Source: a virus
Strand: one strand, 5' to 3'
DNA length: 30,783 nt
IMG/VR virus record: IMGVR_UViG_3300030118_002983
Location: 1 to 30,783 of that record
Shown here: positions 1 to 30,783 of the stretch, one piece after another
How the letters are laid out: each line of letters opens with the position of its first letter
How positions within the stretch are numbered: the stretch's first letter is position 1
Position numbers and translations under genes: made by a program
Notes under the pieces: generated by a model
The model's database searches: none
Told to the model about the DNA's origin: nothing
Seen by the model: the letters and a program-made list of their open reading frames with translations, nothing else

Positions 1-35
1 AGGTGTTTGAAACCGCACGATTTTGCTAGGCACTA

Positions 36-95
36 GTTCGCAAATTTCGTTCGCAATGTGCGTAAAATTAGCGAAGCTTCGCCGCTCGTTCGCAA
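36..95. repeat. Candidate terminase-binding (cosB-like) repeats upstream of terS
   Basis: The octamer GTTCGCAA occurs three times on the + strand, at 36-43, 49-56 and 88-95; start-to-start distances are 13 and 39 bases, both multiples of 13. Between copies two and three lies the perfect palindrome GCGAAGCTTCGC at 71-82, which shares the TTCGC core. The block sits in the only non-coding leader before the small terminase gene. In lambda the cos cleavage site and the three R sites bound by TerS (cosB) lie at the same place. Function is inferred from position and repeat structure; no cohesive-end cut site can be read from the sequence. It could instead be an operator. Confidence 0.5.
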
Positions 96-127
96 AGGGC
101 GGGCATCTTACCGCTAAGTATTGAGTC

Positions 128-646
128 ATGCAGCTGATCACCCGAGTAGAAGGAGCAAAACTTCTAGGGGTCACGAAAGAAGCGGTCTACGCAGCGATCA
201 AGAGAGGACGAATAAAAGCTCATCTCACTGAAGCGGGTGTGCCAATGATCGACGCGCTAACGCTCGTCAAAGATTGGAACAAAGGGACCCAAAGGCCTGT
301 TTCGCAACGGTCACCCAGCAAACCAGAGCAAAAAGCAGGCTCATCAGGGCGAATGGGTCGCACTAGTGAATACATTCCTGATTACGACGAAAGTAGAGCC
401 AGAACTGAGCATTTAAAAGCAGAGCTACTTGAGATTGATCGTCGACAGAAAGAGGGTCTATTGGTTTTGGCCGCTGATGTCGAAGCGAAATGGTTGGAAG
501 TCATCACTATGGCGAGGAGCAAAATGCTGGGGATACCAACAAAGGCAAAGCAGCGGATCCCCGACTTGGATCCTGCTGCCATGTCTTGCTTGGATGACAT
601 CGTCAGAGAGACGTTGGAGGATTTAGCCAGTGAGGGTGAGCAGTGA
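128..646 (+). CDS. Terminase small subunit (Nu1-like)
   Basis: This 172-residue protein should be the DNA-recognition subunit of the packaging motor. Residues 1-50 form a MerR/Nu1-type winged helix-turn-helix (EGAKLLGVTKEAVYAAIKRG, then a short wing), followed by a Ser/Pro/Lys-rich linker (about 55-85). A charged helical C-terminal half (85-172) is expected to mediate assembly and contact with the large subunit. Length matches lambda gpNu1 (about 180 residues). It is directly followed, with a 4-base overlap, by the large terminase, and preceded by a repeat-rich leader that may be its binding site. ATG at 128 is the first in-frame start and leaves the winged helix at the extreme N-terminus, as in Nu1. 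Identity rests on domain type plus position. Confidence 0.85.
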   Translation: MQLITRVEGAKLLGVTKEAVYAAIKRGRIKAHLTEAGVPMIDALTLVKDWNKGTQRPVSQRSPSKPEQKAGSSGRMGRTSEYIPDYDESRARTEHLKAELLEIDRRQKEGLLVLAADVEAKWLEVITMARSKMLGIPTKAKQRIPDLDPAAMSCLDDIVRETLEDLASEGEQ

Positions 647-2508
647 CCAATATCGAAGTTTTAGGGCGGAGGGCTTATCAAGCTTTCCAGCCACCCAAAA
701 AACTGAGTCTTAGCCAATGGGCTGACGAGAATGCATTCCTTAGCGCAGAGTCAAGTGCTGAAGGTGGCAGATGGAGAACGCTGCCGTACCAGAAGGGAAT
801 CATGGATGCGATCACCGATCCTGAGATTGAGCAGGTGACCGTGATGAAGTCGGCAAGGGTCGGCTACTCAAAGATTCTCAATCACGTAATTGGGTTTCAT
901 ATTCATCAGGATCCAGCTCCGATCATGTTGGTGCAGCCAACGATTGAAGACGCGCAAGGATATTCAAAGGAGGAGATTGCGCCGATGCTCAGGGATACGC
1001 CTTGCCTAAGGGGCTTGGTGAGTGAGGCGAAGGCAAAGGATGGTGCCAACACGATTTTGCAAAAGCAGTTCCCGGGTGGAACGCTGAGCCTGGTTGGTGC
1101 AAATTCACCGCGTGGCTTCAGGAGGGTTAGCCGCAGGATCGTGCTGTTCGATGAGGTGGATGGCTATCCACCATCAGCTGGATCTGAGGGTGACCAGATC
1201 AAGCTCGGAATTAGGAGGACTGAGTACTACTGGAACCGCAAGATCGTCTCAGGCTCGACTCCAACGGTGAAAGACTTCAGCCGTATTGAAAGGATGTACA
1301 GCCAGTCGGACATGCGGCGTTATTACGTGCCATGCCCAAATCCAGACTGCGGTCATATGCAGTATTTGCGTTGGGGGCAGATCAAGTGGGATGACGACGA
1401 TCCTTCGACTGCTTGTTACGAATGCGAGAAGTGCAATGAGCGCATCCCGCATTCAAAGAAGCGTTGGATGGTTGAGCGTGGCGAGTGGCGCGGCACCAGC
1501 CCCTTTAATGGCAAGCACGCTGGCTTTCACATCTGGGCCGCGTACAGCTATTCACCGAATGCTGCATGGTCGAACTTGGTAGAGGAGTTTTTAGATGCAA
1601 AGCATGATGCTGAGCAGCTGAAGACGTGGGTGAACACGATCTTGGGCGAGGTTTGGGAGGACGAGTATGCGAGCAAGATCAGCGGTGAGTCACTTCTGCA
1701 ACGAGCAGCAGAAGAGAAGTATGTGCAGGGGATTCCACCCGCTGAAGTCTTGTTGCTGACTTGTGGATGTGACTGTCAGGACGACAGACTCAGTTTGTCC
1801 GTTTGGGGCTGGGCAAGAGATGAAGAGGCTTATCTGGTTGATCGAGTGGTTCTTTATGGATCACCGTCCAGGCCGGAAGTATGGAAGCAGCTAGATGAGG
1901 TTTTGCAAAATCCGTACGAGACAGAGGATGGCCGCAAGCTAAATATCGAGGTTTGCTGCATTGACTCTGGCGGTCATCACACCCAAGAGGTTTACGGATA
2001 CAGCCGAGAGCGTGCGTCGATGGGTGTGATCGCCATTAAAGGCATGGGCCAAAAGGGCAAGCCACCGTTAGGCAAGCCAAGCAAGGTTGATATCAACTTC
2101 AAGGGCAGAGCCATGAAAAATGGCGCTCAATTGTTCCCTGTTGGCGTTGATGGAGTGAAGAGTTTGCTGTTCGGCAGGCTGAAACACAATGATCCAGGGC
2201 CTGGATACCTCCATTTCTATCCAACTGTTGGCCCTGACTACTTTCAGGAGCTAACTGCCGAACGTCAGGTAATGCGCTACAGAAATGGCTTTCCCGAGCG
2301 AGTCTGGATTAAGAAGAGCCAGAGTCCAAACGAGGCATTAGACGAAATGGTCTATGCATATGCTGCTTTGCACCGTCTTTATCAAAAATTTGACCGTCGC
2401 AGCATTTGGGATCAGTTTGAGCGGCGTAATGAGCCTAATAAGGCGTCTCAGCTAGGATCAAAGCAACAAAAACGGCCTAAACGCCGTAATTTCGTCTCAA
2501 GCTGGTAG
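643..2508 (+). CDS. Terminase large subunit, phage GpA family
   Basis: This 621-residue ATPase/nuclease translocates DNA into the prohead and cuts it. The N-terminal ATPase has a GpA-type deviant Walker A, KSARVGYSK (residues 69-77), and a Walker B VLFDEVD (167-173). A zinc-ribbon-like cysteine cluster follows: CPNPDC at 231-236 and Cys at 258, 261 and 264. The C-terminal nuclease region has acidic stretches such as CGCDCQDDRLS and CCIDSGG, typical of GpA. Length is close to lambda gpA (641). The start is GTG at 643, overlapping the terS stop (GTGA), with a GAGGGTGAG Shine-Dalgarno just upstream, indicating translational coupling. The family implies cohesive-end (cos) packaging rather than headful packaging, which is inference here. 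Confidence 0.95.
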   Translation: MTNIEVLGRRAYQAFQPPKKLSLSQWADENAFLSAESSAEGGRWRTLPYQKGIMDAITDPEIEQVTVMKSARVGYSKILNHVIGFHIHQDPAPIMLVQPTIEDAQGYSKEEIAPMLRDTPCLRGLVSEAKAKDGANTILQKQFPGGTLSLVGANSPRGFRRVSRRIVLFDEVDGYPPSAGSEGDQIKLGIRRTEYYWNRKIVSGSTPTVKDFSRIERMYSQSDMRRYYVPCPNPDCGHMQYLRWGQIKWDDDDPSTACYECEKCNERIPHSKKRWMVERGEWRGTSPFNGKHAGFHIWAAYSYSPNAAWSNLVEEFLDAKHDAEQLKTWVNTILGEVWEDEYASKISGESLLQRAAEEKYVQGIPPAEVLLLTCGCDCQDDRLSLSVWGWARDEEAYLVDRVVLYGSPSRPEVWKQLDEVLQNPYETEDGRKLNIEVCCIDSGGHHTQEVYGYSRERASMGVIAIKGMGQKGKPPLGKPSKVDINFKGRAMKNGAQLFPVGVDGVKSLLFGRLKHNDPGPGYLHFYPTVGPDYFQELTAERQVMRYRNGFPERVWIKKSQSPNEALDEMVYAYAALHRLYQKFDRRSIWDQFERRNEPNKASQLGSKQQKRPKRRNFVSSW

Positions 2509-2512
2509 TCCC

Positions 2513-3085
2513 TTGAACATCCCAAACGAGATTCGGGCTGGCGACACCATTAAGTGGAGGGATGATCCTTCTACTGATGTTTTCGGCAATGACATCAAAA
2601 GTGACGAGTGGACACTCAAGTATTACTTGAGGTTCAACAAGGCAAGCGAGGCGCACACATCCACCGGGACAGCTTTCAATACGGGCTGGGAGTTCACGAT
2701 TTCTGCGACTGATAGTGCAGATTTCGACTCTGGCACTTGGTATTGGCAGGCTGTTGCCACCAAAGGGTCTGAGACGTTAACTCTTGGATACGGCAACCTT
2801 GAGGTAGAGGACAACCTCGCTTTTACCGGAAGCGCCAGTGCTTACGACGGAAGATCGCAAATCAAGCAGGATCTTGAGGCGATCCAGACCGCTATACGCA
2901 CCTTGGTTGCTGGCGGAGCAGTCCAGGAATACAAGATTGGCAACAGAAATCTCAAAAGATACGACTTGCCTGACTTAATCCAGCTTGAAGCCCGTTACAA
3001 GGCTGAGCTCAAAAGAGAAGAGCAGGCCGAACTTATTGCCAACGGCCTTGGCAATCCCCGCAACATGTTCGTGAGGTTCAAGTAA
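2513..3085 (+). CDS. Head-tail joining protein: beta domain plus gpW-like C-terminus
   Basis: A 190-residue protein between the large terminase and portal, the place of gpW in lambda. The first ~105 residues look like a beta-sandwich (alternating hydrophobics, GTWYWQAVATKG, YGNLEVEDN). From about residue 112 comes a gpW-like segment: helix (IKQDLEAIQTAIRTL), beta hairpin (EYKIGNRNLKRY), second helix (DLPDLIQLEARYKAEL) and a short aromatic/basic tail. gpW itself is only about 68 residues and closes the portal pore after packaging, so this looks like gpW with an added N-terminal domain. The start is TTG at 2513, four bases after the terminase stop; no in-frame ATG exists before the beta domain. 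Function is inferred from position and the C-terminal pattern. Confidence 0.65.
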   Translation: MNIPNEIRAGDTIKWRDDPSTDVFGNDIKSDEWTLKYYLRFNKASEAHTSTGTAFNTGWEFTISATDSADFDSGTWYWQAVATKGSETLTLGYGNLEVEDNLAFTGSASAYDGRSQIKQDLEAIQTAIRTLVAGGAVQEYKIGNRNLKRYDLPDLIQLEARYKAELKREEQAELIANGLGNPRNMFVRFK

Positions 3086-3087
3086 TC

Positions 3088-4626
3088 ATGGGTATTCGGA
3101 CTCGCCTCATGGGCTTCTTGGGCTTTGGCAATCCAAAGCCAATGCGTCGTGCATATAACGGCGCGATTGTTTCTCGTTTGACTTCTGACTGGATGACAAG
3201 CCAGTCAAGCGCTGACGCAGAGATTAAAGGCAATTTGCGCCGCTTGCGTGATCGTTCCCGCGAGATGGTGCGGAACAATCCATACGCAAGGCAGGCAAAG
3301 CGAACTACACAGATCAACGTTGTCGGGAGTGGGATAAAGCTTCAGTCACAGGTGTTGCAGCTGCGCGGCAACAAGCGAGACAACAGAATCAATCAAGCGA
3401 TTGAGTCGAAGTGGCGAGAGTGGTCACAAGCAGATAGCTGCGACTGTGCGGGCAAGAATAATTTTCAAGAGTTTGAGTGGCTTGCGGCTGGCGCGATGTG
3501 CGAGTCCGGCGAGGCGATTTTCAGGGTCGTAAGGCGTGCTTTTGGTGACTCAAAGATTCCAATTGCACTGCAGATGCTTGAAAGCGATCTGCTGGATGAG
3601 GATTACAGCGGTCCCAAGCTGAATGCAGCAAATGAATGGAGAAATGGCGTTGAGGTCAACGAATGGGGACGCCCTGTTCGTTACGCCATTCTCACGAGGC
3701 ATCCTGGAGATAATTTTGTTGGTGGGCATCCTTCAGCAAGCGTAAAACACCTGTTTTTGCCTGCAGAGGACATCATCCATTTGTTTATGCCTGAGCGCCC
3801 TGGCCAGAACAGAGGCGTGCCTTGGTTCCACAGCGTGATGGCTGATGTACATCAGCTTCAGGGCTACGAAGAAGCTGCAGTGATTCGCGCTCGTGCTGGT
3901 GCGAGCATCATGGGCTTCATCACCAACAACGAAGGCGAGCTTATTGGTGATGACGTAGAGAACAGTCAAAGAATCAGTGAGTTTGAGCCTGGCACTTTCA
4001 AGTATTTGAGCCCTGGCGAGTCTGTCTCTGTTCCCGACATCGACTCACCGGACCAGCAGTTTGAGATGTTCGTCAAGAACAAGATTCGCAGGTTCGCTTC
4101 AGGCTTTGGTTGCTCATACGAGACCTTGTCTCGTGACTTCAGCGACACGAATTACAGCAGTAGCAGGCTGAGCCTGCTTGAGGATCGCGAGCATTGGAGA
4201 GTCGTACAGAAGTATCTGATTGACAGTCTCCATAAGCGCGTTTTCAAGGAATGGCTAAATCTGGCTGTTTTGTCTGGTGAGCTTGCATTTGCCGATTATG
4301 AGCTTCGTCCTGAGAGGTACAACAAAGCCAAATGGATGCCTAGAGGTTGGAGCTGGGTTGACCCGCTCAAGGAGGTCAAAGCTTTCCGCGAAGCAGAGCA
4401 AGCTGGATACCTAAGCAAGGCTGATGTCATCTCGTCTTACTCCGGCGGGGACTATGACGAGACCATCAGCGCTTTGGCAAGGGAGCAACAGTTTGCTGCT
4501 GATGCAGGCATCCAGTTGGACAAGGATTTGGATTTGACTGACGAGGGCACACAGCTTGAGTTGCTTGAATCACCACAGACTCAGCCCACTCGCAAACGGA
4601 GTAATGGCAAACGTAAACGGAGTTGA
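3088..4626 (+). CDS. Portal protein, lambda family
   Basis: A 512-residue protein expected to form the dodecameric ring at the capsid vertex through which DNA enters and leaves. Its N-terminal part (RDRSREMVRNNPYARQAKRT, then NVVGSGIKLQSQ) is typical of lambda gpB-like portals. The central region carries family landmarks such as GRPVRYAIL, a HLF/MPERPGQNRGVPW segment and ARAGASIMGFI. The helical C-terminal half includes DFSDTNYSSSRLSLLEDRE. Length agrees with lambda gpB (533). It starts two bases after the gpW-like gene, and its 3' end overlaps the protease-capsid gene, a common arrangement when the minor capsid protease follows. The C-terminus is basic (RKRSNGKRKRS). Family assignment is confident. 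Confidence 0.93.
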   Translation: MGIRTRLMGFLGFGNPKPMRRAYNGAIVSRLTSDWMTSQSSADAEIKGNLRRLRDRSREMVRNNPYARQAKRTTQINVVGSGIKLQSQVLQLRGNKRDNRINQAIESKWREWSQADSCDCAGKNNFQEFEWLAAGAMCESGEAIFRVVRRAFGDSKIPIALQMLESDLLDEDYSGPKLNAANEWRNGVEVNEWGRPVRYAILTRHPGDNFVGGHPSASVKHLFLPAEDIIHLFMPERPGQNRGVPWFHSVMADVHQLQGYEEAAVIRARAGASIMGFITNNEGELIGDDVENSQRISEFEPGTFKYLSPGESVSVPDIDSPDQQFEMFVKNKIRRFASGFGCSYETLSRDFSDTNYSSSRLSLLEDREHWRVVQKYLIDSLHKRVFKEWLNLAVLSGELAFADYELRPERYNKAKWMPRGWSWVDPLKEVKAFREAEQAGYLSKADVISSYSGGDYDETISALAREQQFAADAGIQLDKDLDLTDEGTQLELLESPQTQPTRKRSNGKRKRS

Positions 4627-7354
4627 GATTGACCTTATGCCGACAGAAGGCATGAGGGAAGAGGCTCAGCGTTATCGCGATTGGAAGTCTGAGGGCGAGG
4701 GCGGCGGCACCGATGTTGCACGCACCAGGGCAACTCAGATATTGAGCGGCAATGAGCTGAGCCCAGACACTGTCATCACAATGTCAGCCTGGTTTGCGAG
4801 ACATCAGGTAGACAAAAAGGCGAAAGGTTTTAGGCCAGGAGAAGAGGGGTATCCCAGCAATGGACGAGTTGCATGGGCCGCATGGGGAGGTGATGCAGGC
4901 AAATCTTGGTCTGATGCGCGGTCAAAACGAATCAAAGCCGCTCAAGAGCGCTCCGAAGTCATAGAAATGGAGCGTCCATATCCCAACGAACATGCTGCAA
5001 GGATTGCAAGTCCAAGCAAATTTGATCGATTTAGGCGCTCTAACGACCGTGGAGGCGCTGGAGTCGACTTTATTTTTGGCGTGATCGATGAGGATGATCG
5101 TAGTGAGTTGCAGTCGATAAGATTCAAGGTGAGTCGTTATACGGCTAGTGAAGCTAGACAATGGCTTCGCGATAATGAATACGAACCTCTTGAGTTCGAG
5201 CCCGCCACCAACGAAAAGGCTATGGAACCTGAAACTCAACGAGCAGCCCCAGACGCTCTAAAAGTGGGAGATTTTGTCTCCTGGAATAGCTCTGGTGGCC
5301 GTGCTCGTGGATTGATTGAGCGTGTGGAACGCGATGGCACCATCGATGTCCCTGACTCAAGCTTCACCATCACTGGAACTGCTGATGATCCAGCAGCTCT
5401 GATCTGTCTCTATCGCGACGGCGAAAAGACTGACACTCGTGTCGGACACAAATTCAGCACGTTGACGAAGATTGCGCCGATCAGGGAGGCAGAGGTTGAG
5501 GAGACCTCTAAGCGCACCAAACTTGGAGAGCCTCTTAGCCGCACTGAGGCTTCTGTTATCAGAAGTCTTCCTGGGGAGGATCGCAGCTTTGAGTTCCCGT
5601 TCAGCTCTGAGTATCCCGTCAAAAGATACTTCGGTGACGAAGTATTGAGCCACGAGGCCGGTGCGCCGGACTTCATGCGCTTGAACGATGGTGCGCCATT
5701 CCTGTTCAACCACGATCCGAACAAAGTTTTAGGTGTGGTTGAGCGTGCGTACCTGGACGAGGAAGAAAAGCGTGCTTACGCAAAAATCCGCTTTTCGCGC
5801 TCTGATTTTGCCAAGCAGTACTTAGATGACGTTAGAGACGGCATTTTGCGCGGCATTTCCTTCGGCTATCAAATTGATGATGCTGAGGAGAAAGAAGAAG
5901 GACTGCTTGCAACACGTTGGTCGGTGCATGAATTGAGCCTTGTTTCGATTCCAGCTGACCCCACAATTGGAATCGGACGATCACTTCTTTCGCCAGATCC
6001 TGCCATGCCTGAATCTTCTCAACCTGAAGCTACTACTATTACGAATGAAGCTCCTGTTGAAGAACAGGAAACTCGCTCAGCGGTCACGACCGCATCTACA
6101 CCCACTCCTGTTATGGAAGATCAAGCTCCAAACCTGGAGGTGATCCGGTCGGAGGCTAAGAAGGCCGAAAAAGACCGTGTTGCCGCTATCAGCGCCCTCG
6201 GTGCTCAGCACCGCATGGCAGACCTGGCACAAGAATTGATCGATGGAGATAACTCCATTGATGAGGCTCGTGCTGCAATCCTCGAAAAAATCGGAACCTC
6301 TCAAGTGGAACAGCCTATCCGTTCTACCGATGTCACATCTAATGACCTCGGTCTTTCCAAGCAGGAGACCAAGCGCTTCAGCTTCCTCCGCGCTCTCAAC
6401 TATCTAGCCAGCCCTGGCGATGCAAACGCACGCCGCGAAGCTGAGTTTGAAATTGAAGTTGGCATCGAGGCTGCTAAGAAGTACGACCGTTCTTCAAACG
6501 GCATCGTGGTTCCCAACGAGGTGCTGCGCCGCGACTTGACTGTCGGCACTGCAACTGCTGGCGGCAACCTTGTTGATGATGTTCTGCTTTCCGGCAGCTT
6601 CATTGACCTGCTGCGCAACAAGCTTGCACTGGCTGGTGCAGGCATGACAACCCTGAGCGGGATCAACGGCAACATTTCAATTCCCAAGCAGTCGGCAAGC
6701 GCTACCGCTTACTGGGTTGGGGAGTCAGGCTCACCTACCGAGTCACAGCAGACCATCGAGCAGGTGAACCTTTCACCCAAGACTTGTGGTGCTTTCGTCG
6801 ACTACTCACGCAAGCTGTTGCTGCAGTCCAGCATCGACGTTGAGCAGATGGTCCGTGACGACCTGGCTCAAGTCCTGGCTCTTGAGCTGGATCGTGTTGG
6901 ACTGAATGGCTCTGGTTCTTCTAACCAGCCCTTGGGAATCATCAACACCACCGGCATCGGCACCCAGTCTCTGAGCACATTCGGAACCTTCGCCGAGTAC
7001 ATCGGGATGGAGACCGATGTTGCTACTGCTAATGCTGATGCTGGCGCTCTGCGTTACATCATCAACGCAGCCGCTCGCGGCGCTCTGAAGAGCACCGAGA
7101 AGGCAAGTGGCACAGCTCAGTTCGTTTACGAAAACGACGAGATCAACGGCTACCCCGTAACCGTCTCCAACCAGCTCGAAAATAACGATGCTCTGTTTGG
7201 CGATTTCTCACAGCTGATCATGGCGATGTGGTCCGGCTTGGATCTCACCGTTGATCCGTTCGCTGGCGCTACTTCCGGCACTGTTCGCATCATTGCTCTG
7301 CAAGATGTTGACTTCGCCGTCAAGCAGCCTGGTGCATTCTGCTACGCCACCTGA
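4604..7354 (+). CDS. Fused prohead protease - scaffold - major capsid protein, with accessory N-terminal modules
   Basis: One uninterrupted 916-residue ORF. Modules, numbered from ATG 4604: (1) ~1-105, a phage accessory domain with FARHQVDKKAKGF and VAWAAWGGDAGKSW; (2) ~135-205, a small alpha/beta module (DFIFGVIDEDDRSELQSIRF, EARQWLRDNEYEP); (3) ~220-291, an HVA1/DUF2945-like SH3-type module (KVGDFVSWNSSGGRARG); (4) ~330-460, an HK97-type U35 prohead protease with candidate His370 (FNHDPNKVLG) and Ser419 (GISFGYQ); (5) ~465-580, a Pro/Glu/Ala-rich helical scaffold/delta-like linker; (6) ~582-916, an HK97-fold capsid protein (GGNLVDDVLLSG, AYWVGESG, LDRVGLNGSGS). The capsid protein must be released by processing, or made from an internal start; ATGs at 6005 and 6112 lie in the linker but lack a good Shine-Dalgarno. 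An upstream in-frame ATG at 4556 exists; 4604 is preferred because comparable proteins begin near the IDLMPTEGM stretch. Confidence 0.88.
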   Translation: MANVNGVEIDLMPTEGMREEAQRYRDWKSEGEGGGTDVARTRATQILSGNELSPDTVITMSAWFARHQVDKKAKGFRPGEEGYPSNGRVAWAAWGGDAGKSWSDARSKRIKAAQERSEVIEMERPYPNEHAARIASPSKFDRFRRSNDRGGAGVDFIFGVIDEDDRSELQSIRFKVSRYTASEARQWLRDNEYEPLEFEPATNEKAMEPETQRAAPDALKVGDFVSWNSSGGRARGLIERVERDGTIDVPDSSFTITGTADDPAALICLYRDGEKTDTRVGHKFSTLTKIAPIREAEVEETSKRTKLGEPLSRTEASVIRSLPGEDRSFEFPFSSEYPVKRYFGDEVLSHEAGAPDFMRLNDGAPFLFNHDPNKVLGVVERAYLDEEEKRAYAKIRFSRSDFAKQYLDDVRDGILRGISFGYQIDDAEEKEEGLLATRWSVHELSLVSIPADPTIGIGRSLLSPDPAMPESSQPEATTITNEAPVEEQETRSAVTTASTPTPVMEDQAPNLEVIRSEAKKAEKDRVAAISALGAQHRMADLAQELIDGDNSIDEARAAILEKIGTSQVEQPIRSTDVTSNDLGLSKQETKRFSFLRALNYLASPGDANARREAEFEIEVGIEAAKKYDRSSNGIVVPNEVLRRDLTVGTATAGGNLVDDVLLSGSFIDLLRNKLALAGAGMTTLSGINGNISIPKQSASATAYWVGESGSPTESQQTIEQVNLSPKTCGAFVDYSRKLLLQSSIDVEQMVRDDLAQVLALELDRVGLNGSGSSNQPLGIINTTGIGTQSLSTFGTFAEYIGMETDVATANADAGALRYIINAAARGALKSTEKASGTAQFVYENDEINGYPVTVSNQLENNDALFGDFSQLIMAMWSGLDLTVDPFAGATSGTVRIIALQDVDFAVKQPGAFCYAT

Positions 7355-7381
7355 TTCAGGTAGTACTCATCGTTCTGACTC

Positions 7382-7588
7382 ATGAAAGTTGAAATCTTGA
7401 GGCCAGTGATGATTTCAGGAAAGCCCGCTGACGCGGGCTCCATCCTGGAAGTCGATGATGCTGATGCTGTAACTCTTGTGAGTCTCGGCAAGGCCATCGA
7501 GCACAAGGCGGAAGCGGCCCCCGCCGAGGAGGAAGCTCCTTCTTGCCCACCCAAAAAGACCACTACTCGCAAGAGGACTAAAGAATGA
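7382..7588 (+). CDS. Small head-region protein following the capsid gene
   Basis: This 68-residue protein begins with a short beta-rich domain (KVEILRPVMISGKPADAGSI, then LEVDDADAVTLVSLGKAIE). It continues into a low-complexity Ala/Glu/Pro stretch and a very basic end (KKTTTRKRTKE). Proteins of this build, with the 'set-point, then residue-lacks-space' motif, are common directly after major capsid genes in siphoviruses, but no function is established. It has no clear Shine-Dalgarno. Its stop codon overlaps the start of the next gene (ATGA at 7585), so the two are probably co-translated. A role in the capsid is inferred from neighbourhood only. Confidence 0.7.
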   Translation: MKVEILRPVMISGKPADAGSILEVDDADAVTLVSLGKAIEHKAEAAPAEEEAPSCPPKKTTTRKRTKE

Positions 7589-7962
7589 GCATTGGAAACA
7601 CACGACGAACTTTGACAGTTCTGTCTTTCGCTCCGAATGATGTTGTCACCGCAACTGGCAACGAGACAGGCGTTGACCTTCTTGACTATGAGGGCGACAT
7701 CACGATGATTCTTGACGCCGAAGCCGGTGGATCAGGAATCACCTACGCCGTAAAGGTGCAGGATTCTGCTGACAACAGCACGTTTGGTGATGTCAGTGGC
7801 GCTGCTTTCACAACAACAACTGCAAACACTGCGCTAGTTGAGACTCTTACGGTTAACACCGACGAGATCAAGCGTTATGCGCGTGTTGTTATCACCGTCG
7901 CTGGTGGTACTGGTGCAGGTGCTGTAAGCGTCACTGCCTTGGGGCGCAAGAAGTACAACTGA
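7585..7962 (+). CDS. Putative head decoration protein
   Basis: A 125-residue protein, rich in Thr, Val, Gly and Asp with an alternating beta-strand pattern (TYAVKVQDSADNSTFGDV, KRYARVVITVAGGTGAGAV). It has no signal peptide, membrane segment or catalytic motif. It is preceded by a good AGAGGA ribosome binding site inside the 3' end of the upstream gene and followed by a rho-independent terminator, which marks the end of the capsid gene block. Small beta-rich proteins here often decorate or cement the capsid (the role of gpD in lambda), but no specific decoration family is recognisable from sequence alone. An alternative is a minor structural protein of the head-tail junction. Confidence 0.6.
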   Translation: MSIGNTRRTLTVLSFAPNDVVTATGNETGVDLLDYEGDITMILDAEAGGSGITYAVKVQDSADNSTFGDVSGAAFTTTTANTALVETLTVNTDEIKRYARVVITVAGGTGAGAVSVTALGRKKYN

Positions 7963-7973
7963 TCTCAATTCAT

Positions 7974-7999
7974 AGCCCTCGCGTTTGCGGGGGCTTTTT
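7974..7999 (+). terminator. Rho-independent terminator after the capsid block
   Basis: A 9-bp stem (AGCCCTCGC 7974-7982 with GCGGGGGCT 7987-7995, one G-U pair) has a GTTT loop and is followed by five T residues (7995-7999). The next gene starts at 8002, so the 3' arm supplies the only G-rich stretch (7989-7993) that could act as its Shine-Dalgarno. The element thus probably lowers both transcription and translation downstream, setting capsid protein high and joining protein low. Confidence 0.85.
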
Positions 8000-8001
8000 G
8001 T

Positions 8002-8292
8002 ATGACTCTTTCTTTCACCGAAGATCTAGACGCTTTTTTTGATACGCCGGGATTCACGGTGCCAGTCGTTTTTGGCTCAACGACAAGCGTTGGCTACTTT
8101 GAGTCCCCAAACGAGATCATTGCTGATGGTGTCGTACTGACTACTGACTATGCGGTCGTGGTCAAAACTTCTGATTTTTCATCTGTCACTCAAGGCAGCG
8201 CAATGACAGTAGACGGGGTCGCTTACACCGTCCGGGAACCAATGCTTCTTGACGACGGTAAAATTATGCGCGTAATGCTGATGAAGGATTAG
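8002..8292 (+). CDS. Head-tail joining protein, gpFII-like
   Basis: This 96-residue protein has the length and beta-rich layout of the lambda gpFII (Phage_attach) family: an N-terminal FTEDLDAFFDTPGF stretch, a hydrophobic VPVVFGS strand, YAVVVKTSDF in the middle, and a terminal IMRVMLMKD strand. gpFII binds the gpW-filled portal ring and forms the docking surface for the completed tail. Position supports this: it follows the capsid/decoration genes and precedes the tail terminator gene. Translation would start at ATG 8002, immediately behind a terminator whose G-run is the only visible Shine-Dalgarno. Family assignment is by motif layout, length and synteny. Confidence 0.75.
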   Translation: MTLSFTEDLDAFFDTPGFTVPVVFGSTTSVGYFESPNEIIADGVVLTTDYAVVVKTSDFSSVTQGSAMTVDGVAYTVREPMLLDDGKIMRVMLMKD

Positions 8293-8294
8293 AT

Positions 8295-8720
8295 ATGACC
8301 ACCAAGCGGGAAAGCATTCTTTCTGCGATTGCTACTGCTCTTTCTGGGACGGCTGGCGTCAGTACTCGAATTTACAGAACTCGTGTTGACCCAGTCGACA
8401 GAGCCGCTTCTCCTGCGGTGATCATTCAACCATTGAGGGACGTTTGTGTTCAAACAACAAGCCTCCCCAAGCTGGACTGGACCCTTACTGTGCGAATTAC
8501 TGTCATTGAGCGTGCGTCAATACCCGATCAGGCTGCCGATGACACAATTGAATCGCTTCATTCAAAAGTCATGAGTGATTTGACTCTTGGAGGAGTAGCC
8601 CATGATGTAGTTCCAGTCAGAACAGAGTTTGAATTTCTTGAGGCTGACCAGCCTGCTGCAGTTATCGGGTGTGAATATGAAATCAAGTACCGGACTGACG
8701 TGGATGATTTATCTCAATAG
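8295..8720 (+). CDS. Tail terminator / tail completion protein
   Basis: A 141-residue alpha/beta protein that opens with a helix typical of tail terminators (RESILSAIATALSGT). It then has strands around PAVIIQPLRD and WTLTVRITVIER, a helix (TIESLHSKVMSDL) and a final strand (VIGCEYEIKYRTD). This order matches gpU/HK97 gp10-like proteins, which form a hexameric ring stopping tail-tube growth and joining the tail to the head. It sits two bases after the gpFII-like gene, with GAAGGA as a well-spaced ribosome binding site, and just before the tail tube gene, as in other siphoviruses. Primary sequence of this family is poorly conserved, so the call rests on layout and synteny. Confidence 0.75.
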   Translation: MTTKRESILSAIATALSGTAGVSTRIYRTRVDPVDRAASPAVIIQPLRDVCVQTTSLPKLDWTLTVRITVIERASIPDQAADDTIESLHSKVMSDLTLGGVAHDVVPVRTEFEFLEADQPAAVIGCEYEIKYRTDVDDLSQ

Positions 8721-8761
8721 TGAACGAGCTACGCTGAACCTAACCACCTCCTGCACTTAAC

Positions 8762-9004
8762 ATGTTGGATGAACACACAGGGCTGGGCGGAACTTATCTG
8801 CTTGATCCTGAAACTGGCGTACGCACTCTGATTCAGCGGACGCAACCACCACAACCATCATCACAGGAAAAATCTGATGGCACTGCTACTCCGCAAACGA
8901 CTGATCGTCATCGAGACGGAGTCGAGCTACGGGTCGGATCCGACACCGGACGGGGCAGACGCCGTTCTGGTAAGGGACCTGACAATCACTCCTCAGAGCA
9001 GTGA
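8762..9004 (+). CDS. Small hypothetical protein, 3' half overlapping the tail tube gene
   Basis: An 80-residue reading frame. Its first ~40 residues lie in otherwise empty space and look protein-like: GLGGTYLLDPETGVRTLIQR, followed by a Pro/Gln/Ser-rich linker. The 'GG-x-Y-x-x-D-P-x-T-G-x-x-T-L' pattern occurs in small accessory proteins of other phages, to my recollection. The remaining 40 residues overlap the tail tube gene in another frame (128 bases) and are arginine-rich and shadow-like. No convincing Shine-Dalgarno precedes ATG 8762. If real, it is a short product with an uninformative C-terminus; otherwise 8721-8876 is merely a leader. Confidence 0.4.
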   Translation: MLDEHTGLGGTYLLDPETGVRTLIQRTQPPQPSSQEKSDGTATPQTTDRHRDGVELRVGSDTGRGRRRSGKGPDNHSSEQ

Positions 9005-9815
9005 TGTCGTCAGCCGAGACCTGATTCGTCCTTACCTAGGCGCATCTCAACAGCTTTTGGCGAACACAAAAGTTGAATGCACTTTCAGCGTGGAGATGGC
9101 AGGCTCTGGCACTGCAGGGACTGCTCCCCAGTACGGCAAAGCTCTTAAGGCTTGCGGCCTCTCTGAGACTGTTGCCTCAGGCACCAGCGTCACTTACGAG
9201 CCAGTAAGTGGTTCCTTCTCTTCAGTGACCATCTACTACATGATTGATGGCATCCGCCATAAGGCGACTGGCTGCAGGGGAACTGTTTCAATCAATGCAG
9301 AGGTCGGATCAATCCCTACGCTTGATTTTTCGTTCACGGGTATTTACAACGCCCCTGACGACAGCGCTCTGCTTACACCTACTTACGCCAACCAAGACGA
9401 TCCATTGGTGTTCAAAAATGGCAATGTGACTGGCTTCCAGTTGCTTTCCTACTCTGGAGCGCTTCAAAACTTTTCGTTTGATCTTGGCAACTCAACTGTT
9501 TACAGGGAGCTTGTCGGAGGGACTAAGGAAGTTTTGATTACTGATCGCGCTGCTGGTGGCTCAGTAAGTATTGAAGCAGTGCTGCTGGGGACCAAAGACT
9601 ATTTTGCCTCTGCAGTGGATGACGATGCCGCACTTGGCAACTTGACCTTCACTCACGGCACTGTTGCTGGCAACAAGGTTCAGTTCACTTCTAGCAAGGT
9701 GGACATTGGCGATGTCTCGTATGGCGATGCTGATGGTATTGCGATGCTAGAAATCCCTTATACCTGCGTGCCTGATTCTGCCGCCAATGCTGAGTTTGAT
9801 CTGGTTTACACCTAA
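8877..9815 (+). CDS. Major tail tube protein
   Basis: A 312-residue, almost wholly beta-rich protein expected to polymerise into the tail tube through which DNA passes. Tube-protein features include the N-terminal RLIVIETESSYGSDPTPDG, the DLTITPQSSDVVSRDLIRPY region that follows, repeated amphipathic strands, and EVGSIPTLDFSFTGIYNAP in the middle. A C-terminal Ig-like or second tube-like part (VSIEAVLLGTKDYF, ISLEIPY-like end) is possible. ATG 8877 is supported by AGGA at 8865-8868 with an 8-base spacer. It is followed by a strong terminator, fitting a highly expressed structural gene, and then by the G/GT chaperone genes. Longer than lambda gpV (246 residues). Confidence 0.85.
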   Translation: MALLLRKRLIVIETESSYGSDPTPDGADAVLVRDLTITPQSSDVVSRDLIRPYLGASQQLLANTKVECTFSVEMAGSGTAGTAPQYGKALKACGLSETVASGTSVTYEPVSGSFSSVTIYYMIDGIRHKATGCRGTVSINAEVGSIPTLDFSFTGIYNAPDDSALLTPTYANQDDPLVFKNGNVTGFQLLSYSGALQNFSFDLGNSTVYRELVGGTKEVLITDRAAGGSVSIEAVLLGTKDYFASAVDDDAALGNLTFTHGTVAGNKVQFTSSKVDIGDVSYGDADGIAMLEIPYTCVPDSAANAEFDLVYT

Positions 9816-9844
9816 GGGTTGGCCAGGTCGAACAAGGGGGATGC

Positions 9845-9871
9845 GGGAGCCTTTGCGGGCTCCCTTTTTTT
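9845..9871 (+). terminator. Rho-independent terminator after the tail tube gene
   Basis: A perfect 7-bp stem, GGGAGCC (9845-9851) with GGCTCCC (9858-9864), has a six-base loop and is followed by seven T residues (9865-9871). It lies 29 bases after the tail tube stop and ahead of the tail chaperone. Partial termination here would let the tube protein be made in excess over the downstream chaperone, tape measure and tip proteins. Confidence 0.9.
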
Positions 9872-9874
9872 GTG

Positions 9875-9891
9875 TAAGCTGAGCCAGCTTA
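9875..9891 (+). other. Second hairpin in the leader of the tail chaperone gene
   Basis: TAAGCTG (9875-9881) pairs perfectly with CAGCTTA (9885-9891) around an AGC loop. No T-run follows, so it is not a terminator. It begins four bases after the preceding terminator and ends 12 bases before ATG 9904, in a leader that lacks a Shine-Dalgarno. A role in RNA processing or in controlling translation of the chaperone is inferred. Confidence 0.55.
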
Positions 9892-9903
9892 TGCCCTTAT
9901 CTA

Positions 9904-10236
9904 ATGGCTTTTGTTCGTAAAAAGGTTAAAACCTTTAAGTGGCCAGTCAAAGTCCAAGAGCCTAGTGACACCAAGCCAGGAGAATTTGAAACGTCTGAAT
10001 TTATCGCCATCTTCAAAAGAGAGAAGATGTCAAAACTTCAGGAAAACGATGAAACGGACAGCATTGGGCTGCTTAGGAAGGTGCTCGTTGGGTGGGAAGG
10101 CATCGTTGACGAGGATGGGGAAGAAGTCCCATTCAGCGATGAAGTCCTGCAGGAGCAGGCAGACGACGCTGATTGGATCAAGGCTGTTTTAAATACCTAT
10201 ACGGCGACTTACGCAGAGGTAGAAGCGGGAAACTAA
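9904..10236 (+). CDS. Tail assembly chaperone, G-type (upstream frame)
   Basis: This 110-residue, acidic, mostly helical protein occupies the position of lambda gpG between the tail tube and the tape measure. It begins with a basic strand (MAFVRKKVKTFKWPVKVQE), then FETSEFIAIFKREK, and ends in acidic helices (EVPFSDEVLQEQADDADWIK). Such chaperones coat the tape measure and are absent from the finished virion. Its last codons form the slippery heptamer G GGA AAC directly before the TAA stop, so a fraction of ribosomes should continue in the -1 frame and make a longer G-T fusion. No Shine-Dalgarno precedes the ATG; two hairpins do. Identification is by position, size and frameshift signal. Confidence 0.85.
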   Translation: MAFVRKKVKTFKWPVKVQEPSDTKPGEFETSEFIAIFKREKMSKLQENDETDSIGLLRKVLVGWEGIVDEDGEEVPFSDEVLQEQADDADWIKAVLNTYTATYAEVEAGN

Positions 10237-10262
10237 AAGACGCTGCGGTCTACTGGGCGTCT
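10227..10262 (+). other. Programmed -1 ribosomal frameshift site (G to GT)
   Basis: The heptamer GGGAAAC at 10227-10233 is read in the upstream frame as (gc)G GGA AAC and fits the X XXY YYZ rule. Lambda uses GGGAAAG at the equivalent place. The TAA stop of the upstream frame follows immediately. A 6-bp stem, AGACGC (10238-10243) with GCGTCT (10257-10262), starts four bases after the heptamer and could stimulate slipping. The -1 frame is open from here to 10580. Confidence 0.9.
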
Positions 10263-10580
10263 GGCGGCAAAGTCGTTGAGGATAAAACTCAAGATGACGC
10301 TGCCGCTTTTGGCATTTCAATGCCTGCTCCCAAGAAAAAAGAGTCTGATGACTTTGAGGTTTGGGAGGAAAACTGGGACATTGTGATGATGTTCCTGCGG
10401 ATGCAGACCCAGTGGACTGTCAGCATGGCTGGCTACGTTGGCATGAGATATGACGTGTTGCTGGTTTCCGGCGGCCTTTTTGACCTATATGATGTGGAGA
10501 ACCGTCGTGAAGTGCTCGAAGGTCTCCGCATTATGGAATCTGCAGCACTGACCGAATTCAGTAAGAAGGCGGATGGCTAA
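10233..10580 (+). CDS. T-frame extension, expressed as the GT tail-chaperone fusion
   Basis: After the -1 slip at AAC, translation continues with CTA (10233) and adds 115 residues to the 110 of the upstream protein, giving a predicted 225-residue GT fusion. The added domain begins LKDAAVYWASGG and is Trp- and Met-rich (WEENWDIVMMFLRMQTQW), with helices to FDLYDVENRREVLEGLR. In lambda the T domain recruits the tail tube protein while the G part holds the tape measure. An ATG at 10173 in this frame lies upstream of the slip site inside the other gene and is not a credible independent start. The stop overlaps the tape measure start (ATGGCTAA). Confidence 0.88.
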   Translation, partial: LKDAAVYWASGGKVVEDKTQDDAAAFGISMPAPKKKESDDFEVWEENWDIVMMFLRMQTQWTVSMAGYVGMRYDVLLVSGGLFDLYDVENRREVLEGLRIMESAALTEFSKKADG

Positions 10581-13500
10581 AAGCGTTGCTGATTTTCTCG
10601 TAGACCTGAAGGTCGACGGGATCAAGGACGTTAATGCTTTAAAGGGGTCCTTGCGGGCTCTTATGGGCGCAAGCAAGATTACTGGCAAAAGTCTTTTAGA
10701 CATTTCATCTGCAGTAAAGCAGTTCAAAACAAACAGCAAAGACAGCGTTCAAGTTATAAGAGGTCAAGTTCAAGCATTGAAAGGGCTTCAGCAGCAAGCT
10801 GGGCTTAACAGTGCTGCTTTTAAGAAGCTTGGGCAAGATGTAGCTCTGTATGAATCAAAACTTCGTTCGGCTGAAGCTGCTGTAGTCCAGTCAAGAACTA
10901 GTTTTGCTGCCGCTAGGACTCGTTTTATCAAGCGAACTCCTGGTGCGCTTCTTGAGAGAATTGGTCAGGTTCGCTCTGCGGCCACAGCAAAGCCGTTTGA
11001 TGAAAGAGGCAATGTAAATCAGGAGTATATAACTCAGCAGCAAGAGTTGAACGTGTTGACTAAGGTCGAGACGCGACTGCAGGAAAGATTAGCGTTAAAA
11101 ATAAGAGAGGGGAACAAAGCTAAAGTCGACAGCAATGTAGAGAATAAAACAGCAGCGCAGCTGCAAGCAATATTTGGGAAAGAGTTGAACGATGGCGTAA
11201 ACACTACTGCTCAAATGTCTTTGCGTTTGAGAGAGCTAAAGGAAGATTTTCAAGATTTAACGATTGGCTCAAGGGAGTACATTCAGGCTTTAAATAGGAT
11301 TTCTTATTTTGAAAAGCGTGTTGCGGATCCTTTTGGCTCTGCCGCTAGGAAACAAGCTATTCGCAGCCGTCTTGGCACTCAAGAAAAGTTTGGGATGTTT
11401 GCGGGTAGGGATCCCGTGCAAAGCGCCATTGATCGGAGGGAGAGGAGACGGTCTCGTCGCTATGGCGGTTTTACTGGAGGTGGCCTCGCCAATCAACCAG
11501 TAGAAGCGTCTGGCCTTTTCAAGCAGATAGCAAGCATTAGCGGAGCTGGCCCAGCTGCTGAGCTGCAGATGATGGGGCGAAGCTATGAGCAAGTCGCTCA
11601 ATCTATTCGCGCTGCCACACTGGCGTCTAATGGCAGCATTAATAGTCTCCAGAGCCAGCGAACGGCCTGGGCTCAGCTTCAAGCGGGTCTCAATCCTGCC
11701 ACCAATGCTTACAAGCAAGTAGGAATTGAAATAGAAAAAGTTGATCGTCGATTGCAAAAGTTAAATAGCAGGCGAAAGTTTTCGGCTAAAGGGTTGGCTC
11801 AGTCTGCGGGCGCAATTGCTGCAGGTGGTATTTTTGGAGGGCCAGAGGGCGCTGTAGGTGGATTATTAGGCGCTCCTTTTGGCCCTGGAGGTGCTGCGGC
11901 AGGCGCTGCATTAGGGGCGCAATTAGGAATGATGCGTCAAGCGCTTGGCGCAACTTCCGAGTACGCTGCCGAGCTTAAAAAGCTTGAAATTGCTTTAGAG
12001 GGCGTTGCTGGCACAGATTTTGATGCAGCCATGAAGGCAGCTGCTGATGTCACAAGAGACTTAAACGTGCCTCAAGAAGTCGCAATTAGGGGCATGACTC
12101 GCCTTTCTGCGGCAGTAATAGGTGCTGGAGGAAATGTTGCAGATGCAGAAGTTGTTTTTAAAAATGTCACCAGCGCGATTAAAGGCACTGGAGGCTCTGC
12201 TCAAGACGTAAGCAGTGCGATAACTGCGATGGTTCAGGTATTCAGCAAAGGCAAAGTAAGCGCTGAAGAGCTTTCTGGGCAGCTTGGTGAAAGGTTGCCG
12301 GGAGCAGTCACCAAATTTGCTGATGCAAACTTTGAAGGTGACATGATTGCACTTCAGAAAGCTTTGAAAGATGGGACTGTCGGATTAAATGAGTTGATGA
12401 AATTTATTATTGGATTGGGAGACGAATATACGGAGGTTGCGAAGAAGATTGCTGACAGTTCGGCTGACGCTGGCGCTAAATCACAAGTTGCATTTGACGC
12501 AATGCGTCGGGAAATTGGAAACGCTTTGCAGCCGATTGGCGCACAGCTTCAACTTGCATTTGCTGAGTTCATTACTGACATACTGCCCGCCTTAACCGTT
12601 GCCGCAAAAATAGCAGCAAAAGCGCTAGAAATTATAATGGAAGTAAGCGCTTTTCTTGTCAAGCACTTTGATGATATTGCAGTTGTTGCTGGCGTGCTCG
12701 GGACCGCAATCGGCACGGCGGGCTTGGTTAAAAGCGTTGGATTGGCTGGCGGCGCATTAAACGGACTTAAGCTTATTTTGTTTGATGTGAAACTTGCGAT
12801 TGCAGGAGTTGGGAAAGCTTTGGTCTTTCTTGCGGCAAACCCTGTGGTGTTGTTGATATCTGGAATTACTGCTTTAGGTGTTTTCATGTATAGAGCTGCT
12901 ACTGCTAATGATCGATTCAATAAATCCATAGCAAGCGGAGAAAAGACACTAGAAGAGGGCAGGGAAAAGGTTGAAGAGATACATGAAGAAATTGACACTC
13001 TTCAAAAGAAGCTGAACGAAGCTCCGAATAGAAGGTTAATTCTTGGACTAAGAAGGCAGATGGCAAAAGCCAGGGGCGAGTTGGCTGAGTTGAATAATGC
13101 AATAGAAGTGGCTATCTACGCAGACTTTGCTGGTCCCGCTGGCTTTGTGGGGCCTGTGATTGCTGGCATGAAATTTGAGGATGAAAAGCCAGACCCAAGA
13201 CTTACTAGATTTGCTGATTTAGAGGGAGACGGAGACGGAGACGGAGGCGGAGGCGGAAGCAAACAAAAGCCAAGAGTTTCCTTGCTTGAATCGATTCTTA
13301 GGCGCAAACAACTGCTTGGCGTTGAGAGGCAATTGCTTGAAAATGCCAGATCAATTGGTCTTGCCCAGTCCAAGAATCAAGCAAGCAGAGTCAATCAATT
13401 AAATAATCAAAAGATTCAACTACAGTTTGCTAAGAGTGCTGCAGAGGCCGAGTTTGAATATCTTGATGCATTAGAGCAAGCCGCTAACGAGGAGAATGAG

Positions 13501-14661
13501 CAGACTAAGCAGCAGCTATTGCAGGAGGCTTCGGCCAGGAATGAAATTAAAACAGCTTTACTTTTAATTCAATACCAACAGGCTCTGGGAGATGAAGCTC
13601 AACGACGCGCATTGGCTGAAGAGCAGATAACAAAAAATATTCAACAGCAAGAGTTTGACTTGAGAGACCGGTTGGGTCTTGTTTCTCCCCAAGAAAAAAT
13701 TGAAAAATTTAAGCAAGGCTTGATAGATAAGGGAGAGGGTGACGCGCGAATTCCAGGACTTGTCGACCTACAGCGTCAAATTATAGACCCCACAACGTTT
13801 GAAAAAATCCAACAGACAGTCAGAAGCCTCAAGAAAGAACTTGAAGATCTTGTTAATCCAGCAAACATGATAATTAAGTCGGCAGAGGCTATTGGCACTG
13901 CATTCACCGACTCATTTATGAGTGTGATCACAGGAAGCGCGACAGCTAAGGAGGCGCTTGCTAATTTCTTCAAAAATGTTGGCAAGTTCTTCTTAGATAT
14001 GGCAGCGCAGATTATTCAAAAGATGATCACGATGTATATCCTGAATCAGGTCCTAAGGGTGTTGCCGTTTAGCGGTGGAGGCTTCGGCGGCATGGATACG
14101 TCGATAGGCGGAGGCATAAATAAACTCAATCCAACCAATTTTGTCGCTGGTCCATTCAGTAGTTTTGGTCGTGCCAAAGATGGGGCGTATTTTAGTAATG
14201 GCATCGCAAGGTTTGCCCGTGGCGGCATAGTAAATTCGCCGACATTGTTCCCTTACGCAGATGGAGGGACGGGTCGATTCGGGTTGATGGGTGAAGCTGG
14301 ACCTGAGGCAATCCTTCCATTGCAGAGAGGACCAGAAGGAAAGCTAGGAGTTCAAGCGTCTGGGCCAGACAATGCTCAAATGCTTGCGGCGATGAATCGT
14401 TATCAGAGGTCAATCAAGGCATCAGGGACTGGAGCGCAAGGCGAGGCGGCTGGGGTTGATGGCGCAGGCGGAGCGGCAGGCAGTGCTGCAATTGATGTCC
14501 GCTTCAATGTGGAGCGCATCAACAACGTTGACTACGTGACTGCTGCAGAGTTCCAAGAAGGTATGCAGCAAGCAGCCAAGCAGGGCGCACAGCGTGGCGA
14601 ACAGCAAGCGATTAAGCGATTACAAATGAGCAGCAGCACCCGTAAGAGGATCGGATTATGA
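10573..14661 (+). CDS. Tape measure protein
   Basis: A 1362-residue protein that sets tail length and probably helps DNA entry. Residues 1-400 are long charged helices. About 406-456 is a Gly/Ala-rich hydrophobic stretch. About 471-660 is the conserved tape-measure domain (AMKAAADVTRDLNVP, VQVFSKGKVSAEELSGQLGE). About 700-778 are membrane-prone segments (VAGVLGTAIGTAGLVKSVGL, LVFLAANPVVLLISGITALG). About 884-896 is a Gly/Asp repeat. Long coiled coils follow, then the C-terminal signature FARGGIV and GLMGEAGPEAILPL near 1237-1250, typical of lambda-like tape measures. The start overlaps the T frame by 8 bases and the stop overlaps the next start (ATGA). At about 0.15 nm per residue this predicts a tail near 200 nm. 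Confidence 0.95.
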   Translation: MAKSVADFLVDLKVDGIKDVNALKGSLRALMGASKITGKSLLDISSAVKQFKTNSKDSVQVIRGQVQALKGLQQQAGLNSAAFKKLGQDVALYESKLRSAEAAVVQSRTSFAAARTRFIKRTPGALLERIGQVRSAATAKPFDERGNVNQEYITQQQELNVLTKVETRLQERLALKIREGNKAKVDSNVENKTAAQLQAIFGKELNDGVNTTAQMSLRLRELKEDFQDLTIGSREYIQALNRISYFEKRVADPFGSAARKQAIRSRLGTQEKFGMFAGRDPVQSAIDRRERRRSRRYGGFTGGGLANQPVEASGLFKQIASISGAGPAAELQMMGRSYEQVAQSIRAATLASNGSINSLQSQRTAWAQLQAGLNPATNAYKQVGIEIEKVDRRLQKLNSRRKFSAKGLAQSAGAIAAGGIFGGPEGAVGGLLGAPFGPGGAAAGAALGAQLGMMRQALGATSEYAAELKKLEIALEGVAGTDFDAAMKAAADVTRDLNVPQEVAIRGMTRLSAAVIGAGGNVADAEVVFKNVTSAIKGTGGSAQDVSSAITAMVQVFSKGKVSAEELSGQLGERLPGAVTKFADANFEGDMIALQKALKDGTVGLNELMKFIIGLGDEYTEVAKKIADSSADAGAKSQVAFDAMRREIGNALQPIGAQLQLAFAEFITDILPALTVAAKIAAKALEIIMEVSAFLVKHFDDIAVVAGVLGTAIGTAGLVKSVGLAGGALNGLKLILFDVKLAIAGVGKALVFLAANPVVLLISGITALGVFMYRAATANDRFNKSIASGEKTLEEGREKVEEIHEEIDTLQKKLNEAPNRRLILGLRRQMAKARGELAELNNAIEVAIYADFAGPAGFVGPVIAGMKFEDEKPDPRLTRFADLEGDGDGDGGGGGSKQKPRVSLLESILRRKQLLGVERQLLENARSIGLAQSKNQASRVNQLNNQKIQLQFAKSAAEAEFEYLDALEQAANEENEQTKQQLLQEASARNEIKTALLLIQYQQALGDEAQRRALAEEQITKNIQQQEFDLRDRLGLVSPQEKIEKFKQGLIDKGEGDARIPGLVDLQRQIIDPTTFEKIQQTVRSLKKELEDLVNPANMIIKSAEAIGTAFTDSFMSVITGSATAKEALANFFKNVGKFFLDMAAQIIQKMITMYILNQVLRVLPFSGGGFGGMDTSIGGGINKLNPTNFVAGPFSSFGRAKDGAYFSNGIARFARGGIVNSPTLFPYADGGTGRFGLMGEAGPEAILPLQRGPEGKLGVQASGPDNAQMLAAMNRYQRSIKASGTGAQGEAAGVDGAGGAAGSAAIDVRFNVERINNVDYVTAAEFQEGMQQAAKQGAQRGEQQAIKRLQMSSSTRKRIGL
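13225..13260 (+). repeat. Hexamer tandem repeat inside the tape measure gene
   Basis: Six in-frame hexamers occur in a row: GGAGAC three times, GGAGGC twice and GGAAGC once. They encode Gly-Asp repeats that pass into Gly-Gly and Gly-Ser, a flexible hinge between the membrane-prone domain and the C-terminal coiled coil. Hexamers can slip without breaking the frame, so copy number may vary. Confidence 0.9.
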
Positions 14662-15164
14662 CCACGCTTGCAGTTGGCAATTTTTTGTCTTTTCAGGACT
14701 CCATAAACACCAACACTCAAATTGGAAACTATCAAACCACTTCATTCTTTTTTCAAAACTTTTTTATAAATCAAACCATGAGTTACGACGGCGCCCAGTA
14801 TCAATTTGCGCCGTTTGGTTTTAGCGGGGTTACGATTAATAGAACGGCAGATGGTACGGACGCAAGTTTAGTGTTCCCAAACAATGCTTTGACAAGGCAA
14901 TGGGCTTTAGACGCAATTGAAAATCGTTGGTTTGTGCAAGTTGACGTTGTGTTGGTAGACGCGACCTCAACAAGTAGTGTGGATGTCGCAGGACGTGTGC
15001 ATCAATATTTCGGCCAAGTTTCTAGCGGCAAGTGGGATCAAACGTCGCTGACGCTAGCGGTTGGCACAATTTTGGATGCAGTTGGAGCGGACATCCCACG
15101 TCGAAACTTGTCTCAAGACCTCGTCGGCAATTTGCCTGTGACCAGCAATGTGTCGCTGCAGTGA
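14658..15164 (+). CDS. Minor tail (tip) protein, L-like
   Basis: A 168-residue beta-rich protein directly after the tape measure (4-base ATGA overlap, AGAGGA ribosome binding site). Landmarks are YDGAQYQFAPFGFSGVTINR, WFVQVDVVLVDATST, and the end GTILDAVGADIPRRNLSQDL followed by VGNLPVTSNVSL. The 'D-A-V-G-x-x-x-P-R-R-x-L' region and the position recall the gpL/DUF1833-type minor tail proteins that form the first ring of the tail tip above the J hub. In lambda, M, L, K, I and J follow the tape measure; here L, K and J equivalents follow in that order. No iron-sulphur cysteine motif like that of lambda gpL is present. The family call rests mainly on position and general pattern. Confidence 0.65.
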   Translation: MTTLAVGNFLSFQDSINTNTQIGNYQTTSFFFQNFFINQTMSYDGAQYQFAPFGFSGVTINRTADGTDASLVFPNNALTRQWALDAIENRWFVQVDVVLVDATSTSSVDVAGRVHQYFGQVSSGKWDQTSLTLAVGTILDAVGADIPRRNLSQDLVGNLPVTSNVSLQ

Positions 15165-15570
15165 TTTGATTGGAATGCCGTTTGAGCTAGGTGCTGACGG
15201 CGCCAACGGCAAGATTGATTGCATCCATCTCTGTTACATCGTGCTTGACCACATAGGGATTGAGGCGCCTGCCTTTAAGCAGTCTTGGTACAAAAGCGGT
15301 AAATACGAAACACTGAGGGATCTTTTGCACTGGGGCGACAGGGTTTCGGACCCTGAGTATGATGGCGATATTCTGCTCCTTCCGCAGCAGAGCTGGGCAT
15401 TTGCAGTCTTATGGCAGAAGGGCGTCTTATACATCAACGGAAGGACGCAGAAGGTGGCGTGGTCCTCGGTTCGTATGTTTACGAAGCTCCATTGCTTCCG
15501 TACGAAAAGCAGCTCATTGCAGCAATCGGGTCAAACGAGGAAGAGTATCGGCAGTTTGTCGGTGAAGTAA
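15148..15570 (+). CDS. NlpC/P60-like tail-tip protein, K-like
   Basis: A 140-residue protein overlapping the previous gene by 17 bases. It opens with CSDLIGMPFELGADG and then KIDCIHLCYIVLDHIGIEAP, the arrangement that surrounds the catalytic cysteine of NlpC/P60 peptidases (here Cys25). A YDGDILLLP strand and AFAVLWQKGVLYI follow. In active members a histidine precedes the corresponding 'G/A-V-x-x' strand; here that position reads SWAFAVLW, so the catalytic His appears missing and activity is doubtful. Such proteins are thought to open peptidoglycan during infection or help assemble the tip. After about LHCFRTK (near 15510) the sequence is Ser/Gln/Lys-rich and overlaps the J-like gene. Choice of 15148 keeps the conserved C-x-D-L-I-G-x-P-F start. 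Confidence 0.7.
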   Translation: MCRCSDLIGMPFELGADGANGKIDCIHLCYIVLDHIGIEAPAFKQSWYKSGKYETLRDLLHWGDRVSDPEYDGDILLLPQQSWAFAVLWQKGVLYINGRTQKVAWSSVRMFTKLHCFRTKSSSLQQSGQTRKSIGSLSVK

Positions 15571-18500
15571 TAAGGCGCAGCAGGGTCAGACCTGCAGGTT
15601 ATGAGCATATCCCTGATATTCGTTGTGACCCTAGCGGCGGGATACTGACTTCTGTTCTTGTCAGCCTTGCAGTTGGCGTTCTTTCAACAGCGGTTTCATA
15701 CTTGCTAGCGCCAAAACCAAGAATGCTTGGTGGCGCGGAGGATGAGCGAACGCAGCGACAGCTAGACAGCATCAGGGGTGGAAATCGATTTACACCCTCG
15801 AGGGGGTTCGACACAGTTGCGGAGCTAGCTGATTACAACTCAGCTATTCCAATTATTTTTGGTCTTTATAACGAGGCAGAGCAAGTTGGCGGCTTGCTGG
15901 TTTCCCCACGACTTGTTTGGTCGAGAATGCTTAGCTATGGCCGCCAGCAATCAGCAAAGTTAATGTTTGTCGTCGGCGAGCAAGGAAAAGCAGATCAAAT
16001 AAGTCCTGACGGAATTATTGAGCCTTCTTTGAACGGAATTTTCATTGGAAACAATGCGCTTGATTCTATTTATTCAAATAATTTTGCTTTTTACTGGAAA
16101 CGCAATACAACTGCATCTGGCTTTAGCAGGATACAAAACATAAACAGAGTATATGGCTCAGGCGGATCAAGGGAGGCAGCCGACCCAAACGCAGGGCGCT
16201 TTGCCTCTAATGATGATGTTTTCTTGTGCCAGACCCGTAGAGGTGAATTTGAGAAAGGTTTTTGCCATAGTTTTTCGCCTAGCAATAATTTGCAGTTTGG
16301 CGTTTTTGCCCCGATAGCCAATGGCAATGCTTACCGGGTGAATTGGAGAAATGTAAGCATTTTGAGCAGGAGTGGGCCAGACGATCCAGGCGGCAGGCTT
16401 AAAGCTGAGCGCAAAAAGATTTGCGGTAATGATGATATGGATGGGACGGGACGAAACTATAGCCGCCGTATGGGAATCATTAGCCATAACGGAAGCACAA
16501 CTAATGAGCTTACTGAAGTAAAAACAGTTGCAGTTAATGACGAAATTTTCTTTTTAATAAGCGATACTAGTATTCCTAAAAATTATTTAGATGAAAAAGT
16601 AACGGCTGAAGACATTAATAGCGAAATTGAGTCACAGCAGCTGGCGGCAGATGATGCAATGCAGGTCGGTGAATTGTTCTCAATCGGCTCTACTGTTTGG
16701 CAGGTTGTCCGGCGTGACCTAGCTCAATTCAAACCTGGCAAGGGCGATCAAGGGATCACATTGAAATGTATTGATGTTGATGATGCGTTCCAGCCGATCA
16801 TAGGAATTGTTAACGGCCCTAAAGTCGTGCATCCGACAACGCATATAAATGATTCAGAAGATAGCACGCCGTCTGTCGGCGAGGGGTTTTTCCCAATCAT
16901 GCGATTTGCAAGAGGTTCAATTCGGAATAGTCGTGCATGCGATGTCACTGAGGTAGGCTTAAAAAGTGTTGTTTTTCAACGCTTGAATGGAATTTGTAAT
17001 TTTATGAGTTTGCCTTCGCCTAGGCAGCTTTCCGAGTTTGACGAAGATCAAGTTCAACTGTCGTCTGGGACGATTAGTTCGCATATAAATCGTTCGTCAA
17101 TTTTTACAATTTACGTTCGTCAAGCAGGCTTGAATAAAAGTGGGGATGAATTTACCTATGAGCGGATACCTCTTGATTTTGTAGTGACAGGCAACAAGCC
17201 CGTTGCTCAATATAATTTTATCCGGATTCATCACCCTTCAACCGCATCTCCCGCTGAGTATGAATACAAGTTTGTACCGAGGAGCGGCGCTGATTTGCGC
17301 TCCCGCTCTGACGAAACTGAATACATACAATTGAATGCAGCGGCTACAGCCACCAACCCAAATTTTGCACGGTCTGTTTCTGTTGGGTCGTACGGAACTT
17401 TTAAAATTGCAACTACGGGCGAACTTGTCAGCAAAGGAACAATTAGGGCTAACAAAGAATTTTTCAACAACGTCAAGGTAACAGGCTCAACAATAAGATT
17501 TGGCTTCCCTTCTGCGGTTGGCATCGACACGTTTTTGCCAGACGATCAACCGGAAGAAACGACATTTTTGACAGCAATAGACGATCAAGAACGTCGAGAC
17601 GGCAATGTTGTAAAGCTAGTTCAAGATCCAACAAATATAAGTATTGGCCGGATGGGTGCATTTGGCTATGAAGCGTTTGGCGATTCGGACGCTGACGGAA
17701 CTCCTGTTGGGGGGACTAAAAAGTTTTCGACCACAGAGTTTGTTACCGGAGGTCGTTGGGTCAAATTAGAGTTCACGGCACAAAAGATTGCATTGCCTAA
17801 CGGACATTTTGCAAAAGTAGCTTCAGGCCAGCAAACAGCTTGGAGGACCGGAGATTATGGCGCTGGTTTAACAATTAGAGTCGTTGACAGTTCGCCTGGC
17901 TGGGATTCGCTTTCTCGCTTTACTATTCGTCGTGGTACTAACAGCACGGCTAGCCCTGCAAGCGGGACCCCGGACTATCAAGCAAGTAACCCTTTTTCTG
18001 CGGGCGGCTTAAAGATGTCTGGATATGAGTTTGTAGCCACAGGCGTAAGGACCACAGGCTCTGTTCAGGGGCGTTCGCAAGGTTATTTTGAAGAAATTTT
18101 TGGAGCCGCCACCTCTTACGGTGTTGGCACGCAAAGAACTCATGAAATAAACAAAACAGCCTCAAACGGGAAAAAAATTAAGTTACTTTTGAAGTCTGAA
18201 GTTATAAGTGGGAGCGGGCATTGGAGCGGAAGATCTCAGTTATGGACGCATCCAGTTATCAGCGTTGTAGAGGATGAAACCGTAACTGATAAAACCTGGG
18301 TAATTGGAGACACGTTTGAAGACAAAAAAACTGTAAGCGCCTCAAATATATTCGCAGCTCATTACAGGGCTTTGAATAAGCAAATTGGCATACGGTTTAG
18401 CATTGAAGCCATTGGCAGCACTGTTATTACGGGCGAGTCGTTATCTGGTGATCGTGGGTTTGCGTTTCAGACTCAGTACGCCGATATAAGTTTTTATGGC

Positions 18501-19775
18501 GATCTTGTGCAGCGTTCAAATGAAAACGAGCCTGAACACAACTTGGTGTATGTGAATGAAATGGTAGAAAATGATCCAGTGCCAGATTACGAAAAATTGA
18601 CCACGGCAGGACTGGTTTTGCGTGCTAGCAACACATTTTCTAGGCTAGACCAGCTGCGTGTGTGGCTAGGGAGAGGCGTACAGGTCCGCAGATTGCACCC
18701 TGATTTAAGTGCATACAACGATTCTATAAATACGACTAGCGAGGGTCCAAGCAACTTGTTTACGGACCTAGTGTTTTATTTGCTGACTAATTACACGGCT
18801 GGCGCGGGCAGCTTGCTGAACATGAGCGCCAATACCCCCAATCTTGTAAATGTCACAGACTTTGAGGCGACTTCTAGGTTCCTTCGGGCAAACAAGCTGT
18901 TTTGCAATGGTGCGATAACTGAAAAGGTCAATATTAGAGAATTTATCGCAAATAATGCGCCTAAGTTTTTATGCAATTTTGTGCTCAGCAATGGCAAGTT
19001 TTCGCTTTTGCCTGCAGTACCTACAGAGGTAAATGGTGAAATAAGCACCAACCCTATACAAGTAAAGCAAATTTTTACCTCAGGCAACATTCTTGAAGAC
19101 ACATTTGAGCTTGAATTCTTAGGAGCAGAAGAGCGTCGGGATTTTAGAGCTGTAATTCGCTATCGGTATGAGCGTCAAAACAAGCTCCCTGAGGAAAGAA
19201 CGCTGTCAGTAAGGTTGGCGCCTAGTAGTGACTTGTTGCCTGTTGAAACGTTTGACCTTACTCAATTTTGCACAAGCCGTCAGCACGCATTTATGGTCGC
19301 CAAGTATTTCTTGGCTTTGAGGAAACTTGTAACTCATAGCGTTACTTTTGGCACTACAATTGATGGCCTTGATTTAGCGCCAGGTGATTTCATTAAGGTC
19401 GTAACAGAGGCCAGCCCTTATACACCTGCTTCGCTTGGAACGGTAAGCAGCACTGGTGTAATTACTAGCGTTAGCGATATTGCCGATGGAACTTATTCTG
19501 TGTCATATTACACAACAACTTCACAGGACATTCAAAGCGGAAATATGCAGGTTTCTAATGGTTCGGTTACAGACTCAACTTACTACAATTCAATTTTTAC
19601 AATTATAAGTTCGTCTACATCAGAAAACATTTATTTAGTTGAACAGTTGACGTTTGAAGAGGACATGACTGTGCGGATCGTTGCTTCGGAGTACCCATGC
19701 GATGCTGCCCAAGTCAGTGAGCTAGCTAAACTAATTGCTGATGACGCTGCCTTCACCGCGCAGGGGCCACCTTAA
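15411..19775 (+). CDS. Tail tip hub / central fibre protein, J-like
   Basis: A 1454-residue protein, the probable receptor-binding hub of the tail tip. Residues ~25-75 carry LLPYEKQLIAAIG and EEEYRQFVGEVIRRSRVRP. About 79-100 form a hydrophobic segment (LTSVLVSLAVGVLSTAVSYL) ending in LAPKPR, typical of the N-terminus of J-like proteins. The following VAELADYNSAIPIIFGLYNE region begins the hub fold. Later parts are beta-rich; near the C-terminus VTFGTTIDGLDLAPGDFIKV resembles the conserved hub repeat of lambda gpJ (1132 residues). ATG 15411 overlaps the K-like gene by 160 bases; alternative in-frame starts are GTG 15459, behind AAGG, and TTG 15492. The gene from about 16500 to 18600 is visibly more A/T-rich, fitting a variable adhesion region. 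Family assignment is by layout and position. Confidence 0.85.
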   Translation: MAEGRLIHQRKDAEGGVVLGSYVYEAPLLPYEKQLIAAIGSNEEEYRQFVGEVIRRSRVRPAGYEHIPDIRCDPSGGILTSVLVSLAVGVLSTAVSYLLAPKPRMLGGAEDERTQRQLDSIRGGNRFTPSRGFDTVAELADYNSAIPIIFGLYNEAEQVGGLLVSPRLVWSRMLSYGRQQSAKLMFVVGEQGKADQISPDGIIEPSLNGIFIGNNALDSIYSNNFAFYWKRNTTASGFSRIQNINRVYGSGGSREAADPNAGRFASNDDVFLCQTRRGEFEKGFCHSFSPSNNLQFGVFAPIANGNAYRVNWRNVSILSRSGPDDPGGRLKAERKKICGNDDMDGTGRNYSRRMGIISHNGSTTNELTEVKTVAVNDEIFFLISDTSIPKNYLDEKVTAEDINSEIESQQLAADDAMQVGELFSIGSTVWQVVRRDLAQFKPGKGDQGITLKCIDVDDAFQPIIGIVNGPKVVHPTTHINDSEDSTPSVGEGFFPIMRFARGSIRNSRACDVTEVGLKSVVFQRLNGICNFMSLPSPRQLSEFDEDQVQLSSGTISSHINRSSIFTIYVRQAGLNKSGDEFTYERIPLDFVVTGNKPVAQYNFIRIHHPSTASPAEYEYKFVPRSGADLRSRSDETEYIQLNAAATATNPNFARSVSVGSYGTFKIATTGELVSKGTIRANKEFFNNVKVTGSTIRFGFPSAVGIDTFLPDDQPEETTFLTAIDDQERRDGNVVKLVQDPTNISIGRMGAFGYEAFGDSDADGTPVGGTKKFSTTEFVTGGRWVKLEFTAQKIALPNGHFAKVASGQQTAWRTGDYGAGLTIRVVDSSPGWDSLSRFTIRRGTNSTASPASGTPDYQASNPFSAGGLKMSGYEFVATGVRTTGSVQGRSQGYFEEIFGAATSYGVGTQRTHEINKTASNGKKIKLLLKSEVISGSGHWSGRSQLWTHPVISVVEDETVTDKTWVIGDTFEDKKTVSASNIFAAHYRALNKQIGIRFSIEAIGSTVITGESLSGDRGFAFQTQYADISFYGDLVQRSNENEPEHNLVYVNEMVENDPVPDYEKLTTAGLVLRASNTFSRLDQLRVWLGRGVQVRRLHPDLSAYNDSINTTSEGPSNLFTDLVFYLLTNYTAGAGSLLNMSANTPNLVNVTDFEATSRFLRANKLFCNGAITEKVNIREFIANNAPKFLCNFVLSNGKFSLLPAVPTEVNGEISTNPIQVKQIFTSGNILEDTFELEFLGAEERRDFRAVIRYRYERQNKLPEERTLSVRLAPSSDLLPVETFDLTQFCTSRQHAFMVAKYFLALRKLVTHSVTFGTTIDGLDLAPGDFIKVVTEASPYTPASLGTVSSTGVITSVSDIADGTYSVSYYTTTSQDIQSGNMQVSNGSVTDSTYYNSIFTIISSSTSENIYLVEQLTFEEDMTVRIVASEYPCDAAQVSELAKLIADDAAFTAQGPP

Positions 19776-20170
19776 TGCCGTATCCAATTGCGCTCAAACC
19801 TACTAGTCGGTCGTTTAATCCTGGCGATTACCCGGTCAAAGCCTTTAAATCCCAAAGCGGAGCGGAAAGGCGAATCCTTTACGGCAATAAGCGCACAAAT
19901 TTAAGCCTGTCGTTGACGTACGAAAACATTTCAGACGCAAACGCTGAGCTTTTCATTGACCATTACGACGAGGTGCAGGGCACGTTTTCTACTTTTGTGG
20001 TGGCAAGCGCAAGCACAAACGATGGCGCAAAGACTGGTTGGGAAGGCAACTTTGAGACGATAGGAGCGGGCGCCTCGGGCAACGTATATCGCTATGAAGG
20101 CCCTCCAGAGCTAACGCAGGTGCGCCCTGGCATCAGCACTGTTACAGTCAATCTGATTGGCGTGCTCTGA
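19775..20170 (+). CDS. Minor tail protein, M-like
   Basis: A 131-residue protein beginning one base inside the stop of the J-like gene (TAATG) with AGGGG upstream. It has the layout of gpM-type minor tail proteins: a short N-terminal extension (SRSFNPGDYPVKAFKSQSG), a basic strand ERRILYGNKR, LSLSLTYENISDANAELFID, and an aromatic GTFSTFVV strand. It closes with a region ending in VTVNLIGVL. In lambda gpM lies between the tape measure and gpL; here it follows J, a rearranged order also seen in other phages. It probably sits in the tail tip. No enzymatic motif is visible. Confidence 0.6.
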   Translation: MPYPIALKPTSRSFNPGDYPVKAFKSQSGAERRILYGNKRTNLSLSLTYENISDANAELFIDHYDEVQGTFSTFVVASASTNDGAKTGWEGNFETIGAGASGNVYRYEGPPELTQVRPGISTVTVNLIGVL

Positions 20171-20604
20171 TGACCAAGGTTTACACGGGCAGAGACGGCG
20201 TTCTCCAGCTGGCCGGTAACACCTTGGCAAAGGTGACTAACTTCAGCTTGCAGGCTGACCTGGAGGTACTTGAGACAACAACTCTAGGGGAAAACATTCG
20301 TAGTTATACGCCTGGCATTTTGGGCTACTCAGGCAGCGCTTCTTTGCTGTATTACAAAGATAGTTCGGGTGCAATTAACACCACCGAGGTTTTAAACAAG
20401 CTAATCAAGACAGGAACAGATGGTGTGTCTTCTAGCGACACGGTGCAGTTGACTTTGCGGTGGGTTGACGGAACGGATCAGAATGACATTGTGCTGACTG
20501 CTTACATTGTTAGCGCAACAATGGGTGCTGCAACAGGGGAGATCACCAAGGCAGACGTGTCATTTACAGGCACTGGCGCACTGTCTACAGTTTCAATCTC
20601 ATGA
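20170..20604 (+). CDS. Tail-tube-like minor structural protein (paralogue 1)
   Basis: A 144-residue beta-rich protein. The start of its fold, VTNFSLQADLEVLETTTLGE, followed by YTPGILGYSGSASLLYY, has the form of phage tail tube proteins (strand, 'ETTTL', loop, second strand), and the C-terminal ADVSFTGTGAL strand also fits. The same pattern recurs in the C-terminal half of the next gene. Because the main tube gene is at 8877, this is more likely a ring-forming tip, collar or fibre-attachment component than the main tube. It starts one base inside the previous stop (TGATG) and ends with an ATGA overlap into the next gene, so the three genes 19775-21467 form one translational unit. Confidence 0.6.
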   Translation: MTKVYTGRDGVLQLAGNTLAKVTNFSLQADLEVLETTTLGENIRSYTPGILGYSGSASLLYYKDSSGAINTTEVLNKLIKTGTDGVSSSDTVQLTLRWVDGTDQNDIVLTAYIVSATMGAATGEITKADVSFTGTGALSTVSIS

Positions 20605-21467
20605 CTGTTTATCTTGGCACGTTTGGAAGAGTTGAACTGCAGCGCGAGTTTGACGGCGGAGAGATTACCGGAACCATTAACTCGTCAGACGTGAATGCGA
20701 CAGGCAAGCGTTTTAGTTTTGACTTTGACCATGGCCAGCTGTTGAGTGGTGATCAAATAGAAATCAGCAGCACCAACGCTGCGGCGCTTGCTTTTATTGA
20801 TAGCTACACCGACACAAGCGTCAAAAAGTTTATTCATGTTGATGAGTTGGATGGCATCCGCCTGTACAACTCATTTGCTCATGCCGTAAATGGTGGGACG
20901 GCCAACGCTGTTTCTTTAGCTGCAATCTCAACAAATATTCCTATTAGGGTAAAAGTTGCCAATGCGGACAGAAAACTGCTCGCCTCCGTCAACAGCTATG
21001 AGTTAAATACAGAGCGAGAGACTGTGGACACGACAACGCTTTCTGATGAATTCAGGAGTCGTATCAGCACTTTGATGTCTGGGTCTGGCCAGATGTCTGC
21101 TGAGTGGGAGTACACAGGAAACACTGCGGAAGAGGTTGCCAATTATCTTCTTGAGCTGCAAATTCGGACGCAAGTAGGCAGCCAGTTTAAGGCTAGGTTT
21201 TATTTAAAAACTGATGCTTACAACCCAAGTGGGGTATCGGCTAATGCAAATGATAATATTTGGTATGAATTTAGCGGCGTTTTAACCAATTGCGCTGTGC
21301 AGTTCGAGGTAGGCAGCATCGTCAGGATAACGGCTAATTTTATTACGACAGGCTCTATACAGATTCGTATGGACCTTGAACCTGTAGACAAGATGCTGCA
21401 AGAGGACAACGGTGAAATCTTGCTAGAGCAGGGGACAACGGATGCTTTGGGGCTAGAAGGTAACTGA
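20601..21467 (+). CDS. Two-domain tail protein with C-terminal tail-tube-like domain (paralogue 2)
   Basis: A 288-residue protein. The N-terminal half (1-125) is beta-rich (YLGTFGRVELQREFDGGEIT, FSFDFDHGQLLSGDQIEIS). The C-terminal half from about residue 131 shows NSYELNTERETVDTTTLSDE and later SGSGQMSAEWEY, aligning in pattern with VTNFSLQADLEVLETTTLGE and YSGSASLLYY of the preceding gene, so the two share a tail-tube-like domain. The last ~30 residues (VDKMLQEDNGEILLEQGTTD) are an acidic Leu/Glu/Gly repeat-like tail, of a kind seen at C-termini of other marine phage structural proteins. Probable role: tip or fibre-connector ring. No known family name is assigned. Confidence 0.6.
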   Translation: MTVYLGTFGRVELQREFDGGEITGTINSSDVNATGKRFSFDFDHGQLLSGDQIEISSTNAAALAFIDSYTDTSVKKFIHVDELDGIRLYNSFAHAVNGGTANAVSLAAISTNIPIRVKVANADRKLLASVNSYELNTERETVDTTTLSDEFRSRISTLMSGSGQMSAEWEYTGNTAEEVANYLLELQIRTQVGSQFKARFYLKTDAYNPSGVSANANDNIWYEFSGVLTNCAVQFEVGSIVRITANFITTGSIQIRMDLEPVDKMLQEDNGEILLEQGTTDALGLEGN

Positions 21468-21485
21468 TGCAGCCTCTATGATGAG

Positions 21486-21500
21486 GGGCATCAAGTGCCC
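21486..21500 (+). other. Small hairpin between tail-tip and fibre genes
   Basis: GGGCA (21486-21490) pairs with TGCCC (21496-21500) around TCAAG in the 47-base gap before the fibre gene. There is no T-run, so termination is unlikely. The next ATG (21515) has only a short AGG upstream. Weak evidence for function. Confidence 0.3.
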
Positions 21501-21514
21501 TAAGCGCAGGCGTC

Positions 21515-23941
21515 ATGGCAGATCTAAAAATCAGTGCCCTTAACGCTTTGTCTGGGTCAGACCTAGCGGCAGCAGACCTAGCAGCAGTCGTTGACTCAAG
21601 CGCAAGCGAGACAAAGAAACTTACCGTTAGCGACCTGATTGCTTTTGGCGTCACAGTTATTAGTGACGACACAATCCCCGGAGCAAAGATCCTGTTTGCT
21701 GCAGGTGATATTGCAACAGCAGCACTTGCGGACTCTGCTGTAACAACAGCAAAGGTTGCTGACGATGCGATTACAGGTGCAAAACTTGCTAATGAGTCAA
21801 CGGTCGATTTAGTCACAACGCTGCCTACCTCTGGAGCGTTCACTGGGCAGCTCGCGTTAGACACCGACGATTCAAAGCTTTATATCTGGAACGGCTCGGC
21901 GTGGGTCAGCTTGAAAGCCGCGGGCTCGCTGAACACGGCTAATGGCAGCACAACCGGCATTGTCAACATCACAACGACAACAAGCGGTGACACGGTAACC
22001 ATTGCAGCGACGATTGATAACAGCACCGCTGCCAACCAGTTTTTAGCTGGCCCATCTGATGCAGCTGGGGCGTTGGCATATCGGACGATTGCAGGTTCTG
22101 ACCTGCCAGTCGCAACAGCAAGCGCCAAAGGTGGCGTTGTGGTCAATGGCGAAGGACTCCGCATGGACTCCAACACCCTTGAAATCGCCAACGATGTAAC
22201 CCTAAGCACAACGCACCACCTCGTCACATATGACGCAAAGGGCCTGATTACAGGCGGCAGGGTTCTTGCTGCTTCTGACCTGCCTGTTGCTACGTCTACT
22301 GCTGCTGGCGCGGTGATTCCTGGCAGTGGTTTAGCGGTAGACGCATCGGGGAATCTGAACCACAGCAGCACTGTTTCAACTGGTACTTACACCAAAGTTA
22401 CCGTCAACGCTCAGGGGCACATTACAGCAGGAGAGACTTTAGTTGCTGCGGACATTCCTGACCTCTCTGCAGCAAAGTTGACCAGCGGAACTATACCTAG
22501 CTCGTTAATTGCGAGTGACGCAGTTACAGGCGAAAAGCTTTCTGATAGTTCAGTTACGAAGTTTGGCGGCGCTGGCGCTACTGACAATATCGTTACCTTC
22601 CCAACTGCTGATTTTAAAGGTCAATTCTTTTTTGATGAAAAGAATGAAGACTTGTACGTGTCAACGGGCAACTCTTTTCTGCCAATCACAGTTATCAGCG
22701 GAAACTTGATTCTTGCTGGTGTCTATAACGCAAACACTAATCAACTAACCAGCGTTACTACGGCTGGATCGGCTGCAGGCTTTACCGCTGGGTCGGCTTT
22801 GCCTGCACCTGCTGTTACCAACCTGAACTATTACGTGGTTGTTGATACGAGTGGAACGGGCTCAGGCGCCGCGCCTGCAGTGAGCCTAGCTCCGCCAGAC
22901 ATGCTGGTGTCACTGGGTTCTGGGTCAACATTCTCTTTGGTGGATGTTTCCAACGCTATTGCGGGACAAACTGCAGCCAACATCTCAGTTACACCTGTAG
23001 GCAACATCGCTGCCAACAATGTGCAGTCAGCTCTGCAGGAGCTTGACACTGAAAAGCTTGGTGCTGCCAGCCCAACGTTTACTGGAACGGTGCTGCTGGG
23101 TCAGAACGCAGTTTTAGCGTTTGAGGGCTCCGCAGATGATGCACACGAAACCACGATCACAGTCACGAACCCGACAGCTGACCGTACGATCACATTCCCA
23201 GATGTAACTGGAAACGTTGTCACCACTGGTGATACGGGGACTGTTACCAGCGCAATGATTGCCAACACCACAATTGTGGACGGTGACATCAGTGCATCTG
23301 CGGAGATTGCAGTCAGCAAGCTGGCTAATGGCAGTGCCCGTCAACTTCTGCAAACCGCCTCTAACGGCACAGATGTTGAGTTCACAAGCAACGTAGATAT
23401 CCCTGGGACGCTGGATGTCAACAATGCGGTGACGCTTGATTCGACGTTGCAGGTTGATGGCATTGCCACATTTAATTCCAACATTGTGATGGAGGGCACT
23501 TCAGCCGATGCTCATGAGTTGACGCTGACTTGCAACCCAACAGCAGATGTAACGGTGACGCTGCCTGATGCAACGACAACAATTGCTGGCTTAGGACTTG
23601 CTCAGAGCTTCACCAAGGCGCAGCGTGGAGCGGTTGTTGCATTGACCGATGCGGCGACGATTGCAGTTGATCTAAGCCTTGGCAATAACTTCAGCGTGAC
23701 ACTTGCTGGCAACCGTACTTTGGGCGACCCAACAAACGTAACGGCTGGTCAATCTGGGTTCATTGTGGTGACGCAGGATGGAACGGGAAGCCGGACGCTT
23801 GCTTATGGCGGCACGAAGTATAAGTTTGCTGGTGGCACCGCTCCAACGTTGACAACGACTGCTGCTGCAGTTGATGTATTGGCTTATTATTGCGAAAGCG
23901 CTACGCGCATTACGGTCACCTCGCTGCTGAACGTTTCATGA
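21515..23941 (+). CDS. Tail fibre protein, repetitive beta-rich
   Basis: An 808-residue Ser/Thr/Ala/Gly-rich protein. The N-terminus (MADLKISALNALSGSDLAAA, then ETKKLTVSDLIA) is of a kind common in cyanophage structural proteins. Internal repeats include VTTAKVADDAITGAKL near residue 75 echoed by SDAVTGEKL near 335; a GQLALDTDDSKLYIWNGSAW unit near 110 echoed by GQFFFDEKNEDLYVSTGNSF near 370; and HETTITVTNPTADRTITFPD near 545 echoed by HELTLTCNPTADVTVTLPD near 670. These are typical of trimeric beta-helical fibres. The C-terminal domain (FIVVTQDGTGSRTLAYGG, YYCESATRITVTSLL) resembles fibre-tip or knob ends. It overlaps the next fibre gene by ATGA. Likely host-surface binding; receptor unknown. 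Confidence 0.8.
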   Translation: MADLKISALNALSGSDLAAADLAAVVDSSASETKKLTVSDLIAFGVTVISDDTIPGAKILFAAGDIATAALADSAVTTAKVADDAITGAKLANESTVDLVTTLPTSGAFTGQLALDTDDSKLYIWNGSAWVSLKAAGSLNTANGSTTGIVNITTTTSGDTVTIAATIDNSTAANQFLAGPSDAAGALAYRTIAGSDLPVATASAKGGVVVNGEGLRMDSNTLEIANDVTLSTTHHLVTYDAKGLITGGRVLAASDLPVATSTAAGAVIPGSGLAVDASGNLNHSSTVSTGTYTKVTVNAQGHITAGETLVAADIPDLSAAKLTSGTIPSSLIASDAVTGEKLSDSSVTKFGGAGATDNIVTFPTADFKGQFFFDEKNEDLYVSTGNSFLPITVISGNLILAGVYNANTNQLTSVTTAGSAAGFTAGSALPAPAVTNLNYYVVVDTSGTGSGAAPAVSLAPPDMLVSLGSGSTFSLVDVSNAIAGQTAANISVTPVGNIAANNVQSALQELDTEKLGAASPTFTGTVLLGQNAVLAFEGSADDAHETTITVTNPTADRTITFPDVTGNVVTTGDTGTVTSAMIANTTIVDGDISASAEIAVSKLANGSARQLLQTASNGTDVEFTSNVDIPGTLDVNNAVTLDSTLQVDGIATFNSNIVMEGTSADAHELTLTCNPTADVTVTLPDATTTIAGLGLAQSFTKAQRGAVVALTDAATIAVDLSLGNNFSVTLAGNRTLGDPTNVTAGQSGFIVVTQDGTGSRTLAYGGTKYKFAGGTAPTLTTTAAAVDVLAYYCESATRITVTSLLNVS

Positions 23942-26900
23942 CTATTCCTGGCGGTGCGCCTGCGCTGTTTTTTACCGCTGCTGCTGAAGCGGCTGCAGGC
24001 TACGCCATCGACAGGTCGCTGAGATTTAACTCTGCAGATTCGGCATATTTAAATCGAACTCCAAGTTCTGCAGGTAATCGCAGGACGTGGACTTGGAGCG
24101 GTTGGGTAAAAAGATCAGAACTTGGAGAATCAGGTTCATACTATCCACGATTGTTTGCTACAGCTCGAACAACGGGCATTTGTGAATTTAATTTCATGAA
24201 TGACGACACACTTAGGTTGCAGCTGTCTGCTGGATCAGCTGTAACCACCCAAGTATTTAGAGATTGTTCAAGTTATTATCACATAGTGCTTGCTGTAGAT
24301 ACAACTTTAAGCGATAATGCTGACCGCATAAAGATGTACGTCAATGGCGAAAGAGTTACTTCCTTTTCGTCTTATCCAACAATTTCGCAAAACTTTCAAA
24401 CTGGTGTTAATACAACTCAGTCGCATGCCATTGGCCGTTACGAGCACAGTCCTGGGGACTATTTTGGCGGCTACCTAGCCGACGTTCACTTCATCGACGG
24501 TCAAGCACTTGCGCCGACTGACTTTGGCAAAACCGATTCAAGCGGAGTATGGCAGGCCAAGCAGTATTCTCCAACTATTAGTGCGCCAAACGAAGCTGAC
24601 AAAGTTTGGAGCACAGACTTATCTGCAAGTTCAGGTTTTCAATCTAGTTATCCAGCTCGAAATGCGTTTGATGGTCTTTTTACTTCAAATAACGACGTTG
24701 GCCGAGCAGCGGCTAATAATGCTGGGTCTACGTTGACATTCGCCCCAACTGGTGGAATTACTGTCACGGACAAGATTGAGGTTTACACAAGAGACGGCAC
24801 AATTACCGTCAACGGCGGGTCTAGTTACACCAGCTCAAGCTCTTTGGCCTTCAAAGACATTAGTTCTGTATCTCCATCAACGCCTTTTACTCTTACGTCT
24901 TTGGCTGTCACAGGCACTCCCGGCAACAATGCCGGAGAAATTTATGCGATAAAAATCGATGGAGTCGTTCTGCAGGATAAACCTAAATATGGTCACAACG
25001 GTTTTCACCTAAAGTTTGCCGATAACAGTTCTGATGCGGCGCTTGGTACGGACAGCAGCGGCAACTCGAATACCTGGACCGTCAACAACCTGCAGGCTTC
25101 AACAGGCGATACAACGCCGTCTGAAAACTTTGCTGTAAGTACTTACACGGGCAATGGTGGAACCAAAGTTATTGGCCCTACTTATAGTTCTCAAGCCTCA
25201 GGAGGCAATAATGTTTCAAATATGTTTGATGGAAGCAGTAGTTCTTGGAACAATTTGACGGCGGGTAGCACGATAACATTTTCTCCCAACCCTGCTATAG
25301 CTTGCACAAAAATAGAGATCTGGGTTGACACCGACACACCAATTAGAGCAAACGTAAATGGCTCTGGCTATGGAAGTACTTTTACGCAAAGCGGTCTCGC
25401 CTACGTTGATGTGACTCCTGCCAGTGGAATTACATCTATAACTTCATTGCTTATTGATGCGCCTTCCGGTGGCGGCGGTTCAGGCGCAGGAATCAGGGGC
25501 TTAAGGATTAACGGCTCTACTGTGCTTGTCGATGGCGACGGAACTACAATTTCCTTCAGCCCGGATTTTGTTTGGATAAAGCAAAGGAACAATAACGGTG
25601 CACACATGCTGTTTGACTCGGTTAGGGGCGCAACTAAACGTCTTGTTGCTAACCAAGACCTCTCCGAAGGCACGGTGCAGGGTGTAACTTCTTTTGATTC
25701 AGCGGGATTTAGTCTAGGTAATGACGCTGATTGCAATATGAATAATATTAATCACGTTGCATGGGCCTGGAACGCCGGAGCAAATAGCAACAAGACCTAT
25801 ACAGTCAAGGTTGTATCTGACAGCGGCAATAAGTATCGCTTTGATGATTTTGGAACGAGTGCTGTAACGCTTGAATTGGCAGAAGGCAGCACGTATGTGT
25901 TTGACCAGTCGGATAGCAGCAACTCAGGCCATCCGATTCGGTTTGGAACGTCTGCTAACGGCACTGACTACACAACAGGCGTAACGCATACTGGAACGCC
26001 TGGCAGCGCAGGAGCTAAGACAACGCTCGTGTTGGCAAGTGGTGCAGCAACGCTGTATTACAGCTGCCTGAACCACTCAGGGATGGGTGGGCAAATTAAC
26101 ACAAATACCACTGCTGGAGCGTCAAACTTTGATGGCAGCACTCAAGCTGTTGTCAAAGCCAATCAGGCTAAAGGCTTTTCAATCGTAAAATGGTCTGGAA
26201 CAAATAGTGGAACAACCCTAGGTCACGGTTTAGGCGCTACTCCGGGCTGGGTGATCGTAAAAAGTTTAGGCAATGCCCGTGAATGGCTTGTTTGGCATTC
26301 TAGTTTTGGAACTGCTAGTAATACTGATTACATTTATTTAGATACATCTGGCACAAAGGGCGGCAGTGGGCCTGGCGGTTATTGGAACGCAACCGCTCCG
26401 ACTACAACAACATTTAGTGTTGGTGATTCTGCAGCAGTAAATGGTTCCGGCAGTGATTATATTGCCTACCTGTGGTCTGACGTTTCTGGGTTTAGCAAAT
26501 TCGGATCGTACAACGGGTCAGGTTCTAACGGGCATCAAATCACAGGCTTAGGATTTAAACCTAAGTTTTTAATGATAAAAAACACAACATCATCTGAAAA
26601 CTGGGTGATTATGGATAGCGCCCGCAATGATCAATTGTTGTTTGCAAATTTAAATAACGCCGAGGCCGGATCTGACGTTGTTGATTTTACTAATGATGGT
26701 TTTACGTTAAATCAGAGCGGGTCAGCCTCGAACGCATCTGGGCAAACCTACATCTACATGGCATTTGCCGATAATTTAGGCGGTGAAGGATGTGACTCAT
26801 TAGTCGACACCCCAGAGCAACGTACCGGCCAAAGTGATGACGGGTCTGGCGGAAATGTTGTTGGTAATTACAGCACCTGGAATGCCATCGCTCCAGTTTC

Positions 26901-28803
26901 AAACGGTGGGAGCCTTACAACTTTTACAAACGGCAACTTAGAGGGGACTACATCTAACAGCAACGTCTCTGGAGCCCTTGGCACTATTGGTGCATCTTCA
27001 GGCAAATGGTTTTGGGAAATTACATGCGGTACGTTTACAGGAGGAACTGGCCTAGAGATTGGAGCGAGCCAAGAAGATGTTGCAAGCACTATTTCAACCT
27101 CTGAAGGCCCAGGCACGGGGCCAAACGGATATTTTTATATCAATGACGGCAGAAAAGTAAACAATAATTCCGCCTCTTCTTATGGAGCAAGTTACACAGA
27201 TGGTGACGTAATTGGCGTTGCTCTTAACCTTGACGATGGTCAAATTGAATTTTTTAAAAACGGCGCAAGCCAGGGCACCGCTTACACAAGCTTGAATAGT
27301 GGCACGTACTTCCCTTGCGTTGGCGATTACAATAATTCAGGTACTGCTAGCTTTATTGCAAACTTCGGCCAACGCCCGTTTGTTCACGCCGCACCAAGCG
27401 GCTACAAAACCTTAAACACTGCAAACCTGCCGACCCCAACGATTGCGGATGGCAATCAATATTTTGACGTTGCGCTTTGGACGGGCAACGGTGGAACGCA
27501 AAAGATTGGCGGGGCGGTTTATAGCGCAGGTGCTACTGCGACTGGGGGATTCAATTCGTCCTATCCAGCCACAAACTTGTTCAACGGCACCTTAAGCGAT
27601 TCAAGCAGGGCAGAAGGCAATGATAATGATGGCGTTATTGAAGTTGTTTTTAGCCCTGGCATAAGTGTTTCATCGACTGTGGGTATTTGGAGCGGCAAAA
27701 GTTCTGTCGCATATCAAATCAATGACAGCGGCAGCTACACCACGTACAGCGATGCCGTTGGTTCGTTTAAAGACATATCGTTCACTGGCACGCTTACTAA
27801 CTTAAAAATCAAGCATGGCAGCAGTGGCAATGCGCCAGGTGCTTCAGGTATTCGTGTTGACGGCACAACTTTGCTAGACGGCACCGGCCCAGGTCTCAAG
27901 TTCCAGCCGGATTTTTTATGGATCAAGTCACGCTCTAGCGGAACTGAAGGCCATTACTTAGCAAATAGCGTTAGCGGTTTGACCAAAAACATGCGGTCAA
28001 ACAGTACTAATGCAGAACAAACTAATACAAACGGTGTAACTGCCGCAAACGCAAATGGTTTTACGCTTGGGGATAGTGGTCGCGTTAATGGCAGCTCACA
28101 AGCTTATGCAGGTTGGATATGGGACGCCGGATCTTCGACGGTAACTAACACTGACGGCAGCATATCTTCGCAGGTTCGTGCATCTCAAACGGCTGGGTTT
28201 TCGATTGTAAGTTTTACAGCTGGAAGCAGTGGAAGCCTTGGCCATGGGTTAAATACTGAACCTTCTGTAGTGATATTTAAGAACCGAGACACTGCTGGGA
28301 AATGGCGTTTTTATCACAAAGACGTAGGCACTAGCAAAACACTTTTCTTAAATACAAACGAAGCCGAAACTTCAAGCAGTGAGTATGTTACTGCTGTATC
28401 TTCCTCAACATTTACTGTCACAGGGACTATTTCTGGTGATGATCACATCGCCTATTGCCTTGCCCCCGTGGCGAATTATTCCAGCATGGGTTCGTACACC
28501 GGCAGCGGTTCTGCTGATGGTCCGTTCGTCTTTACCGGGTTTAAAAGCAAATGGATACTGATAAAAGTCTCAAGCACAACAAATGATTGGGTTATTTATG
28601 ACACAGAGCGCGATACTTACAACGCATCCGATGCTGAGCTTTATCCAAACACAAGCGGCGCTGAAAATACAAGCGGACCAATTGACATCCTTTCAAATGG
28701 TTTTAAGCAACGAAGCACTCATAACCATTTGAACCAAAGCGGTCAGACATATATATATGTCGCCTTTGCTGAACACCCCTTCCAGGCGGCGAGAGCGAGA
28801 TGA
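23938..28803 (+). CDS. Giant mosaic adhesin/fibre: LamG-like, discoidin-like, cupredoxin-like and SPRY-like domains
   Basis: A 1621-residue structural protein. Domains, numbered from ATG 23938: ~24-200 LamG/concanavalin-like (SLRFNSADSAYLNRTP, DRIKMYVNGERVTSF, LADVHFIDGQAL); ~225-345 discoidin-like copy 1 (FQSSYPARNAFDG); ~402-947 repeat unit A with discoidin-like copy 2, PDFVWIKQR, a cupredoxin-like insert (~618-724; His665, Cys710, His713, Met716), GFSIVKWSG and YIYMAFAD; ~1022-1150 SPRY-like (GKWFWEITCG, GVALNLDDGQIEFFKNG); ~1182-1616 repeat unit B with discoidin-like copy 3, PDFLWIKSR, GFSIVSFTA and YIYVAFAE but no cupredoxin. These are mostly carbohydrate- or ligand-binding folds, so a host-surface adhesin is likely. 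ATG 23938 is chosen over 23890 because it gives the usual 4-base ATGA overlap. Domain calls are from visible patterns. Confidence 0.85.
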   Translation: MTIPGGAPALFFTAAAEAAAGYAIDRSLRFNSADSAYLNRTPSSAGNRRTWTWSGWVKRSELGESGSYYPRLFATARTTGICEFNFMNDDTLRLQLSAGSAVTTQVFRDCSSYYHIVLAVDTTLSDNADRIKMYVNGERVTSFSSYPTISQNFQTGVNTTQSHAIGRYEHSPGDYFGGYLADVHFIDGQALAPTDFGKTDSSGVWQAKQYSPTISAPNEADKVWSTDLSASSGFQSSYPARNAFDGLFTSNNDVGRAAANNAGSTLTFAPTGGITVTDKIEVYTRDGTITVNGGSSYTSSSSLAFKDISSVSPSTPFTLTSLAVTGTPGNNAGEIYAIKIDGVVLQDKPKYGHNGFHLKFADNSSDAALGTDSSGNSNTWTVNNLQASTGDTTPSENFAVSTYTGNGGTKVIGPTYSSQASGGNNVSNMFDGSSSSWNNLTAGSTITFSPNPAIACTKIEIWVDTDTPIRANVNGSGYGSTFTQSGLAYVDVTPASGITSITSLLIDAPSGGGGSGAGIRGLRINGSTVLVDGDGTTISFSPDFVWIKQRNNNGAHMLFDSVRGATKRLVANQDLSEGTVQGVTSFDSAGFSLGNDADCNMNNINHVAWAWNAGANSNKTYTVKVVSDSGNKYRFDDFGTSAVTLELAEGSTYVFDQSDSSNSGHPIRFGTSANGTDYTTGVTHTGTPGSAGAKTTLVLASGAATLYYSCLNHSGMGGQINTNTTAGASNFDGSTQAVVKANQAKGFSIVKWSGTNSGTTLGHGLGATPGWVIVKSLGNAREWLVWHSSFGTASNTDYIYLDTSGTKGGSGPGGYWNATAPTTTTFSVGDSAAVNGSGSDYIAYLWSDVSGFSKFGSYNGSGSNGHQITGLGFKPKFLMIKNTTSSENWVIMDSARNDQLLFANLNNAEAGSDVVDFTNDGFTLNQSGSASNASGQTYIYMAFADNLGGEGCDSLVDTPEQRTGQSDDGSGGNVVGNYSTWNAIAPVSNGGSLTTFTNGNLEGTTSNSNVSGALGTIGASSGKWFWEITCGTFTGGTGLEIGASQEDVASTISTSEGPGTGPNGYFYINDGRKVNNNSASSYGASYTDGDVIGVALNLDDGQIEFFKNGASQGTAYTSLNSGTYFPCVGDYNNSGTASFIANFGQRPFVHAAPSGYKTLNTANLPTPTIADGNQYFDVALWTGNGGTQKIGGAVYSAGATATGGFNSSYPATNLFNGTLSDSSRAEGNDNDGVIEVVFSPGISVSSTVGIWSGKSSVAYQINDSGSYTTYSDAVGSFKDISFTGTLTNLKIKHGSSGNAPGASGIRVDGTTLLDGTGPGLKFQPDFLWIKSRSSGTEGHYLANSVSGLTKNMRSNSTNAEQTNTNGVTAANANGFTLGDSGRVNGSSQAYAGWIWDAGSSTVTNTDGSISSQVRASQTAGFSIVSFTAGSSGSLGHGLNTEPSVVIFKNRDTAGKWRFYHKDVGTSKTLFLNTNEAETSSSEYVTAVSSSTFTVTGTISGDDHIAYCLAPVANYSSMGSYTGSGSADGPFVFTGFKSKWILIKVSSTTNDWVIYDTERDTYNASDAELYPNTSGAENTSGPIDILSNGFKQRSTHNHLNQSGQTYIYVAFAEHPFQAARAR
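25141..26778 (+). repeat. Adhesin repeat unit A (with cupredoxin-like insert)
   Basis: The encoded unit begins TYTGNGGTKVIG and runs through discoidin-like, PDFVWIK, GFSIV and a 'K-F-L-M-I-K' segment to SGQTYIYMAFAD. It aligns segment by segment with unit B at 27481-28782 but is longer because a cupredoxin-like domain lies between AWAWNAG and KANQAKGFSIV. DNA identity is low; this is an old protein-level duplication. Confidence 0.75.
25789..26112 (+). other. Cupredoxin-like domain with type-1 copper ligand set
   Basis: Residues ~618-724 of the adhesin form a beta-rich domain: YTVKVVSDSGNKYRF, VTLELAEGSTYVFDQSD, SGHPIRFGTS, then ATLYYSCLNHSGMGGQ. His665, Cys710, His713 and Met716 stand in the order and spacing (C-x2-H-x2-M) of a cupredoxin type-1 copper centre. 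Plastocyanin uses His...C-x2-H-x4-M. Similar segments occur, to my knowledge, in other marine phage structural proteins. Copper binding is inferred. Confidence 0.75.
27481..28782 (+). repeat. Adhesin repeat unit B (without cupredoxin)
   Basis: The encoded unit runs TGNGGTQKIG, FNSSYPATNLFNG, PDFLWIKSRS, GWIWDAG, ASQTAGFSIV, LGHGLNTEP, MGSYTGSGS, WILIKVSSTTNDWVIYDTER and ends SGQTYIYVAFAE. Each piece has a counterpart in unit A in the same order. Between GWIWDAG and GFSIV only a short linker is present, where unit A has about 105 extra residues. Confidence 0.75.
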
Positions 28804-28841
28804 TCGCTTAGCCGGTAAACTGCACTCATCGCTCCAAACTC

Positions 28842-29375
28842 ATGCCTTACAAGCTTGGTGATCGCACCCTTCAGCTCGATGTGGCGTGGGAGCACAATGA
28901 TGTTCAGTATCCAGCAAATTGGCTAAGGCTGAGCACTGCACAGGATCGTGCGGCGCTTGGTATTGAGTGGGTCGATAACTCGCCCACTTGGAATCAAAGA
29001 TGGTATTGGGGATACGACGCAGACGGGAATTTGATTCCTAAGGAATATGCAGGTTTAAAAGCCTCATGGATTGAGACAACAAACGACACGGCGTACAAGC
29101 TTTTGCAGCCATCTGATTACCTTTGGGGCAAACTGCAGCAGCAGAACAGCAGCTTCGCAGCGGCCAAAACTGCTTATGAGGCATCACCATGGAGCACATG
29201 GCGAGCAACCATCCGCACTGAAGCGGCAGCAATGGTCACTGCTATTGAAGCTACGTCTGAGGTGGGCGACACTGATCCTCACGCAGATTTTGGCAGAGTG
29301 CAAGCATTGCAGGACTACATCGAGGGTGACAGCTATAACGTGTGGACTGCTGATCCCAACAATGCAGAGACCTGA
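28842..29375 (+). CDS. Hypothetical protein, possible tail fibre assembly/accessory protein
   Basis: A 177-residue protein starting 38 bases after the adhesin. Its N-terminal half contains YPANWLRLSTAQDRAALGI, VDNSPTWNQRWYWGYDADGN and LIPKEYAGLKASWIE. The rest is helical (DYLWGKLQQQ, WSTWRATIRTEAAAMVTAIE) and ends in an acidic segment. A short N-terminal beta region that names the protein's own start and a C-terminal Trp-rich coiled helix directly after a fibre gene is the layout of many tail-fibre assembly proteins, which act as chaperones for fibre tips. No specific family is certain. No Shine-Dalgarno is visible before the ATG, so translation may depend on the upstream gene. Confidence 0.65.
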   Translation: MPYKLGDRTLQLDVAWEHNDVQYPANWLRLSTAQDRAALGIEWVDNSPTWNQRWYWGYDADGNLIPKEYAGLKASWIETTNDTAYKLLQPSDYLWGKLQQQNSSFAAAKTAYEASPWSTWRATIRTEAAAMVTAIEATSEVGDTDPHADFGRVQALQDYIEGDSYNVWTADPNNAET

Positions 29376-29379
29376 CCCA

Positions 29380-29535
29380 ATGATCCCCTGTAAGCCTGGG
29401 GCGGAGGATGTCGAAGCGATGAGTAATAGGGTGAAATGGATCAACTACCTATACACGCTTGACGGTCGCGACAATCCTGATCACGAGTTTCACGGTCTTT
29501 ACACTGGCCTAGCGATTAAATATCAAAACCAATGA
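29380..29535 (+). CDS. Small conserved-looking hypothetical protein
   Basis: A 51-residue protein, MIPCKPGAEDVEAMSNRVKW followed by INYLYTLDGRDNPDHEFHG and LYTGLAIKYQNQ. The 'I-P-C-K-P-G', 'Y-L-Y-x-L-D-G-R-D' and 'H-G-L-Y-T-G-L' pieces read as genuine coding sequence and resemble short proteins beside fibre genes in marine cyanophages; function is unknown. An in-frame ATG at 29362 would add six residues and overlap the previous gene; 29380 is preferred because the conserved-looking part begins there. A longer reading frame from 29071 is only the shadow of the preceding gene. The stop overlaps the next start (ATGA at 29532). Confidence 0.6.
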   Translation: MIPCKPGAEDVEAMSNRVKWINYLYTLDGRDNPDHEFHGLYTGLAIKYQNQ

Positions 29536-29720
29536 TCAGCCTATTTGCGGCGATGCTTGGCTTAGGGATTGTTTTTGGGTCGTCTGCTTTGTCCCATCAC
29601 AAATACGTACCAAATCGTGCAGGGGACAAGCTAGAAAATGGACACCTTTGCTGCACTAGAGACACAGAAACCGCCTACTGTGGTCACGGAGAAAAAAACG
29701 TACCCCACGTTCACCAATGA
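29532..29720 (+). CDS. Small exported or membrane-anchored Cys/His-rich protein
   Basis: A 62-residue protein. Residues 1-20 are hydrophobic (MISLFAAMLGLGIVFGSSAL), a signal peptide or membrane anchor. The rest is polar and rich in Cys and His: SHHKYVPNRAGDKLENGHLC, then CTRDTETAYCGHGEKNVPHV and HQ. Three cysteines and several histidines could bind a metal or form disulphides in the periplasm. It overlaps the genes on both sides by ATGA, so it belongs to a tightly coupled cluster with the small outer-membrane-like protein. There is no lipobox of convincing form. Function unknown; an envelope role is inferred from the N-terminal segment and its neighbour. Confidence 0.6.
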   Translation: MISLFAAMLGLGIVFGSSALSHHKYVPNRAGDKLENGHLCCTRDTETAYCGHGEKNVPHVHQ

Positions 29721-30082
29721 TCAAGAAAACTGTTTTTGGTGCAGCCGCTGGCGCACTTGCCTTGGCTCCCCTCTCTGCAATCGCTGGACCCTACGCAAAC
29801 GTTGAGGCAAATGCGGGCTGGAGCGGAAGCGATTACAGCGGTTCAGTAACTGACATCCACCTTGGCTTTGAAGGTGGAGATGACATCTACAGCTTCTACA
29901 TCCAGGGGGGTCCAGCTGTGGTCCAACCTAACGGCGCTGATTCTGAGCTGGAATTTTCAGGCAAAGTTGGCGGAGCTGTTGCGGCTTCTGAGAAGCTTTC
30001 CGTATATGGCGAGATCTCAGGCATCACCGGCGATGACAACAATAGCTACGGCGGAAAAGCTGGCGTCAAGTTCCTTTTCTGA
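29717..30082 (+). CDS. Signal-peptide-bearing small outer membrane beta-barrel protein (Lom-like position)
   Basis: A 121-residue protein with a classical Sec signal peptide: MIKK, a hydrophobic core (TVFGAAAGALALAPLS), and an AIA-G cleavage site after residue 23. The mature ~98 residues alternate Gly, aromatic and polar residues in hairpin-like strands (YANVEANAGWSGSDY, DIYSFYIQGGPAV, LEFSGKVGGAVAA, SVYGEISGI, GGKAGVKFLF). The protein ends in Phe, the C-terminal signature recognised by the outer-membrane assembly machinery. In lambda, lom, also an outer membrane protein, lies directly downstream of J. The barrel is short (perhaps six strands or an oligomer). Possible roles are surface change of infected or lysogenic cells, or superinfection exclusion; these are inference. 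Confidence 0.7.
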   Translation: MIKKTVFGAAAGALALAPLSAIAGPYANVEANAGWSGSDYSGSVTDIHLGFEGGDDIYSFYIQGGPAVVQPNGADSELEFSGKVGGAVAASEKLSVYGEISGITGDDNNSYGGKAGVKFLF

Positions 30083-30116
30083 GTAGCTTTAGAGCACGGA
30101 CCTGAACACGCCGTAG

Positions 30117-30161
30117 CCTCCCGGTGGGATTTAAATCCTCACACCAAGCCGGGAGGTTTTT
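30117..30161 (+). terminator. Rho-independent terminator after the outer-membrane protein gene
   Basis: CCTCCCGG (30117-30124) pairs perfectly with CCGGGAGG (30149-30156), followed by five T residues (30157-30161). The 24-base loop contains the perfect palindrome GGATTTAAATCC (30127-30138), giving a branched or elongated hairpin. It ends the structural gene cluster; 30083-30179 otherwise holds nothing visible. Confidence 0.9.
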
Positions 30162-30179
30162 CTCTGCCTTGTTTGCATC

Positions 30180-30419
30180 ATGCAAAAGTATCTGAACGCT
30201 TTGGGCGCAGCTGGTTTTGTACTAGCCGCCTGCAACACCGCAGTCATTGTTTTTGCTGTGGTGCGCGGGCCGTCTCTTGTCGAAGAGAACCTTGATAAGG
30301 TTCAAGCGCTGATGATCGAGAAGATGCACGAGGCGCTGAGCGATTCTGTAACTGAGGCGATGCCTAGCCAGGTCAAAGAGATGATGCCTAGCACGACTGG
30401 CCCTGCTTTGCCGTTTTAG
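30180..30419 (+). CDS. Small single-pass membrane protein of unknown function
   Basis: A 79-residue protein. Residues ~8-29 form one membrane segment (LGAAGFVLAACNTAVIVFAV), followed by a charged amphipathic helix (EENLDKVQALMIEKMHEALS) and a Met/Pro-rich end with PSTTGPALPF. Proteins of this form occur in marine cyanophages next to structural genes; no function is established. Size and one membrane segment would allow a holin-like or Rz-like role, but the long cytosolic or periplasmic amphipathic tail is not typical of either. It follows a terminator, so it probably begins a new transcript. Its stop overlaps the GTG start of the next gene (TAGTG). Confidence 0.65.
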   Translation: MQKYLNALGAAGFVLAACNTAVIVFAVVRGPSLVEENLDKVQALMIEKMHEALSDSVTEAMPSQVKEMMPSTTGPALPF

Positions 30420-30783
30420 TGCCACAGATTCGCACTATTGGGATCGATGACATCCGGGTGTGGAACGGGATCAGGCCATTGTCGATTCCTGACGCCCCAC
30501 CAGTCACGGTCGATATCGGCGTGCCAATCGTCAACATGCCGACATTTGACCCAATGGATTACAGGCCAACTAAATCAGTTGTGAACCCTAAGGCCGTTTT
30601 GCCAAATCCAGACACGTCGTCGCCTGAAGCACCAGAACCTCCAGCGCCAGCTACGCCGCAGTTTCGCAAACCTGCTGCTGTTGACGAAGATCCAAGATGC
30701 CCTCCCCTTCGTGCGAAGGAGGTTGGAACGCTTGTTCAAGGTGGTAAAAAAAGAATTGCTGACTACGTGTTACAAGACGGTAA
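30419..30783 (+). CDS. Proline-rich protein, 3' end cut by the window
   Basis: A reading frame from GTG 30419 is open for 121 codons to the window end with no stop. The N-terminus reads PQIRTIGIDDIRVWNGIRPL, followed by SIPDAPPVTVDIGVPIVNMP; a Pro-rich linker (TSSPEAPEPPAPATPQFRK) and a basic region near the edge (GGKKRIADYV) come next. The GTG overlaps the previous stop by one base, indicating coupling. The 'VTVDIGVPIVNMP' segment resembles proline-rich virion proteins of marine cyanophages, from memory only. No ATG lies in frame before the conserved-looking start, so GTG is chosen. Function unknown. Confidence 0.65.
   Translation, partial: MPQIRTIGIDDIRVWNGIRPLSIPDAPPVTVDIGVPIVNMPTFDPMDYRPTKSVVNPKAVLPNPDTSSPEAPEPPAPATPQFRKPAAVDEDPRCPPLRAKEVGTLVQGGKKRIADYVLQDG

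What the first reader, a model, noticed from the sequence alone, without database searches (positions are those of the whole stretch)
4604..7354. Six-module polyprotein: accessory domains, prohead protease, scaffold linker and major capsid protein in one ORF
Protease and HK97-fold capsid protein are usually separate genes or use nested starts. Here an uninterrupted 916-residue frame joins them through a delta-like linker and adds three small modules in front (WGG-type, DFIFGV-type, HVA1-like). With 1:1 synthesis, each capsid subunit would come with one protease unless an internal start (ATG 6005 or 6112) is used. This raises the question of how hundreds of protease modules are accommodated or removed during maturation.
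Basis: partly seen in the sequence, partly recalled or inferred. Interest (0 to 1): 0.7.

Follow-up and report, generated by a model that had tools for sequence, protein, structure and literature searches.

The report
Phage capsid polyprotein with nested start
One phage gene fuses small add-on modules, the capsid-cutting protease, a scaffold and the shell protein, and comparison with hundreds of relatives shows that the phage very probably also starts translation in the middle of the gene, making many shell subunits that carry no protease.

Summary
In detail: 4604-7354 is one uninterrupted 916-codon frame holding three small modules (W, D, Hva1/TUDOR-like H), an S78 prohead protease with an invariant His370/Ser419/Glu443, a helical scaffold and an HK97-fold coat. 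No sequencing error is needed: more than 200 related loci keep the fusion. The protease-scaffold-coat fusion itself is a known, published kind (phrog_617; NF045541-like; Microbacterium cluster EE; roseophage R4C). The N-terminal modules are optional plug-ins, gained, lost, duplicated and reordered between relatives.

The puzzle of one protease per coat subunit most likely does not exist. The start codon is kept in all 182 non-redundant loci of three clades (ATG, or GTG four times). It carries a strong Shine-Dalgarno in 56/57 roseophage-type loci. It lies in the least structured mRNA of the frame and in the region of strongest synonymous-site constraint in all three clades. It would give a 43.9-kDa scaffold-coat product without protease. 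In the window's own clade the start has no Shine-Dalgarno and sits in a conserved RNA/DNA element of unknown mechanism. All of this is comparative; no protein or ribosome data were available.

The parts
4604..7354 (+). full-length polyprotein ORF (916 aa, 99.9 kDa)
   Evidence: same single frame in >200 relatives
4631..4939 (+). W module (WGG-type, residues 10-112), phrog_2859-like, helical
   Evidence: also found in separate proteases, portals and standalone proteins of other phages
4955..5218 (+). D module (DFIFGV-type, residues 118-205)
   Evidence: absent from many relatives
5240..5479 (+). H module (Hva1/TUDOR-like beta barrel, residues 213-292)
   Evidence: duplicated, absent or moved before D in relatives
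5561..5980 (+). prohead serine protease domain (S78), invariant His370 (5711), Ser419 (5858), Glu443 (5930)
5981..6130 (+). disordered linker between protease and scaffold (residues 460-509, pLDDT about 30)
5990..6163 (+). conserved cis element: strongest synonymous-site constraint of the protease-scaffold-coat part (observed/expected 0.15-0.3; z -12.5 at 6071-6112)
   Evidence: no overlapping ORF open in all relatives
6053..6068 (+). possible RNA hairpin CCTGTT-GAAG-AACAGG
   Evidence: no covariation support
6080..6093 (+). possible RNA hairpin GCGGT-CACG-ACCGC; flanks invariant in 26 relatives
6005..6007 (+). ATG codon 468, optional second internal start; has AAGGAG upstream in several relatives, Shine-Dalgarno lost in the window, ATG lost in others
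6113..7354 (+). proposed nested product: scaffold + coat without protease (codons 504-916, 43.9 kDa), start ATG 6113
6136..6146 (+). GGAGGTGATCC, perfect complement of the conserved 16S rRNA 3' tail, 23 nt downstream of ATG 6113; present in 55 of 64 relatives; only such 11-mer in the window
6131..6481 (+). helical scaffold / delta-like domain (residues about 510-626)
6245..6328 (+). second stretch of reduced synonymous variation (observed/expected about 0.4-0.6)
6560..7351 (+). HK97-fold coat (residues 653-916, 27.7 kDa)

Best explanation
The gene is a nested two-product capsid gene. Translation from ATG 4604 gives the long polyprotein (modules + protease + scaffold + coat). Translation from ATG 6113, in the linker between protease and scaffold, gives the abundant HK97-gp5-like scaffold-coat subunit. 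Both co-assemble through their shared scaffold-coat part, so a minority of long chains carries the protease and the add-on modules into the prohead, joined to the shell. The protease then cuts at the end of the scaffold (near residues ~630-653), which releases the scaffold, protease and modules inside the head. The N-terminal modules are interchangeable passengers whose only shared requirement is delivery into the prohead interior. Shown here: architecture, module turnover, conserved start codon, Shine-Dalgarno in sister clades, low mRNA structure and synonymous constraint. Inferred: actual initiation, product ratio, cleavage site, passenger role.
For: (1) The linker start codon is kept in every one of 182 non-redundant loci: roseophage clade 57/57 ATG; S-CBS clade 57 ATG + 4 GTG of 61; window clade 64/64 ATG, in two neighbouring alignment columns, and 77/77 in the larger set. 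The four ATG-to-GTG changes are on separate edges of the similarity tree, whereas GTG makes up only 9 of 311 replacements at other Met-rich columns. (2) In the roseophage clade 56/57 have Shine-Dalgarno pairing of -5 kcal/mol or better there, against 5% of 832 other in-frame ATGs. In 46 genome-derived fusions 29 have an ATG with Shine-Dalgarno in the 40 codons after the protease, against 13% of control stretches. (3) Synonymous variation reaches its minimum beside this codon in all three clades (z -12.5, -10.3, -7.4). (4) mRNA at -30..+20 is far less structured than at other in-frame ATGs (-5.4 against -13.6; -3.9 against -14.4 kcal/mol); in the window 6113 is the least structured of 14. (5) The codon sits in the disordered linker just before the first scaffold helix. 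(6) The residues after it look like protein starts (MSDP, MTEE, MSEE, MTDK). (7) With full-length chains only, the pre-coat part would fill about 62-107% of an HK97-sized prohead, against 14-25% for the short product (inner radius assumed).
Against: No ribosome profiling, mass spectrometry or mutants. In the window and S-CBS clades the start has no Shine-Dalgarno; pairing there is weaker than at random ATGs. About half of the window's other predicted starts also lack one. The constrained region is longer than a start site needs and holds a downstream anti-16S complement and possible hairpins that this model does not explain. Some genome-derived fusions show no Shine-Dalgarno start in the linker. 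Clade counts are not fully independent observations.
Confidence: 0.82

Rival explanations
1. Single-product polyprotein: every coat subunit is made as the full 916-residue chain, and all 415 protease and module copies are packed into the prohead and cleaved out.
For: The frame is intact everywhere; some fusions with an obvious linker ATG lack a Shine-Dalgarno.
Against: Invariant start codon with start-only substitution, Shine-Dalgarno in 56/57 roseophage-type loci and synonymous constraint would have no reason. The volume estimate makes a full house implausible for long variants.
Confidence: 0.08
2. The constrained region is chiefly a transcriptional or RNA-processing element (internal promoter or cleavage site) that gives a separate scaffold-coat mRNA; the short protein is then made from that mRNA.
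For: Constraint runs about 120 nt upstream of the ATG, with possible hairpins; the window clade lacks a Shine-Dalgarno.
Against: The roseophage clade has an ordinary Shine-Dalgarno start without the window clade's element; no promoter motif was identified. It also still ends in the nested product.
Confidence: 0.25
3. The synonymous constraint reflects a programmed ribosomal pause or structured RNA (GGAGGTGATCC after the linker) that lets the protease fold before the coat is made, not internal initiation.
For: GGAGGTGATCC in 55/64 window relatives, with synonymous sites fixed.
Against: Does not explain the start-codon conservation, nor the Shine-Dalgarno upstream of the ATG in sister clades.
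Confidence: 0.12
4. Sequencing or assembly artefact joining separate genes.
For: One relative, CRP-823, is split by one T in a homopolymer.
Against: More than 200 independent contigs and several isolates (S-CBS1, S-CBS3, CRP-811, CRP-821, R4C) have the uninterrupted frame.
Confidence: 0.01

Closest known systems
Protease-scaffold-coat fusions: phrog_617, NCBIfam NF045541 (prohead protease/major capsid protein fusion), roseophage vB_DshS-R4C gp6, VP882/phiHAP-1/ep3-type phages, Microbacterium cluster EE (PMC7302621, PMC9670927)
   Same: One gene encodes protease, scaffold and HK97-fold coat in this order, right after the portal gene
   Different: The window form adds W, D and H modules in front; the publications examined do not mention an internal start
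Synechococcus phages S-CBS1 and S-CBS3
   Same: Same fusion with the W and D modules, about 49% identity, same gene order
   Different: No H module; annotated only as 'major capsid protein'
Roseophages CRP-811/821/406 (PMC12629253)
   Same: W plus variable modules fused in front; linker start with strong Shine-Dalgarno
   Different: Divergent scaffold and coat; extra small modules
Lambda C/Nu3 (own knowledge)
   Same: In-frame internal start makes a product lacking the protease
   Different: Nu3 is scaffold only and lambda coat E is a separate gene; here the nested product includes the coat; lambda C is an unrelated protease fold
HK97 gp4/gp5 (own knowledge; folds 8fqk, 3qpr)
   Same: S78-type protease, delta-like scaffold fused to coat, T=7-type shell
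   Different: HK97 protease and coat are separate genes and there are no add-on modules

Membership tests
Protease-scaffold-coat fusion (phrog_617-type) | S78 prohead protease domain with conserved His/Ser and acidic residue | tested here: met
   Peptidase_S78 hit; His370, Ser419, Glu443 invariant in 29-31 diverse relatives
Protease-scaffold-coat fusion (phrog_617-type) | HK97-fold coat in the same frame | tested here: met
   best fold match 8gta (E 3.9e-21); HK97 prohead I Z 18.6, rmsd 3.9, 244 aligned
NCBIfam NF045541 | whole-protein score above curated cut-off (525 bits) | tested here: not met
   173.5 bits over 325-600 only: a relative, not a member of that model
Hva1_TUDOR (PF11160), H module | score above gathering cut-off (24.1) | tested here: inconclusive
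   window 22.0; H modules of relatives score 25.0-27.5
Nested-gene arrangement (works like lambda C/Nu3) | conserved in-frame internal start codon before the scaffold | tested here: met
Nested-gene arrangement (works like lambda C/Nu3) | Shine-Dalgarno at the internal start | tested here: not met
   absent at window 6113 and in the S-CBS clade; present in 56/57 roseophage-type loci
Nested-gene arrangement (works like lambda C/Nu3) | two protein products observed | not testable with these tools
   needs protein or ribosome data
HK97 gp4/gp5 type | separate protease and coat genes | tested here: not met
   single frame

The most novel reading that the evidence does not exclude
In the cyanophage-like clade the internal start is driven by a dedicated cis element rather than a normal Shine-Dalgarno: an unstructured pyrimidine-rich leader at the ATG flanked by possible hairpins, plus a perfect 11-nt complement of the 16S rRNA tail placed 23 nt downstream of the start. 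It would be a bacterial internal ribosome entry element inside a coding frame that sets the protease-to-coat ratio.
Probability: 0.22. Interest if true: 0.78.

Novelty: new variant of a known kind. Interest (0 to 1): 0.55.

Why it matters
It resolves how protease-coat fusions avoid one protease per shell subunit, and it predicts the same nested start in hundreds of phages that databases annotate with a single product. It also shows the front of a capsid polyprotein acting as a fast-changing dock for small modules that would be carried into the head, a natural cargo-loading design. The conserved element around a start without Shine-Dalgarno makes SD-independent internal initiation in phage mRNA directly testable.

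Tried and rejected
Overlapping ORF as cause of the constraint: no other frame is open in all relatives. Sequencing error: rejected by >200 intact relatives. Conserved RNA structure: folding against synonymous shuffles gave mean z -3.2 near +60 in the window clade, but the window itself is not outstanding and the paired columns hardly vary, so there is no covariation support (a first, larger run timed out). PDB fold search of the N-terminal modules gave no match below E 0.001 (the viral library shows related proteases and portals). R4C as query in viral contigs found nothing. Paper searches found no description of an internal start in these fusions; subscription papers are not held. A PHROGs call failed on a wrong frame and was repeated.

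Full report
Observation. The frame 4604-7354 is open for 916 codons. Pfam, PHROGs and NCBIfam place an S78 prohead protease, a scaffold and an HK97-type coat in it, plus a phrog_2859-like module at 10-112 and an Hva1/TUDOR-like module at 222-267. AlphaFold2 of the core gives a confident protease, a disordered linker (about 460-509), scaffold helices (about 511-626) and a coat whose best structural match is the roseophage R4C coat 8gta; HK97 prohead I aligns with Z 18.6, rmsd 3.9 over 244 residues. His370, Ser419 and Glu443 are invariant in 29 diverse relatives, as expected of an active S78 protease. The catalytic assignment itself is from general knowledge of the family.

Relatives. S-CBS1 and S-CBS3 carry the same fusion with W and D modules; roseophages CRP-811/821/406 carry W and other modules; S-LBS1, R4C and RcRhea carry the core alone. 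Viral contigs and genome contigs gave more than 250 further loci. The core order protease-scaffold-coat is constant while the front changes: W-D-H, W-H, W-H-H, W-D-H-H, W-D, W-H-D, W alone, or nothing; some forms add a HiPIP-like Cys cluster or a DUF5824 module. The same modules occur in separate proteases (phiPsal1, DSL-LC01), a portal (HATV-3), and small standalone proteins (PaBG, 150E35-1), and in many predicted phage structures. They are therefore mobile plug-ins. That they are passengers into the head is inference from their being joined to prohead-interior parts.

Known status. The fusion is a known kind. phrog_617 matches across 315-915 and NF045541 is a named protease/capsid fusion model, although the window stays under that model's cut-off. 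Jacobs-Sera et al. 2020 call the protease-scaffold-capsid fusion a common feature of siphoviruses with uncommonly small genomes (PMC7302621; also PMC9670927). A text search of PMC7302621 for 'internal' gave no hits. The R4C paper reports a T=7 shell of 415 copies of the gene product and does not use the word protease (PMC10276861). The R4C coat chain in the PDB starts at residue 362 of 629, equivalent to window residue 653, so cleavage is expected at or somewhat before that point.

The internal start. Between protease and scaffold every clade keeps a start codon. In the roseophage clade it is ATG in 57/57 non-redundant loci; in the S-CBS clade ATG in 57 and GTG in 4; in the window clade ATG in all 64, in two neighbouring alignment columns because of a linker length difference. 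The four GTG cases lie on separate edges of the similarity tree, while GTG is 9 of 311 replacements at other Met-rich columns. The roseophage clade has a strong Shine-Dalgarno there in 56/57, against 5% at other in-frame ATGs; genome-derived fusions show 29/46 against 13% in control stretches. In the window clade the start at 6113 has no Shine-Dalgarno, but neither do many other predicted starts in the window. The mRNA there is the least structured of the frame's 14 ATGs. Synonymous variation falls to 15-30% of expectation beside this codon, the minimum of the analysed part in all three clades. No overlapping frame explains this. ATG 6005 is a second, optional candidate: several relatives have AAGGAG before it, the window has lost that Shine-Dalgarno, others have lost the ATG.

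Consequence. The short product (504-916, 43.9 kDa) has a 149-residue scaffold part and a 264-residue coat, like HK97 gp5 in design. A rough volume budget with an HK97-like prohead (inner radius 20-24 nm, assumed; 0.133 nm3 per residue) gives 62-107% filling if all 415 chains were full length, 14-25% with short chains only, and 21-37% with short chains plus 60 long ones. The long chain is thus best seen as a minority product that delivers protease and modules. The ratio is not known.

Unexplained. The window clade's element contains GGAGGTGATCC, a perfect complement of the conserved 16S rRNA 3' tail, 23 nt downstream of the ATG, in 55/64 relatives, and near-invariant GCGG...CCGC flanks upstream. 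Upstream hairpins are predicted but not supported by covariation. A second stretch of low synonymous variation at 6245-6328 is also unexplained.

Limits. The evidence is comparative. Loci within a clade are related, so counts overstate independence. The minimum-spanning-tree counting of synonymous changes is approximate. Shine-Dalgarno scores use a generic anti-SD sequence and the host of the window is not known.

Noticed in passing
window 6136-6146: Perfect 11-nt complement of the 16S rRNA 3' tail (GGAGGTGATCC) inside the coding frame, fixed at synonymous sites in 55/64 relatives, with no start codon at normal spacing downstream.
   Followed up: partly
window 6245-6328: Second stretch of reduced synonymous variation within the scaffold coding region; cause unknown.
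   Followed up: no
L006 (CRP-823), 2980-3696 and 3656-5908: Only split case: one extra T in a T-run breaks the frame in the D module of a cultured roseophage; sequencing error or a natural test of independent downstream translation.
   Followed up: partly
L079, L083, L232 upstream of the protease: Extra HiPIP-like module with conserved cysteines (CSNCxFYxGPRACE...CKFW) fused in front of the capsid polyprotein.
   Followed up: partly
L116, L124, L140 upstream of the protease: Extra module (RGVGAYKTNP...SGKHDTDLLP), DUF5824-like in L116, in front of the protease in roseophage-type relatives.
   Followed up: partly
L300 and L305 (Prochlorococcus AG-388-A01, contig QCGK01000002.1): Two different protease-coat fusion genes lie within about 7 kb on one Prochlorococcus single-cell contig; possibly a satellite or prophage remnant.
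   Followed up: no
window, predicted gene starts (e.g. 7382, 8762, 9904, 20601, 28842): Roughly half of the predicted genes lack a Shine-Dalgarno, suggesting a host or phage that often starts translation without one.
   Followed up: partly
L257, L258, L260, L261, L263, L264 linkers: VP882/ep3/Mica-type fusions have their own linker Met, mostly about 36 codons before the scaffold helix (MKVKILR-like) and mostly with a moderate Shine-Dalgarno, suggesting a similar nested start there.
   Followed up: partly

Follow-up and report, generated by a model that had tools for sequence, protein, structure and literature searches.

The question raised by this locus is whether a phage fibre can carry a type-1 copper site. 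The preliminary description of the DNA recognised, inside a fibre gene, a cupredoxin-like domain with a complete set of type-1 copper ligands, and one then has to ask whether the domain is what it seems, how it lies in its host protein, whether its ligands are kept among relatives, and what such a site might do on a virus particle. The DNA concerned, here called the window, is the whole of IMG/VR record IMGVR_UViG_3300030118_002983, a virus contig of 30783 bases.

The fibre gene and its genome

The genome looks like that of a cyanophage with a long tail, judging from its encoded proteins. The portal is ~51% identical to those of the Synechococcus phages S-LBS1, S-CBS3 and S-CBS1, which bears out the earlier suggestion of a phage possibly of cyanobacteria, and tape-measure and host-specificity type proteins are also encoded. 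Two side observations may be mentioned here. The frames 15148-15570 and 15411-19775 overlap by 160 bases, the later ATG lying within the earlier frame, and translation of the host-specificity-type protein (15411-19775) may in fact begin further downstream. Elsewhere, a 121-residue frame at 29717-30082 (+), which begins like a signal peptide and ends in Phe (...GVKFLF), has a product that resembles, judged by eye only, a small phage-encoded outer-membrane beta-barrel.

The fibre reading frame is open on the plus strand from 23890 to the end of its stop codon at 28803, and could start at TTG 23890 or at ATG 23938; the latter overlaps the stop of the upstream gene as ATGA and is most likely the fibre start. 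The residue numbers of the ligands are counted from this ATG. The product is matched by PHROG 19943 (virion structural protein, E 1e-266) and by PHROG 24898 (tail fiber protein, E 1e-127). The features of the gene are collected in Table 1.

Table 1. Positions in the window of the fibre gene, its domains and the predicted copper ligands
Feature	Position	Strand	Basis or remark
Tail-fibre / virion structural protein gene	23938..28803	+	1621 aa from ATG 23938
DUF7483 copy 1, N-terminal part	25540..25797	+	PF24299 over curated cut-off, model 20-112
Cupredoxin domain nested in DUF7483 copy 1	25789..26112	+	Homologues, ligand conservation, AF2 models, structure matches, Copper-bind bridge, insertion borders
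Ligand His665	25930..25932	+	
Ligand Cys710	26065..26067	+	Sole Cys of the domain
Ligand His713	26074..26076	+	
Axial ligand Met716	26083..26085	+	
DUF7483 copy 1, C-terminal part	26107..26772	+	PF24299 over curated cut-off, model 105-328
SPRY domain	27004..27345	+	PF00622 E 1.6e-15, residues 1039-1152 of the TTG-start protein
DUF7483 copy 2, uninterrupted	27892..28779	+	PF24299 E 8e-101; internal control for the insertion

Identity of the domain

The segment at issue encodes ~108 residues, NKTYTVKV...YYSCLNHSGMGGQINTNTT, which are 634-741 in the numbering of the TTG-start protein. His665, Cys710, His713 and Met716 lie within the open frame at the positions first claimed for them and in cupredoxin order, and the type-1 ligand set, in the order H ... 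C-x2-H-x2-M, is complete. The fibre contains the motif C-x2-H-x2-M a single time, and 0.1% of shuffles of the fibre contain it, but it is homology rather than any count of the motif that makes the domain more than a product of chance, and a chance motif is ruled out by conservation across the homologues described below.

Direct searches give little. The window domain alone has no Pfam match, no Pfam or NCBIfam family was found for the domain, the 14 members of a first family set gave no match to PF00127 at E <= 10, and a search of the PDB with the window domain alone returned plastocyanin at E 0.2 only. By itself the domain matches known cupredoxins only weakly; its link to them runs through its relatives. 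A profile of 50 domain copies (A4), built from the scanned loci, finds bacterial chromosomal proteins, one of which (L375) is matched by the profile at E 1.9e-8 and also by PF00127, Copper-bind, over its cut-off; another (L388) likewise matches PF00127 over the cut-off. When the profile was compared with that of a set of six such bacterial bridging sequences (A6), whose members match PF00127 over the cut-off, the two were aligned ligand to ligand with a probability of 99% (E 7e-18). The bridging set in turn finds plastocyanin as its best match in the PDB (E 4e-5), and its matches at E <= 1 (58/58) are all named plastocyanin, amicyanin, azurin, pseudoazurin, auracyanin, rusticyanin, nitrite reductase or blue copper protein.

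Structure prediction, proposed in the preliminary description, points the same way. The AF2 model of the isolated domain (pLDDT 85.8) has nine strands and a short helix, in keeping with the Greek-key beta-sandwich of about eight strands that defines the cupredoxin superfamily; the Cys ends the strand 92-96, and the His and Met precede the last strand (103-109), which is the cupredoxin order. With Foldseek its leading matches in the PDB are for the most part copper nitrite reductase, multicopper oxidase, AcoP, rusticyanin and a pseudoazurin with an engineered amicyanin loop, and a few Ig-fold proteins are also among the matches. Probabilities reach 1.00, but with E at best 1.2e-3 and TM ~0.5 the resemblance in fold, taken alone, is moderate. 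A longer model, taking in the whole DUF7483-cupredoxin segment (38 such fibres), has a pLDDT of 91.9 and a pTM of 0.92 and again matches rusticyanin and amicyanin in the PDB, with probability 0.9-1.0. Both models are thus confident, and their best solved matches are mostly cupredoxins. Taken together, homologues, bridges and models uphold the initial reading of a cupredoxin-like domain that lies in a phage fibre and has its type-1 ligands complete, and the window segment is almost certainly a true cupredoxin with a complete site of the amicyanin type.

Nesting within DUF7483

The placing of the domain in the fibre can be read against a second, intact copy of its host domain in the same protein. 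PF24299 matches flank the insert on both sides, both over the cut-off, and when copy 1 is aligned with copy 2 by BLASTP, the adjacent copy-2 residues 83/84 are found 110 residues apart in copy 1. This gap and the split PF24299 match identify the domain as an insertion in a DUF7483 loop. The borders given by the alignment of the two copies, ~25789-26118, are close to those originally drawn for the domain. The nested insertion provides a clean natural comparison, within one protein, of the host domain with and without the insert.

Among the fetched loci, this nesting in DUF7483 is shared by 50 distinct domain sequences, with 48 distinct uninterrupted DUF7483 copies alongside. DUF7483 is present in 66 records of phage isolates, and among the DUF7483 records listed Synechococcus phage S-B68 is alone in also encoding a closely similar domain (72% identity to that of the window). 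In a poorly resolved tree of 87 domains the DUF7483-nested copies require 2 label changes, as against ~11 in shuffles, and a single insertion event may lie behind them.

Distribution of the domain

The survey of phages for the C-x2-H-x2-M domain, also advocated at the outset, finds it widespread. By tblastn 54 phage records match the domain, and in IMG/VR at least 590 stretches match per scan. The carriers are marine cyanophages, pelagiphages and Methylophilales phages, among them the cultured S-TIM5, P-SSM2 and Pelagibacter phage HTVC028P, and in these groups the domain is located in tail fibres, in T4-like baseplate wedge and tail proteins, and in virion structural proteins. In S-TIM61 it lies in a head-module protein two genes after the portal, and on a SAR11-assigned contig near the C-terminus of a protein with a T7 tail fibre N-terminal domain. 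Outside phages it is found in giant proteins of Bacteroidetes that also contain DUF285, FG-GAP, Ig-like or DUF11/DUF7507 domains, one of them on a contig of > 1 megabase, and on contigs of > 1 megabase in two Prochlorococcus-family genomes; further matches among genome collections may come from phage contigs that were placed in cellular bins. Hundreds of ocean phage contigs share the domain and, as set out below, almost always the four ligands too, which suggests that ocean phages display predicted copper sites on their particles.

Two further observations concern the cellular sequences. One giant Bacteroidetes protein (L104) and one cyanobacterial protein (L389) combine DUF285 repeats, named from Mycoplasma, with cupredoxin-like segments. 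A 189-kb contig from the Prochlorococcus AG-418-C09 cell assembly (C3, L127/G003), of the size of a T4-like cyanophage, appears to carry a plastocyanin gene (L374, PF00127) together with the fibre domain.

Conservation of the ligands

Over the copies as a whole the four ligands are nearly always kept. Over all loci the set HCHM is complete in 276 of 288 distinct copies, a proportion inflated by the use, in three of the four viral scans, of patterns that can include ligand residues, none of the four being a random sample. For that reason a scan was also run with the N-terminal half of the domain (the first 50 residues, which hold no ligand), and this recovered all four ligands in 80/81 distinct copies. 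The codons of the two His and the Cys are mixed, CAC with CAT and TGC with TGT (114/125, 97/142, 102/137), and such free synonymous mixing indicates selection on the residues. A disulphide role for the Cys was also considered and rejected, since the occurrence of a single Cys in 236/239 domains argues against it.

The exceptions are instructive. Only one full-length copy (L347) has a change in a single ligand, Met to Leu (HCHL); an axial Leu occurs in some fungal laccases. In the remaining ligand-lacking copies either several ligands have gone together (as in YDFG, YDYR and FSQM) or the match is incomplete and stops short of the second half of the domain. The preliminary description had considered that homologues might lack the four residues at random, and this is not the pattern found, losses being mostly joint. 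A cupredoxin fold kept as a metal-free beta-sandwich building block, with the ligands as a relic, would account for the persistence of some copies without ligands (L008, L013, L014, L114, L116, L129, L392-L394), but is scarcely credible when nearly all copies keep the four ligands with free synonymous codon variation and the losses are mostly joint; a purely relic site is accordingly rejected, the ligand pattern being that of a kept function.

Particularly clear among these copies are those in the gp7 baseplate wedge of P-HM1 (L393) and MED4-213 (L392), where an intact copy stands in tandem with a degenerate one, from which the first His is gone, and the Cys also where the match reaches it. 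Such a tandem pair offers a natural comparison of predicted metal-binding and metal-free forms.

Which metal would then be held? The ligand set argues that the domain binds copper in nature, and this we consider probable. Cys, two His and Met can also bind other soft metals, and the domain is used in a spacer-like manner in many different virion proteins, so that one might envisage zinc, for example, or Cu(I) held only for stability, in a site that does no more than stiffen a spacer domain. The near invariance of the axial Met, typical of type-1 copper, is against this, as is the persistence of ligand-free copies beside intact ones, which implies that the fold does not seem to need a metal, and we regard such a stiffening role as unlikely.

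A proposed role in host contact

If copper is indeed bound, the domain would presumably be made metal-free in the host cytoplasm and would take up copper after lysis, from seawater or from the periplasm. Free copper in seawater is very low, and the copper occupancy of the site is consequently uncertain. Once bound, copper would fix the two ligand-bearing loops. These loops belong to the best-conserved stretches of the domain and could present an accessory face that touches the host surface, in the manner of inserted carbohydrate-binding modules. The argument for such an adhesive role is one of position and analogy: the domain is nested in a fibre here, is C-terminal in T7-type fibres, and recurs in tail, baseplate, head-module and giant Bacteroidetes proteins. 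We would put the role itself at slightly less than an even chance, while the overall picture of a copper-site cupredoxin inserted in the fibre and serving accessory host contact is the best explanation as a whole, and a reasonably likely one.

The preliminary description had also raised the possibility of an environmental cue. Type-1 sites are redox active by nature, as is established for the family, and with a complete ligand set the Cu(I)/Cu(II) state, or the occupancy of the site, might alter the conformation or adhesion of the fibre and so read the environment. Yet type-1 sites undergo very little structural change on redox, and neither an electron carrier that could serve as partner nor a moving part was found, so that a sensor of this kind is decidedly improbable. 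Alternatively, the copper could act as bait, being recognised by a host receptor for the uptake of copper or other metals. That the four ligands are kept nearly all-or-none in fibres and tail proteins would accord with a bait, but a type-1 copper, being buried, is poorly exposed to a receptor, no receptor is known, and the domain also occurs in the T4-like baseplate gp7, in a head-module protein and in non-infecting bacterial proteins. There is a precedent in iron, which has been proposed to be bound by HxH motifs in the fibres of marine phages and to allow Trojan-horse entry (PMC11705849); a copper version of this device is nonetheless doubtful. Both the bait and the sensor are less likely than accessory host contact.

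Extended to marine phages of several kinds, the preferred reading would have copper-loaded type-1 sites on tails, fibres and heads, with copper needed for host contact or entry. We offer this as a tentative proposal; were it true, there would be a class of virion metalloprotein adhesins not described before, and a pool of copper carried by ocean viruses. Should the sites hold copper, many abundant ocean phages would carry a redox-active metal site that annotation has missed, providing a testable counterpart to the iron Trojan-horse idea and a copper term in marine virus chemistry.

Comparison with known systems

With the cupredoxins of PF00127, and with amicyanin, the fibre domain shares a beta-sandwich of ~100 residues, a His upstream, the C-x2-H-x2-M motif and a Cys ending the penultimate strand. 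It differs from them in having no direct PF00127 match and in being an insertion in a virion fibre rather than a free periplasmic electron carrier, and its loops FDQSDSSNxGHP and YTTGVT are absent from the plastocyanins compared, which came from Prochlorococcus genomes and a phage-like contig. The preliminary description noted that the ligand spacing is unlike that of plastocyanin; the doubt this cast is resolved, since C-x2-H-x2-M is amicyanin's own loop, the natural ligand loop CTPHPFM (1aac).

Nor does the domain seem to have been taken from a host plastocyanin, as had been suggested. The family profile prefers flavobacterial secreted cupredoxins (probability 99, E 7e-18) over cyanobacterial and phage plastocyanins (55, E 1e-4), and cyanobacterial plastocyanin (petE) is rejected as the origin on these values. 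The flavobacterial proteins (L379-L383), in which the cupredoxin is C-terminal, share with the fibre domain the C-x2-H-x2-M motif, a GHPF motif and the 99% profile match; they differ in being chromosomal, one (L380) with Lipoprotein_15 secreted repeats and another (L379) with a CHRD match. In L380 the cupredoxins stand in tandem at the C-terminus, and there is no Pfam Copper-bind match. The petE of cyanophages shares the cupredoxin fold and is likewise encoded by cyanophages, but is a soluble, host-derived electron carrier with a weak profile match to the fibre domain.

The fold is a known one. For a cupredoxin that recurs widely in the virion proteins of marine phages there is no Pfam or NCBIfam entry, and no paper on a cupredoxin in this capacity was found among open-licence papers. 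A structural parallel is offered by the 936 lactococcal phages, in which Dit, major tail and neck proteins contain inserted carbohydrate-binding modules that bind hosts (PMC6669499). In both cases an additional module has been inserted, and into more than one kind of virion protein; the lactococcal modules bind sugars and their host binding has been shown, whereas the fibre cupredoxin has a predicted metal site and a putative role in host contact. A parallel in chemistry is provided by the HxH fibres, such as T4 gp37 and that of Alteromonas phage R22Y (PMC11705849). The window fibre contains no repeated HxH motifs, with a single HxH at residue 1611 of the TTG-start protein. What the two have in common is the placing of metal ligands on a phage fibre, but in the one case iron is held by HxH motifs in a trimer, and in the other the site would be formed by the Cys, two His and Met of a single domain.
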